From Apoderus coryli (lineage: Eukaryota; Arthropoda; Insecta; Coleoptera; Attelabidae), in the NCBI GenBank assembly GCA_911728435.2, contig OU452207.1, positions 15,835,682 to 15,899,681 of the forward strand: a stretch of 64,000 bases of DNA. The letters run 5' to 3'. Below the pieces are notes generated by a model that saw only the letters and a list, made by a program, of their open reading frames with translations, made no database searches and was not told the origin of the DNA. This document shows, piece after piece, positions 1 to 64,000 of this stretch; the first letter of the stretch is position 1, and each line of letters opens with the position of its first letter. The position numbers were made by a program, and so were the translations under genes.

Positions 1-25
1 AACATCGGATTGTCTTACAAAAACA

Positions 26-2773
26 TTGATCAAAGTTATAATAAACAACGTTGCTGCACGTGCTCTAATTGATACAGGAAGTTCAGATAGTTTCATTGAT
101 TACCATTTTGTTAAAGCAAATAATTTTAAAGTTACTCCTGCTCAAGGCCAAGTTTCGATGGCCTCCACTTTATGTACATCCAGTATTCAAGGAAACTGTA
201 CTCTAAATATACAATTTCTGAACGCCAAACACGAAAATATGAAAGTAGCTGTTCTGCCAAATCTATGTACTGATTTCATTATAGGACATGATATTATGAG
301 GCAACATTCAGCAGTTCATGTTAACTTTGGAGGACCAAAACCTGTTTTAAAAATCTGCTGTTTAGCCCAAGCTACTGTAAAACCACCACTTCTATTTTCA
401 AATCTTACTGAAGATTGTCGTCCGATTGCAACAAAATCTAGGAGACATACTGATGAAGATTTTATTAAACAAGAAATAAAGAATTTGTTGAAAGAGGACA
501 TAATTGAAGAAAGTAATTCACCATGGAGAGCTCAAGTCCTAGTAACACAAAACGAAAATCACAAACGACGGATGGTGATAGATTATTCCCAGACTATAAA
601 TAAATTTACACATCTTGATGCATATCCCGTGCCTAATGTGGAAGCTATGGTCACAAAAATTGCAAAATATAAAATATTTAGCACTATAGACCTTAAAAGT
701 GCCTACCATCTAATACCAATTCAAGAAAATGATAAACAGTACACTGCTTTTGAAGCAGCAGGTAACCTGTATCAGTTTAGAAGAATTCCTTTTGGGGTAA
801 CTAATGGTGTTTCATGCTTCCAAAGGGTAATAAATTCAATAATATCGCAAGAAAATTTAGTAGGAGTATTTGCTTATTTAGATGACGTGACCGTTTGCGG
901 TGAAACACAGTTAAATCATGACAGAAATTTGGAACAATTTATAAAAGCTACTGTAAAATATGGTTTAACACTTAATAAAAAGAAATGTAATTATTCCAAG
1001 AACTCAATAAATTTGCTAGGTTACACTATAGAAAACGGTACTCTTAAACCTGATCAAGATCGTCTTAAACCTCTCCTGAATTTGCCTGCTCCAAACAACG
1101 CACCAAGCCTTAAACGAATAATGGGAATGTTTTCACATTATTCTAAGTGGATTCCGAAGTTCTCACACAAAATAAGAAATCTTACCAATTGTAAAACGTT
1201 TCCAATGCCAGAAAATGTTATCCAAGATTTTGAAAATATAAAAAAGGATATAGCTGAATCACTTTTATGGTCAATTAAAGAAGATGAACTCCTTGTTGTA
1301 GAGACTGATGCCTCAGATTATGCAATAGCAGCTACTTTGACACAGTCAGGCAGACCAGTCGCATTTTTCTCAAGAACTCTGTCTGATTGTGAACGTAAAC
1401 ACTCAGCTATTGAAAAAGAAGCTTGTGCCTGTGTTGAAGCTATTCGTAAATGGAGACATTATCTGATTAATCGACCATTTAGACTTATAACAGATCAAGA
1501 AGCAGTTTCGTTCATGTTTAACACAAAACATTCTAGTAAAATAAAAAACGAGAAGATTATGCGATGGCGTTTAGAACTCTCCTGCTACAATTATGACATT
1601 ATCTATCGCCCAGGTAGTTCTAATCTAGCCGCAGATGCATTATCCAGAATATGTTCAGCAAGTTCTAAATCTAAACTCTATGAATTACACGAATCCTTGT
1701 GTCATCCAGGAATAACAAGGATGTATCATTTTATACGAGTACGAAGTCTTCCATATTCGGTAGATGATGTTAAAAGTATGGTATCTTCATGTCCCATCTG
1801 CGCTGAGCTAAAACCAAAGTTTAATAAAATCAGTAACAGTCATCTAATCAAAGCTACATCGCCATTTGAACGTATTAGTATCGATTTCAAAGGACCTTTA
1901 CCTAGCTGTACCAACAATAAATATCTTCTAACTATTGTTGATGAATTTTCACGTTTTCCTTTTGCGTTCCCTTGCTATGATATGACAGCTGCCACAGTTA
2001 TTCAATGTTTCAACCAATTATTTTCCATATTTGGCATGCCATCTTATGTTCATTCCGATCGGGGACCATCATTCATGTCACATGAACTAATTGATTATTT
2101 ACATTCTCGAGGAATAGCGACAAGTCGAACTACACCCTACAACCCTCAAGGAAATGGACAAGTCGAACGATACAATGGTATAATTTGGAAAACTGTAAAC
2201 CTTGCTTTAAAGACAAAAGGCCTAAAACCTACGCAATGGGAAATTGTTCTACCTGAAGCTTTGTTTTCTATAAGATCATTATTATGTACTGCGACTAACT
2301 GTACACCACATGAACGAATGTTTGCATATCAACGACGCTCAACAAGCGGAATCTCTATACCAACGTGGTTAAAAGAATCCGACATCGTTCTTCTTAAAAA
2401 GCAAAGCAGAAAAAGCAAGTATGATCCATTGGTGGAAGAAGTAGAATTATTAGAAACTAATCCCGAATATGCTTTAATAAGGCATAAGAGCGGTCAAGAA
2501 TCAACAGTTTCTTTAAAACATTTGGCGCCAAGAGGAAATATAAATCTCCTAATCGACGATACTGAAAGTTGTACTTCAGACCGAAACGAGGAAGAGAACA
2601 ATTTATTATCAACAACTGATTTTACTGATAATCTCGACAATACAATTGATTCATCTTCTGAAATATTTTCAACCAATCAAAACACACAAACAGCTCAGGC
2701 ATCTGAACCTGTTCGAAAGTCTGAAAGAATACGAAAACCACCAAAGTACCTAACGGAGTACGTTCCAAATTAA
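26..2773 (+). CDS. pol: Ty3/gypsy Pol polyprotein (5' part outside window)
   Basis: Retrotransposon polyprotein that would supply protease, reverse transcriptase, RNase H and integrase. Domains in order: aspartic protease with DTGSSDSFID near residue 17; RT with YLDD at residues 284-287; RNase H with ETDASDYAIA; integrase with an HHCC finger near residues 550-595 and a DDE core (IDFKGPL, HSDRGPSF, GNGQVERYNG). The 915-residue frame is uninterrupted, which is rare in this window. The listed start is only the first in-frame ATG; the reading frame enters from the left edge, so gag and the 5' LTR lie outside. It is followed at once by a polypurine tract and an LTR, as expected for the 3' end of a gypsy element. 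No chromodomain and no env are seen. Confidence 0.93.
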   Translation: MIKVIINNVAARALIDTGSSDSFIDYHFVKANNFKVTPAQGQVSMASTLCTSSIQGNCTLNIQFLNAKHENMKVAVLPNLCTDFIIGHDIMRQHSAVHVNFGGPKPVLKICCLAQATVKPPLLFSNLTEDCRPIATKSRRHTDEDFIKQEIKNLLKEDIIEESNSPWRAQVLVTQNENHKRRMVIDYSQTINKFTHLDAYPVPNVEAMVTKIAKYKIFSTIDLKSAYHLIPIQENDKQYTAFEAAGNLYQFRRIPFGVTNGVSCFQRVINSIISQENLVGVFAYLDDVTVCGETQLNHDRNLEQFIKATVKYGLTLNKKKCNYSKNSINLLGYTIENGTLKPDQDRLKPLLNLPAPNNAPSLKRIMGMFSHYSKWIPKFSHKIRNLTNCKTFPMPENVIQDFENIKKDIAESLLWSIKEDELLVVETDASDYAIAATLTQSGRPVAFFSRTLSDCERKHSAIEKEACACVEAIRKWRHYLINRPFRLITDQEAVSFMFNTKHSSKIKNEKIMRWRLELSCYNYDIIYRPGSSNLAADALSRICSASSKSKLYELHESLCHPGITRMYHFIRVRSLPYSVDDVKSMVSSCPICAELKPKFNKISNSHLIKATSPFERISIDFKGPLPSCTNNKYLLTIVDEFSRFPFAFPCYDMTAATVIQCFNQLFSIFGMPSYVHSDRGPSFMSHELIDYLHSRGIATSRTTPYNPQGNGQVERYNGIIWKTVNLALKTKGLKPTQWEIVLPEALFSIRSLLCTATNCTPHERMFAYQRRSTSGISIPTWLKESDIVLLKKQSRKSKYDPLVEEVELLETNPEYALIRHKSGQESTVSLKHLAPRGNINLLIDDTESCTSDRNEEENNLLSTTDFTDNLDNTIDSSSEIFSTNQNTQTAQASEPVRKSERIRKPPKYLTEYVPN

Positions 2774-2784
2774 CCAGGGGAAAA
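2774..2784 (+). other. Polypurine tract of the first gypsy element
   Basis: Purine-rich ACCAGGGGAAAA directly after the Pol stop and directly before TGTCATATAA, the likely LTR start. It would prime plus-strand DNA synthesis. Its position between pol and LTR is canonical. Confidence 0.6.
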
Positions 2785-2830
2785 TGTCATATAATTTATT
2801 ATAATACTGTATTTACAATATCTTTATTAG

Positions 2831-3101
2831 GAATGGGCTTGTTTAACAAAACAAGACTTAAAATCCGAGAGTTTGTCTGTCAACCACTATACTTTCACCA
2901 GACGGCCGTTTCGTCGATCCACGACTCATCAGTGGTGATCGGTCAGTAGTTGACAGCCAAACTCTCGTAAATAATGTGGTATATACCACAAACGGTACAG
3001 AGATGTAAAAGGATGTGTTTGGCGACATCTAGTTTTATTGTTGGTAGTACGCCGAGTGAACAACAGTTCCTATATCGACCGCCTGGGAGGTCTCTGACCC
3101 C
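2831..3101 (-). mobile_element. 271 bp hammerhead-bearing insertion (retrozyme-like)
   Basis: Short insertion in the gypsy LTR, flanked by perfect 13 bp direct repeats ATATCTTTATTAG (2818-2830 and 3102-3114), so it is a discrete transposed unit. It has no open frame of note. Its minus strand holds a hammerhead ribozyme closed by a long outer stem. Size, TSD and ribozyme fit small non-autonomous retroelements of the retrozyme or Penelope-derived type known in animals. Its sequence does not match the Penelope element at 45357-48843, so I infer a separate family. Confidence 0.75.
2866..2967 (-). ncRNA. Hammerhead ribozyme, type I, complete core
   Basis: On the minus strand: stem I strand CACCA (2933-2937), CTGATGA (2926-2932), stem II GTCG/CGAC with a 5 nt loop, GAAA (2909-2912), stem III ACGG/CCGT (2902-2909), cleavage triplet GTC ending at 2901, then stem I partner TGGTG (2896-2900). 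All invariant core positions are present. Stem III is a self-complementary octamer with no loop, so two copies could pair as a dimer. Stem I is extended by a second pairing between 2866-2884 and 2949-2967. Predicted to self-cleave between 2901 and 2900. Confidence 0.88.
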
Positions 3102-4558
3102 ATATCTTTATTAGTTTGACATGTACCAGTTTAGTTTTACATACTTGTTTAGTTTTACATACTTGTCAATAACTGTTAGAATTTTTATTGTGCTATGTTT
3201 TTCGTTTATTAAAGCCTATAAATCTGAAGGCGAGTATTATTACAGTAAGGTTTTGAGCAACCTGGTATATTATTAATTTTTTGATATATTTTAATTCTTG
3301 AATTGAAACTTGGAAAGGATAATTTGCTGGAGATCTTTCTTAATTAAAGATTGTAACATCATAATTTGATAAGTTTGTATACAAGATCTCAGGGGTGTTT
3401 CCCTTTCTAAGTAATTTATACATAGTTATTCGAGGTTCTGCTTTCCGTGGTAGCAAATTAATCATTATTCTCTATAAAAAGATCATAATATAATATTGTT
3501 CATTTTGAAAGTATTAACTTTCCTTTATTAATTTTTATATACATTGAAACGTACTTTCCATCAAGTGTTGGAGTTAAATATTTTGTTTTTCATTGTTTGA
3601 ATTTAATCTAATTTTTATTTGACACAGTGACCTAGTTCACTTAAATTTAATTCTTAAAGTTTCTTTTTTGAACAGGATTAATTTGGGTATCTCCTTCAGA
3701 GACAGACTTTTAATTTTTGTGATTTAAATCTTGACTTTAACAACGATTTATTGTTAAACAAATACATTGAAGAACTCGAGTGATTATCCAAAGCCAAAGT
3801 GAATTTTTACTAATTTCTGTTGGTGTTTCCTACTCGGTACATGCATCCTCACCTACCTGATGACATGCCAATAAATACTGAGGCTTGAAGAAATCTACAA
3901 CTGCCAGATTAAACCAGTCTAATCAACCAAGCAGATACTAACTAAGTTGGTGTGTACACTGGACGGTGTTGGAGAAAAAGTACAACGATAGAATTCATTA
4001 CAGTATACAGATAAGAAAAATTTAATCTTTATCTAATTATACTTTGAGCTGGATACTTGCTTCAGAGAGTTATAAAATATTTACATAATGTAAAATACCA
4101 AATAATCTAGTCAAGATTTTTAATTTAATTTATATCAACAATTTTATATTGATTTTTAATATTTTGATTTGTTTTTTATTATAAGTATTGATTTTACTTA
4201 TCGTAGTTTGATTTCATCATACACAGCTTAATGAGTGATCTAATCTAATCTAGTAGTGTTTGGACTTCTGATTTGTTTAGGGAGCACGGCATCATTTTAT
4301 TTTAGTTACCCTATCTTTATTCAGTACAATTGCCTTGAATATAACAAGGAAAGTTTTTGTATATTTTTGTACTCAAAAATATTCTGGCGCCCTTTGCTGA
4401 TCCGTGATCACTTTGGAATTCCATTCGCTGGAGTCTGTTAGGAACTGGGTCGAACCCTACTGACTTTGTTAGCCTGGTATATGTGATAGCGAACTAACAG
4501 ATTCTGTTCTCTTCTGATACAAATAAACTCACGACTGAAACGTCTTTAATACCGCTAC

Positions 4559-4589
4559 ACTATCGATTGTTAATAACAATTATCGATAG
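4559..4589. repeat. Imperfect palindrome
   Basis: CTATCGAT...ATCGATAG with TGTTA/ATAACA inside. It could form a hairpin. It lies just right of the possible LTR end, so it may be target DNA or the end of another small element. Confidence 0.5.
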
Positions 4590-4740
4590 TATTCGATCGT
4601 AAAATTTTATGTCGGAAAATTATTTGGGAAGGACAATATTAAGACATATATGATTAGACAAACGATTTTTAATATTAAAAATATTTCTAGCCAACATTCG
4701 ATTTTTGATGTATAATAGGTTAAACATATTACACGTACGT

Positions 4741-5210
4741 AAACAAACACTTGAAAAGGCTGCACAATCATTGTAACGTAAGTACTTTAAAATACAATAC
4801 TTTTTATGTTTATTTAAAGGTATTCCAGCTAGATTTGTTTATGTTCCTAAGTACGTACCTACATATTATACCACCTACTAATATTATACCATCTCCTAAT
4901 CTCCACATTGGTAAACAAAAACGACTTACCATAGAGCACAGAATAATACATTCCTTATTCTGTGGAAAGAAGCTATAAATTTTAACATAACAAACACCAG
5001 AAAAGGCTACACAAGCTTTTTAACGTGAGTACTTTATAATAGAATACTTTTTAATTATTATTTAAAGTTATTCCAGCTAGAATTGTTTATGTTTCTAGGT
5101 ACGTACCTACATATTATACCACCTACTACTTAGGTAAACAAAAACGAGTTACCATAGTAAAACACAGACTAATAATACCTTCCTTATTATGTGGAAACAA
5201 GCTATAAATT
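4741..5210 (+). repeat. Two tandem copies of a ~230 bp unit
   Basis: Unit 1 at about 4741-4977 and unit 2 at about 4985-5210 share long blocks: aaaaggct(g/a)cacaa near the left end, TTATTCCAGCTAGA in the middle, then TACGTACCTACATATTATACC, and an end like GTGGAAA(G/C)AAGCTATAAATT. They are diverged by substitutions and short indels. Small frames in them are not shared between copies, so I read this as noncoding. Confidence 0.8.
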
Positions 5211-5254
5211 ATATATTGAAACAAGTAGATAAAAACGAACAAGAAATTGTGTAG

Positions 5255-5600
5255 ATGTCCAGAAAGCATACGATAGAAAGGTCCTTCTTATTCATTAACA
5301 CAGTGAAAAATTCATCATATACAATGTTAGTTTTTGTTAACAATAATACGTATTTAATCATGATCAAAATGTATAAACAAATAATAAACTACATATTTCG
5401 GTTAGTCAGCACAAATCGTTTTAAAATGGAGCACATATCAACTACTGTTCTGGTTGGTATTATTTTTATAAGTAACATAGAAGCAGCAGCAACATTTGAT
5501 AATATTTCTATATTTTGTTATTTTCCAAATAAATATTATTGATTTTACCAAATCGTGTTTCTCTTTTTTTAATTAAAATAGAGCAAGTGCAGTAAGTTAT
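5255..5600. other. No gene recognised
   Basis: AT-rich spacer. A 95-codon plus-strand frame (5255-5542) has hydrophobic stretches but no recognisable domain, and its composition matches the flanking noncoding DNA. I do not call it a gene. Confidence 0.5.
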
Positions 5601-5610
5601 ATAGAAAAAA

Positions 5611-5995
5611 TTAGAACTAGGAATATCATTTTAGAGGTTAACCTACTTTTGTCTAAAAATGCATTGGTCTTATTACATGTTTAAATCGCAGGCAAATGAG
5701 AAATTTATTCTCAAAAGCTTTATAACCAAGTAATCGAAGTGAGGCAAAGCCCATTAAATTAGCACTGCATCGCCTCTGTTCTTTCGGTCAGTGAAAAATT
5801 TTATAAAACTAGGAACATCATTTTAGAGGTTAACCTACTTTTGTCTGAAAATACAATGGTGTTATTACATATTTCAATCGCAGGTAAATGAGAAATTTAT
5901 TCTCAAAAGCTTTATGACCAAGTGATTGAAGTGAGGCAAAGCCTATTAAATTAGCACTACATCGCCTCTGTTCTCTCGGTCAGTGAAAAAAATTT
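5611..5995 (+). repeat. Two tandem copies of a ~190 bp unit
   Basis: Copy 1 (about 5611-5800) and copy 2 (about 5806-5993) are close matches along their length. Both contain TTTTAGAGGTTAACCTACTT, GAAGTGAGGCAAAGCC and a right end CATCGCCTCTGTTCT(T/C)TCGGTCAGTGAAAAA. No coding frame is kept. This differs in sequence from the 4741-5210 pair. Confidence 0.85.
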
Positions 5996-6384
5996 TGTAA
6001 TATAATTTACCAGTTAAATGTTATTCAAACTGATATAATATCAATCAAATTTGTAAAAGGAACGAGTATGGCAGACAGGCGAGTGACAAATGGTGATATT
6101 TTGCATAGAATGACATATTTACCTGTTAGTTAAGCTGAGGAAAGGTGAAAGAAAATATTTTTGAATTTATCTACCAATAATGATTTCTTTTAATATTTAG
6201 TAGTAAGTGAATTTCTATCAAAAAAGAATATTCGTTTTAACTGCAATCAAATCACTTTATGAAACAAAATATGCGTGTTTAGCAGGAGGCCATATATAAG
6301 GAAGAAAAGAAGAAGAAATATGCGTATGCGTATAAATGTTAGGTTGGGTTGTGTTGTGCGTATAAATGTTAGGCAAAGTCATAC

Positions 6385-6409
6385 AGAGAGAGAGAGAGAG
6401 AGAGAGAGA
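6385..6409 (+). repeat. (AG)n microsatellite
   Basis: About 12 AG repeats. Just upstream, GCGTATAAATGTTAGG occurs twice. The rest of 5995-6930 is AT-rich and shows no gene that I can support. Confidence 0.9.
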
Positions 6410-7842
6410 AGAATATTATTGCGTATAAAGTCGAGTTCACGCCATTCACCGATTATAACTGCGGTTATGATGAGACACAGAAAAGTTGAAAATGAATATA
6501 AATATAAAATAGGATCGAAATAGAGGTTTAAATTTTCTAACGTACGAAGCAAATGGTCAAGAGTAAATCACCAAGAGCAACAACAAATACCAGATTAGTA
6601 ATTAAAGTTATGTAAATATTCAAATGGACCGATAATAACGCAACTCATCGGCGAGGTTACTTTTGGTTAAACCGCAAAGAAACTATGACATCATGAAGGA
6701 CTTTTAATAGGAATACTTTTGAATTCTCTTAGTTCGTTAGAATAACTTCATAAAATTTATGTATATATGTAAGGTAATTATATTTATTTGAGTAGGTTTT
6801 CAGCCCATTTTTTAAGTTTTTTTATATAACCATCAATGACATTTGTCATAGATAAAACTACCACAAAACAACTGGGGATTTCTAGTAATATATAATAAAA
6901 ATTATAAATTCAAATATTAAGGATTATGTAACCATTTTGAAATTAGCGGGTGTTATATACATTCAGAAAGAATACTAATGTTATAGCTCAATCCGAATGA
7001 ACCCCAATATGCTATTCAAATTGTCACGGTTCGATTCAAGTTTTACGAGCGGTTTCAAACAAAAGAAGAACAAACAAAGAATATCAACTTGAATAATAAC
7101 ACAATCAAAGTATTATATGAAAGAAACAAACAACTAAAATAAGCTTTATTAATCTGTATTAAAGTAATGCAAAATTACTTACCATTATAATCTTGTATCA
7201 CTTTCGGTCACCGACTTTAATTAAAAGGAAATATTTAATTGGATGACCCTTTTGTCAATAATTTATCGAAAACTTTATTATAAATAAAACGCATAGTTCG
7301 GGCTAAAACAACTAATTTAATAATTAAAACTAATAAAGAAAATGAATAACAACAAGAAATAAATATGTATAAATTAAAGAAAAAGAATAAAACAATTAAG
7401 CGATAATGAAAATTTAAAAGAAAATCTTAATTATTACTTGTACTACTTAAAAATAGGAAAATTAATATAATTACGAATAATTATATTAATTCCTATACGA
7501 ACCTTTAATCATAATTGAAAATGAATTTATTTCATTTACTAAAAGAAACAACTTAAAACTTTATAAAAACTAATTAAAACAAAAAGGCCTTCAATTAAAA
7601 GAATAACAAAACTTACGGAACTTTATACAATTCACTACTTCAGAATAAAAAGAAATGAACTTAGTCTTTAAACAAAAACTAGACAATAATTCTTAACTGA
7701 AAAATCTACTAAGTCCAAAAAACAAATTAAAATATTTAATTTAACTTTTTACAATTAGAGAAAACACAACTTGACTGAGCCAAAGCTAGAACGGATCTCA
7801 CTTGAAAAAGACCGATTGTCTTTCCACGATACTTAACATACA

Positions 7843-8364
7843 TGTTATATTAGATCAATAAGTACTATTACGTCTTATTTTTGAATTATCATATTATATT
7901 CCTAATTTTAATACGCAATTTCCCAGTAATTCAAACCCTTTGTTTTTCATTTTCAAAGACAATTCAAAGCCAATAATATTTACAAATTAAGCACGAATTA
8001 TTGTTTATAAGTAATTTGATAATTATGTGAAAATCTACGATTTTCATAAATAATACAAATTCTAGAAGCTATCTGATTCAGCACCTTAAAATAGTATAAA
8101 TAGTAAGAAATAAGAGATTATTTAATAATTATAATTCCGGCAGTTGAGAGATTCAATAATTATAATTCCGGCAGTCTAGAGATTCTTTTATTATAGTTCT
8201 CCGGCGGTCTTGATAATCTTAAGGATAATAATTATTATTATTCACTTGAACATTGTCGATCGTAGAAGTTCATTCTGTAATTTCAAAATTGAAAAATAAA
8301 GTTATGTGTTAATTGAATAAAGACCTTTTTTTAAAAAAGTAAACTTCAACATAAGTTTATAACA
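7843..8364 (+). repeat. Errantivirus 5' LTR
   Basis: 522 bp from TGTTATATTAG to TTATAACA, giving inverted terminal TGTTAT/ATAACA. It matches the two halves of the 3' LTR (289 + 233 bp) with no difference that I could find by eye. It contains an internal direct repeat, TTCAATAATTATAATTCCGG type, around 8125-8175 and AATAAA near 8297. Confidence 0.93.
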
Positions 8365-8367
8365 AAT

Positions 8368-8385
8368 TGGCTCAGTCGGTAGGAT
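8368..8385 (+). other. tRNA-Ser-type primer binding site
   Basis: TGGCTCAGTCGGTAGGAT begins 3 bases after the LTR. Errantiviruses commonly use the 3' end of tRNA-Ser, with binding sites of the form TGGCGCAGTCGGTAGGAT; this copy differs at one base (T for G at position 5). Confidence 0.7.
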
Positions 8386-8467
8386 CTCTAAAAAGGAGAT
8401 CACGAATAAAATAATTAAAATAAAAATAATTAAAAACAAGTGAGTGAAACTCCATTGGTCTTGTCAG

Positions 8468-8790
8468 ATCAGGACTTGTGCTTGTGCCCCGCTCAGATCA
8501 GGACCCTGCATTCGTCGCCGCCGTACAAGATCGTATAGTCGCCCGCTCAGATCAGGACACTATATCGGTGGAACTAGCCACTTGTCAGCTCCAAGAAGCT
8601 CGAGCTAAGGCTCATTCCTATTTCAAAGCTCGTTGAAGCTCATAATTCAAAGCTCGTTGAAGCTCATAATTCAAAGCTCGTTGCAGCTCATTATTCAAAG
8701 CTCGTTGAAGCTCATAATTCAAAGCTCGTTGCAGCTCATAATTCAAAGCTCGTTGAAGCTCCAATTCAAAGCTCGTGGTAGCTCAAAATC
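8468..8790 (+). repeat. 24 bp minisatellite in the element leader
   Basis: About seven copies of AATTCAAAGCTCGTTGAAGCTCAT-like units from about 8620 to 8786, with variants GTTGCAGCTC and GTGGTAGCTC. Upstream, CAGATCAGGAC occurs three times (near 8468, 8496, 8537). The block sits where the N-terminal part of gag would be expected, so it may have replaced deleted gag sequence. Units are 24 bp but one is shorter, which breaks a continuous frame. Confidence 0.85.
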
Positions 8791-9011
8791 CGAAGTTCAT
8801 TGGAAAATATAAAGAGCAACAGCAACAAAACTCAAATTTCAGAACACAAAATACAAGTAATTCTAGACCAAATTTTAATAACAATAATTATTCGAATCCA
8901 AGTTCTTCTCGAACACATCTTGTAAATAATCATGATGATGAAAATGAAGAAGATGAAAATTTTCGGTTAAATGCCTCGGAAACAACCCAAATGCGGAACC
9001 ATCACATGTAA
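8790..9011 (+). pseudogene. gag: Errantivirus gag remnant
   Basis: Asn/Gln-rich, low-complexity frame of about 75 residues ending DDENEEDENFRLNASETTQ and a stop. Position before the protease and the composition fit the C-terminal tail of an errantivirus Gag, which lacks CCHC knuckles. The usual Gag is several hundred residues, so most of it is gone. The only start is an in-repeat GTG; I do not think it is translated as such. Assignment rests on position more than on sequence. Confidence 0.5.
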
Positions 9012-9019
9012 CTTTATAT

Positions 9020-9684
9020 ACGCTTTCAAATACTTATTATTACATAAAAGACATTACAAAAACTTATAATTATTTAATCGACACAGGAGCATGTGTAACC
9101 ATTTTTAAACCAAAAGTAATTGAAAATAAAAATTACAAACGTAGTAAAGAATATCTTACTATTAAAGGAATTACAAATGAAAAGGTTATTATAACAGAAT
9201 CAGTTTTTATTTATTTTTGCGATATACCACTTAAAGTTTATATTTGTGATCTAGATATTGATTTGATGGTTTAATAGGTGCAGACTTTTTAGAATTTTAC
9301 GAATGTAAAATAGATATAAAAAATAAACAGCTGATAACTAATTTTAAAACAGTACCATTGTTTAGTACAATAACTCGTAATAGACCTCAAACATTCCAAG
9401 AGGAATATCAAATTTTCCTTAATAAGCAAAATATAGAAGGACGCACAGAAAAGATTTGTAAGTTTAAAACAAATAAATATTTCAATACAGAGTGTGTCTT
9501 GTTAGCTAAGAAAATTGAAAATAATTTATTAATTCCAAATTCTATTGTTAAAATTAATCAGAATGGTGAATTTTTAACAAGTGTTTTAAATGCAAACGAA
9601 ACAGAAAAAGAAATTAAAATTTTTGAAAATGAATTTGAATTTGAAAAATTAGAAACTACAGAGTCAAGTCAAATTTTAATATAA
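9020..9684 (+). pseudogene. Errantivirus protease region, frameshifted
   Basis: The aspartic protease active site YLIDTGACVT is encoded at 9071-9097. The frame then continues to about 9262, where a one-base shift moves it into the frame that reads GLIGADFLEFYECKID (from 9268). This frame ends at 9684. Pol starts in the third frame at 9708. A shift between pro and pol is not usual within errantivirus Pol, so I read both as mutations or assembly errors in homopolymer-rich DNA. Confidence 0.75.
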
Positions 9685-9707
9685 ATCAAAATGAAGATAG
9701 GAGATAA

Positions 9708-12700
9708 TTAATTTTATCTCAACTACGTCTAGAACATCTTAATGAGGAAGAAGCTGAATTAATAATAAATCTTTGTTTAGAATTTCCAAATTTATTTTAT
9801 TTTGAAGGAGATAATTTAACTTTTACAAATAAAATAAAACACACAATTGATACCAATAATGCTAAACCAATTTATACAAAAAGTTATCGTTATCCTCAAG
9901 TACATAAACAAGAAGTTAAGGAACAAGTTTCAAAAATGTTAAATCAAAATATTATTCAACCCTCAATATCTCCATGGTCTTCTCCAGTATGGGTAGTCCC
10001 TAAAAAATTAGATGCGTCAGGAAAACAAAAATGGAGAGTAGTAATTGATTATAGAAAATTAAATGAAGTTACTGTAGATGATAAATATCCTTTACCAAAG
10101 ATCAATGATTTACTTGATCAATTAGGCAGATGTCAATATTTTACAACATTAGATTTAGCCTCAGGGTTTCATCAAATAGAAATTGATACTTCAGATATTT
10201 CTAAAACTGCGTTTTCAGTTGAAAATGGTCATTTCGAATTTAAGCGAATGCCATTCGGTCTTAAAAATGCTCCATCAACTTTTCAAAGAGTTATGGATCA
10301 TATTTTAGTTGGAATTCAAAATGAAAAATGTTTAGTTTATATGGACGATATAATAATTTATTCACCTACAATTCATGAACATATTGCAAGTTTAAAAGAA
10401 GTTTTTAAAAGATTACAAAATGCAAATTTTAAAATACAACCTGATAAGTGTGAATTTCTCAGAAAGGAAGTAGCTTATTTAGGTCATTTAGTAACTAAAG
10501 ATGGTGTAAAACCAGATCCAAAGAAAATTATTGCATTAAAGAATTTTCCTATTCCGAAAAATTCAAAAGATATAAAATCTTTCTTAGGACTAGCAGGTTA
10601 TTATCGACGGTTCATACCAGATTTTGCAAAAACTTCGAAACCATTAACTAGACTTTTACAAAAAGATGTTTCATTTATATTTAATAAAGAATGTCAAGAA
10701 GCCTTCAATCTTCTTAAAAATTATTTAACTTCAGATCCAATATTAAGGTATCCTAATTTTGAAGAACCTTTTATTTTAACTACAGATGCAAGTGCTTTTG
10801 CAATTGGCTCAGTTTTATCTCAAGGTCCTATTGGTAGAGATCTTCCCATTGCTTATGCTTCAAGAACTCTTTGTGAAGCAGAAACTAAGTATAGTGTTAT
10901 TGAAAGAGAATTATTATCTATTGTTTGGTCAGTTAAAAACTTTCGTCCTTATCTTTATGGTAGGAAATTTAATCTAGTAACCGATCATCGACCATTGACA
11001 TGGTTATTTTCAATCAAAGATCCCGGTAGCAGATTAGCTAGATGGAGGTTAAAATTAGAGGAATACGATTATGAAATAATCTATAAACCTGGTAAAATTA
11101 ATAAGAATGCAGATGCTCTTTCCAGAATTAAAATTAATCATTTGAAAAATGCTGTTATTTTTCATAATAAACTTAATCAACCCGGTACATCAAAGCAAGA
11201 TGATACAGCAGAAATTGAAAGTGAAAATGAAAATGAAACCACAGCTGACACAAGTTCTAGTGACATTGAAACAATTACTAATGAATTTTATCGTTTTATA
11301 GAATTATACAAAACTAAATCATTAATTGACTACACGAAAATTAGATTTACAAATAAACAATTATTAGATAAAGATCATAAAAATATTATTACCTTTTTTC
11401 AACAAGATAGACTTCAAGATTTACATAATACAATAATAGAAGATATTTTTGAAGAAGAAGCAGATTTTCGTCATGATAAAATAAATATTCTTTCAAGCAA
11501 AACAGTAAATAAACGAAGTTATTATATTATTCCACTACCATTTCATTTTAAAGAAGCTGTTGAAAGACTTTTCGTCACTTTATACAAATGTTCTAATGAT
11601 ATAAACGAATCAAAAACATATTATGTTGAAAATAATATTGAACTCCCAATATTGGAAATGTTTTCTTTTATTTGTGCAGAAAAAGATTTAAAATTAGTAA
11701 TTTGTCAAAATATTATTATAACTCCTGATAATGATGAAATTCAAGTAATAATAGATAATTACCATTCAGGAAAAGCAAATCTACACAGAGGAATCAATGA
11801 AACAATTCGTAGAATTAAAGAAAAATATGACTGGAATAGATTAACTAAAGATGTCGAAATGTTTATTAAAAAATGTGAAATTTGTCATAAAACTAAAATT
11901 TATAGGCAAAATTTAAAAAATCGTTTGGTTATTACTGAAACTCCGAAAACTCCTTTTGAAAGAATCAATATTGATATTTTAGAAGTTCCAACCAAAAACT
12001 ATGTTTTAACAATTAGAGACGAACTAACAAAATTTACACAAGCTTATGCTTTACAAAATAAATCAGCTATTTCAGTTGCTAGTACTATACTCATATTTTT
12101 CCAACATTACGGTACACCCTTACGAATACATTGCGATGGAGGAAAAGAATTTAATAATAAAATATTTAATGATTTATGTTTATTATATGATATTAAATTA
12201 ACATTTTCTAGCGTTGCTCATCCACAATCAAATGGATCTCTTGAAAGGTTTCACGCAACATTATTAGAAATGATTAGAATAAATAAAGTAGAAAATCCTA
12301 ATGATCACCCACTAACTATTTTACCTTTTGCTTGTATATGTTATAATAATTCTGTAAATCAAACACATGGATTCACTCCATATGAGTTAATATTTGGTCA
12401 TACTTCAGGACGACCACCCGAAACTCTTTATAATGAAAAAGAATTAATTTCTAAGTATATTTTAGATTTAAATAATAAGATTAAGCATTTTTATAATATG
12501 GCAAGGCAAAGAACTAATCTTAAGAAAGAAAAAGCCAAGGAATACTTTGATAAAAATATAAATAAATCTAATGATAATTTTAAGGTAAGAGACAAAGTAT
12601 ATGTCAAAGAATCTCAAATAAAAAATAAACTAGCAAATAAATTTAATGGTCCTTTTGATATTTTAAAAATATTTGATAACAATTCAGCATTAATTTACAA

Positions 12701-12773
12701 TCCTATTTCTGATAATACTTCACGAATAAATTTTGATCGTTTAAAACTATTTGAAGAAAGAGAAGTGAAATAA
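9708..12773 (+). CDS. pol: Errantivirus Pol: RT, RNase H, integrase
   Basis: Open from about 9708; the first ATG is at 9936 but homologous sequence (LSQLRLEHLNEEEAEL) starts before it, so the true product is read from upstream. Counting from 9936: RT with YMDD at residues 135-138, RNase H with TTDASAFAIGS near residue 285, integrase HHCC finger around residues 610-655, DDE core (INIDILE, HCDGGKEF, SNGSLERFH). The C-terminus has the KFNGPFDI segment typical of gypsy integrases. It is uninterrupted over more than 1000 codons although gag, pro and env are broken. Confidence 0.93.
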   Translation, partial: LILSQLRLEHLNEEEAELIINLCLEFPNLFYFEGDNLTFTNKIKHTIDTNNAKPIYTKSYRYPQVHKQEVKEQVSKMLNQNIIQPSISPWSSPVWVVPKKLDASGKQKWRVVIDYRKLNEVTVDDKYPLPKINDLLDQLGRCQYFTTLDLASGFHQIEIDTSDISKTAFSVENGHFEFKRMPFGLKNAPSTFQRVMDHILVGIQNEKCLVYMDDIIIYSPTIHEHIASLKEVFKRLQNANFKIQPDKCEFLRKEVAYLGHLVTKDGVKPDPKKIIALKNFPIPKNSKDIKSFLGLAGYYRRFIPDFAKTSKPLTRLLQKDVSFIFNKECQEAFNLLKNYLTSDPILRYPNFEEPFILTTDASAFAIGSVLSQGPIGRDLPIAYASRTLCEAETKYSVIERELLSIVWSVKNFRPYLYGRKFNLVTDHRPLTWLFSIKDPGSRLARWRLKLEEYDYEIIYKPGKINKNADALSRIKINHLKNAVIFHNKLNQPGTSKQDDTAEIESENENETTADTSSSDIETITNEFYRFIELYKTKSLIDYTKIRFTNKQLLDKDHKNIITFFQQDRLQDLHNTIIEDIFEEEADFRHDKINILSSKTVNKRSYYIIPLPFHFKEAVERLFVTLYKCSNDINESKTYYVENNIELPILEMFSFICAEKDLKLVICQNIIITPDNDEIQVIIDNYHSGKANLHRGINETIRRIKEKYDWNRLTKDVEMFIKKCEICHKTKIYRQNLKNRLVITETPKTPFERINIDILEVPTKNYVLTIRDELTKFTQAYALQNKSAISVASTILIFFQHYGTPLRIHCDGGKEFNNKIFNDLCLLYDIKLTFSSVAHPQSNGSLERFHATLLEMIRINKVENPNDHPLTILPFACICYNNSVNQTHGFTPYELIFGHTSGRPPETLYNEKELISKYILDLNNKIKHFYNMARQRTNLKKEKAKEYFDKNINKSNDNFKVRDKVYVKESQIKNKLANKFNGPFDILKIFDNNSALIYNPISDNTSRINFDRLKLFEEREVK

Positions 12774-12800
12774 TTTGATTTTCTGATAAAATATTATTAA

Positions 12801-14105
12801 TTACAGGTAGCGTTTGAAAATAATAATAATATTTTGAATAGTCTGTATAATTATTTAAATCCAGTAAATGATAGAATGTTAAGTTTTCTTTCAGAAGTAA
12901 AATCTCATATTGATTTATTAACTCAGGTATCTCAAAGTATTAACTCAAAATTTCAAGAATTAGCTTTTGATATTAATAATCGATATAAAAGAGGACTTAT
13001 AAACGGAGCAGGTTCAGTTTGGGAATATTTAACAGGTAATCTTGATGCCTCCGATGGAGAATATTATAATAATTGTATTAATAAAATAAATAGAGATGAA
13101 CATGAATTAGAAGAACTATTTAAAAAACAAATATCAGTAACTACTTCCGTAATAAAAAACTTCAATGAAACTTTAAGAAAATTACAAGTCGATGAGAAAA
13201 CTTTTAATGAAGATATCGTAAATATAGAACAATCAATTTATGATATTTCAGATAATTTAAAATGGTTTAATTCAAAATTAGAAGTTATTGAAATTACACA
13301 GAAGTTAACAGAATCATATTCATATATTGAAAATATTTTAAATGATATGTTAAATTCAATAACATTTGCAAGATTAAATATCATTCATACATCAATTATA
13401 ACACCAAAAGACTTAATTGAAAATTTAAAATCAATATCTCAATCCTTAAAAAAAAATAATTTACCTTTACCTATTTCAACAAATTCAATTGCTTCTTATC
13501 TTAATATAATCGAATTAAAAGCTTTTCAAACAGATTCAAAAATAATATTTATTCTAGAAATACCATTAGTAGAACCGGAACTATATACAATATTTCGATT
13601 ATTCCCAATTCCTATTTATGATAATCAAACTGGTCTACATCACATTCTATCAACAAATCAAAAATATATAGCTAAAAGTGAAGAAAATTATGTTTTTATT
13701 CCTATAAATGATTTAAGTAAATGTAAAGAATTATATTTTAAAACTATGCTTTGTAGAAATATTTATCATTACCCTATTGATAATAATGCTATATGTGAAG
13801 TTCAATTATTGAGAGGTTTAGTTAAACTTCCAGAAAGTTGTCAAATATCTTTTGTTTTTGCTAAAGAATATAAAATTCATTTATTAGAAACAAATAAATG
13901 GTTAATTGCAGTAAGTGAACAACTTCCAGTTAATATTAAATGTGTTACAAAAGAAGCTTATTCTGAAATAATTAAAACTAATTCAATTTTAACTCTACAA
14001 CCAGATTGTTATGCTTTTGTAGGCACAACAAAAATTCAAGCAAGTAAAACTAAAAATTCTGATTTTCTTTATAAACCTCATTCAGTAATAATAATATTAC
14101 TATAA
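12801..14105 (+). pseudogene. env: Errantivirus env, baculovirus-F-like, main part
   Basis: The frame opens with TTACAG|GTAG at 12801-12810 and has no good ATG, matching a splice acceptor: errantivirus env is made from a spliced mRNA whose 5' exon supplies the start and signal. A furin-type site RYKR is followed by a glycine-rich fusion-peptide-like segment GLINGAGSVWEYLTGNLD near residue 50, then a coiled-coil-like helical region and scattered Cys. This order is that of baculovirus F / insect errantivirus Env. The frame stops before any membrane anchor; the anchor lies in the next frame, so this copy is broken. Confidence 0.82.
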
Positions 14106-14127
14106 ATAAAAATAATATGAATAATAT

Positions 14128-14547
14128 ATGAATAAAAATATTCCAGATAAAGTTAAATTACCTAAATTAAAACCTTTAAAATTAAATAATATAAATTTTG
14201 ATGAATTAGATATAGCTAAACATAATTTAGATCAATATTCCAAAGACATTGATGACATTATTCATGAACCATTTATTAAAAAATACACACCTTGGTTTAC
14301 CTATATAAGTATTACATTAATTGTTATTGTTATTATTGTTTACACATTTTGCAAATGTCGAAAGAAACGAAAAATTCGTATTGGAATCACAACTTCATCA
14401 GATAATCCTCCTCAACCTCCAAATACAAGACTTTTTCAAATTAAAGAAAATCTTACAAAAATTTTACCTAAAAGACGACCTTCAATCAGAATTAATGAAC
14501 CGATTGAAGAAGGTTTTGAAATGAACGAAAATAAATCATTTGCATAA
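14128..14547 (+). pseudogene. env: Errantivirus env C-terminal part with TM anchor
   Basis: A 139-codon frame with a membrane segment at about residues 55-75 (FTYISITLIVIVIIVYTF), then Cys and a basic cytoplasmic tail. It starts 23 bp after the preceding frame ends and lies in a different frame, so the two are most simply halves of one env gene separated by an indel. No start of its own is required. Confidence 0.75.
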
Positions 14548-14685
14548 TGTTTTAGAAATAAGTTTGTTTTATATTTTATATTTTATCTAAGATTTTGTTC
14601 ACAATTTCCTTTATTAAAGAAAGTAGAAATTTCAAGTAAAAGTCAAAGCATTGTGTAGCTTTAACTTTTTTTAATAAGAGGGAGT
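14548..14685 (+). other. 3' untranslated part and polypurine tract
   Basis: AT-rich sequence ending AATAAGAGGGAGT right before the TGTTAT start of the 3' LTR. The purine run is the likely plus-strand primer. Confidence 0.65.
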
Positions 14686-14974
14686 TGTTATATTAGATCA
14701 ATAAGTACTATTACGTCTTATTTTTGAATTATCATATTATATTCCTAATTTTAATACGCAATTTCCCAGTAATTCAAACCCTTTGTTTTTCATTTTCAAA
14801 GACAATTCAAAGCCAATAATATTTACAAATTAAGCACGAATTATTGTTTATAAGTAATTTGATAATTATGTGAAAATCTACGATTTTCATAAATAATACA
14901 AATTCTAGAAGCTATCTGATTCAGCACCTTAAAATAGTATAAATAGTAAGAAATAAGAGATTATTTAATAATTA

Positions 14975-17386
14975 CACAGGCCAACACACATTTTGGTGCC
15001 TGCGATTTTTTAACTGTTCCTGAGTAATTTTTGGATGCAGAATGTAAAAAGGTTCTCAGATTTTGTCTATCAGATCTAGTTTTTGAGATTTTTTAAAAAA
15101 TTGGGTATATAATTTACGTTATAACTGTTATAATATATAATATTACTATTGACAGTTAAAAAAAACAAAGACACATGGATTTAAGTATTTATTGCAAAAA
15201 CTTAATTTACATAATTACATTAGTCACTAATCACATAAAAATTTTCTTTTATACGATTTTCTAGAATGGAGTTTACTAGGGCAGTCTCGCTGAAGGCTCC
15301 AGCAGTAGTCCGCCATCATGTTGCTATCCCATCGTCCTTGATAACGATCTTCCATAGTTTTAATATCCTGGTGGAATCTTTCCCCCTGTTCTTCACTACA
15401 ATCACCTAAGTTTTCTGGAAAACGATCTAGGTGGCTGTGGAGGTAGTGAACTTTTATACTCATGTTACAGCCGAGAATATTAAAATTTGAAAGCATAGTT
15501 TCCACTAATTCTACGTAATTGTCTGCTTTATGATTGCCAAGAAAATTTTGTACTACTTGAACAAATGAACTCCAAGCGTTAGATTCAGTCTCGTTCATTG
15601 ATGTGGTGAATTGTGGATCTTTAACAAGTTGCCTTATTTGAGGACCATCAAATATACCAGCTTTTAGTTTTTCCGTGCTAATGCCAGGAAATTTACGTGA
15701 CAAATACCCAAAACAATTTCCATCTCGATTTAAGGCCTTCACAAATTGCTTCATTAGGCCTAGCTTGATATGCAAGGGCGGAAGTAAGATTTTTTCTCTT
15801 GAAACCAAAGGTTCGTTGATCACGTTTTGTATTCCTTGAATCATGACATCTCTTGAAGGCCAATTTTTGTTAACCCAGTGCTCATTTTTAGCTCTGCTGT
15901 CCCAAAGGCACAAAAAACAAGGATATTTTGTATAACCACTCTGCTGTCCAAGGAGGAAGTTAATCATTTTTAAATCAACACAAATTGACCACTGATGTTC
16001 TTCGTATTTAATTTTTCTCAAAACTAATGCTATTGTTTCATATTCTTCCTTCATGGTAGTCGAATGACCAATAGGAATTGAGCCATATTTGTTACCGTTA
16101 TGTAAAAGAACACATTTTAAACTACGTTTTGAACTGTCAATAAAAAGGCGCCAATCATCTGGAGTGTATTCAGGCAAACCCATTTTTTCTAAGAGCCCTT
16201 TTATATTGTTACAGAATACCAAGTCATTTTCCTGAGTGAAAAAAGGCAGCAGATCCTTATCTCTTTTACGATAAAATGTAATATTAGTACCTCGACAAAG
16301 TAGATTTTTTTCTTTTAATCTGGATGCAAGTAATTCAGCGGATTCCTTTGAGAGATTCAGGTCTCTTATAAGATCGTTTAGTTCTTCTTGATTGAAACAC
16401 TGCGGAGTTGCTAAATCTGCTTCAAAATCGCTGTCGTTTTCTGATTGAATTCTTTTAACTTCGTCAGACGTTGATGTTTCTGTATCATCTTCTGTCAGTT
16501 TGGGTAGACTGCTGAATGATGGAACGGGTATTTCTTCCGAATGCACTACAGGCCTTCTTGCAGAATCTAGATCAGGATATGTCCATTTGTGTCTATTGTT
16601 TCTATTTATGCCTTTAATATTAACGAGACAAAAATAGCAGTCGTCATGATGGTTCCGCGGTTCTCTCCAAACCATTGGTACACCAAACTTTAGGCACTTC
16701 CTCTTTCCAGTTGTCCACTGTCGCAAATGTTCAACACATGTTTTACATATGAAATGTGGGGCCCAAGATTTATCTTGATCTCCTAAATGAACGCCAAAAT
16801 AGGCAAGATAAGCTCTTTTCACAAAGTCAGAAATCCTTTTTCTGCTCTCTTTCAAAGTGTATTCACCACACACATAACAAAAAACATCGGGATGATTTAC
16901 ACAGGTACGTCTGCTTGTGGATGCCATTGTTTCAGTTTAGTGTCTTGATACTACAAAACGACCAAAATTTACACAAAATGATAGCACAACTTTACTTGGC
17001 AAAACTCAGTAATATACTAAATCAAGTACAGCCAAGCAGGTATAGAAGGATCGGGTCATAGGCAATTACAGGTATAAAAGTAAGTAAGAGCATTGTATTG
17101 AGTAGTTCCTAGTATAGGAACATTGGGTCAGGGACAATTCCAGGTATCCATTTGGCTAATTAGATTCTGGGAAATTCCTATTTTGACGATTAAGTACATA
17201 TTTATCTCTTTATTTGTTGTCCTTTATCAGAAAAAAATATATCATTTAACCTGTAACGTGTATCTCAAAAACTAGAGCTGATAGAAAAAATCTGGTGGCA
17301 TTTTTGGAATCAACACATTAAAAACATCTAAAATCAGATGTTAGATTTCTGGCACCAAATTTTTTTTTTCATTTTGTTGGCCTGTG
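14975..17386 (-). mobile_element. DNA transposon with CACAGGCCAACA termini
   Basis: 2412 bp element with terminal inverted repeats CACAGGCCAACA and a further inner match TTTGGTGCC, flanked by TTA on both sides (14972-14974, 17387-17389). The empty site is known from the intact 5' LTR. It carries one long minus-strand gene that fills most of its length. TSD of 3 bp with CAC ends could point to CMC/EnSpm or PIF-like elements, but I do not recognise the superfamily. Confidence 0.85.
15227..16927 (-). CDS. Transposase candidate of the CACAGGCC element, 566 aa
   Basis: Intact frame starting at an ATG close to the right TIR and ending about 250 bp from the left TIR. N-terminal third has three Cys/His clusters: CVNHPDVFCYVCGEY (near 10), HFICKTCVEHL (near 58), HHDDCYFC (near 92), suggesting a zinc-binding DNA-recognition module. 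The second half has acidic residues in hydrophobic context (LFIDSSKRSLKCVLLHNG, WSICVDLKMINFLLG) and a conserved-looking HSHLDRFPENLG...SEEQGERFHQD. These could form an RNase-H-like DDE fold, but that is inference. Proteins with this C-terminal motif recur as uncharacterised multi-copy genes in insects such as aphids, from general knowledge. Location between TIRs is the main support. Confidence 0.7.
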   Translation of the reverse strand: MASTSRRTCVNHPDVFCYVCGEYTLKESRKRISDFVKRAYLAYFGVHLGDQDKSWAPHFICKTCVEHLRQWTTGKRKCLKFGVPMVWREPRNHHDDCYFCLVNIKGINRNNRHKWTYPDLDSARRPVVHSEEIPVPSFSSLPKLTEDDTETSTSDEVKRIQSENDSDFEADLATPQCFNQEELNDLIRDLNLSKESAELLASRLKEKNLLCRGTNITFYRKRDKDLLPFFTQENDLVFCNNIKGLLEKMGLPEYTPDDWRLFIDSSKRSLKCVLLHNGNKYGSIPIGHSTTMKEEYETIALVLRKIKYEEHQWSICVDLKMINFLLGQQSGYTKYPCFLCLWDSRAKNEHWVNKNWPSRDVMIQGIQNVINEPLVSREKILLPPLHIKLGLMKQFVKALNRDGNCFGYLSRKFPGISTEKLKAGIFDGPQIRQLVKDPQFTTSMNETESNAWSSFVQVVQNFLGNHKADNYVELVETMLSNFNILGCNMSIKVHYLHSHLDRFPENLGDCSEEQGERFHQDIKTMEDRYQGRWDSNMMADYCWSLQRDCPSKLHSRKSYKRKFLCD

Positions 17387-18277
17387 TTATAATTCCGGCA
17401 GTTGAGAGATTCAATAATTATAATTCCGGCAGTCTAGAGATTCTTTTATTATAGTTCTCCGGCGGTCTTGATAATCTTAAGGATAATAATTATTATTATT
17501 CACTTGAACATTGTCGATCGTAGAAGTTCATTCTGTAATTTCAAAATTGAAAAATAAAGTTATGTGTTAATTGAATAAAGACCTTTTTTTAAAAAAGTAA
17601 ACTTCAACATAAGTTTATAACATACATGAGAAGTAGGTACCTAGATTGAAAATAGCCAACCAGAAAAAAAGGCATTTACAATATAGATACCCCAATACAG
17701 ATACATCTACAGGGTGAAAGATTCACAAAATAAGATACATTTTTATTTGTATGTCGACTTTAAAAAAGATTCTTGATACTGGCGTTCGCGACTGGACAAA
17801 AACCCATTATTTTTTTATGCGCCCGTTATATATATTATTTTGATATGGGAAACCGTGACGCCTTCCAACTAGCTTTTGTATATAATAATAAATGTTCGAC
17901 ATTTAATTTACATGAAGTTGTTTTGAGAATCATCAACATCTGGTTATCTTTTCAATACATGCTTTTATATTTGGGCTCACCCATAAACATAAACTGTATA
18001 TTCTCGATTAGAAAAAAGGTTGTTCTTTTAGTTACGTCACAATTCCTTTAGGCGAAGATAATATTTGTATTACTTGCAGATGTTGTAAAACCTATATCAA
18101 TAGAAGATAAGATAAATAGAAAACATACCCTTAAACTTTATGACTAAAAGGAGAGTTTAGAACATTTGTATACAATCTACTTAAATAATATTCCCAAACT
18201 AATATAAACTATAAAACCCAGACACAAATACAGGGTAGGACAAAAATAAATTCCATTGCCCGTCCGTCTTATTACAA

Positions 18278-18870
18278 TTAATAGTCAATTTTCCATTCAC
18301 TGTTCACATTGACTGAATTGTCTGGTTCAATCGGTAAGACACACAAGTTTCTAATCGACCGTGAAGACACATGACCGTTAGCAAACTTCACTTTCACCAC
18401 ACGGTTAGTTTTATCGTGTCCGGGATGTAGCTCCTCGATTCGGGCAAGCTTCCAATACAATGGTGGAACCTTTATCTTTAACGAGTACCATATCGCCAAT
18501 GTTGATAGTTGTGTTTATATTCTTAAACCATTTGGTGCGGACTTGCAACTCCGAAAAATATTCGTTCTCCCATCTTTGCCAGAATAACTGGACTATATTT
18601 TGAATTTGACGTTGTGTTTAAGTCTATTTTCAGGTAGTTCTATATAATATGGTTCGGTAATAGAGGTAAGTGATCGTCCAATAAGGAAATGTGCTGGAAT
18701 CAAGGGATTAAAGTCATCAGGACTAGAAGACAAGGGGCTTAGTGGTCTTGAATTTAAGACGGCTTCAATCTGAGCCAAACATGTAGAGAAATCTTCATAA
18801 TTCAAGGTTTAATACCAACTGTTCTCGTTAAATGTTTTTTAATTCCTTTAACGCCGGCTTTCCAAATGAC
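18278..18870 (-). pseudogene. BEL/Pao pol 3' fragment (integrase end, DUF5641)
   Basis: Minus-strand pieces read VIWKAGVKGIKKHL, NYEDFSTCLAQIEAVLNSRPL, PAHFLIGR, then PPLYWKLARIEELHPGHD and a final CVLP. These are landmarks of the BEL/Pao integrase C-terminal region and the following DUF5641. At least two frameshifts separate them. The right end is joined directly to Polinton sequence at about 18868. No LTR is seen. Confidence 0.85.
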
Positions 18871-19368
18871 TGATGAATAATATGCACAGGCTTTCCATTT
18901 AAATAAGAGTTTTTTGCAAATGATGCAATATATACAAATTTAATTTATTCTCAAAATTTTTACAATATTGTCAGATTCATATTTTAAGTCAGGAACAAGA
19001 ATTCGTTTACTAAATCCAAGTACATCACGCATAGTACCATCTTTCTCAAAGTTAATTCATGCTGAACATTTTATTGTACTTTTTAAAGTATCCTTATTTA
19101 CGCTTAAGTTTAATACTATAAATCTCTTTTGCAATTCATTTACCAAGAAATTAGCTAAGTCATCAAATTCATATGATCCTGTAGGTACAAATATTTCATC
19201 ATTATTGTCGCCATAAATAAATTTATCGTTAATTCCCTCTTCAATATTAAAAGTCTCGAAATCTGCTAAACCAACTTGAAAAGTTTTATCACTATCTAAA
19301 TAAAGAGGAGGATTAAAGTTCCATGTTAAAATGGATTCATTTCCAGAAAGGGTAATGGTTGTGCTCAT
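18868..19368 (-). pseudogene. Polinton penton (minor capsid) protein, truncated copy
   Basis: Starts MSTTITLSGNESIL at 19368 and matches the fuller copy at 58859-59512. After 104 codons there is a TGA where the other copy has CGA (Arg), a C-to-T change, and the matching frame then continues to the break at 18868, losing the C-terminal part. In Polintons this single-jelly-roll protein is thought to form the virion vertices. Confidence 0.85.
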
Positions 19369-19504
19369 GGTTAATATGCAAATGTATAATTAATCGCTAT
19401 TAAAGTAATTATATAAAAATTTTAGACAGAGTTGGCCACAGTTGCAATTGACAATTTGTTTAGGCTGGTAATTATATCGTATACGGTTTGAAGTATTATC
19501 GTTT
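19369..19504. other. Intergenic spacer in Polinton copy 1
   Basis: AT-rich gap between protease and penton genes, probably holding the penton promoter. The same bases start in copy 2 but are deleted from 59530 on. Confidence 0.5.
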
Positions 19505-19947
19505 TTAAAATATTTTATTAACTCCTGGTGGCTTTAAATTTCCATAGCTATCAAAATAAGTTATGTTTTTATTGTCTTTAACATATGCCGTCCAATAAGT
19601 ACCAATATTTTCTTTATCCTCCAAATTCACTATACCACTCTCCGTTTTATTTATTTTTGTAGGTAAAGCATTACGCATCATTACTCCTTTAAAATTAGGA
19701 ATTTTCAAATGATAAATTTGACAAGCTCTATATTACTAAGTGCATGAGTGGGTATTTTCACTGGAAGTTTTTTTTTAAATGGTGCTAAATATAAACCTTT
19801 ACCGCGATATGGTTTAAGATACAATCCTTTTCCTTGTTTTAAGTTTTCCATAGCTGTGTTATGGCGTTTTTGTTCTTCTAGGTGTTGTTTATTAGCTTTA
19901 GCATCATTAACTGCTTTGGCAATACCTGCTGCTCCACCACCAAGCAC
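19505..19947 (-). pseudogene. Polinton core-like protein fused to adenain-type protease, broken
   Basis: Two overlapping frames. The first (19705-19947) starts MLGGGAAGIAKAVNDAKANK and has a GKGLYLKPYRGKGLYLAPF repeat, then IPTHALSNIELVKF. The second (19505-19708) reads KIPNFKGVMMRNALP and then GIVNLED...GTYWTAYVKD...YFDSYG, the N-terminal half of the adenovirus-like cysteine protease used in capsid maturation. In the family the catalytic histidine sits in G-T/V-H-W; here it is Tyr, and the Cys half is missing. So the protease is dead in this copy. Confidence 0.75.
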
Positions 19948-19995
19948 CCAAGTGGTAATAATATAGGTAAAAAGCCACCAATCCGTTTTGGTGTC

Positions 19996-20451
19996 TTAAA
20001 AATACGTTTTTTCTCTCAACTTGTATTGTTTTTTGAGGCCCATACCTCGTTTTCTATTTCGTTTAGTTTTAACACCCATACCCAATTTTCGTTTTGCTTT
20101 CATAATTCCTGTAACCCATAATGCTGCAGCACGCTCCACCAACTTAGCGTCTTTTGAATTAACCCTCGACCAAGCTTGATCCTCAAGTATTTTGTCTGCT
20201 TGATGTCGTTCAGATAAATATTGATTTTGTGAGTAGGCAATATCGTGATTTCTGCATGAAGCATCCAACGGATTCACACCTTTTTGTCCTAGGGCTAATC
20301 TGGCCTTGAGGCGCGTTCCTGGACCGCAGTATGAATATCCTGGTATATGTGCTTCAAAGGGTTGCTTATTAATTAAGGTATTTATTAAACCACAAACTTT
20401 CCTAACACTCTCTTGTTGAAGACTATTTGTTTTTGATTTGTGCACTAGCAT
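19996..20451 (-). CDS. Polinton phospholipase A2-like virion protein
   Basis: 151 residues. GYSYCGPGT (near 39-47) is the calcium loop of secreted/parvoviral PLA2, and DASCRNHDIAYS (near 65-76) holds the catalytic His-Asp pair. C-terminal part is basic (GMGVKTKRNRKRGMGLKKQ), suggesting nucleic acid or nuclear targeting. Parvoviruses carry a similar domain in VP1 to breach endosomes; a similar entry role here is inference. The frame is intact. It lies head-to-head with the ATPase gene. Confidence 0.85.
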   Translation of the reverse strand: MLVHKSKTNSLQQESVRKVCGLINTLINKQPFEAHIPGYSYCGPGTRLKARLALGQKGVNPLDASCRNHDIAYSQNQYLSERHQADKILEDQAWSRVNSKDAKLVERAAALWVTGIMKAKRKLGMGVKTKRNRKRGMGLKKQYKLREKTYF

Positions 20452-20551
20452 TTATATGTTTCTTCATCAGCGTTGTATCAGCAATTACCAAAGATTATAA
20501 AAATGAGTTCTATAAATAGGTTTTCAGTTACTCTTTAGTATATTCTCAAAC
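20452..20551. promoter_or_regulatory. Divergent promoter region, PLA2-like / ATPase
   Basis: A 100 bp gap between two divergent Polinton genes. It must hold both promoters; TATAAATAGG at about 20513-20521 is a candidate TATA box for the plus-strand ATPase gene. Confidence 0.45.
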
Positions 20552-21221
20552 ATGAAAATAGTTAAACAAAACTTTACTCTACCAGTTACTAATCGTGGTT
20601 TACTTCTAGATGACAATAATTTTCAGAAACATGCTGGTTTATTTGGAGGGCAAACAAAGCGATGTTTAATAGTAGGGAATAGTGGATGTGGCAAAACACA
20701 CCTTATAGCCTTATTAGAACATCCAAACGGTGTCCGATTTGAAAATGTATATGTTTATTCAAAAACTTTGTTTCAAGAAAAATATAAATACTTAAAAACA
20801 CTTTTTGAGCCATTAAAAGAAATTGGGTATTGTGAAAACCAAGAAGGTGATATAATTGCACCAAATGAAATTAAACCCAACTCTGGAATCATTTTTGATG
20901 ATAGTGTTTGCTGTAATCAATCACCTATGCGGGATTATTTTTGTTTTGGAAGACACAAGCATACAGATTGCTTTTATTTATGTCAGACCTATTCTTCTAT
21001 CCCTAAACAATTGATACGTGACAACGCAAATCTTATAATTTTATTTAAACAAGACCACATGAATTTAAAACACGTCTTTGATGATCACATATCTACAGAT
21101 ATGTCCTTTCAACAATTTAAAGAAATTTGCTATAAATGTTGGTATGATCCATATGGTTTCATAGTAATTGATAAGGATTGTGCTATTAAATCAGGAAGAT
21201 ATAGAAAAGGTTTTGACTTAT
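20552..21221 (+). pseudogene. Polinton genome-packaging ATPase (A32/FtsK-HerA), 3'-truncated
   Basis: Walker A GNSGCGKT near residue 48, Walker B-like GIIFDDSV near 112, then RDYFCFGRHKHTDCFYLCQTY and a C-terminal KGFD. Polintons use it to pump DNA into capsids. One residue is missing after Walker A compared with copy 2. After KGFD the frame runs into antisense copia sequence, so the real C-terminus is lost; copy 2 suggests only a few residues are missing (copy 2 ends SFIYL). Confidence 0.88.
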
Positions 21222-22836
21222 TAACTGTACTAACACTTGCTTCATTTTCGACTACAGTTGAGGTATCTGAAGATACAGTTTCGTTGTCGTCAGATGTCGA
21301 AGTGTCTGAAGATGGCTCAATGTCGCGTTGATCGTCCTCTTCTTCAGGTAACGTTGTGATACGTTGAAGTGATGATGGCATTGATTCACAGGATGATTCT
21401 ACCATATTTTCTGAGGTAAATTGATCCTCCAAGAAAATAATATGTCTTGCAATTTTTAATGAATTATTATCGAGGTCGAGTAATCGATAACCTTGACTTG
21501 TTTCGGAATATCCGACGAAAATATATTCTTTGCTTTTATCATCAAGCTCTCTTCGTTTTTCATCGGGAATATGGACAAATGCACGACACCCAAAGACTCT
21601 CAAATGCTTTATATTAACTTTGGAGCCTGTCCATAATTCTTCTGGCGTAACACCTTTTAGTTTTTTTGTTGGTGAACGGTTTAGAAGATAAACTGCTGTG
21701 TTACCAGCTTCCGCCCACATTTCTTTGCAACTATTCGATTCAGCGAGCATTGAACGAACCTTTTCGAATATAGAACGGTTGTATCTCTCAGCCACTCCAT
21801 TTTGCTGTGGACTGTAAGGTACAGTGAGTTCATGTTTAATTCCTCGTTCTTGCAGTAGCTTTTTCATGCGCTGATTGCAGTATTCACCGCCATTATCGGT
21901 ACGACGAACTTTTATTTTACGTTCTGTTTGATTTTCTATAAAGGCACAAAATTCTCTAAAAACTTCAGTAGTTTCATCTTTAGTTTTTAAAAAATAACAG
22001 AAAATTTTTCTTGTGCTGTCATCAATTAAGGTAAACATATATTTGGCACCACTCCAGGAACTAACTTCCATCGGACCGACAAGATCCGAGTGTATTAAAT
22101 CTAGCTTATTTGCAGCTAGCCGTTTATTTTTATTGTAAGGAAAAGGCTTTCTAGCTTGCTTACCTTTAATACAACTCTCACAGGGTTCTGGTGTTTCAGA
22201 CTCCTGTTGCCAGACCATTCTTCAATAAACTCATGCTATAATGGTTTAAATGACCAAGTCGCCTGTGCCATAACATTTGCGAATTGTCATTAATTTTAGT
22301 TATATTTACAAATTCTGTAACTTGTTTTGTCGTGCCTAGCTTGTACAAACCATTTACGTTCGAAGCTACAGCAATGGGTTCTCCCTTAATGTGACATTCT
22401 TCTTTGTTTAATATCTTACAGCTTTTATTGTCAAAATACACACAATATCCCTTTGAAACTATAGAGTTCACGGAAAGTAAATTAACTGACAAATTGGGCA
22501 CATATTTTATGTCCAAAATATTTGTTTCAGCTGCTGTTGGTTGACAATTGACTGTACTGTTGCCGGTTCCAGCGACAATCAGTTTGGAATTGTTTGCGAC
22601 AACAATTTCTTCGCCAGCACATTTGTTTGTCAATTCTGTCAACAAACTTTTATTTCCGGTCATGTGTGACGATGCACCACTATCGACATACCATTCTTGT
22701 CCTTTAACATTACCACTTAAAGCTGTAGCAAATAGTGCTTTAGTTTTATTGTCACTATTTTTATTATGTTGACCGTTTTCACTAGCTGTATTACACTTTT
22801 GTTTACATTGGTTTTTATAATGTCCTTTTTGTCGAC
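21222..22836 (-). pseudogene. pol: Copia 1 protease and integrase
   Basis: Protease YVDSGASSHMTG, GAG-pre-integrase MLWHRRLGHLNH, integrase finger CESCIKGKQARKPFP, and DDE core (HSDLVGPME, RTDNGGEY, GVAERYNRS). A frameshift near 22200-22218 separates pre-integrase from integrase. The tail is Glu/Asp/Ser/Thr-rich, as in copia linkers, and stops at the break. Confidence 0.9.
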
Positions 22837-22838
22837 AA

Positions 22839-23438
22839 TTATAACACCATGGTGCTTTTTTTGTTTCTCGAATCATTATGCTTACAATTTTGCCACTTTT
22901 TATCTTGTAGAAGTTTTGTCTTAACAAAATCTGAGGTTATATCGATACCTGAATTTTCAAGTGCCATAAACATGGGCTCGTAGTCTGCTGTCAGACCCTG
23001 TAGCATAATAACTCCCAGAAATTCATTGTCTATAGGTTTACCTATTGAGGTTAATTGTTGTGAAAGAGCCATTATTTCATTAACATACTCTTCCATGTTT
23101 GAGAAGTTTTCTAATTTAATTGAACATAAACTTCTTAATAAACGTCCTTTGTCTTCGAAAGCTTGTTCAAGTGCTTTCCATGCTTGTCTAGATGTTTCTG
23201 CTTGCATAACATGTGGATATGTCGCTTTACCCAACGCTAATATTATTCTTGATAACGCTTTTTCTTCGTGACGTATGTTGGTATCAGTACCCGGTTGTTG
23301 GTGATCGGAAATACAGTGCCAGAGACCTTCTAACTTTAACAAGGCACTCATCTGAAACTTCCAGTCACTGTAGTTTTCTCTACCTTTCAATTTTTCGATT
23401 GAATTGCCGATACTCGAACCGGCGTCACTAGCCGCCAT
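22839..23438 (-). pseudogene. gag: Copia 1 Gag
   Basis: Starts MAASDAGSSIGNSIEKLKGR and contains ENYSDWKFQMSALL, the conserved start of copia Gag (UBN2/DUF4219 type). The CCHC knuckle CYNCRQKGHYKNQC lies just past a frameshift near 22900 in the downstream frame. Gag and Pol are otherwise one polyprotein. Confidence 0.88.
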
Positions 23439-23539
23439 TTTATTTTTTGTTAATGCCGACCGAAGAAAGAAAAAATATTATTAACTTATAGTCTTTATAC
23501 TTTTATGTATTCACATTCACTTTGTTCATAAGCACTAAA

Positions 23540-23807
23540 CTGGGCATCATAACCTGTTGAATATTTTGAGAGATTCAAACACAATGTTAGCTCAAAGTAA
23601 ACGTTTTAATTATAATATAATAATCACTTATTGTATACATGTGTGAACTGTACCGTAAAACTATAATAACTAGAACTATATATCAGAACATAAGTTATAA
23701 TCTTACATCCAAACAACTGTCTTAGCAACTACATTATGAACTCTTATCCTAGACATACGTATAGTTCCCAAAACATGATATATGGGTTGCATACCCAGAG
23801 ATAAACA
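23540..23807 (-). repeat. Copia 1 5' LTR with tRNA-iMet-type primer site
   Basis: LTR 23555-23807 (253 bp) begins TGTTGAATAT and ends GATAAACA on the plus strand. On the element strand the LTR is followed by GGTTATGATGCCCAG (23540-23554), which resembles the copia primer site for the internal half of initiator tRNA-Met. Confidence 0.75.
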
Positions 23808-23822
23808 TAGACACTATAAATA

Positions 23823-25011
23823 TTGCAAATTCTAACACAAATAACAACAAAAAACAGGTATGAAGTCCTTACCAATGAAGATCCTTCTACACCAACTACA
23901 TCAGATCAGATTAAAATTGCTGCAGTCAAAACATTAAAAAACTACAATCAATCACATAAAACAAGAGGTAAGAGCGAATACAGCACAGAGAGCGACAGTG
24001 ACATGGATACACAAAACGACAGCATACACAAGGCGAAGAAGAATAAAATACCACCAATAGTACTTAGAGGCATCATTGAGGATCATAGAACCTTCCTGAG
24101 AGAACTTAATAATTTTATTACAAAAGGGTTCACTATTAAATACGCCACAGGAACGACACTAATATACATCAAAGACATAAATGAATATAAAGCCTACAAA
24201 GATACACCATCCAAAGATGGTCTCATAGAATTTCATACCTACACATTAGCAGAAGACAAAACCTACGCTTTTGTTCTCAGAGGCTTAAATGGAGTGGACA
24301 AAGATGACATTAAACCACCTAAAAGATGTACTAAATCTACTTGTTATCCGCATATTTCCCATGAAAACATCAGACAAGCCTCTCTATCTAGTAATCATGC
24401 ATAGAGACCACAACGTTCGTACGCTTAATTCTCAAATGAGAATTGTCTTAAACACAAAAATTACATGGGAACGTAGAAGAAACGACCAGCGCATAACACA
24501 ATGTAGAAGATGCCAGGGATGGGGACATGCAATTGTGGTCGAACACCGAAATGCCTCAAATGTGCTGCAGAACATTTAACATACACATGTTCAAAGACAG
24601 CAGATATTCCTGCAAAATGTGCCAATTGCCATGGAAGTCATCCAGCAAACTATACAGGCTGTGTGCGAGAAACGCAAAGAATACGTTCAATTTCAAACAC
24701 AGAAAAATTCAACAAAACGCAACGGAAAAATAACCAACAGCAATTCCACAACCAGTAATACACACTCAAAGGAAGCACCCTTAGACGCAGCCATTTCCCA
24801 AAATCAAGACGCTACAGGTAATCGGATAATGTCAGACCTTCAGGCATTGAGTAAGATTTCCAGCACTCTTGCAGGAAAAATAAATTTAAACGCTGCGGTC
24901 AAAGCACTTACCAGACTGAATCAAATGCTTGAGGGTGTGACTGATAAGATGACGAAGCTGTGTGTGCTCCAGGAGTTTGCGCAAAACGAACTTAATAAAT
25001 TTGATGTATAA
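23823..25011 (+). pseudogene. LINE ORF1 (nucleic-acid-binding Gag-like)
   Basis: N-terminal part (23823-24330) reads as a Jockey/I-type ORF1 with an RNA-binding core (IPPIVLRGIIEDHRTFLREL, FVLRGLNG). Zinc knuckles follow in two frames: CRRCQGWGHA then CLKCAAEHLTYTCS and CANCHGSHPANYTGC. The C-terminal part ends at 25011. At least three frameshifts are needed. ORF2 starts 2 bp after the stop. Confidence 0.85.
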
Positions 25012-25013
25012 AA

Positions 25014-25401
25014 TGTCTCTAAAAATTGCACCGTGGAACGCAGACTCACTGGGGCGCAAGGACTCCGAACTTTTTAATTTTATTCACACACACACAATAG
25101 GTATAATGGCTCTATAAACGAAACAAACATAACAAATAGAGACAGACTTAAGTTAAGGAACTATATTACATACAGACGCGACACCGGACCTGGTAAGCGA
25201 GGATTAGCCGTACTAATTAAAAACACCATTCCCCACACACTTCTTTCCGATATACGTACAGGCGTAGAGACGATTGGCCTAAAACTCATGTAGGAGCTTG
25301 TGTTAATAGCTGCATATAATTCACCAAGCCGTCATTTTACAAACCAAGAGCTTGACATTTTGTTTAATCAAGGAGGTACAGTAATAGTGTTTGGCGATCT
25401 T
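25014..25401 (+). pseudogene. LINE ORF2 N-terminal AP endonuclease
   Basis: Starts MSLKIAPWNADSLGRK, the first strand of an APE-type endonuclease. Later pieces GKRGLAVLIKNTI, LIAAYNSPS and VIVFGDLNS complete the motif order. Stops and a deletion lie in between. The reading is cut at the AATAG target of copia 2 and resumes at 37248 with HMQWKNHSNN. Confidence 0.8.
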
Positions 25402-25429
25402 AATAGTGATAAAATGAAACACGTGGATG

Positions 25430-27770
25430 TGCGGCGTTAACGAATTATTACTATTTAAATATAAATTAGTGATTTAGGAAGGCCCGAGGACAATTAATAA
25501 CAGCTCCGGAAAATAGCTAATCTGAGAAAACCTGTCGAGGTTGTCCGAGACATGACTTTTGCGATGGCCGGAAACTCAGTGAAGAAAGGTTGGGTTGAAA
25601 GATGTTGGGGTAGGCGCCACAAGACTATTTTACATCGCTAGGCCACTTAAATTTAGTTTCACCGCTCCTAGTCTTGAAACACAACGGGAAACTCTTCAAC
25701 CTCATATACCAAGAGACCAACTATTGTCCCACCCTGTATAAACACATTAATACCTCACACTCAAGTTATCCAAGAAAATGAAACGCTCGTGTCAAAAACT
25801 TCACTTAAAATTTAATACCAAATCAATCAAATTTACAAATAAGAATGACGGGTTAAGATACCATTTAAACATTGAAAGAATATAATCTTATACCGACCAT
25901 TATATGGTACGTTAATTATCATATTATTACGAAATAAACTTCAAAAATATATATATGATGATGAACTAGCGCGATATGATCGTCGGGTCTCCGTACACTC
26001 GGCGTGCGCACGCAAAGCTCACATAGGGAGCATACCGCACCGTTAAATTATAGAAAAAAACGTATTTAATAAATTAATGAAGCCGTCATCTTAAGATGTT
26101 CGGTAGGCTGAAGGCCATACAATTCAAAACGTTACTTAGCTGAAGGCTACTGAAGAAATTTTGCAGTTATCTAATGGCTGAAGGCCCAACAATGGTTAAT
26201 AATTGAAATGAATTGACTTACAATTTGGCATCCATTAAACTAAATTACCACACGCTCAACACGGCATCATGTCACCAATATCGCTTGAATGAATTTCTTG
26301 AAACACACACACACGAGCGGTCCTGAACCTGGCTGGCCGGTCGCCACTCCTTCACCCCAATCACAAGGACGTCACAAACAACGGGGTACATCAATTGTCC
26401 AATTTGACGAAGCTTCTCACAGGGAAAAGTAAAACCAAAAGGAAAAACCCTAAAAGTACATTACGTTTAGTATCAAACACACACTACCCATACCTATAAG
26501 TACTCGAAGTACTAACCTCGCGTCCGAGGGTTTTCCTCACAAACAAAGTGATCCTATCAGTTCACTCCACTCTACGGAAGTGTTCATCTTAATCGAGCTA
26601 AAATTACAATCGTAAGTAACGAGAAAATCGTGATAAAAATTTGGGTACTCACGTGGTGCCGAAGATATACTCTAATCCTGCAGAAAGCAGACGGGAATGC
26701 AACAAAATACTTTCAATATCCACTTCAACCTCTTCCCCATGCCCGGACGGCCTCAAATATTCCCCACAGTGGGTTAAAAATTATTCCCAATAATTTTTAA
26801 TATAGGATTCAAACAATGGCCACCGGGCAGATATCTTCAACCGCACCAAGAATCAAAATGGCCAAATTTCCAAAAATTCAACAAGGAGCACGACAAGAAT
26901 TCGTTATCAATCGGCGCTACCAACCCTTCAAACAGACTTCTGACAACACTAGAGTCGCAACAGCCCAAGGAGGATCGATAGCCACCAAATCAATATCGTC
27001 ATTCACAACTCAGCTATACTGGAACGCACTTCCCAGCGCTACGCCACTGGTAGGAGTCTACCACATGGCATTCGGTTTGTTTATATTTCACAAGTTAATA
27101 TTACGTGAATGTAAACTACCTGTTACGAAATAATAAGAATTACACAACAGAGAAAATAGAAGAGGCAACATCGTAATCTAGAATATCTATTTTGGGTAAG
27201 TATCGTATGATATTAAGTACAAAATTGTTCGGTCAGAATACACTAGTAAACAAACTGAATAGTGGTCTAGAATAACAACAACAATCAAATGCCCACCAAG
27301 AATTCAGCTAATTAATAAACTTTAATCCATTTCTTACCTTTATTTTTTAATTTTAGAGATAATGAAACAAAGTATTTACAAGGCTAAAACATATAACAAA
27401 AGACAAGTTAACGAAGAAATAGCGTAACAAAATACACAGAGTATCCAAGATAATATGTCAACTGTTTATAAACACAGACTGGGAAAATCATTATAGTTTT
27501 CTCTTTGAAAGAGAGCAGGTGAGAGTACATTTCATCTGAAATTGGTTTTCACTATAAAATGTATAATTATTTGGTGTTTATTTTCAGATATATTTAAGTA
27601 TGGACATTTCAGTGTTAGAGTGAAGATAGATTTAATAATAGTTAGGTAAATATTGTTAGTTATCCAACTATTCAATAACCAAATGATCATATGAACATTC
27701 TGTAAGTACTGACTTTTATTTTAAATAAACGTAGAGATAATCTTGTGTAGTAGAAAAGTCTTGTGTCAAA
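25430..27770. other. Unassigned TE-like sequence; no supported gene
   Basis: More GC-rich than its surroundings in places. GGCTGAAGGC occurs near 26111 and 26173, with GCTGAAGGC near 26140. A plus frame of 105 codons (26816-27133, starting MATGQISSTAPRIK) has no recognisable domain, though its codon use looks less AT-driven than random frames here. The stretch abuts the copia LTR start at 25429, beginning TGCGGCG, so it may be another LTR element that invaded copia 2. Confidence 0.4.
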
Positions 27771-27779
27771 ATTCAGATC

Positions 27780-29075
27780 GTAACAAATCATCATATTTGT
27801 ATCTTCAACAGCATTTTCGAATATTGTAATATCTCGACTTGTAGTTACGGAGTTTGTTCGAGGATCATAAACTCTGTAGCCCTTGACGTTATCACCGTAT
27901 CCAACCAGTATTTGCCTTGTTGCTTTCTTGTCCCATTTCAGTATTTTCTGTTGTGGGATATGCACCATGCACATACTTCCAAAAATACGTAAGTTACTTA
28001 AATTCGGTTTATTTTCATACCACCGTTCATATGGTGTTACCTGTAGCTCAGCTACTATCGAACGATTGCGCAAATACACAGCTGTATTCACGGCTTCAGC
28101 CCAAAACTGCTTCTCTAGTTTTGCTTGAAATAGCAAACACTTGGCTTTTTCGACTAGACTTCTATTTAGCCGTTCTGACATTCCATTTTGCTCAGGTGTC
28201 TATGAATTTGTCGTTTGATGTACAATACCTTGATTCTTTAAGAATGTTTCAAATTCGTTACTACAAAATTCTCCACCATTGTCCGATCTTAACGTCTTAA
28301 TTTTACAGTTCTTCTGGTTTTCAACGAGACTTTTAAATTTCTTAAAGCAATTAAAGGTTTCATCTTTATTCTGCAAAAAATAAACAAATGCCATTCTACT
28401 GTAGTCGTCTTCAAAAATTAGAAAATATTTTGAACCGCCTATCGACTTAGTTTCCATGGGACCGCATATGTCTGTATGTACAACATCTAAAAAATGTTTT
28501 GCTCGGCTTCCCTTACTTGGAAATGGCAGTCTTGTTTGCTTTGCTTCACAACACACTTCACAGTTATCCTTTTTAATCTGAGCAGTACCTGAATAGTTAA
28601 TTCCTTGTACAATACCATTTTTCATTCTGTTTAAATAATCACTGTTGATGTGTCCTAACCTCTTGTGCCACAAGTCAGCTGTTTCCAGTGTTGTAAACAA
28701 ACATTTTTCTGCTGTGGTCTCAATATTTAATTTGTACACACCATCTTGTAGTGTTGCGATTCCTACAAGTTCACTTTGTTTATTAAATATTTTACAGCAA
28801 TTTGCTTCAAATTTAACACTGTTTCCGTTTTCAATTAATTTACTAACAGATAGCAAATTGGTTGTGAAACTTGGTACACAATAAACGTTTTTTATACGCA
28901 CATCATATTTACGATTATTATCAACTTTTGTTACAATCTTAGTATCACCGACACAAGTTACCGACACTTTTGTTTGATTTGACACCATGATTTCTTTTAC
29001 TTTTTGAGAAGTTGATTCATTTTCTAGTGCACTGTTATTCGTAATTAAATGCATACTTGCACCGGAATCCACATA
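27780..29075 (-). pseudogene. pol: Copia 2 protease and integrase
   Basis: Protease VDSGASMHLIT at the right edge, pre-integrase DLWHKRLGHINSD, finger CEVCCEAKQTRLPFPS, DDE core (HTDICGPME, RSDNGGEF, GMSERLNRS). A single in-frame TAG near 28200 lies just before PEQNG. Homology ends at about 27780. The first codon is cut from Gag by the gypsy insertion. Confidence 0.9.
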
Positions 29076-29084
29076 CTGTACGCA

Positions 29085-32000
29085 ACGAGTCTAGTGACTC
29101 ATAGGATATATGTTAGCGATAGCTCGCCAATAGCTAGAGCACCATATAGAGTACCTGTGGCTCAAAAGAAGATTTTGAAGGATCAAATAGAAGAGATGTT
29201 AAAGGATGGAATTATACGACCATCAGTATCGCCGTGGAGCGCACCAGTTGTTCTCGTGGAAAAGAAAAGCCTAGACGGGCAAAAGAACTTTAGATTTTGC
29301 ATCGATTTTAGGGCTCTAAACAAAGTAACGAAGAAGGACTATTTTCCAATCCCAAACATACATGATACCCTAGATTCTTTAGGAGGAGCAGAATTATTCA
29401 CTACTCTAGATATGACCAAAGGGTATTGGCAAGTAGAAGTAGATGCCCAAGATAGAGAGAAAACAGCATTTTCGGTACCTTGGGGACATTACGAGTGTAA
29501 CCGTATGCCATTTGGGTTGGTTAATGCTCCAGCAACGTGGCAAAGACTTATGATGTGCGTACTTTCAAACTTAGTTGGAAATCATTGCTATGTATACCTT
29601 GACGATATTATTATTTCTCAAGAAATAATATGGACGAGCACGTAATGAAATTAAGGGCTGTATTCGAGAAGATAAAGGAAGCAGGACTGACCTTAAACCT
29701 GGAAAAGTGTAAATTTGCAACACAAGAGACGTCCTATTTAGGACATATTATTTCAGGCAAACGAGTAAGTCCTGATCCTAAGAAAATAGAAGTAATAAAA
29801 AACTACCCAGTTCCGAAGACAGTGACGGAGATAAGATCCTTTTTGGGCTTGGTAGGTTATTATCGACGTTTTATTGGAAATTTCGCTGCATATTCATCAG
29901 TACTTACGCAGTTAACTAAGAAGAACGAAAAATTCATTTGGAATGAACACTGTAGCGAATCTTTCGATTATCTACGTAATTGTTGAAGTATCCGGACATG
30001 AATAAAACTTTTTATTTATCAACTGACGCTTCAGGATATGCAATAGGAGCTATATTAAGTCAAGTCTACGATGGTCAAGAACTCCAGGTGGCTTATGCAA
30101 GTCGCCAGTTGAACAAAGCGGAGAAGAACTATTGTACTATCGAAAGAGAATGTTTAGCCTTGATATGGGGAGTTAAACAATATCGTAATTACCTTTGGGG
30201 TAACAACTTTGTAGTATACACCGATCACCAGCCTTTGAAGTGGCTTATGGGAGTTAAAGACCCTAGTAACAGATTAATGAGATGGTCACTGGCATTGACT
30301 GAATATAATTTCACAATAGAATACAGACCAGGAAAGAAACATGGTAATGTGGATGCTTTATCACGGATTAAACCAATTAGATGCATCAATGTATCGGACG
30401 ACTTCGAACCGATTTGGAGTCGCGATGAAGTAAGAAGGATGCAAAAGGGTGACATGAAAATCCAGGATTTAACAAAGAACATCTTAAGAGGGAAGGACCC
30501 TAAATATTACCTGGATATAGATGGTTTAGTATATAGAGAAGGAGATGGCGATAGAAACGGAGATAAGCTGGTAGTGCCAAGAGGTCTGATACCTTCGATA
30601 TTACGGATTTATCATGACCTACCATTTTCAGGACACATGGGGGCAGATAAGACATATTCAAGGATAGCTAAAAAGTTCTTTTGGAAAGGTATGTTGGAAG
30701 ACATAAGAGCCTATGTTAACGCATGTGAGTCATGCGCTAAAAGGAAAACATCCAGTCATAGGAAACCAGCTCCGTTACAGACTATAGCAATCCCGAAGAG
30801 ACCGTTTGAAAGGATCGCTATAGACATCGTTGGACCTTTACCTGTCACGAACCAAGGTAATAAGTATATTCTAACTGTACAGGATGCATTGACTAGATAT
30901 GTGGAGGCGTTTCCGATTCCGGATCAGAAGAGTGAAACTGTTGCGAAGGCTTTCGTAACAGGTATTATATTACGTCACGGTACACCAGGACAACTATTGA
31001 CTGATTTGGGAGCGAATTTCACATCTAAGTTAATGGAACAGCTGTGCAAGATCTTAAATATTAAGCACCTAAAAACAACGGCTTATAGGCCCCAAACAAA
31101 CGGAGCTCTAGAAAGGTTCCATAGAACGCTGAAGGACTTATTATCCCATTACATACAACGAGATCAAAGAGATTGGGATACATGGATACCCTATGCACTC
31201 GCCGCTTATGTCTCTGTTTCCCATAACACAACAGGAGAAAGCCCATTTTTCTTGCTATACGGCCGTGATATTGAATTTCCATATGATGAGCTTTACACAC
31301 CACTTAGAGTTAGATATGACACCGATAATAATTACGTTGCTGAGTTTATACAAAGAATGAAGATTGCACATAGAAACGCAATTGCCACAATTGAAAGGAA
31401 CACAGAAAGGACACATAAACAATTTAACAAAAAGACAGAGAGCCCTAATTTTAAAGTTGGAGATAAAGTATACCTTTTTGACCCAGCTGATCATGTAGGT
31501 ATTAGCAGGAAGCTAATGAAGAGATGGAAAGGACCCTACAGAGTTCTAGAAATAAAAGATGTAAATGCTACAATAAAAGAAGTACATGGCACGTCAAAAC
31601 AAAAGGTACATGTGAACAGACTAAAACAATGTTTAGCTATGGACAACCCGCGCGAACAACTAGGTAATATTCCATCGAAATATAAAAGGATCCAAAAACA
31701 AAATCTAGACTGTTCTGACGATGAAGATATTGTCGTGGAAGAGCAGACATCAACGACAAGAGCGGAGAACGTGGAGCAAAGCTCAGCATTGACGCACACA
31801 GGCGGTAACGACCCTGCCCTTATGACCCCTCCTAACCTAGCTCTAGAACCAAGCATTACAGCGCCGACTGACGACACACCCAACAACAGCACATCCAACA
31901 ACAGCAACGGCACGCCAATAGAAGGCAACGTCTCGCCCATTAACGACATTACCACGTTGAGTGAAGTTTCAGCAACGCCTGAGGACGACCCAGTCATCTT

Positions 32001-32145
32001 CAACAACCTCACGACCACAGTCCCCCAGGAAGGTACGTCCACGGACAAAACAACCGAGATCCAACCTCAAACACACACAGGTGTTTGGACGAGAAGCAAA
32101 GGACCAGTTCAAGACGAACCTTGGATTCGCTCGGGACGATTTTAA
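29085..32145 (+). pseudogene. pol: Gypsy Pol of the glycoprotein-bearing element
   Basis: Starts near THRIYVSDSSPIARAPYRVP, the usual beginning of gypsy RT. RT YLDD is at about 29594-29605, RNase H with STDASGYAIGA at 30019, integrase finger HDLPFSGHMGADKT...CESCAKRK, DDE core (IDIVGPL, TDLGANFTS, TNGALERFH). Frameshifts lie near 29620 and 29985. The C-terminal 150 residues are Thr/Asn/Pro-rich and disordered-looking. Confidence 0.92.
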
Positions 32146-32239
32146 GCACGAAAGAGATCCGGTGAGCACCAGAGTATCGTGTGTAAATAAGGCCTGATAT
32201 TTTTGAATTTTTGTTTAAGGTTTCAACCAAGGCGTCACG

Positions 32240-34194
32240 ATGCGTGTGCTTTTCGCAACATTATTATGGCTCACCTGGTTCATGGTAAAAGGAGACATTG
32301 TGGCATATGACTGTGGAGACAAGGCAACCGAATTGACGAAGGTTTCACTGCTGTCCATCAAACCGTGCATCGATCTGAGAAACTCCACCGACACGCAGTA
32401 CCGTAATATCCAACTCGTCCAAAAACGCCAGTACGTCGCCGTGCAGATTTATTCTTGCTTGATCAAGGTGCAACAGTTCATCCAACACTGTGGCATGCAT
32501 TCCCACATGAGTTCAGTAGCAGGAGGATTTGGGAAGTATGTTCAACACATCGGACACGACGAATGCCTAAAAGCCCACAGGTTTAGGCACGTCAACTTGA
32601 GGGGAATTGGTGCAGGTGTTATTTCACAATTAACACTCAACGGTACCACCGAGGTTTCTTCCACCTTACAAGGCCATATTGGACTAGATGGCAAATGTGA
32701 GGGTGTACGTTTTTCTGTTGGAGAGGTGCATTATAGCAACGTTGTTGTATCGGCAGCCATCACGATCACATTGATCGACTATATGCCCACCGCTGATGTT
32801 GAACGCAACATTGTACATTTACGTTCTGGTACAGTGTGTACATATAACGATGGTTTTTGTTTCGATGACGTCACAGGAGAAACGACATGGCAAGCCACCT
32901 AGCCAACCTATGTACTGCTAGCGGAGTTGATGTCCTTTACGAAGGAAACGCCACGCTATTGGTGCTTCGGAAGTCACCGCCAACGAAATATGTTATGGTC
33001 GAAACCGAGGATTCGGTGTTTGCACTGAAACTAATCAAACCAGAAGAACTCTGTCATCAAAGAGCTTGGCAAACTGAACAGAATCGGCTGCTAGTCGTTT
33101 TCGAGGACGCAGCTGGATTCTACTATACCAAAGGAAATAGATTGCCTCAGAACACCGATATGATGGCACATGTTTTAAGCAAGCTCTTATACTTAGAGAT
33201 AGCAGTTAAACGACAGATGGCAGATGTGATCTACGACGCAATCCTCAAGCGGTGCCAACTGAGAGAAAAGATCCTACAGAACAGATTAGCGAAACAGTCA
33301 CCAGACGCCATTGGTAATCTGGTGAAGGAAGCTACTGGTTATGCTAGCCGAGTGATGGGAGAAGTTCTTTATATTGCAAAATGTAGAGCAGTTATTGTGG
33401 AGTACCGTCGTACTTCACAATGCTATCAGGAACTTCCCGTCACGTATCAGAACATGTCGCTGTTCCGATCATCAACCACTCACATCATAGTAGAGCACGG
33501 CACGGAAGTTGAATGTAACCCTCTCCTTCCAACTTCGTTTCGAATTGAGAACACCTGGGTTGAACTTAACCCAGACTTAAGAAGGGGAGAAGACGCAATC
33601 GAGTTGGACGCGAACGACGAGGAAGACAAATTAAGCATGAAAGGTATATCACCTATAAGTGCAAACGGTGTGTATACTAAAGAGGATCTGGAAAACTTCA
33701 GACACACACTCCTCTACCCAGGAACAAAGAAAGCCGTCACAAACCAGATAGCAAGACGAATTGTGGGAGTTGGGGGTCCAGATCCATACCACATGCAAAA
33801 TTTGTTTACACAGAGCGAGTTCCGTTCATTAGCTCGTTCTGCCGCGGAAGAAGTATGGGGATTCCTGTCACAAATGGGAAGCTTATTTTCCATTTGCGGA
33901 TTCCTGTACACTGTATTTTGCGGTTTTAGTTACATCGCCGGGGTAATCGCAAACTATTTTACCCTTAAGGACGCGACAAAGGGTCATCCGAATAGAAGAA
34001 AATATCTACTGGGTAGTTTATGGCACAACCTAGCCCATAGATATTTATACCAACTACATAAGGAGAGATTAGAGGTTAAGGACGACAAACTAGGCGAACT
34101 AGAGACAATTAAAGTGGATACGCCTACAGTGTATCCAATTTTAGACGCAAAACCCTCTGCTCCATGCAATGACCCTAATTGTCCCGTCAAATAG
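32240..34194 (+). pseudogene. env: Chuvirus-like glycoprotein used as env, one frameshift
   Basis: Two frames (32240-32902 and 32887-34194) overlap by 16 bp and read as one protein broken by a frameshift. The first starts with a signal peptide (MRVLFATLLWLTWFMVKG), followed by YDCG and Cys-rich ectodomain with HSHMSS. The second has further Cys pairs, an ELPV and W-V-E-L-N-P motif, and a membrane segment near residues 331-356, then a 75-residue tail. Motif order (YDC, HSH, C-ELPV, WVxLNP) resembles glycoproteins of chuviruses (Jingchuvirales). It follows pol by about 95 bp, so it occupies the env position. Family assignment is by eye. Confidence 0.72.
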
Positions 34195-34420
34195 TGTTGC
34201 GGAATTTCGCGTCGCGGAAAGAACAATATTGTGCGTCGCAGATGTTATGTCGGTGTTGAGTTCGCGTTCGTGAGTGCCGCGGGTGCGGGTTGTAATGAGT
34301 GTCGTTGTTCGCGGTTAATGCTTGTGTAATTTTAAGGGTTCAATTTATGTTAGCGTTTTTAAGTTCGATAATGTTAAGTGAAGGCAATCACTTTAATGAA
34401 TTAAGAGATAGCTTCACTTT

Positions 34421-34435
34421 AGAGGTGGGGGTAAA
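34421..34435 (+). other. Polypurine tract of the glycoprotein gypsy element
   Basis: AGAGGTGGGGGTAAA directly before TGTAAC, the likely LTR start. The GC-rich stretch 34195-34400 between it and env is the 3' untranslated part and shows no frame. Confidence 0.6.
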
Positions 34436-36195
34436 TGTAACAAAATAGAACCCGCCACTGGAAAGCTACAGATTACACAATTCTAGAATGCATGGGTGGC
34501 AGATTGTTTTCTTTCCTAGTATTTTGAAGGTCAAACATGCCCTTTTTCTTCATTATATATATTTAAAATAAGACGAAATATTCCCATGGTTGTGGACAGG
34601 ATGTTCCTTGTAAAGATAAATACGAATGTACCCTAAAACTATGGGGGGTCTAACACTTATCGATGTTTTAAAATATTGTGTCGTTAAGATAAGAATGTTT
34701 ATTACATAGTCTACAGATATGCATTCGGTAACAGGGTTGCCGAGTTGCTCAAGAATTGCTTTCACTGAACATTATCAATACGTTTATAAATTGTTTAAAT
34801 TAAGGAATACGTTATAATCGATGGAATGTTGATATTAATTACTTGGTTTTTTTTTGCTTCCCAATGTCTGATTCTACCCACGGGGATAATAATCATAATA
34901 ATAATATCAACAGTTATGGGTGAATCTTGGGCAGTTTTTTTTCAACTGAGTTAAAGGCTTTTTTTTTATTTATGAGTTATATTTTGTCACTAATATAGTT
35001 GCTATATTACGGCAAAATGTTAGTATCTTAAAAGCAATTATACCACTTAAATTGAATCGTGAAAATATTATTCATATTTTCACAGAATTAAACCTCGTAT
35101 CGCCATCTCTGGAGATACGCGTGAACCACATCGAATAGCAGTAAATAAAAAAGTACGACTAAAGAGTAGAAAATCAATAATTAATACTTCGCAAGGGTTG
35201 CGCCCTAAAACTGACGTCTTCGAATTCCTATTGGCTAGCATCCCTCTTTTGAGGCATAATAGGGGAGGTAATCAGAGTAACGTTCTGAAACAAAGTACCT
35301 CGGTAGTTCTTTTCAATTAAAAAGTCAGTTCTTGTTCGAGATCCAAGTAAGTCACTTCTAAATATATTTTCTTATAAGCTGTTTGAAGATTTATAATTTT
35401 TCTAAGTTCATTTTTTTCTGATTACAAAAATTCTTTTATTTTATTTTACTTATTTCTTTTTTTTTTTTGAGATTTTATTCAGAAGGCTATCAAAGCTGAA
35501 ATTATTGGTATAATTGCTTAATTTTTATTTTAGTTTCGTATTATCTTTTTCTTTTAATACAAAATAACTGAAGACTTTTTTTTAAGTGGAAATCAATGTA
35601 AATTATTCGTAATTACATCGATTTCCATCATGCTAAGTATTTATTAAGATTAACTATTAGTTAACTAAGAGTTTTGTCAAATTAATCAATTGTTGACTAT
35701 TCTATGTTTAGTTTGTTCTTTTCTTGATTTTGTCTAGTTGTAATTTAGATTTAAATTTTCTTTTTAATAATTATTCCTTTCTTTTATTCTTAATTTTAAA
35801 TAAACATAAAGTTATCCCCTACATAGAAATTGAGTTTTATTACGTAGGGACACAAAATATATAAATCTTGAAACAGTATAGTGTTAAACAAGGTTGAAGT
35901 GTTGTGAACGACGCCAAAGTTGCTGTGTCATCTAGAAAAAGGTTTGATTAGCTATTAGTTATTTGTTTCTTCCATTTAATAAGTTGATTCTGTTATTTAT
36001 CTTTTGACTATCATAAATTAGGTCTGAGTCTTTTGAGAATTACGCAACATCTAGATTAACGCTCGTTAAAATATTATATATTAAATCCGAACCTAGTGGC
36101 TATAATAATTATCTTATTAGGGTTTAGACGGGATAATACTCTCTGCATTAATTATCCTATCTATATATAACTCCGGTTAATTATTTATTACTACA
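34436..36195 (+). repeat. Probable 3' LTR, ~1.76 kb
   Basis: Begins TGTAACAAAATAG after the polypurine tract and ends TACTACA at the copia junction, so the ends are TGTA/TACA. The single copy in the window prevents confirmation. It is AT-rich with T-runs, and I see no gene. Confidence 0.5.
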
Positions 36196-36958
36196 ATACC
36201 AATCTTCTTTACTAAATTTACCACTAAGAAATACGGCACTAAAAGCATTAGTCGTTAATTTGCTTGTATCATTGCCGTTATTTGGACATTTATTCTTAAA
36301 GTGACCAAATTTTTTACACTTGTAACATTTAATTGTTTTTAAGTCATATGTTTTCTTGTTTTTATGACTCGTGCCGCCACCTTGTGACTTCACATTGAAC
36401 TTCGATGCGAAAGCACTACCGGTGTTGCTAACACCTTCACTCATATCGAGTAATTTCTATTTTATCGAATCTGTCGATATCGATATGCCGCTATGTTCAA
36501 TCGCCATTATCATTGGTGAAAACTTTTCTGGCAAACCTGCTAGTAATAGCGAACCAATCCAGACGTCGTCGATATCAAATCCCGTTCCACGCAATTTCTG
36601 CCCTGTATCTACAATCTGATTCACATAAGATTCCATTGAATCACAGTTCTCTAATCGCGTCGATATTAGGGTACGTAGTAAACTGATTTTTCGTGTAAAT
36701 CCAGAGTCATCGTATAAAGATTTTAGCTTTGACCATAGTTCCACGGTCGTTCTAGCTGTCTTTATATGAACAAACAACGATGAATCGATTGTAAGAATTA
36801 TTTTCGCTTTAGCTTTGGCGTCTTCGTCTGCGACTACTTCTGACACACATTTCCAAAGTCCTTCTAAAATCAAATAATTCTCAACGGCAAATACCCAGTC
36901 ACTATAGTTTTCACGACCTTTTAACTTCGGTACACTCGCGATTTAATTAGTAGCCATT
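36181..36958 (-). pseudogene. gag: Copia 2 Gag
   Basis: From MATN, then a premature TAA at codon 5, then IASVPKLKGRENYSDW, the usual copia Gag start. The frame continues with one more stop (TAG near 36457) to the CCHC knuckle CYKCKKFGHFKNKC and DWY, where the gypsy insertion cuts it. Protease continues at 29075. Confidence 0.88.
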
Positions 36959-37016
36959 TTTTGTACTATACAGAGATTTCACTCGCGTTTCTATCACTTA
37001 AGGCTTTCAAGACACT

Positions 37017-37242
37017 GCTGGGCCCATAACCTGATAAAATGAAACACGTGGATGGAAATTTCAGTACATAAATTGCTTTATTAGAGAACGAACTTAGATA
37101 AATTGTTTATATAGAAAATAACACACACGCTGTGCTGTATACTCATTTCAATATGGCGAATACAACTACTACATCATGACAACTAAAACAACAGTGTTGC
37201 CACTTATATTAATTATGTATTTTTTTGGTCTAACTAATAACA
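37017..37242 (-). repeat. Copia 2 5' LTR and tRNA-iMet primer site
   Basis: LTR 37032-37242 (211 bp) from TGATAAAATG to AATAACA. On the element strand it is followed by GGTTATGGGCCCAG (about 37018-37031), the same primer site as Drosophila copia, for the internal half of initiator tRNA-Met. Confidence 0.88.
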
Positions 37243-37247
37243 AATAG

Positions 37248-38998
37248 TAGACACATGCAGTGGAAAAACCACTCAAACAACCGCAATGGTATAACTCTGC
37301 AGGAATACATAACTGACAATAATATGCAAGTACTATATTCAAACACACCCACACACATTCCCTATAACAGGAATAGACCCAGTTACTTAGACATAGTTGT
37401 CAACAAAAACTACAATAGATACATTAAAGTAACAGCAATTAATGAATTAAACAGTGATCCTATCTTGTTTCAAATTAACCATCAAATAATTAACACAGAC
37501 ACAATATCAAGGTATGTTTATCATAACGCTGATTGGAATAAATATCGACGAATACTATACAGAGATAATACTTACAAACTAGTGAACAACTGGACGTAGC
37601 AGTAGACAAATTAACACAGATAATACAAAAGGCTAGAAATAAAATCGCGAAACTGCTCAAACCAAAGCCAGCGGAAGATAGACTACCTGATGAAATCTTA
37701 AACCTAATCAAATTTAAAAATAAAATCAGGAAAAAATGGCAACGACATAGACTGACTAACGACAGAGACAGAGTTAGGGACCTGCAAGATACTATTGCCG
37801 CAAAAATTAAAGCATATAAAAATAACGCTTGGCAAAACAAATTAAGATTGCTAAACACCGGCGATAACACTCTATGGAAAATGACAAGAGCTCTAAGACG
37901 TAATATTCTCCAAATACCAACACTAATAATAAATAATACTGAAAGAGTTACAGATAAGCAAAAAACCGAGACCATAGCGAATCACCTCTATAGAATCCAC
38001 ACTCCACTTCGAAGTACCCTTCCAGATCATGAACTTATTGAAGCACAAAGCCAGCAAATATCATCCACCGTTAATATTCCACATAACATCATAAATAAAT
38101 TACTAACGTCACCAACAGAAGTAAGTAACATAATTTCAAAAATGCCCAATAACAAGGCGCCAGGGCCTGATAGCATTGATAATATTCTTTTGAAAAACGT
38201 AAGTAGAAAATGTAAAGTCCAGCTCACATATATCATCAATGCAGTTATAGAATTACAGTACTTCCCAAAAGCATGGAAACAAGCAATAGTAATACCACTT
38301 CCGAAACCAGGCAACCAACTTCAGGACTCCAATAGCTATCGACCCATTTCTCTTTTAAACTCGTATGTCAAAAATTGCTGAAAAAATCTTATTAACACGA
38401 ATAGATACTATCGATAAAAAGTATAACATCATCCCAAAAAAAACAGTTTGGTATCAGGGAGGGCCACAATACTGTGAGGTTAACGACAAATATTGTCCAG
38501 GACGCAAAAAATAGCTTTTAACAGAGATCAAGTAACAAATTTTCTTCTCTTGGATACGGAAAAAGCATTTGATAGTGTTTGGCACCATGGCCTCTTATGT
38601 AAGCTGCAAAATATAAATATACCACCATATATTCAAACACTAGTAAAGTCATACATATCCAATAACATAACATTTAGAGTACGAATTAATAACAGCTATT
38701 CACGATCAAGACCCCTAAGAGCAGGAGTACCGCAAGGGCACAGTCTTAGCCCCAAAACTTTATTCTCTGTATACGTCTGATCTACCTAAACATCCTCACA
38801 CAAAACTGGCTCTATACGCAGACGATACCGCAATATATACCCACAGTTTTCATGCTAACGTGTCTAACAGAAATATAAGGTTACACATGAAAAATTTGGA
38901 ACGTTACTATGAAAAGTGGAAAATAAAAATAAATCCTACAAAAACGGAGCAAATTATTCTAACAAAGAAACGTAAAGACACCTCTATTTTCGAAAAAC
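37248..38998 (+). pseudogene. LINE ORF2: endonuclease end and reverse transcriptase
   Basis: Continues the endonuclease after the copia 2 target (HMQWKNHSNN, RPSYLDIVV). RT landmarks: NKAPGPDSIDNILLK, SYRPISLLN, LLLDTEKAFDSVWHHG, GVPQGHSLSP, LYADDTAIYTH (about 38810). Frameshifts near 37600, 38365, 38500 and 38775. The reading stops at the Penelope-type insertion in the sequence EKLKINN. Confidence 0.9.
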
Positions 38999-39011
38999 TT
39001 AAAATTAATAA

Positions 39012-39398
39012 TAAATAAATTGTTGTGTGAAATTGCAATCAATCAAGTGCGTATACTGTTGTCGTGGAGAAATTTTTGGTTTTTCGATGATTTATAAAAA
39101 GAAAAATATCATAAAGCTTACATTAGAAATGATGTGAGTTTTTGAGTTCCTTAGTTTTAAATGTTTAATAACGATACTTAATTTAACAATAACTTTTTGT
39201 TTTTTCGCACAATGAGTTAATAAATAAAATTCCCAAAATAATATGTACTAAGTTAAATAACATAGCTTTTCGTCAGATTCTCTTATAACCACTGATGATG
39301 CAGCTCGGAGCTGCGAAACATGTATGGTGACAAATGTAATTTGTTGAGGATATTTATTAAATTTATTGTGTGGAGGTCGACTTTTATTTCAAGAATAT
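39012..39398 (+). mobile_element. Short Penelope-type (solo pLTR) insertion in the LINE
   Basis: Flanked by TTAAAATTAATAA at 38999-39011 and 39399-39411. Removing it restores the LINE frame. No frame of its own. It carries a hammerhead, and the sequence after it (TTGTGTGGAGGTCGACTTTTATTTCAA) resembles the end of the Penelope element at 45357-48843 (TTGTGGAGTAGACATCG then TTTTATTCAAA). I infer a solo Penelope terminal repeat. Confidence 0.8.
39288..39328 (+). ncRNA. Hammerhead ribozyme, Penelope type
   Basis: Stem I ACCA (39288-39291) with TGGT (39325-39328); CTGATGA (39292-39298); an extra T; stem II GCAGCT/AGCTGC around CGG; GAAA (39315-39318); a minimal stem III AC/GT; cleavage triplet GTA ending at 39324. 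The extra T at the stem II junction also occurs in the Penelope copy at 45457-45505. Very short stem III is typical of Penelope hammerheads, which may act as dimers. Confidence 0.85.
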
Positions 39399-39411
39399 TT
39401 AAAATTAATAA

Positions 39412-39933
39412 CACAATAATAGAACCAAAAACCACTACAGTAACACACCTCGGGGTTCAATTGGACAGAGGATTGTCATTCATAAAAAACACAAATAAAA
39501 CAATTCAAAAAGTGTTTGGAGCTGTAAATAAAATATACCCTCTAACCCTCTTATAAACAAAAATAGCGCCCTAAGTACAGAAAATAAATTAACAATTTAC
39601 AAATCCATTATTCGACCAATCCTTACATACGGTGCTCCAGTCTGGTGTGGAATGTCGAAAACAGAACAACAAAGACTACAAATCATACAAAATAAATTAT
39701 TAAGACATGCTACAAATAACGACAGATATACAAAAATTACGGGCCTACAAACAATAGGAGGAATTCCATACATTACTGACTATATAAAGGACACATCTCA
39801 AAAATTTTACTTTACGCAAACACAAAAATCACCACTAACAAGAGACCTGACTACATACAGAGAGGGAGACATGAACTTCAAACACAAAATAATTTATCAA
39901 ACCCTTCCCTTATTCCAAATGAACCGACAATAA
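39412..39933 (+). pseudogene. LINE ORF2 C-terminal part
   Basis: Resumes with TIIEPKTTTVTHLGVQLDRG and continues with IIRPILTYGAPVWCG and LQIIQNKLLR, the conserved thumb/C-terminal region of Jockey-type RTs. One frameshift near 39545. Ends at a stop at 39931-39933. Confidence 0.9.
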
Positions 39934-40350
39934 TTAAGTACCTACTATAAAATTACACGCTTATAAGTGAGAGCTCAGTCATCGATTCAGTCATGATCCT
40001 GAAGCAGGTTTTTTCGTTGTTTTTCCTGTAAATCTGAACACAAAAAGTGAAATATTCACACAGTCGTTGCAAACATATCCTGCAAGTATGTGCTGGTATT
40101 ACTCAACAATGCCCGGAGAAAAACAATTTGGAGCCAGGCTGCAATGACGACATGTGAAGGAACCACAGGCTAATAGCCGACAACCCTAAGCAGCAGTCCA
40201 CCATGCTCACCAGAATAGTTCTGGGTCTAATGCGCGTCATCATGTAACGCTACTTTATTATTAGTTTTAACGTATTGTATATATATGTTTGTTAGTTAAT
40301 TGTCCGTGATATTTATGTTATAGTAAATAAAGACTTGTTGAATTTGAATT
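39934..40350 (+). other. LINE 3' UTR
   Basis: No frame. Ends with AATAAAGACTTG and TTGAATTTGAATTTTT, a two-copy short tail. No poly(A) is visible, so the tail type is uncertain. Confidence 0.6.
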
Positions 40351-40402
40351 TTTGCCTATCCTTTGTAAATAAACATCGTGAGTTTAAATCCCACAAAAAA
40401 GC

Positions 40403-40480
40403 TTTTTTTTAAACCCCCACACCCCACCCCCCAATACCTTTCATCCAATGCCCACAAACAAATTTTATAACCCAACCCCC
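40403..40480 (-). repeat. G-rich repeat, copy 1
   Basis: C-runs on the plus strand. The minus strand reads GGGGGTTGGGTTATAAAA, then TTTGTGGGCATTGGATGAAAGGTATTGGGG, matching 55725-55800 on the plus strand. Runs of G could form quadruplexes. Confidence 0.7.
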
Positions 40481-40536
40481 AATTCTGGGACCCACCCACC
40501 TACATCACCCAATACCACCAGATTGTGACGTCAGTG

Positions 40537-41017
40537 ATCCAGAACCCGCCTAGTATATCTACTATTTGGATATTGGTCAACGAACGATATGAAAGCGTCT
40601 TTGAATTCTAGCCATGCATCAAATTTGCCAATAAACTTGGGTAACTGCAACGTCGGCAGTTTCGAAAATGATTGATTACTTTGAATGAAGCTAAATGGAG
40701 AACTAACAGCATTGTCTCTGCTGCCTGAATCTGACTGTCTGTCATTACTACTACTAATTTCAAAACTTGAAATTAAGGTCGTCGCCTGCGAAATCAAGTC
40801 ATAGTATATTTTTTCAAAGTTGTCCCTTGTATTCTTTATTTTTGTCACTTTCTAAATTAGTGCTTGTTTCAATTAAACATTCAACCTCTGATTGTATTTG
40901 ATTAAAATCATCAAATACTGTCTCTAGCTTACTTAATCTAATTTTTAATTCTGAAATAACTTTAGAAGTTAAATTATTTGTGTCAATGTTATTGAGAAAG
41001 ATTTTGAATCTTGCCAA
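40537..41017 (-). pseudogene. BEL/Pao Gag N-terminal fragment
   Basis: Minus frame 40814-41017 is a helical segment (LKIRLSKLETVFDDFNQIQ). The next frame holds LPTLQLPKFIGKFDAWLEFKDAF, the hallmark of BEL Gag (DUF1759). One frameshift near 40830. It is cut on the left near 40537, beside the G-rich repeat. Confidence 0.88.
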
Positions 41018-41859
41018 AATTCATTTATTTTGACCTCTCTTTAATTTTAACTGAATGAAATCTGCCATATTTAATTTAACCTCAAGACCACTACGCTACT
41101 TATCTACTAGAATAAATAAATAATAAGGAAAAAAGGAACGAACTAACATATAGACGTCGCTACACTCCGGGGTTTTTCATTGAATGCTAAATACTAAACA
41201 AAAAGGCGCTGATGCCAGTTATAAAATTGGCAGTATTGCCAAGAGTAATAATATTAAACAAAATACATAGAAATGCGTGAAGCATAAACAATCATGCCGC
41301 CATATTCTTTAGTTGCACTTATATATATATATATATATATATATAAGATAATAAAGTTGAGTGATAGTCTTTGCTGACTAGTTAATAGATAACTTTGTGT
41401 CTTGGGTTGATCAGCAAATCTTTTTGAATAAAACTATTTTACGTTATGCCAAGCTTTCGATATATTTTTATATCTATAAGATAATATATATTATTTATTC
41501 AATAAATTGATATTGTTTTAGAAATTTGTGGCTATTTAATTATATTTACTATCATGTAGTGTGACGATTAGCAGGCATACAATAAGAACGTAGGTTTCTG
41601 ATTTTAACCGCCCTAAATTAGTGGCGTACCCACCACCTCAGCCGGGTAGTTAGCAAATCACTTAATAAAGGCTGCCTACTGATTGTTACAACTTTGGAAA
41701 AGTATGTTCTCCTGTCACTACTTGGCCATACTTTACCATTTTCTTTTAACATCAATACGCTTACATTTTGTTGTGAATATATATATTAAACCATTCAATT
41801 TAATTTGCTAACAACACACACACTTCTGAATCAGCGTTATCGGGTAGACATAAGCAAGC
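41018..41859. other. No gene; (AT)n microsatellite
   Basis: AT-rich. An (AT)n run of about 12 units lies at 41321-41344. 41018-41300 is probably the leader/LTR side of the BEL fragment. No supported frame. Confidence 0.6.
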
Positions 41860-42285
41860 ATACGAAGAATTTTCTGAGGCTGTAAATGAAACTGAAAAAA
41901 TTCTTATGAAAGTGATTGTAAGAATCGTCATGCGGGGCAAGCGAGGAAGAGGAGTTCCAGTGTTTATAACTAAAAATGTTCAAGACCATTTGGAATTAAT
42001 ATTAAAAAATAAACGATTATGTAATTTAAAGCTAAATAATTATCTCTTTCGAAACCCAAAAACAGGGGAACCTGCTGTTGGGTATAAAATTTTCCAGAAG
42101 CTCTTACATGTACGCGTCTTACAAAGCAGTTGGCGACATTAACGCAATAATTTAACATGTCAGACAATGTTTGCCTGGTGATGTCTATCACGCAGCAAAT
42201 ATTTCAAAACATTTGCTACTTATGGAAAAACGTGAATCTGACATAAAACTTTACATGATATTAATATTAATTGGACGCAAATTTG
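41860..42285 (+). pseudogene. Relic of a tyrosine-recombinase-like (Crypton-type) gene
   Basis: Pieces GKRGRGVPVFITKNVQDHLELIL and YLFRNPKTGEPAVGYKIFQKL are followed, after a frameshift and deletion, by LPGDVYHAANISKHLLLMEK (about 42168-42228). I recognise the order YLF-P, G-K-FQKL, then LP-VY-AKISKLLL-ME from multi-copy animal genes with a Crypton/phage-integrase-like C-terminus. The catalytic R-H-x-x-R block that should lie between is missing here. Identification is by memory of the motif order, so moderate. Confidence 0.5.
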
Positions 42286-42635
42286 TTACACGAACAAGTA
42301 GATGTCCCAGCATTAAACTGTATGTTTTCCGAGGATAATCCAATGGATATCGAAATATCAATCGCTCTGGATTACTCTAAAGACTTATATTTAAGAATTA
42401 TGTCTTAGTTTGATTTATCGAACAAATTTGAAAAACGTGTTAATGAAAATATTTAGTGTGAGTACAATATCTTAAAACTAATTCCAGAATTTAATAACAA
42501 TAAAATTTTTCTCAAAATTGGTAAGTTTCTTATATGTCTGATTGTAAACTCATTTATATTATAGCTAATTATCTTTTAGATGTATAAATGTTTAAATTCG
42601 GCTTGATCCTCTTATGAAGGCTTTTGTATAGTTTT
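42286..42635. other. No gene recognised
   Basis: AT-rich sequence with several stops in all frames. Its right part may be the body of the Penelope-type remnant that carries the decayed hammerhead. Confidence 0.4.
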
Positions 42636-42676
42636 GTCACTGACGATGAGATGATGCATCTCGGAACGTGTCTGAC
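42636..42676 (+). ncRNA. Decayed hammerhead ribozyme motif
   Basis: Stem I GTCA/TGAC (42636-42639, 42673-42676), CTGACGA (position 7 is free to vary), extra T as in the other Penelope hammerheads, stem II GAGATG/CATCTC, then GGAA in place of GAAA, triplet GTC ending at 42672. The A13-to-G change at 42664 should inactivate it. All stems still pair, so the loss looks recent. Confidence 0.65.
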
Positions 42677-42924
42677 AGTTTTGTTCTAGTTTCTCTACAG
42701 TGGATTATTACAACAAATAAACAACAAAATTATTCAAGATTCCAACCAGTATCAAATTAATTTTACATTAACGATTAAATGAATTACATTATTCCTTTGT
42801 TACGATTAATTGAAATAAAAAATAAATAAAATAAATCTGAATAGGCAGTGAAAGAAAAAAATTACTCTTAAAGAATGCCAATCAAAATAGCTCCTAATTA
42901 CACCCATGCACAAAAATATCGAAT

Positions 42925-43172
42925 ATTTTGGTAGAAGTTCAATGTAAATATTTTGATTTTGAGAGTTCAACGTAAATATTCCTAATTTTATCGAATATTT
43001 TGATACTTAAGTTCAAATTAAATATTCCTAATTTTATTAAATATTTTAATAGCTAAGTTCATTGTTAATATTCCTAATTTTATTCAATATTTTGATAGGT
43101 AAGTTCAATCTGAATATTCCTAATTTTATCGAATATTTTGATAGTTGTTCAATGTAAATATTCCTAATTGTC
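42925..43172 (+). repeat. ~46 bp AT-rich minisatellite, five copies
   Basis: Unit like AGTTCAATGTAAATATTCC then TAATTTTATCGAATATTTTGATAG. Units differ by several bases each, so the array is old. No coding frame. Confidence 0.85.
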
Positions 43173-43209
43173 ACATTTAGCATTGCTTTTTGTTTTCACA
43201 ATATTCTTT

Positions 43210-44240
43210 TCATAAAACTTCACTTAAGAATTTTAAAATAAACTGTTTTCCTAGTACAAGGTGTTTTGACATTTTGAAATAATCGATATATTTGTCCATG
43301 AGTGGAGTGGATGAGTGGACACATGGCGGAAGTGGCCACATGTATAACACGTTGGTGATGATCGCGGCTGCTGACGTCTTGGCTTTCTGCACTCCGAGGA
43401 CACGTGAGCATGACCATTTACAGTTAAAGCATCTCATCATATGGTCCCGCGCAGGAGGAGACATCGGTGGACGATGTCTCACTGTGACTCGTTCACTGAA
43501 ATTTCATTCATAACATTTAATATCTCTTCCAATGAAGAAAACCGCTGCATACGAGTCTGAGACTAAAGAATATGGTTGTCAAATCCGTCAATTACAGATT
43601 CAATAATATCTCTCACTCATTCCAATTCTATTTCCTCCACTAACTTTATCGTGGAAATGGTTGAAAATGTTTCGCCTCTATACCATCTTCGCGTTTCAAA
43701 ACTTTTTAACAGATAAATTCTATCCTCACGAACAGTAAACATTTCCATTAATCTTACTTTCAACTCGTTATATGACATAACAACGAATTCAGCCCGTGAA
43801 TAAAACCATTGTTTTATTGCAAATTTACTGATTGCGACAAGTAGTATCTTATTCTCACTAACCTTCCTGAATCATTTCCAGTCTTCTCGAGCACATACCG
43901 GCTTCATCAAACCCCGGCACAAACATGATTATTTCTTGCGTCGTGATAAGCTGGAGCGTTCCAAGAACCTACAGGCTGCTGATATCCAGGAGAATGTGGG
44001 CACGAAGTAGTCACGTGAGGGGCTGCAACAGATATTGAAGGCGTAGCGTACACATGGGGCTGCACAAATGGCACCGAAACTGATGGCGATATGCGGCCGG
44101 CGTATGTTGTATTGACGGGAACTTGCGATGATTGTGACGGTAACGACACCGACACAATTGTTGGTATTTGTGGTGTTAGAAACGTTATCAACACAGGAGA
44201 AATGTCACACACGGCAGCCGCCCGGGGCTCCATCCCTCCA
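43210..44240 (-). pseudogene. LTR-retrotransposon Gag fragment with zinc knuckle
   Basis: Minus frame 43907-44233 is Pro/Ser/Val-rich, like a Gag N-terminal linker. The centre (43560-43780) reads MSYNELKVRLMEMFTVRED and SFETRRWYRGETF, a Gag capsid-like helix pattern. The right part (43340-43450) has CFNC and CYTCGHF, two CCHC-like knuckles in shifted frames. Several frameshifts. I cannot assign a clade. Confidence 0.5.
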
Positions 44241-44916
44241 GACGGTGATCGCGAAAAATTGACAGGCTCCCGAAAATCGGCAGGCAGGTCCGTGATATTA
44301 GCAGGATTCTAATCATCGGCAGATATCCAGGGTTCAGGCAATGAAAACCCACTTCTCAGTTCATAACGTGGTATGATTGGTATGCTCATACGAATCTATC
44401 ACAATCGTCACTATTACACAATCTACACGCAATACTCCGAACCCCACACCTGATAATCTGTAGGAACTTTGGGAGTTACAATTTTCAAATTAAACGACTT
44501 TTCACAAAAAATATCGTTTATGTTTTATTTTATCAAATTTCCAATACATAATTTCTGGGGTTATCGGAGTTCACGGTTTTGCTCTTAACTGTCTCTACTG
44601 TCACTTGTCCACCTGTCAACTGTATATCGTTGACAGCCTACCGCGTGTGCGTGTTAGAGATGGAAAAATATGAACTACCATCACTAGAAATGGGTAATCT
44701 TCAAGTCACAAAATATCATCTACATAATCATGGCCCCAAATACGTTTTCTATAAACGTTACGCAGATTATTCACCATATTTCAAGGCTCTGAACCCGACG
44801 TTTCTTCCATGAACCCTCTTCACAGCGCATCACATTTACATATGAATCTGAAACAAATAATTCTCTTCCATACCTTGATTATAGATCAAGGTGAACATAA
44901 ACTTTTCTATTTGTAA
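44241..44916. other. No gene recognised
   Basis: Continuation of LTR-element leader-like sequence. A 77-codon plus frame at 44579-44812 has no recognisable domain. Confidence 0.4.
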
Positions 44917-45394
44917 CCATTTTGAATTAGCGGGTATTATTTACATTCAGAAAGAATACTAATTTTATAGCTCAATCCAAATGAATACCAATATGCTATT
45001 CAAATTGTTACGGGTTGGATTCAAGCCTTACGAGCAGTTTCAATTAAAGAAGAACAAACAAAGAATATCAACTTTATTAATCTGTATTAAAGTAATGTAA
45101 AATTACTCACTTTTTATAATTCTGGATCACTGCCGGTCACCCACTTTGTATTTAAAAGCAAAACAATAATTAAATGACCCTTCTGTCAACAACATAACTA
45201 AACTTTATTTGAAATATAAAACGCAAAAGTTTGGGCTCAAAACAGCTAATTTAATAAAGAAAATTAATAACAATAGGAAATAAATATGTATAAATAAAAA
45301 AAGAATAAAACAATTAAACGAGAATGAAAATTTAGAAGAAAATCTTAGTCATTAATTTTCTGAAGTAATCCATCTATCGAGGAGTGAATGTTAC

Positions 45395-46414
45395 TATTTG
45401 AATAAAACGATGTCTACTCCACAAAATGATATTTATATATACGTTGAAATTCTTATATTAGTTGCCAGACATGTTTCGGACTACACGTCCATCATCAGTG
45501 GCTAAGGAACCTTGTATAATGTAGTTAAATGTGAGGGTTACACTTGATACGAAATTAACATAGAGATTTTATATGGATTTTAGATTTAAACGTTTATACA
45601 ATATCTGCAAAATAATCACTTAATTAGGATGTGATGTAATATTATACTTGTAGGATTCTTACCATTTTGTTGGAAAATTGTTGTTAAATTAATAAAATAA
45701 AAATAAAAATGAAGTTAAATTATTGAACATTTGTAGATCATTTCTACTTGTATCATTAGTTTTTTCTTTTTTCTCATCTTTGAGGAAACAAGTTAAATTT
45801 CAATTGAACTGGTCAGAGCCCACCAGTACAGTCGTTTAAGGATCACAAATAAGAAAAACAAAATGTCGAGTGGTGAGGATGAAGATAGTTATATATATAT
45901 TAAGGTTTCAGCCAAAGCTACACATTTGGTGTTTGAGGTGAGGTGAGGAAGTCAAATGAGGTGAGTAGATGAGGGTTGTTTAATTTATAATGTATTAAGT
46001 GAGTGAATTTTGGTAAGATGTTGAGAGAAGTTATTTGTTAATTGTAAAGTCCATGATTTTAATGTCTTTTATATTTGTTATCTAAGGGTGTATTAATCTT
46101 AATGTTCGATCAAATGTAGTGGTGTCTGTGGATTAATGACTCTATTGTTTGTGTCTAAGAAGAAGTGAAATGTTATGTTATAACCTAACATTAGCTGATT
46201 TATTTATATTTGTAGGTTATGGGGCTTATTTATGGGAGGCTTGGGGTGGTGGGTTCTATTGAGTTGAATTTAAGGGAATTGAAGAACGGGAGGCAGTCGA
46301 ATTCGAGTTGGTCATTTACGCAAGTGTACTTGGTGTTCTTTTTATATGAATTAATTTCCATGGCTTCCAAGACATTTAGCATTGTGCTTTTAAGACAAGA
46401 ATGGGGCATTTCAG
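45395..46414 (+). repeat. Left arm of ~1 kb inverted repeat
   Basis: Pairs with 47891-48840. Both arms contain the last 60 codons of the Penelope gene (EINSYKKNTKYTCVNDQLEF), the 3' UTR and ACTCCACAAAATGAT near the outer end. The arms differ by scattered substitutions and by a ~75 bp block (45431-45505) holding the hammerhead, absent from the right arm. Confidence 0.9.
45457..45505 (-). ncRNA. Hammerhead ribozyme of the Penelope element
   Basis: On the element strand: stem I GCCA/TGGC (45499-45502, 45464-45467) with an outer TTA/TAA pairing across a 3 nt bulge; CTGATGA (45492-45498); extra T at 45491; stem II GGAC/GTCC; GAAA (45474-45477); minimal stem III AC/GT; cleavage after GTC at 45468. 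Hammerheads are known in Penelope terminal repeats. It lies about 730 nt after the end of the coding region, in sense orientation. Confidence 0.88.
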
Positions 46415-46830
46415 CATTTTGATCGATGGAAAAGGAGTGGTGTTCATTATAGATGTGGTTGGCAAAGGCGGAGTTACTGTTTATTTCTTCAGCGTTTTCT
46501 TGAGTGGCCTTTTCAATGATTTTATTGTGTTCCTTAATACGAGTTCCAAAGTTGCGACCAGTTTGACCAATGTAGATGGTATTGCAGTTTATGGTGCCAC
46601 ATTTCAATAAGTACACTCCGGATTTTTGAAGCCAGTTGACTGGGGATTTGCTGTTATCAAGGTAATTGCCAATGGTATTTCTAGTTCTGAAGCAGATGTT
46701 AATGTTGTTGTTATTAAATAGTTTTTTAATGGAATGCATAAATGGACCAGTGTATGTGATGGGGTGGAAGCTCTTGTTTGTAGAATTTTCGAAAGTGGTA
46801 AGTCCATTAAACGTGTACTTTATTAGGTGT
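46230..46830 (-). pseudogene. Penelope C-terminal GIY-YIG endonuclease
   Basis: GVYLLKCGTINCNTIYIGQTGRN gives the GIY-YIG core, followed by GTRIKEHNK and a downstream HIYNEHHSF-type segment. This nuclease nicks the target for insertion. The frame 46230-46739 is intact from within, but is separated from RT by a frameshift near 46830. Confidence 0.9.
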
Positions 46831-47910
46831 TTATAATATATTTTATTGATATTGGATAGTGGTTTACTTTAGCTATATGGTAAATTATTGACAATTCATT
46901 ATTGAAGTCTTCATGTGACATAGGCACGTGGAAAAGTCTGTGGAAGTAAGATTCGAATGTTGAGAATTTGTGTGCGGACGGATGGTTGGAGTGGTAGTCG
47001 ATAATAGCATCTGACGAAGTGGGTTTATGATATATTGAGAAGGTAAGTTGGTTGTTATGTCTATGTATGGTTAAGTCAAGATACGCTAATGAGTTATTTG
47101 TTTCAGATTCATGTGTGAATTGAATTCGTTCATGTATGGAGTTCATGAAGTTAAGCGTTTGGACAGTGGTTCCTATGTATATGGCGAAGATGTCATCCAC
47201 GTATCTTTTTAAGCAAATGAATTTTGGACCATGAATGTTATTTGATAGAATAGTTTGGTCTTTTTTTGACATGAAGATTTCAGCTAGCAGGGACGAGATG
47301 CCATTTCCCATGCTCAAGCCATCCATTTGTTTATAATATTTATTGTTAAAGTGAAAAAAAGTTTTGTTCGAGATTGATTTTCAGTAAATTGTGTACGGCA
47401 TTGATATCTGACATGTTTAAGTTGGAGTTATTTATTAGCAAATCTTTAACTATATCTAAAGTCTCATTGACAGGGACACTACTATATAGGTTTTTGACAT
47501 CAAAGTATATGAGTTGTGCGTTCTCAGGACATTGAATATGTTTAATTTTGCTTATTAAATCGATGAAGTTTTTTACTGAATGTATGGATGTGAAATTGGT
47601 TTTATCTCTGAGGATGTAGTTTAGCCAGTTAGAGAGTTTTGATGCTGGGGTTCCTGAGAAACAGGCAATGGGACGAGCGGGAATCTCTCTTTTATGTATC
47701 TTAAGGAGTGCACGTAATTCGGGTGTTTTAATGTTCATGCATGAAAGTTTGAATTTGTTGGTGCCTAGGGATTCGAGTGTATTTTTGTGGGAGGTAAGGG
47801 TCTTGTTGAGTTTTGTGTGGTTTTGTTTGGTGGGGTTGTTTGGGATTTCACGGAAATCAGGATTATTGAGGAAATCTTCAAGTTTCCTAACTGAAATGCT
47901 CCATTCTTGT
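46823..47910 (-). pseudogene. Penelope reverse transcriptase
   Basis: From about 47910: SVRKLEDFLNNPDF, then LRALLKIHKREIPARPIACF, YFDVKNLYSSVP and, after a frameshift in a T-run near 47360, MDGLSMGNGISSLLAEIFM and LKRYVDDIFAIY (catalytic YVDD). The frame extends upstream to 48089, but those first 60 codons are antisense of the C-terminus in the inverted arm and are not real protein. Confidence 0.9.
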
Positions 47911-48840
47911 CTTAAAAGCACAATGCTAAATGTCTTGGAAGCCATGGAAATTAATTCATATAAAAAGAACACCAAGTACACTTGCGTAAATGACCAACTC
48001 GAATTCGACTGCCTCCCGTTCTTCAATTCCCTTAAATTCAACTCAATAGAACCCACCACCCCAAGCCTCCCATAAATAAGCCCCATCACCTACAAATATA
48101 AATAAATCAGCAAATGTTAGGTTATAACATAACATTTCACTTCTTCTTAGACACAAGCAATAGAGTCATTAATCCACAGACACCACTACATTTGATCGAA
48201 CATTAAGATTAATACACCCTTAGATAACAAATATAAAAGACATTAAAATCATGGACTTTACAATTAACAAATAACTTCTCTCAACATCTTACCAAAATTC
48301 ACTCACTTAATACATTATAAATTAAACAACCCTCATCTATTCACCTCATTTGACTTCCTCACCTCACCTCAAACACCAAATGTGTAGCTTTGGCTGAAAC
48401 CTTAATATATATATATATATAACTATCTTCATCCTCACCACTCGACATTTTGTTTTTCTTATTTGTGATCCTTAAACGACTGTACTGGTGGGCTCTTACC
48501 AGTTCAATTGAAATTTAACTTGTTTCCTCAAAGATGAGAAAAAAGAAAAAACTAATGATACAAGTAGAAATGATCTACAAATGTTCAATAATTTAACTTC
48601 ATTTTTATTTTCATTTTATTAATTTAACAACAATTTTCCAACAAAATGGTAAGAATCCTACAAGTATAATAATATTACATCCTAATTAAGTGATTATTTT
48701 GCAGATATTGTATAAACGTTTAAATCTAAAATCCATATAAAATCTCTATGTTAATTTCGTATGAAGTGTAACCCTCACATTTAACTACATTATACAAGGT
48801 TCCCAAAAGATCATTTTGTGGAGTAGACGTCGTTTTATTC
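47891..48840 (-). repeat. Right arm of ~1 kb inverted repeat
   Basis: Inverted copy of 45395-46414. On the plus strand its coding part reads the same last 60 residues as the Penelope gene (47896-48075). It lacks the hammerhead block. Confidence 0.9.
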
Positions 48841-49868
48841 AAATTAGTCATTAATGTACAACTAAAAAAATAGGAAAATTAATATAATTACGAATAGTTA
48901 TATTAATTCCTATACGAAACTTTAATTACAATTGAAACTGAATTTATTTCAATTACTAAAAGAAACAACTTAATCTTTATAAAAATTGATTGAAAACAAA
49001 AAGGCTTTCAATTAAAAGAATTAACAAAGAACTTACTGAACTTGAACTTCGATTATTATTAAGAAACTTTATACAATTAGAAATCACATCTAGACTCTAC
49101 CAAGGCTAAAATGAATCTAAATTCGAAAATCCGATTGTCTTTCCAAAACACTTAACATACATGAGAAGTAGGTACCTAGATTGAAAATAGCCAATCAGAA
49201 AAAAGGCCATTTTGCAATATACCCCTATAAAGATACATCTACAGGGTGAGAGTTCAGGAATAAGATACATTTTTATGTCGACTTTAATAACGGTTGTTGA
49301 TACTTAGGTATCTTATGTTGGAGTTCGTTCAAAAGATTAACTAGTCACTACCATTTGTAAAGCAAGAAACAATCCGATTTTATAATGACTTGTCAATCTC
49401 CCGAATCAGCGACTGGACAAAAACCCATTGTTTTTTTATTCGCCCTTTATATACTATTTGATATCGGAAACCGTGACACCCTCCAACTACTAGCTTCTGT
49501 ATATAATAATAAAAGTCCGACATTTAATTTGCATGAAGGCGTTTTGAGAATCTTGAATGACCACTCTGTATTTAAAACATCTGGTTATCTTTTCTAATAT
49601 ATGCTTTTATCTTTAGACTAACTCATAAACAAACTCTCGAATTCTCGATTAGAAAAAGGTCGTTCTTTTAGGTAACAATTCTTTTAGGAACATTTGTTAA
49701 AAGCCCAAGATAATAAATTTATTACTTACAGATCTTGTATGATATTTACACAAAGATTAGACTTCTAGACTTGTTAGGTATACAACTATAAAAATAAGAG
49801 AAAATATCCAAAATTACCCAAATAGATATACAGGGTAGGACAAAAGTAAATTCTATTGCCCGTGTGTC

Positions 49869-50689
49869 TTTGTTTTGTTACATATTTACCGCAAACCAAC
49901 GTCCACAGACACATTCATAGATTATTTTTATAATCGTCCATCAACCCCAACACCGTCTCTTCAACATCTCTCTGTCCCTCGATAATTTTAACAAAGAATT
50001 ATCTATCATCTACCCTATCGTCAAATCCAACTATTATCCAATATCTACAGTTAACAATACATTATACAGGGTGTCCCGAAATTAGCCTACCAAACGTTAA
50101 CCACGAATTCTACGCTCCAAAAGAATGCAAACATAGACCGACAGCGCATGTAGAACATTTCCAAATGGCCCTATGCACATCGTTTACTGTACTACAATAA
50201 TCTCAAGACTCCACATCTAATGGGCATGTGTTAGCATTGATCATGGCGTAGCTCAACCGGAATAATTTCTTAACTTTATTTGGTTCTCGATTTACTAAAT
50301 TTTTACTTTTACTAACAGATGGAACTGAGATACCTATCAGTCCTCGTGCAACTGATAAACAAAACTGCTTCAATGGATTACATTTGGAGTTTACTCTCTG
50401 CTAAAACAAGATGAATGAATGCATTTACAACACTTCGATTCCACTATTTGTGTGATTTTCTATCTACTTCGCTTTTGAGCATGTCAAATATATCAACATA
50501 TTCCTTCAGCTTGTTGTAGGTTTTGACTATAACGGGACGCATTTTCGGAATTCGCCGATTCATTAGCTGGTCGGAACAACTCGGGTGATATGAAATTGCC
50601 CATCTCAAACTAAGAATATCTTTTCGTTTTGAATCAGATTGGTGTAACTAGTTTCTTGAGCTGTTAAAAACATTTTGATTTCTCGTGGC
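49869..50689. other. No gene; TE-end-like motif
   Basis: ACAGGGTGTCCCGAAATTAG at about 50066 resembles ends of insect transposons but has no partner that I can see. The rest has no supported frame. Confidence 0.4.
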
Positions 50690-52031
50690 ATTCTGCACAC
50701 CAATTATTCAAAGAGTTGAAACGCTTTACCAGTCGTCAGATATTATGTTTGTGATGCCACGGGCAACACTGATACACAAAATCCTAAAGTTTACTACTTT
50801 ATAACAGAGTCCGCTATTGGAGGATTACCTTTGGGCTGCATCCTAAGTAACAGCCAACAATCGAATGTATTTTTAGAACTCGTGCGTGGCCTTTATGAAA
50901 TTTTTCCCATTAAAATTAAACCAAAAGTTATTCTTACATATGACGATTTAACTGAAAGAAACACTTTTAGATATGGTCTGAATCATCTTTCTTGTTGTGT
51001 ACTTTCCACGTTTTGAAAGCCTGTTGGAAGTGGCTTAAAACAGAGAAGAATATAGTTTCATCAAATGATGTGCATAGCTGTTATAAATGTTTTCGAAATA
51101 TTCTCGTATCAAAATCATATAAAGATCTAGAAAAGTCCTGTTTTGAATTTACTGATAATTGCAAATATGGTAATTTCACAAATTATGTAAGTCATATGAT
51201 GGAGAGAGCTGACAGGCCTCTTATATCGACAACATTTACCACTAAGAGGAACTGATACTAATAATTACATCGAAGTTATATTTAGATTGCTTAAAGATAT
51301 ACCCTTGGAAAGGACGAAAGCGTTTATTTTGCCTCAACTATATGGTTTTATTACTACTAACTTTGAATCTTATTATAAGCATCGAATTTTAGATATTTTG
51401 CTAAAACGAGCATCTTAGTCGTTATATCTGGAGATATTGTTGACCTTAATGACGAATATGAAGTAAAGCGTCAGAGCGATAGAAATCTCATCTATTTTGT
51501 TGATTTATTAATTTATAAGTGTCCACAGGGCTTCACACTGTAAGCACCAGGCAGCGGTGGTAAAAAGGTTTAATATACATTTAGTTTTTAACACATTGTA
51601 TTGTGCTTAAAAGGAACTAGAAAGCAGGCAGGTGAGCATATATATATAGCAGAAAACTGATAAAGATGTTGGTACAGAACCAGTCTCTTTACAAAATTTT
51701 AATTCTACTGTGAATATTGGTGCTGATAAAAATAATACCACGTACGAAAAACATGACATTGTCGAACTAAAAGAAAAATGGAAACATCACATACAGAAAA
51801 AGTCCTGGAACATTTCGAAAGAAGCCCTTCAATATTTTATCCTGCTATCAAAGCGTATTTAAGCAATTGTGAACAACATGCTAACTCAGAAGAGACCTTA
51901 TTGTCTGGTTTGCACACAGCTTTCAAATACAGGGCCCTTGTATGTAAAAGGAAACGACCGCAGCTACACGAAAAAAGGATAAGCAGCCTACATCAATTGG
52001 TCGTAGAAAACGTCGGGACTTTATGAATCTG
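50690..52031 (+). pseudogene. MULE transposase with SWIM finger, relic
   Basis: Pieces in order: PLGCILSNSQQSNVF, IFPIKIKPKVILTYDDLTERN (DDE Asp context), LCTFHVLKACWKWL, TNNYIEVIFRLLKDI, CPQGFT and CKHQAAVVKRFNI (SWIM zinc finger, about 51520-51575), and the end PTSIGRRKRRDFMN (51987-52028). This order is that of insect Mutator-like transposases. Many frameshifts and stops. Confidence 0.85.
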
Positions 52032-52040
52032 TGATTTGCA

Positions 52041-52836
52041 TCACCCGAGATATTCCGATCGGCAAATGTGTCTGCGAATTCCGAAAATGCTAACGGGACA
52101 TGGTATATTTTCTATTCTTCCATTATTTGTTTTTCTAGTTGTAACTTCCATAATAAAGCGGTCATGATAGTTTCCTAATAACAAAACACTTCGGCAAACG
52201 ATCCATTTTAATGCTGCCAATTCATCTGTCGATACTCTCCAGTCCATATCGCCTCTTTTCAGAGATTTATCTACTTTGAATTCATGGAAATCTTTTCTTC
52301 CTTTACGAATTGTTCCACAGCCAAAAATTCCACCGGCCAAGTCTCTCTGCAACTGGACAGAATTGAAATAATTATCAAAGAATACTTTGTGGTGTTTGCC
52401 AATTAACTGTTAGATCTTTTCCGACGAGGTGGTCCAAATTTTTTTCAACGACATTCGCATTAACTTTGCGAGTATACATTTGAAACTCTGAAACATATCC
52501 GGTACTGTCTGCTCTAATCCTAACCTTTACAGGTTTCATGGGCATATATTGATGGAGATTGCCTCTACCTTTAAATCTGATCATCGACTCACCACCGATT
52601 GGCATTCATTATGCTTGAGAGCAGAACGAAATGTTTCAGTCAGTTTTGAAAGTAGCGTTCTTATTTTATATAATTTGTCAAAGTTAGCGTCATTTCGCTT
52701 GGGCTGCACTGCATCATCATTTATGTATGTTACTCAAAAGCCATGTAAATCTGTTACGTGATAATACAGAGCTTATGAAGTGATCACGAATCTCTTCTAT
52801 AGAAGACCTATAGTCTTTGTAACTAGGCATTTTTTA
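52041..52836 (-). pseudogene. piggyBac transposase relic 1
   Basis: Order from the right: MPSYKDYRSSIEEIRDHFIS, SRNRFTWLLSNIH, PKRNDANFDKLYKIR, ESMIRFKGRGNLHQYMPMKP, VRIRADSTGYVSEFQMYT, then LAGGIFGCGTIRKGRKDF and SLKRGDMDWRVS, LKWIVCRSVLLLGNYHD. Asp residues of the DDE core are partly present. Frameshifts near 52390, 52590 and 52730. The left end abuts the MULE relic, tail to tail. Confidence 0.92.
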
Positions 52837-54520
52837 AGAATCATTAATAAATTTACACCCAAAAACGACAAAATTATTATTGCTTCCACCGGTTTTCTGC
52901 AACGCGAACAGGTTAGTTTGGAAAACAATATTGGAAATTAAACTGTCTGGGAACAAGTAACTGAAGCTCACAGCTGTTCAACAATATTACAAACGAAATC
53001 TTATTAAAATATTATCAAGATCCAATCGATATTAATGCCGGGGATAGAATAATTAACTAGTGGAATATGTTTAAATCATTAATTTATGAGGATAAGTCGG
53101 AACATCTTAATTGCCAAAGGCCGAGAAAGCGAGAAAGAAAGAAATATACATAATTGATTTGTGAGATTAGGTGAAGGCCGCTACCTATATTCCACTGACT
53201 CCACTAAAATGAGAAAACATCCTGAAGTGTGGCTGAAGGCTATAGTCATTAATTGACAAAGTTGGCGCTGCAGCCAGTTTCACAGGAACAGGAGCCAACT
53301 TGCACCACATCATCTTCCGTTAATTTAATTACGAACGTTAAATCCTACTCGATTTATTCTACCCAACCAAAACCTGTATTTTCTAAGAATTATTTGACCA
53401 CTATTTCTATAAAAGCGACCATCGGCGACAAAACGCCCCAATTGAGACTTCTTACCTCATACATCATAAACCTCTGCATAGATCCCCGCGAACTTCACCT
53501 CTGACAATAATGACAGTACAATGTCAACAGCTGATACTTTAAAATAGACTTATTGGTTTTCGATTAATATTAAGCAATAATTCGATGGGAAGTCAAAACT
53601 CAATATTCATAAAATAAGGTAGGTAACAATTAAGTAAGCATGCAATACTTAATTACATATACACGCTTAATACACAACATGTAATATCAGCCGCTAACCG
53701 TATAGTGGACTGTTTACATAATCAAAACAGCGGATTTTGAAGCCGAAAGCCTGGAAAATGCTGTATCGAAGCCACCCAGTAACAATCATGACGATAAGGG
53801 CATGGATAAAATCAATAATGGTCTAGAAAACGATGACGAAGTAATGGAGTGCCTAACCAGAAGATACTCGAGATACGTAACAGGTAAGGCTGTGAACGAA
53901 CCAAATATTCTACTACTTGTAGGAGGGCAGTCATAAAGGTATATACAGGAATTATCGTTAAAACAAGACGAAAAACACAAGATATAGTAGCCTGCTCGAA
54001 CGAAGGCTACGGGGACTCTTAGAACAGAACTGCAACCATCAATCCAGACAAATACAACACTACCCACATATACGGGTATCAGGAGTCCTTGGCAACGTAT
54101 TTATTTAGAATTACTATAAAAACACCAAAACGTAAACCGACAAGCTTAAGAGATTCAAAACATGGGTATCGGGCGACAAGGGGCATAAATAATACCCAGT
54201 TTAATTTCTTGCGAATTATAATTATTTGAACAATATGAATAAAGATGCTACAATAATAAGAACAAAAAAAAAAGTGATTTATTACCCCATGAAAGAATAT
54301 AAAATAATTGAGAGGTGATCATTTAGATTTTTATTAAATAATAGGCGTAATCTTAAAGTAGTAGAAATCAGATTAATTCTATTGGCCCAAAATTTTAACG
54401 TTACAACCTGTCACCCAATCTTTGGCGGTCATCCCGGTAGAGTCCAGGAATTTGCTATGCAAACACCAACTACATGGCGTATTGTTTTTACCGTTTGTGG
54501 TAACTAATCCTCCTATTTAT
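52837..54520. other. No gene recognised
   Basis: Contains GGCTGAAGGC at about 53232 and TGAAGGCCG near 53171, like the motif at 26111. An 83-codon plus frame at 53253-53504 has no recognisable domain. From 53530 to 54520 I see no supported feature. Confidence 0.4.
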
Positions 54521-54524
54521 TAAA

Positions 54525-54975
54525 TATATTCCTCCCACGCAGGAGGGTCGTGGAATATGGACGCATTTAAACTCCTTTTTCGTCCACTGTTTGCATTCAT
54601 CCTTATTTGTAAATTGGTTGATGTAACAAGAACACTTTTCATATCGCACCACTGAACTATATTAATCTTTCCATCCCTGCGAATTGATTGCTCTGAAGAA
54701 TCTTGAACCATTTTTGACAAAACCTTTTTCGAAGCTAGTAGGTAACTATGATCTTTTTTCTAACGTACAATTCAAAAGCGGTATCGTTGTAAAATATCGA
54801 TCAATAAAAATATGTGTCTTTTACGGTTTGTCAAAGCCCCAAAACAGCAGATGATCCTACCTCTAAGTTTTTCGATTTGTCATCCAAAACTTAACTTGTG
54901 GATATTTGATACAAGACATTAGTATTGAAATTCCCAAGAAAGTTTTATTTCTGATAATGTCAAGTTTTAGATTTT
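54525..54975 (-). pseudogene. piggyBac-like transposase relic 2
   Basis: FLGISILMSCIKYPQVKFW at the right, then HIFIDRYFTTIPLL, then DGKINIVQWCDMKSVLVTST (54600-54690), ending DPPAWEEY. The motif order follows piggyBac (FLGI-LMG, D-FFTS-PL, V-W-D-K-V-LST, P-VEEYN). A large internal deletion removes the central core. Sequence differs from relic 1, so a different family. Confidence 0.72.
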
Positions 54976-55724
54976 CTTATCTATATCTATCTATCTAAAG
55001 TTGTTGAACTCACAAATATGTTGGAAATCCTGATCATCTAGGTATATTCTGACGTAATTTGGCACCGTCCAATTCTGTCGTTCTTCATTTTTTTCTTTAT
55101 GTTTGTAAACCTTACGATGTAAACTTTGACTTTTAGAAGTGACAAAAAGTACGATTCTCCTGCGTTGAGTAGTGACTTTAAGCTTTACAGTTTATTATTG
55201 CGTTACAGTATTTAGTCTATAACGTTTTCTCAGGTTGGGATCGTTACTAACTGGCGTTCAACTGCTTCCACGGCGGTTTGTTCCTCGGGCGCCAGTTTTT
55301 TAACGTCGTATGCTACACGGATACCGGGTAACTAAAGTGGAGATAGTAATTCCAGGGGTCGAGTCTTTAGTCCGACCAAAAGACGGCCTAAGGGCTTAGT
55401 CCTGGTATGATATGGTCTGCACCCTGGTTGCTGGTGGACTGTCGTTCTGGTCACCACTACTCCACTACATTACTGCTGCTGGTTGTTGATCGCTGCTGGC
55501 GGTCGACTGCCGGTTTCTGTGTTGAGATCTGGTATTTATGCACCACGGCGCTGTCGCCACTGGCCAGCTTCTGCCTCCCTACTTCTGGTATCAGCGCGCA
55601 TTCGCGTCGCGAAAAGCACAGGCCACATCGGTGTCGATCGATACACGGTTGAACCGGTGGGGTATAGTACAGGGTGGACGGAATTACATCACTACATTGA
55701 AAAGGAAAATATAATACGGATACT
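54976..55724. other. No gene recognised
   Basis: GC is higher at 55230-55700. CTGGCGCCCGAGGAAC on the minus strand near 55285 looks like a tRNA-Lys-type gypsy primer site, so an LTR-element edge is possible. Frames at 55407-55917 show no domain. Confidence 0.4.
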
Positions 55725-55800
55725 ATACAGGGGGGGTTGGGTTATAAAACTTGTTTGTGGGTATTGGATGAAAGGTATTGGATGTGGGGGGTTGGGTTAT
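55725..55800 (+). repeat. G-rich repeat, copy 2
   Basis: GGGGGGTTGGGTTATAA occurs twice within 75 bp, and the block matches the reverse complement of 40403-40480. Confidence 0.7.
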
Positions 55801-56055
55801 AATGTCTGGTTGTGGGTATTTGTTTACAAACACATCATGATCATCATTCCAAGGAATCATATTTCTTTAATATTTAATTCACCGAATTTAGTTATAATTA
55901 ACTTTTTATTTTCGTAAACTTTAATCACTTGTTTTAAAATACATATGTTTTTATAAAAAACTTGCATACGTCTACGATGTTGTTGTTTACTATGCAGCAC
56001 TGCCATACTAACTATTTTACTTTGAGAACCTTAGTAATTTATAATCAAATCCCCT

Positions 56056-56442
56056 CTACCACCTTCTAATTATATTAAATATTGTTTTTAATAGCAGTAG
56101 TAAACAACAAGTGCTTATAAGGTAAAGTAATATAAGCATAATATCCATCAACATTTGAAGCTCATTATCACAGCAAGTAGAATTTCCCAAAGATTTATTA
56201 TAGAATTGTTCATTTTGTTTTTTAGATTCACATTGCACTATAATCGACTGCCAATATTGATGTTCACTAGCACTCCGATTCCCAAAAATAAATTTAATTT
56301 TATAATTTAAATACTTATTACTTGCATCTATTATTTTTGTTAGATTAAGTTTAAATATATTTTCTTCATGAATGTGGAGTCGAAGCCAAGCAGCAGGCCA
56401 TGGACATGTACCATTAAATGTAGTATAATTTTCTATGCACAT
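56056..56442 (-). CDS. Polinton membrane protein, unknown function
   Basis: 128 residues, intact. Three to five Cys, a predicted Asn-X-Ser/Thr pattern (NYTTFNGT, GNRSA), and a C-terminal membrane segment at about residues 96-122 (MLILLYLISTCCLLLLLKTI). Topology would be type I or tail-anchored. I do not recognise the family. As first gene at the capsid-gene end, a role in envelope or host membrane is possible but unsupported. Confidence 0.6.
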   Translation of the reverse strand: MCIENYTTFNGTCPWPAAWLRLHIHEENIFKLNLTKIIDASNKYLNYKIKFIFGNRSASEHQYWQSIIVQCESKKQNEQFYNKSLGNSTCCDNELQMLMDIMLILLYLISTCCLLLLLKTIFNIIRRW

Positions 56443-56547
56443 GAAACCTCTTCAACATTACGTGGCTGCTTCACGTAAAACACATTTTGTATTAAGACAG
56501 CTAGCAAAATAAAACTCGAACCCAACACACCCATTCTTAATCACAAA

Positions 56548-56877
56548 CTACACAATTTTCTGATTTTGCAAAGTTTTTATACGACAAAAACAACATTTAT
56601 ATTGGGATGACACTGGACCATCAATATGCGTTCCTTGTTCACTTGTATTATAGTGAATAAAACAAGGTAGATGTGTTTGTAACATAAAGTTTTGAGTATG
56701 AATTGAAGGTAATTTATTCCATATAAGTAATAAATCATAAGGAGAAATATGTTTAATTAAATATTCTGCAGGAATTAACTTTAGTTCATGCATGTTTAAA
56801 CTTGTTAAGTCACCAGCACAAATTTTATCGACAACCGACTCAAAAGACATTTGGAATGATACTAAACGTGTACACAT
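56548..56877 (-). CDS. Polinton small protein with C-terminal Cys pair
   Basis: 109 residues. Helical N-terminus with LKLIPAEYLIKHISPYDLLL, similar in look to an F-box/SOCS-like helix set, and a C-terminal YKCCFCRIK. Start could also be the internal Met at position 10. Function unknown. It sits between the membrane protein and the DVQGF protein. Confidence 0.5.
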   Translation of the reverse strand: MCTRLVSFQMSFESVVDKICAGDLTSLNMHELKLIPAEYLIKHISPYDLLLIWNKLPSIHTQNFMLQTHLPCFIHYNTSEQGTHIDGPVSSQYKCCFCRIKTLQNQKIV

Positions 56878-57052
56878 TTTATGCTGCTAGCAGAAACACA
56901 GTTTTTGAGCATGGGTATTTCTTATTTAATTTGAAATTAAAGCACAACATTTTTTTAAAAAATATTTATTTAATAATAGACATTACATAATTTTCATACA
57001 AATAATATACATTTGATAATGCACACATACATAAGTCTTTAGTGTGATTGGC

Positions 57053-57502
57053 TCACTTAGGTTTCGCAAAAGATATTGCTGGTTGTTCCATTAATTTTAG
57101 AATTGGCTTCTTAATGATTTTCTTAAAATATAAACATTTTTCATGGCCCTTTACGCAAATATTCTCATACTTATTTGTCATATCTTTGAGTATCTTTTCA
57201 AAGTAATGTATCTGGGTATATCCAACATCCCAAGGTATGCAATGATGGTTGTGCATTAACATATTCTGACGATGAGCTTCTGCAGGCAAAACTTCCATTC
57301 CAAACGGTGGTTTAAAAATGAAATGTGAGATCTTTTCTCCATGGAATGCAGCAAGTTCTTTAGGTAGAAATTTATTATTTTCTAAACGAAATCCTTGCAC
57401 ATCAACTACAAGCGACATTACTTCAAACAAACAGAATAATTTTAAACATTTAAATATAAAGCGATTCCTATCCTCCCCCCACCTTTTATATTTGACGAAC
57501 AA
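57053..57502 (-). CDS. Polinton DVQGF-type protein
   Basis: The frame opens at 57502, but the conserved part starts at MSLVVDVQGFRLENNKFLPK (Met at 57418). DVQGF, KELA, HFIFKPPF and a Trp-containing C-terminal half are known from insect multi-copy hypothetical proteins that accompany Polinton-type elements. An acidic residue in DVQGF could be catalytic as in DEDD exonucleases, but that is speculation. The 5' extension overlaps the end of MCP by 17 bp. Confidence 0.65.
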   Translation of the reverse strand: MFVKYKRWGEDRNRFIFKCLKLFCLFEVMSLVVDVQGFRLENNKFLPKELAAFHGEKISHFIFKPPFGMEVLPAEAHRQNMLMHNHHCIPWDVGYTQIHYFEKILKDMTNKYENICVKGHEKCLYFKKIIKKPILKLMEQPAISFAKPK

Positions 57503-58699
57503 TTTTAGTCAGTGGGTTATATGTGAAAAGCTTGTCATGCAAAATTAAACAATATGCAGTAGTATCTTTCGGTATATTGTCCTTTGTTTCAAATTCAATC
57601 CGCATATCAACAGCACCAGTTTGAATATCCTCTTTTTGGCGGGAGCAATCTATATACACAATCGGGCATATAGTTAAGAACTCTTCAGGGTTGTATACAA
57701 GCTCGATTTTTTCTTCATAATAAGATTTTCGGAATCTTGAAAACATTTCATAAAGAGCAGCAAATTTTTTTTCTTTGAAATTTTAATAAAGATCTGGATA
57801 AGGGTACCGATCGCTGTTAAGAAACACCCTGATATTGGTTAAATTAATATGATCAAAAACGCTCATATCACTCGTAATTTTAGTTTTTTTATCTTGTTGA
57901 AATGCGACTATAATACGACGAAGGTCTCTAGTTTGCTAGAAGTTTTTACATTCCAAGAACTTTGCATTGCTCCACTTGTAGAAGTATTTTCAAGAAGTTC
58001 CCATAATAGAAATGGAAGAGGAATGTCCGTGTTTTTATCAATTATTTTTGTCAAGACAAGTTGTTGAGGTATATCAACTGCCACATGAGGAACACGCCAT
58101 AAAATTTTGTTTATTGTAATTTTTTGATTTTTCAATATCGTCTGTACTACGAACCGCTTCTAGATCGGTGCTACCCCGTATTAATACTAGCTCGTGCTTC
58201 ATATTAACAACAATTTTTCGATAATCTTCGAAGAATCCCATTAACATATTCAGTGGTATACATACGATAAAATTTCCATCATTACCAGTAATTGGTTCAC
58301 CAGACGTATGTACTATAGGTCTATATCCAGCATTATGAAGTTTAACCCTTTCGTTTTCAGTATATGAGAAATATGTTTTTAGGGTTGAAGTTAACACAAC
58401 ATTTCTATTAGAATCTATGGTTACCCCATTTAATTCATAACAGATTTCTCTAAAAAGGTAACTCACCCCATTATTGATAAATTGTAACTTTGTTGCTTTT
58501 GAATCATCATCCTTTGTCAATTTTCCCTCAATGTACAAATAGCTCTCAGAAGGAAGCGTACACAAATCTCTTGCAGAGGAATGCGTATTTCATCATTGTA
58601 TGTGAAACTTGCCGAAACAGAAGGTTGGTAAGAGTGAGATTCCAAATTTGTAATAGAATTATCAACTAAAGGTTTTGATGTTATATTTAGAATATCCAT
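57486..58699 (-). pseudogene. Polinton major capsid protein (double jelly roll), frameshifted
   Basis: Starts MDILNITSKPLVDNSI at 58699. Conserved parts: YLYIEGKL, FLFREICYELNG-like YLFREICYELNGV, GYRPIVHTSGEPI, ICIPLNMLMGFFEDY-like segment, HELVLIRG, then IDCSRQKEDIQTGAVDMRIE and TAYCLILHDKLFTYNPL at the end. This is the Polinton MCP, often labelled F54H12.2-like. At least three frameshifts, near 58560, 58110 and 57900-57745. Confidence 0.9.
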
Positions 58700-58839
58700 T
58701 ATATTAGTAATTTAAATCCTAATGAAGTTAAAAATATGCGGTTAGCAGATGTTAATGCTTTGGATGCACTAGGTACACTAGATTTACGTTTAGGTTTACG
58801 ACGTTTATATGCTCGTGCACTTCTTTCGAATAAGTGCAT
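58699..58839 (-). CDS. Polinton 46-residue basic protein
   Basis: Short intact frame between penton and MCP, too small for usual gene finders. It starts MHLFERSARAYKRRKPKRKS and ends GFKLLI. Ten of the first 19 residues or so are Arg/Lys, giving a nuclear-signal-like or DNA-binding patch. Its stop overlaps the MCP start as TAATG, a tight arrangement suggesting one transcript. Function unknown; a core or scaffold role is plausible. Confidence comes from the intact frame, the basic composition and the exact TAATG join. Confidence 0.65.
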   Translation of the reverse strand: MHLFERSARAYKRRKPKRKSSVPSASKALTSANRIFLTSLGFKLLI

Positions 58840-58858
58840 TTGTCCTTCTTTGTTATAC

Positions 58859-59512
58859 CTAATTACCATTATAACTTTTCAAATGCAACCTTACTGTAAT
58901 AGTTTCTCCTCTAAAATTTATAAGATTACCGTCCTGATCTAATATTTTAACTATAATATTAGTTATTGTTTGACCACTGATTGGAAAATATAGTATTGGT
59001 ACAGGTGACTCTACTATCTTATACCCAGTAGGAACGCTTGGAACGAACTGATGAATAATATGTACAGGCTTTCCATTTAAATAAGAGTTTGTGCAAATGT
59101 TGCATTCTATACAAATTGAATTTATTCTCAAAATTTTTACTATATTGTCAGATTCATATTTTAAGTCAGCAGCAATAATTCGTTTACTAAATCCAAGTAC
59201 ATCACGCATAGTACCATCTTTATCAAAGTTAATTCGTGCTGAACATTTTATTGTACTTTTTAAAGTATCCTTATTTACGCTTAAGTTTAATACTACAAAT
59301 CTCTTTTGCAATTCATTTACCAAGAAATTCGCTAAGTCATCAAATTCATATGATTCTGTAGGTACGAATATTTCAATATTTGGTATGGTCATAAAAGTCT
59401 CAAAATCTGCTAAACCAACTTTAAAAGTTTTATTACTATCTAAATAAAGAGGAGGATTAAAGTGCGATGTTAAAATGGATTCATTTCCAGAAAGAGTAAT
59501 GGTTGTGCTCAT
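58859..59512 (-). CDS. Polinton penton (minor capsid) protein
   Basis: 217 residues from MSTTITLSGNESIL at 59512; the frame is open to 59563 but copy 1 supports this start. C-terminal GQTITNIIVKILDQDG and FRGETITVRLHL is the diagnostic end of Polinton minor capsid proteins. Intact. Predicted single jelly roll, capsid vertex. The upstream region is truncated by the deletion that brings the ATPase next to it, so its promoter may be lost. Confidence 0.88.
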   Translation of the reverse strand: MSTTITLSGNESILTSHFNPPLYLDSNKTFKVGLADFETFMTIPNIEIFVPTESYEFDDLANFLVNELQKRFVVLNLSVNKDTLKSTIKCSARINFDKDGTMRDVLGFSKRIIAADLKYESDNIVKILRINSICIECNICTNSYLNGKPVHIIHQFVPSVPTGYKIVESPVPILYFPISGQTITNIIVKILDQDGNLINFRGETITVRLHLKSYNGN

Positions 59513-59529
59513 GGTTAATATGCAAATGT

Positions 59530-60102
59530 ATATATGTAGGGAATAGTGGATGTGGCAAAACAAACCTTATAGTTGCCTTATTAGAACATCCAAACGGTGT
59601 CAGATTTGAAAATGTATATGTTTATTCAAAAACTTTGTTTCATGAAAAATATAAATACTTAAAAACATTTTTTGAACCATTAAAAGAAATTGGGTATTAT
59701 GAAAACTAAGAAGGTGATATAATTGCACCAAATGAAATTAAACCCAACTCTGTAATAATTTTTGATGATGTTGTTTGTTGTAATCAATCACCTATGCGGG
59801 ATTATTTTTGTTTTGGAAGACACAAGCATACTGACTGCTTATATTTATGTCAGACGTATTCTTCTATCCCTAAACAATTGATACGTGACAACGCAAATCT
59901 TATAATTTTATTTAAACAAGACCACACGAATTTAAAACACGTCTTTGATGATCACATATCTACAGATATGTCGTTTCAACAATTTAAAGAAATTTGCTAT
60001 AAATGTTGGCATGATCCATATGGTTTCATAGTAATTGATAAGGATTGTGCTATTAAATCAGGTAGATATAGAAAAGGTTTTGACTCATTCATTTACTTAT
60101 AA
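59530..60102 (+). pseudogene. Polinton packaging ATPase, 5'-truncated, one stop
   Basis: Starts inside Walker A (VGNSGCGKTNLIVALLEHPNG); the first 45 or so codons present in copy 1 are deleted. TAA at 59707-59709 replaces the CAA of copy 1 (C-to-T). The remaining frame runs to SFIYL and a stop at 60102. Walker B reads VIIFDDVV. Confidence 0.9.
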
Positions 60103-60146
60103 ATTCAATAGCTATTTTGAAATACTACAGTAGTTAACAAACCTCC

Positions 60147-61244
60147 ATGAATAGAAGAATCGCTGAAGAACTAATTACAGCTAGGAAAGCTGTCCGTGAA
60201 AAATTCAAAAGTCTAAAATCCGATGTAGCTAGAACACAAGCTGAACATGAGCAAACATACAAAACAATTTCCCAACCGTTACAGCAACTAATATCTAAGA
60301 TTGAAGAAACGGATTATAAACCAGAACCGCGAATTAAAGAAGAATTTATCACATCACGCTTCGAATCTACACCCCAAAAAACAAAGCCAATCGCTAAATA
60401 TTTTAAAGAACCACCCAGATGAAGAACAGGAAAAACACCGATTTTACCAACTGAAGTTCCGTTTTTGGAGACTGATGTAATTTCTGAAAGTAGAATAAGT
60501 GATGAAGATGATACTTGAGAAGAGCACAACTTGTCTGATATATTGGAACAAACTAAACAGACTATTCAACACATGGTAACTCCATCTTATCAAGATTTTT
60601 TAAATGATTATCATGAGTTGCCTCGGCGGTATATTGATGAAAGCATTAAAGACACAGAAAACACTTTTGATTATCATTATGGACTTATTCATGATATAGA
60701 TACAAATAACTTTTACCTTGGATTAACTATGAAGCCAATAGAACTACTTGGAAAAGATGTTAGGGTAGAAGGAATCACATATCCAGGCACTGTTGGTCTA
60801 TATGAATTGCTATTTAAAAAAGAACCAATAAGCTATAAAAAAGAAGACTTGGATAATTATATGGATATTTTGAATAGAATAAATGCCTACCGGAGAAACA
60901 ATGACCCTGATGAACAAGTAATTGGAAATAATTCAACAAAGTATATAACAATAATAGGACCATACTTACAAAAGGCTGGAATTACAAAAACTAAAAAATT
61001 TGGGGCTTTAATTTCAAGAGCTTTAGCTCCATATCGACAAACTAGACTACAAGCTAAAAAAGGTGGGAATTTGTTATTGAAAAATTTTAAAGAAAATACG
61101 GATTTTGTGTTTTGGGACAATATCAATGAACTTGTGGCTCGTTTGCGGCTATTAATATCATCTCAAGTTGCTGAACATACTGGTCATACCAATGAAATTA
61201 TATCTATAATTGAGGAGCTGCGAGAAGCAAACATAATTAAATAA
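60147..61244 (+). pseudogene. Polinton hypothetical protein, two in-frame TGA
   Basis: One frame from MNRRIAEELITARK to ELREANIIK, with TGA at 60420-60422 and near 60516. N-terminal 60 residues form a coiled coil. The C-terminal 237 residues have YHYGLIHDIDTNNFYLG, PGTVGLYELLFKKEP and DFVFWDNINELVARLRLL, known from insect multi-copy hypothetical proteins next to Polinton genes. Function unknown. Either the TGAs are mutations, or the second part is translated from its own start at 60531. Confidence 0.72.
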
Positions 61245-61284
61245 ATTTAGTGAGTATTAGCAAAACAAGTCAGTTGTTATCAAT

Positions 61285-61608
61285 ATGTCAATAAATAAAC
61301 TAGGACAGCATTTTCTAGTTACTGAACGTTACTATTACCATATTATTTCAATTTATGGCAGTAAAAGCAACAATTATAATCAAGTATATCAATTAAACCA
61401 TGAAAACAATCCCAATTATTTGTATCCATTAAAAACCTGTGTGATTAACAACATACACCTTTACCCAGACGACTCGTTCATTTTAATTAATAAAACATCT
61501 GTGAATAAAAACGATTTGATTGGATACACATTAAAAGAAAACGATCAAATTTCTATTGGAAGTACAATTGGATCAACAAATTTAATGCAATGCAAAATAG
61601 AAGAATGA
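61285..61608 (+). CDS. Polinton hypothetical protein, 107 aa
   Basis: Intact frame with no domain I recognise. The stop overlaps the start of the integrase gene as ATGA, so the two are probably on one transcript. Confidence 0.5.
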   Translation: MSINKLGQHFLVTERYYYHIISIYGSKSNNYNQVYQLNHENNPNYLYPLKTCVINNIHLYPDDSFILINKTSVNKNDLIGYTLKENDQISIGSTIGSTNLMQCKIEE

Positions 61609-62255
61609 GTAATGTAAAAGAAGTAGTTGTTAACGAACTTCATAACCTGCTAGAAAAAATTTTATTCGTCGTAAAGTTTTGGTTAAAGGATTAAATGATT
61701 TGTGGCAGGTAGATTTGGTTGAAATGATTCCATATACTAAAATTATTAAAGGTTATAAATATATTTTGACTGTAATAAACGTATTTTTGAAAATATGCTT
61801 GGGCGAGACCTCTAACAAATAAAACAGGTAAATATGTAACGGCAGCAATGAAAAACGTAATACAAAAAACAACATCACCAAAATATCTTCAGACTGATAT
61901 GGGTAAAGAGTTTTATAACAAAGAGTTTCAATCTCTAATGAAAGAATTTCACATTAATCATTATTCAACATTCTCAAACATAAAAAGTAGTGTGGTTGAA
62001 CGTTGCAATAGAACTATTAAAAACCTAATGTGGAAGCAATTTTCTTTGCAAGGAAATTATAAGCGGTTAGATATATTACCAGATATAATTTTAAAATATA
62101 ATAATCGTAAACATAGAACTATAGGAATGAAACCTAGCCAGATTAAAAAAAAACATGAAAAAAAACTTTTAAACACTGTGTATAATTATTTCTCAAAAAA
62201 GAATTTCAAAAGAAAAAAAATTAAAATTAATGGTTATGTAAGAAAAATCAAATAA
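61605..62255 (+). pseudogene. Polinton retroviral-type integrase
   Basis: Start ATG at 61605 overlaps the previous stop. After a frameshift near 61660: LNDLWQVDLVEMIPYTK (first Asp), YILTVINVF, a second frameshift near 61790, then LQTDMGKEFYN (second Asp) and SSVVERCNRTIKN (Glu). The C-terminus is Lys-rich. The catalytic DDE triad is kept. In Polintons this enzyme inserts the element with 6 bp duplications. Confidence 0.9.
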
Positions 62256-62415
62256 GCTAATGTTCTTAGGTTAATTTTTTGGATTTGGTTTTACGGTAGC
62301 ATACGCAACAACCTCATGTGTAGCGTAATTTGTAAAAGAGGGGTAAAGTCTAGGTTAAATGTTTTGCAATTGATGGTTTCTCAACAGTTGTATTCCAGCA
62401 CCAAACGAATCAGCA

Positions 62416-63094
62416 ATGTGTGATAGTGATTATGAAAGTGATACTGATTTTTCCCAAGAAATATTAGTGCATCAAGACAGCATATTGCTAGAAAACAATA
62501 AACGATATTTATTAAATACTACTTATGTTATTAATAACAACTATATAATACATTGTATTATAAGCGCTGCCAGATGTTTTGAACCAGCAGTCAAATTAAC
62601 ACATAGATATAACGACAATATTAATATTTCATTTAATGTGAGTGAATGGACTGTTTTTATATGTTATATAAAACAACTATTAAGGGAGTACTTTTATGGA
62701 GAATATGATAACACTGTATTGGACTTAATACAAATAGTAAGTGATGAAGATATTAAAATACTTAAATCGTTTAATGGATTGGAACGTGAATTGAACATCA
62801 CAAATAGTTTGTTGCACACTCTATATCTACAGCACACGCATTAGAAGACATACTTTTGTTAAATGGACTAGTTAAGAGTAAAATAGAAATGTTGTATAAA
62901 ATAAATTTTTACTCATTTTAGATTGCGTTTTTAAATACAATTAAAGACATTCAAATACAAGCACCAACACTAAATTTTGATAATATTGTTAATAGTTTGA
63001 TGGCTAACTCAATCTCAGGTAATGGGGAAGGATGTATTCGAGAATGTTTGTATTATTATGAACAGAAAATGATATGTGATTATAATATTTTGTA
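62416..63094 (+). pseudogene. Polinton hypothetical protein, frameshifted
   Basis: MCDSDYESDTDFSQE start, then a 142-codon frame. A frameshift near 62820 continues as TAHALEDILLLNGLVKSKIE and, past a stop near 62920, FLNTIKDIQIQAP to a final stop near 63094. Acidic N-terminus. I do not recognise it. Confidence 0.5.
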
Positions 63095-63194
63095 ATAAAT
63101 TATTTTTTCGAAATTTGTTGTTTTATTTTATATATGGTGAAAAAAAAAACAAACATAATAATTCTTTAATGAACTAGGAATATACATATGAACA

Positions 63195-63340
63195 TAAAAA
63201 TTACTTATTATAAAACTATGTGTATACAATTAGCTAAATCTAGAAAAATTATTAAACATAGAAGCTACTTATCTATTTATAAAACAATGTGTTTACAATT
63301 AGCTAAATCTAGAAAAGTATTAACATAAAAGCTTATTTGT
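63195..63340 (+). repeat. Two tandem copies of a ~75 bp unit
   Basis: TATAAAACTATGTGTATACA and TATAAAACAATGTGTTTACA start the two copies; both continue with ATTAGCTAAATCTAGAAAA. Located in the gap between convergent genes (63095-63513). Confidence 0.85.
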
Positions 63341-63513
63341 TAATTTTATAATGTCCCAAAGGCGTGTCATGTGAGTCGGTTAGTAAATGTCTTTTATTGT
63401 CAAATGGACTTAAACATAATTTTTGTTGCTCTATCCTAAAAACTTGATTTTTAAATTAAGCAATATTTCTTTGTTTTTCACATGTTTCCTTTTTCTCATT
63501 TAGACAAGATAAA

Positions 63514-64000
63514 TTAATCCTCAATGGTGATTTTGTTTTTTACAACATTTTTTTTAACACCCTTGGATTTTTTATTGCAAATTAACTCATTATCCTGGAG
63601 AACCAAGAAAGAATACATTTTAGCTCTTAACCCAACAAACTCAATCATAATTTGGCCATTGTTTTCATTTTTCATTAATCCTATTATTTTTTTGTTAACA
63701 AGTGGAATATTATAAGCGTTTGGTGAAGGATAGTCACTAAAGTCAAATTTTTGTATGTCGTGTAAAATTACTTGATTGTAAGCATCATCACAAGTTACTT
63801 CATAAACTAAACTATCCGTGTCAGTGTATAATTTACATTCAGTAATATCAAATTTGTCTAACATAGAACCATAATGAAAATCATATACACATATTTTAGA
63901 GAGTTCTAAGATTGCCATGCCAACATATAAATGTTTATTAAATTCCAGCTGTGTTTTTAGCATTTCAACAGCAATCAGATTTTCATTGAATATGGTGCAA
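63514..64000 (-). CDS. Protein-primed family B DNA polymerase, C-terminal part
   Basis: Enters from the right edge. YTDTDSLVYEV (about residue 48 from the Met at 63963) is PolB motif C with the catalytic Asp pair. FNKHLYVGMAILELSK and GLRAKMYSF are the flanking Polinton PolB motifs. It would copy the element using a terminal protein. The C-terminus is at 63514. No break in the visible part. Confidence 0.92.
   Translation of the reverse strand, partial: CTIFNENLIAVEMLKTQLEFNKHLYVGMAILELSKICVYDFHYGSMLDKFDITECKLYTDTDSLVYEVTCDDAYNQVILHDIQKFDFSDYPSPNAYNIPLVNKKIIGLMKNENNGQIMIEFVGLRAKMYSFLVLQDNELICNKKSKGVKKNVVKNKITIED

Follow-up and report, generated by a model that had tools for sequence, protein, structure and literature searches.

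A young retrozyme family in the beetle Apoderus coryli with insertions resembling those of Penelope-like elements

The 64,000-nucleotide stretch of Apoderus coryli DNA analysed here (the window) contains, near its left end, a short segment that carries a hammerhead ribozyme motif and lies between two copies of a 13-mer within the LTR of a Gypsy element, which raises the questions of what kind of element this is and what machinery put it there. An earlier note had described it as a 271 bp element flanked by an exact 13 bp target duplication. The features at the site are listed below, with positions in the repeated unit numbered u1–u332 from the cleavage site in the RNA sense.

26 to 2773, plus strand: Gypsy protease, reverse transcriptase, RNase H and integrase frame, upstream of the interrupted LTR
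2785 to 3244, plus strand: 3′ LTR of the Gypsy element, split by the retrozyme, with a GTAAG duplication outside both LTRs
2818 to 2830, no strand: left target-site duplication, 13 bp ATATCTTTATTAG, an exact repeat, single in the 5′ LTR and in a further LTR copy
2831 to 3101, minus strand: retrozyme insertion, a single arm of 271 bp, running from u133 to u332 and then from u1 to u70, across the hammerhead cleavage junction
3102 to 3114, no strand: right target-site duplication, 13 bp ATATCTTTATTAG, an exact repeat

The empty form of this site can be seen in the Gypsy element's own 5′ LTR (L048) and in a second copy (L049), both uninterrupted and with the 13-mer once, so that 271 bp and one 13-mer have been inserted, and the target duplication is confirmed. 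A genome search with positions 2700–2830 gave 31 matches, and the LTR copies of L051–L060, in the sequences printed, are likewise uninterrupted at the site, with small base differences. GTAAG is the 5-bp duplication of the Gypsy element itself and borders its two LTRs on their outer sides. Although the insertion is 271 bp long, this is not the length of the whole unit, which is 332 nt in tandem copies; the window copy is 0.8 lap of the unit, without u71–u132, and its left edge is an end of the A type described below (the RNA 3′ side). There is no simple-sequence or poly-A tail at its duplication, and a plasmid search returned no match. An 18-bp tandem duplication lies elsewhere in the interrupted 3′ LTR (3124–3159) and is missing from the 5′ LTR of the same element. 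The window also contains another Gypsy element with a Baculo_F-like envelope (9936–14105), and a Gypsy-like pol frame followed by a frame matching Pfam Monjiviricetes_fusion (29980–34194; E 1.2e-88).

The ribozyme and its flanking helix occupy the following positions:

2895 to 2938, minus strand: type I hammerhead ribozyme (RF00163, 33.8 bits), core at 2932–2901, predicted cleavage between 2901 and 2900
2866 to 2884, minus strand: extended stem I, first arm of an inverted repeat, pairing at 18 of 19 positions with 2949–2967
2949 to 2967, minus strand: extended stem I, partner arm; in subfamily F2 the letters differ and its two helices still pair

The RNA of the hammerhead corresponds to the minus strand, the strand having been left unspecified in the earlier note. 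The RF00163 match at 2938–2895 is complete over model positions 1–45 of 45 with a perfect core, and has an E value of 1.1e-6 for 600 bp under permissive filters; because it falls 0.2 bits below the gathering score of 34, a default Rfam scan of the window listed nothing. The earlier description of a complete hammerhead with a perfect core is therefore correct, as are the 5′ end at 2900 (the predicted 5′-OH end, at the next base after the core) and the long pairing that closes stem I. Stem III, ACGGCCGT, had been singled out as loop-less and self-complementary; it is present but not special, since this is the usual RF00163 form (consensus ACGcgCGU).

The extended stem I is found in both subfamilies of the element (F1 and F2, see below), with pairing of 9/9 plus 8/8 in F1 and of 11/11 plus 9/9, in different letters, in F2. 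A column-wise comparison of F1 with F2 gives 21 common pairs with one changed on both sides, and this signal is not clean, owing to an offset between the helices once F1 and F2 are aligned, so the claim for stem I rests on each subfamily's separate helices. A viral-contig pattern scan (five contigs) found the same hammerhead-like motif in L002–L005, but the motifs of L001–L005 were rejected as relatives, having a longer stem III-like part and matching the unit over the motif only.

The window insertion is one copy of a large, young retrozyme family, as judged from its abundance and uniformity in the genome assembly. An exact 20-nt piece of the hammerhead core occurs 2355 times (1168 + 1187) and its reversed control not once, bearing out the expectation of further copies. 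The first genome search with the window copy produced 157 matches from the 40 scored of 1154 candidates, and the full-length matches among those listed are 98–100% identical, many of them in tandem at a period of 332. Across 40 loci the cleavage-to-cleavage interval is 332, 333 or 334 in 51, 8 and 2 of 61 cases, respectively (all 11 intervals in L037 are 332), and the 32-nt core is kept in 113 of 115 full hammerhead regions, so the core boxes do not vary at random. Head-to-tail copies are likewise present, in arms of up to 12.3 laps. A second subfamily, F2, has a unit of 336 nt and is approximately 67% identical to F1 over 336 columns (from one copy, L041); F1 units are 332–334 nt, and GC content is 0.449 in F1 and 0.438 in F2.

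Which class does the family belong to? The unit has the properties used to recognize metazoan non-LTR retrozymes: a type I hammerhead, a length within 170–400 nt, GC below 50%, tandem copies in the genome and target duplications longer than 4 bp. The longest stop-to-stop run in the repeated unit is 81 codons in any frame, and the reverse transcriptase plus GIY-YIG reading frame expected of a Penelope-like element was not found in it. Of the two classes raised earlier, retrozyme agrees on every one of these points, whereas SINE-like is not supported: there is no tRNA gene, no A box (a single B-box-like match has two mismatches) and no simple tail at the window duplication. By these characters the window insertion is a non-LTR retrozyme of the published kind, non-autonomous and non-coding.

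The organization of the insertions bears on how they arose. We mapped 40 insertions, corresponding to the 42 loci L006–L047 that are the best BLAST hits to the window copy, minus the duplicates L023 and L025. Several features stand out. First, 24 of the 40 consist of two inverted arms (twins) and the other 16 of a single arm. Second, both outer ends of a twin are RNA 3′ sides, and a single arm has one such end. Third, these RNA-3′ ends sit at one of two fixed positions in the unit, A (u~75) or B (u~230), and each of the 24 twins combines an A end with a B end (15 with B on the left and 9 with A on the left); in the single arms the end is A in 13/16 and B in 3/16. Fourth, the best direct repeat is 12–16 bp long in 31 of the 40, and a repeat of this length abuts both edges in 27 (20 exact), including 22/24 twins. 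The 13 insertions that do not have an abutting repeat of this size are L011–L015, L017, L018, L020, L027, L034, L038, L046 and L047, and in some of these the best repeat extends into the arm. Finally, the centre position varies between twins, and the arms are joined there with an overlap of at least 1 nt in 15/24, bluntly in 2 and with filler in 7.

Short homologies between target and template are evident at both fixed ends, with a mean of 3.0 nt at A (null 1.2) and 1.7 nt at B (null 0.5), each exceeding all of 2000 swaps of duplications among loci, although these sizes are approximate because the duplication edge is ambiguous there. The two sites show a weak tendency to lie near each other in the predicted fold, A–B proximity ranking 26 of 332 rotations in F1 and 63 of 336 in F2. 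A hairpin next to the B site was considered as a conserved feature and rejected; it looks kept, but is absent from the circular minimum-energy folds. Two pairs of loci deserve comment: L012 and L013 have the same arm between mirrored flanks, possibly through duplication of a single event, and the twins L031 and L032 share target flanks but differ in arm lengths and centres, and so look like independent insertions at one repeat site.

Because the 40 mapped insertions are the best hits to the window copy, further places were taken by position, from the first 100 listed hammerhead places in position order, all on C1. These fall into 71 clusters, of which 17 contain at least two hammerheads and 13 have both strands, and their opposite-strand neighbours are (−,+) in 13 cases and (+,−) in none. 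Twenty places were fetched, comprising 12 of the 13 two-strand clusters (the 13th is L047) and 8 one-hammerhead places. Fully typed twins were obtained at 12 of the 20, all with one A and one B end and 12–16-bp repeats, both in F1 (L062, L064, L065, L067, L071 and L078) and in F2 (L066, L068, L069, L070, L073 and L079), where the end sites on its own unit are A = v~80 and B = v~237. One A plus one B is thus found in 36/36 typed twins (24 best-hit and 12 position-picked), a figure that covers typed twins only, since the C1 sample is independent of similarity but 12 of its 20 places were picked for having both strands. Four places (L063, L072, L075 and L076) resisted end typing; L074 and L077 are A/B by eye but ragged, and are outside the count; L080 and L081 each consist of one arm with an A end.

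The comparison for this twin architecture comes from the Penelope-like copies of the genome, and the window itself contains one:

45357 to 48843, minus strand: Penelope-like element copy with two inverted arms, architecture as in the retrozyme twins, candidate helper type
45357 to 45395, minus strand: Penelope 'tail', about 39 bases, found on the left arm and not on the right

Over the stretch compared, its inverted arms are identical at 784 of 801 positions, and a 12-bp duplication, TTAGTCATTAAT, is present at 45345–45356 and 48844–48855. The left arm contains 71 bases (45435–45505), with the minimal hammerhead of the Penelope copy, that are missing from the right arm. Another minimal Penelope-type hammerhead (core at 39292, plus strand) lies in a 387-bp insert at 39012–39398 within a Jockey-like LINE frame; by eye, the insert is flanked by the 13-mer TTAAAATTAATAA at 38999–39011 and 39399–39411, and the LINE frame seems to resume past it.

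The coding content of the Penelope-like copies is as follows. The broken Penelope frames of the window have no Pfam match at 1e-3, with a weak RVT_1 in one at E 10, and no GIY-YIG domain is reported for the local frames even at this relaxed threshold. One of the window frames matches a full-length frame of 877 residues in L061 (93% identity over 210 residues), in which RVT_1 is detected at 2.9e-9. A protein search with the L061 frame gave 11 relatives, most with RVT_1, three with PF01541, which we take to be the GIY-YIG domain, and one a beetle sequence; a PDB search gave no useful match. Candidate copies are numerous (2667 first-look candidates for a 212-residue frame), and among 150 places listed, opposite-strand neighbours within 10 kb are (−,+) in 26 cases and (+,−) in none. 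Twin Penelope loci were examined in the window and in five fetched copies (L082–L086, of which L082 was left untyped), and by eye the tail is on one arm only in 5/5 typed twins (window, L083–L086). The window copy, L083 and, by eye, L086 have duplications of 12 bp, and L084 has one of about 15; that of L085, which is flanked by a run of A, is ambiguous.

BLAST found no similarity between the retrozyme and the window's Penelope copy, in agreement with the earlier note, and the retrozyme unit has chance-level matches only to the Penelope relative L061, so that sequence comparison with these copies points to no helper. In anatomy, however, the retrozyme copies match insertion by Penelope-type retrotransposons, as far as can be read from their ends, arms and duplications.

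We therefore consider it probable that a protein of the Penelope type uses both strands of the target as primers on the retrozyme RNA, starting at two internal sites, and that this RNA is probably a circle. Genomic retrozyme copies would first be transcribed, and the RNA would be cut to unit length by the type I hammerhead and closed by a host ligase, by analogy with published retrozymes. A Penelope-type protein with reverse transcriptase and GIY-YIG domains would then cut both strands of an AT-rich target at points about 12 nt apart, as the target duplications suggest. Both freed 3′ ends would prime reverse transcription, with A (u~75) serving one strand and B (u~230) the other, in accordance with the outer ends. 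Each cDNA would run inward, often for several laps, to give the head-to-tail units observed, and the arms would join where they meet, mostly via short homology, to generate an inverted twin array. In one-arm copies, such as that in the window, only one cDNA would have persisted.

The nature of the template can be addressed from the arms. The same-strand interval is constant (336, 336, 333) in the three listed C1 clusters that have more than one such interval, and across both arms in two of them. Within an insertion the laps have most of their variants in common: u122A>G is on both arms of L029 and is private to it among the 40, and u170insT is on both arms of L007, L008 and L009. These last three have additional changes on one arm only, and some further changes in them and in L029 are limited to one arm or lap. 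The lap structure and common variants favour a circular template, though a linear multimer left uncut would yield laps as well, and it is plausible that the retrozyme yields circular RNA. Insertion could still be of the Penelope type with, as template, a multimeric linear RNA transcribed from a pre-existing array, which would likewise yield several laps and one unit length per insertion, and two twins (L021 and L024) have arms or laps that differ in some variants. We regard this as unlikely: the longest arm, 12.3 laps and 4085 bp in L037, would require a multimer with about 12 uncut, intact hammerheads, and 7 of the 16 single arms (L014–L018, L030 and L042) end within 21 nt of their own start after approximately one, two or three whole laps.

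It is less likely still that a LINE mobilizes the retrozyme and that the inverted arms represent LINE twin priming (5′ inversion). In LINE twin priming the second cDNA starts at varied internal points, and the fixed outer ends, one A and one B in every one of the 36 typed twins, count against it. The Penelope copies of this genome obey a one-tail rule too, and the window copy has no poly-A or simple-repeat end. The target duplications of about 12–16 bp and the short homology at the joins do agree with LINE insertion as well, and PMC4918200 compares 15-bp duplications of Nematostella repeats with those of LINEs. As to a satellite-like repeat that spreads through DNA recombination or as rolling-circle DNA, its arms inverted by later rearrangement, the tandem 332-bp periods are as it predicts, but it is scarcely credible given dispersed insertions with their own target duplications (an abutting 12–16-mer in 27/40), the known empty site of the window copy, and fixed outer ends with variable centres.

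Returning to priming of both strands by a Penelope-type protein, we lean slightly towards a broader proposal in which retrozymes are Penelope parasites, their RNA circle having two separate start sites that work on the same principle as the Penelope tail, so that two reverse transcriptases would travel each 332-nt circle and produce a palindromic multi-lap array. If so, the tandem 'satellite' look of animal hammerhead repeats and the inverted ends of Penelope copies would reflect one two-strand, two-site mechanism. In PMC11167929, an anole Penelope protein cleaves and extends both strands in vitro, using two internal RNA start sites that bound the 'tail', alike between strands and without homology to the target. 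Several observations count against the probable reading that a Penelope-type protein does the priming. First, A and B are separated by approximately 155 nt in the retrozyme, against a Penelope tail of approximately 39 nt. Second, each retrozyme arm uses a different site with short target homology, unlike the Penelope starts in vitro. Further points are that sequence comparison singles out no helper, that GIY-YIG shows up in three of the 11 protein relatives but not in the local Penelope frames, and that 13 of the 40 insertions are without an abutting 12–16-bp repeat.

As to the enzyme that spreads animal retrozymes, the Penelope link was proposed earlier on indirect evidence. PMC7229834 (Cervera and de la Pena 2020) proposes Penelope elements as retrozyme helpers, and it, PMC7761336 and PMC11722881 put forward Penelope or LINE candidates from co-occurrence, shared hammerheads and tandem copies. 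The insertion anatomy described here points to Penelope-type rather than LINE-type insertion, and a family this recent (from the identity of the listed full-length matches) is a test case for prediction with purified protein. It may also help to explain the inverted ends of Penelope copies.

Comparison with known systems places the family as follows. Like the SINE-like Schistosoma SMalpha and W36 repeats (PMC8490949, PMC4918200), it has a type I hammerhead in a short repeat forming tandem arrays, but the schistosome repeats include a full tRNA and no tRNA-like part is present here. With Penelope-like elements (PMC3846280, PMC11167929) it shares outward RNA 3′ ends, a tail on one arm, short target duplications, AT-rich targets, an internal start of reverse transcription and a hammerhead, and the rotifer copies of PMC3846280 similarly have inverted pLTRs, a tail on one of them and target duplications. 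It differs in that Penelope encodes a reverse transcriptase, usually with GIY-YIG, whereas the retrozyme has no long frame; in having no sequence in common between the retrozyme and L061 or the window's Penelope copy; and in the spacing of the start sites noted above. The metazoan non-LTR retrozymes of PMC7229834, which include insects, agree in the type I hammerhead, 170–400 nt unit, GC below 50%, tandem copies, target duplications above 4 bp, lack of protein and Penelope elements alongside, but their repeats are tandem ('inverted' and 'head-to-head' are absent from the main text), in contrast to the inverted twin arms with two fixed starts in 24/40 insertions here. Full-text searches, mainly of openly accessible literature, brought up no description of this family and no account of inverted, two-start retrozyme insertions. 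Retrozymes with these general features are thus known, and the inverted twin, two-start form that their insertions take in A. coryli appears to be new.
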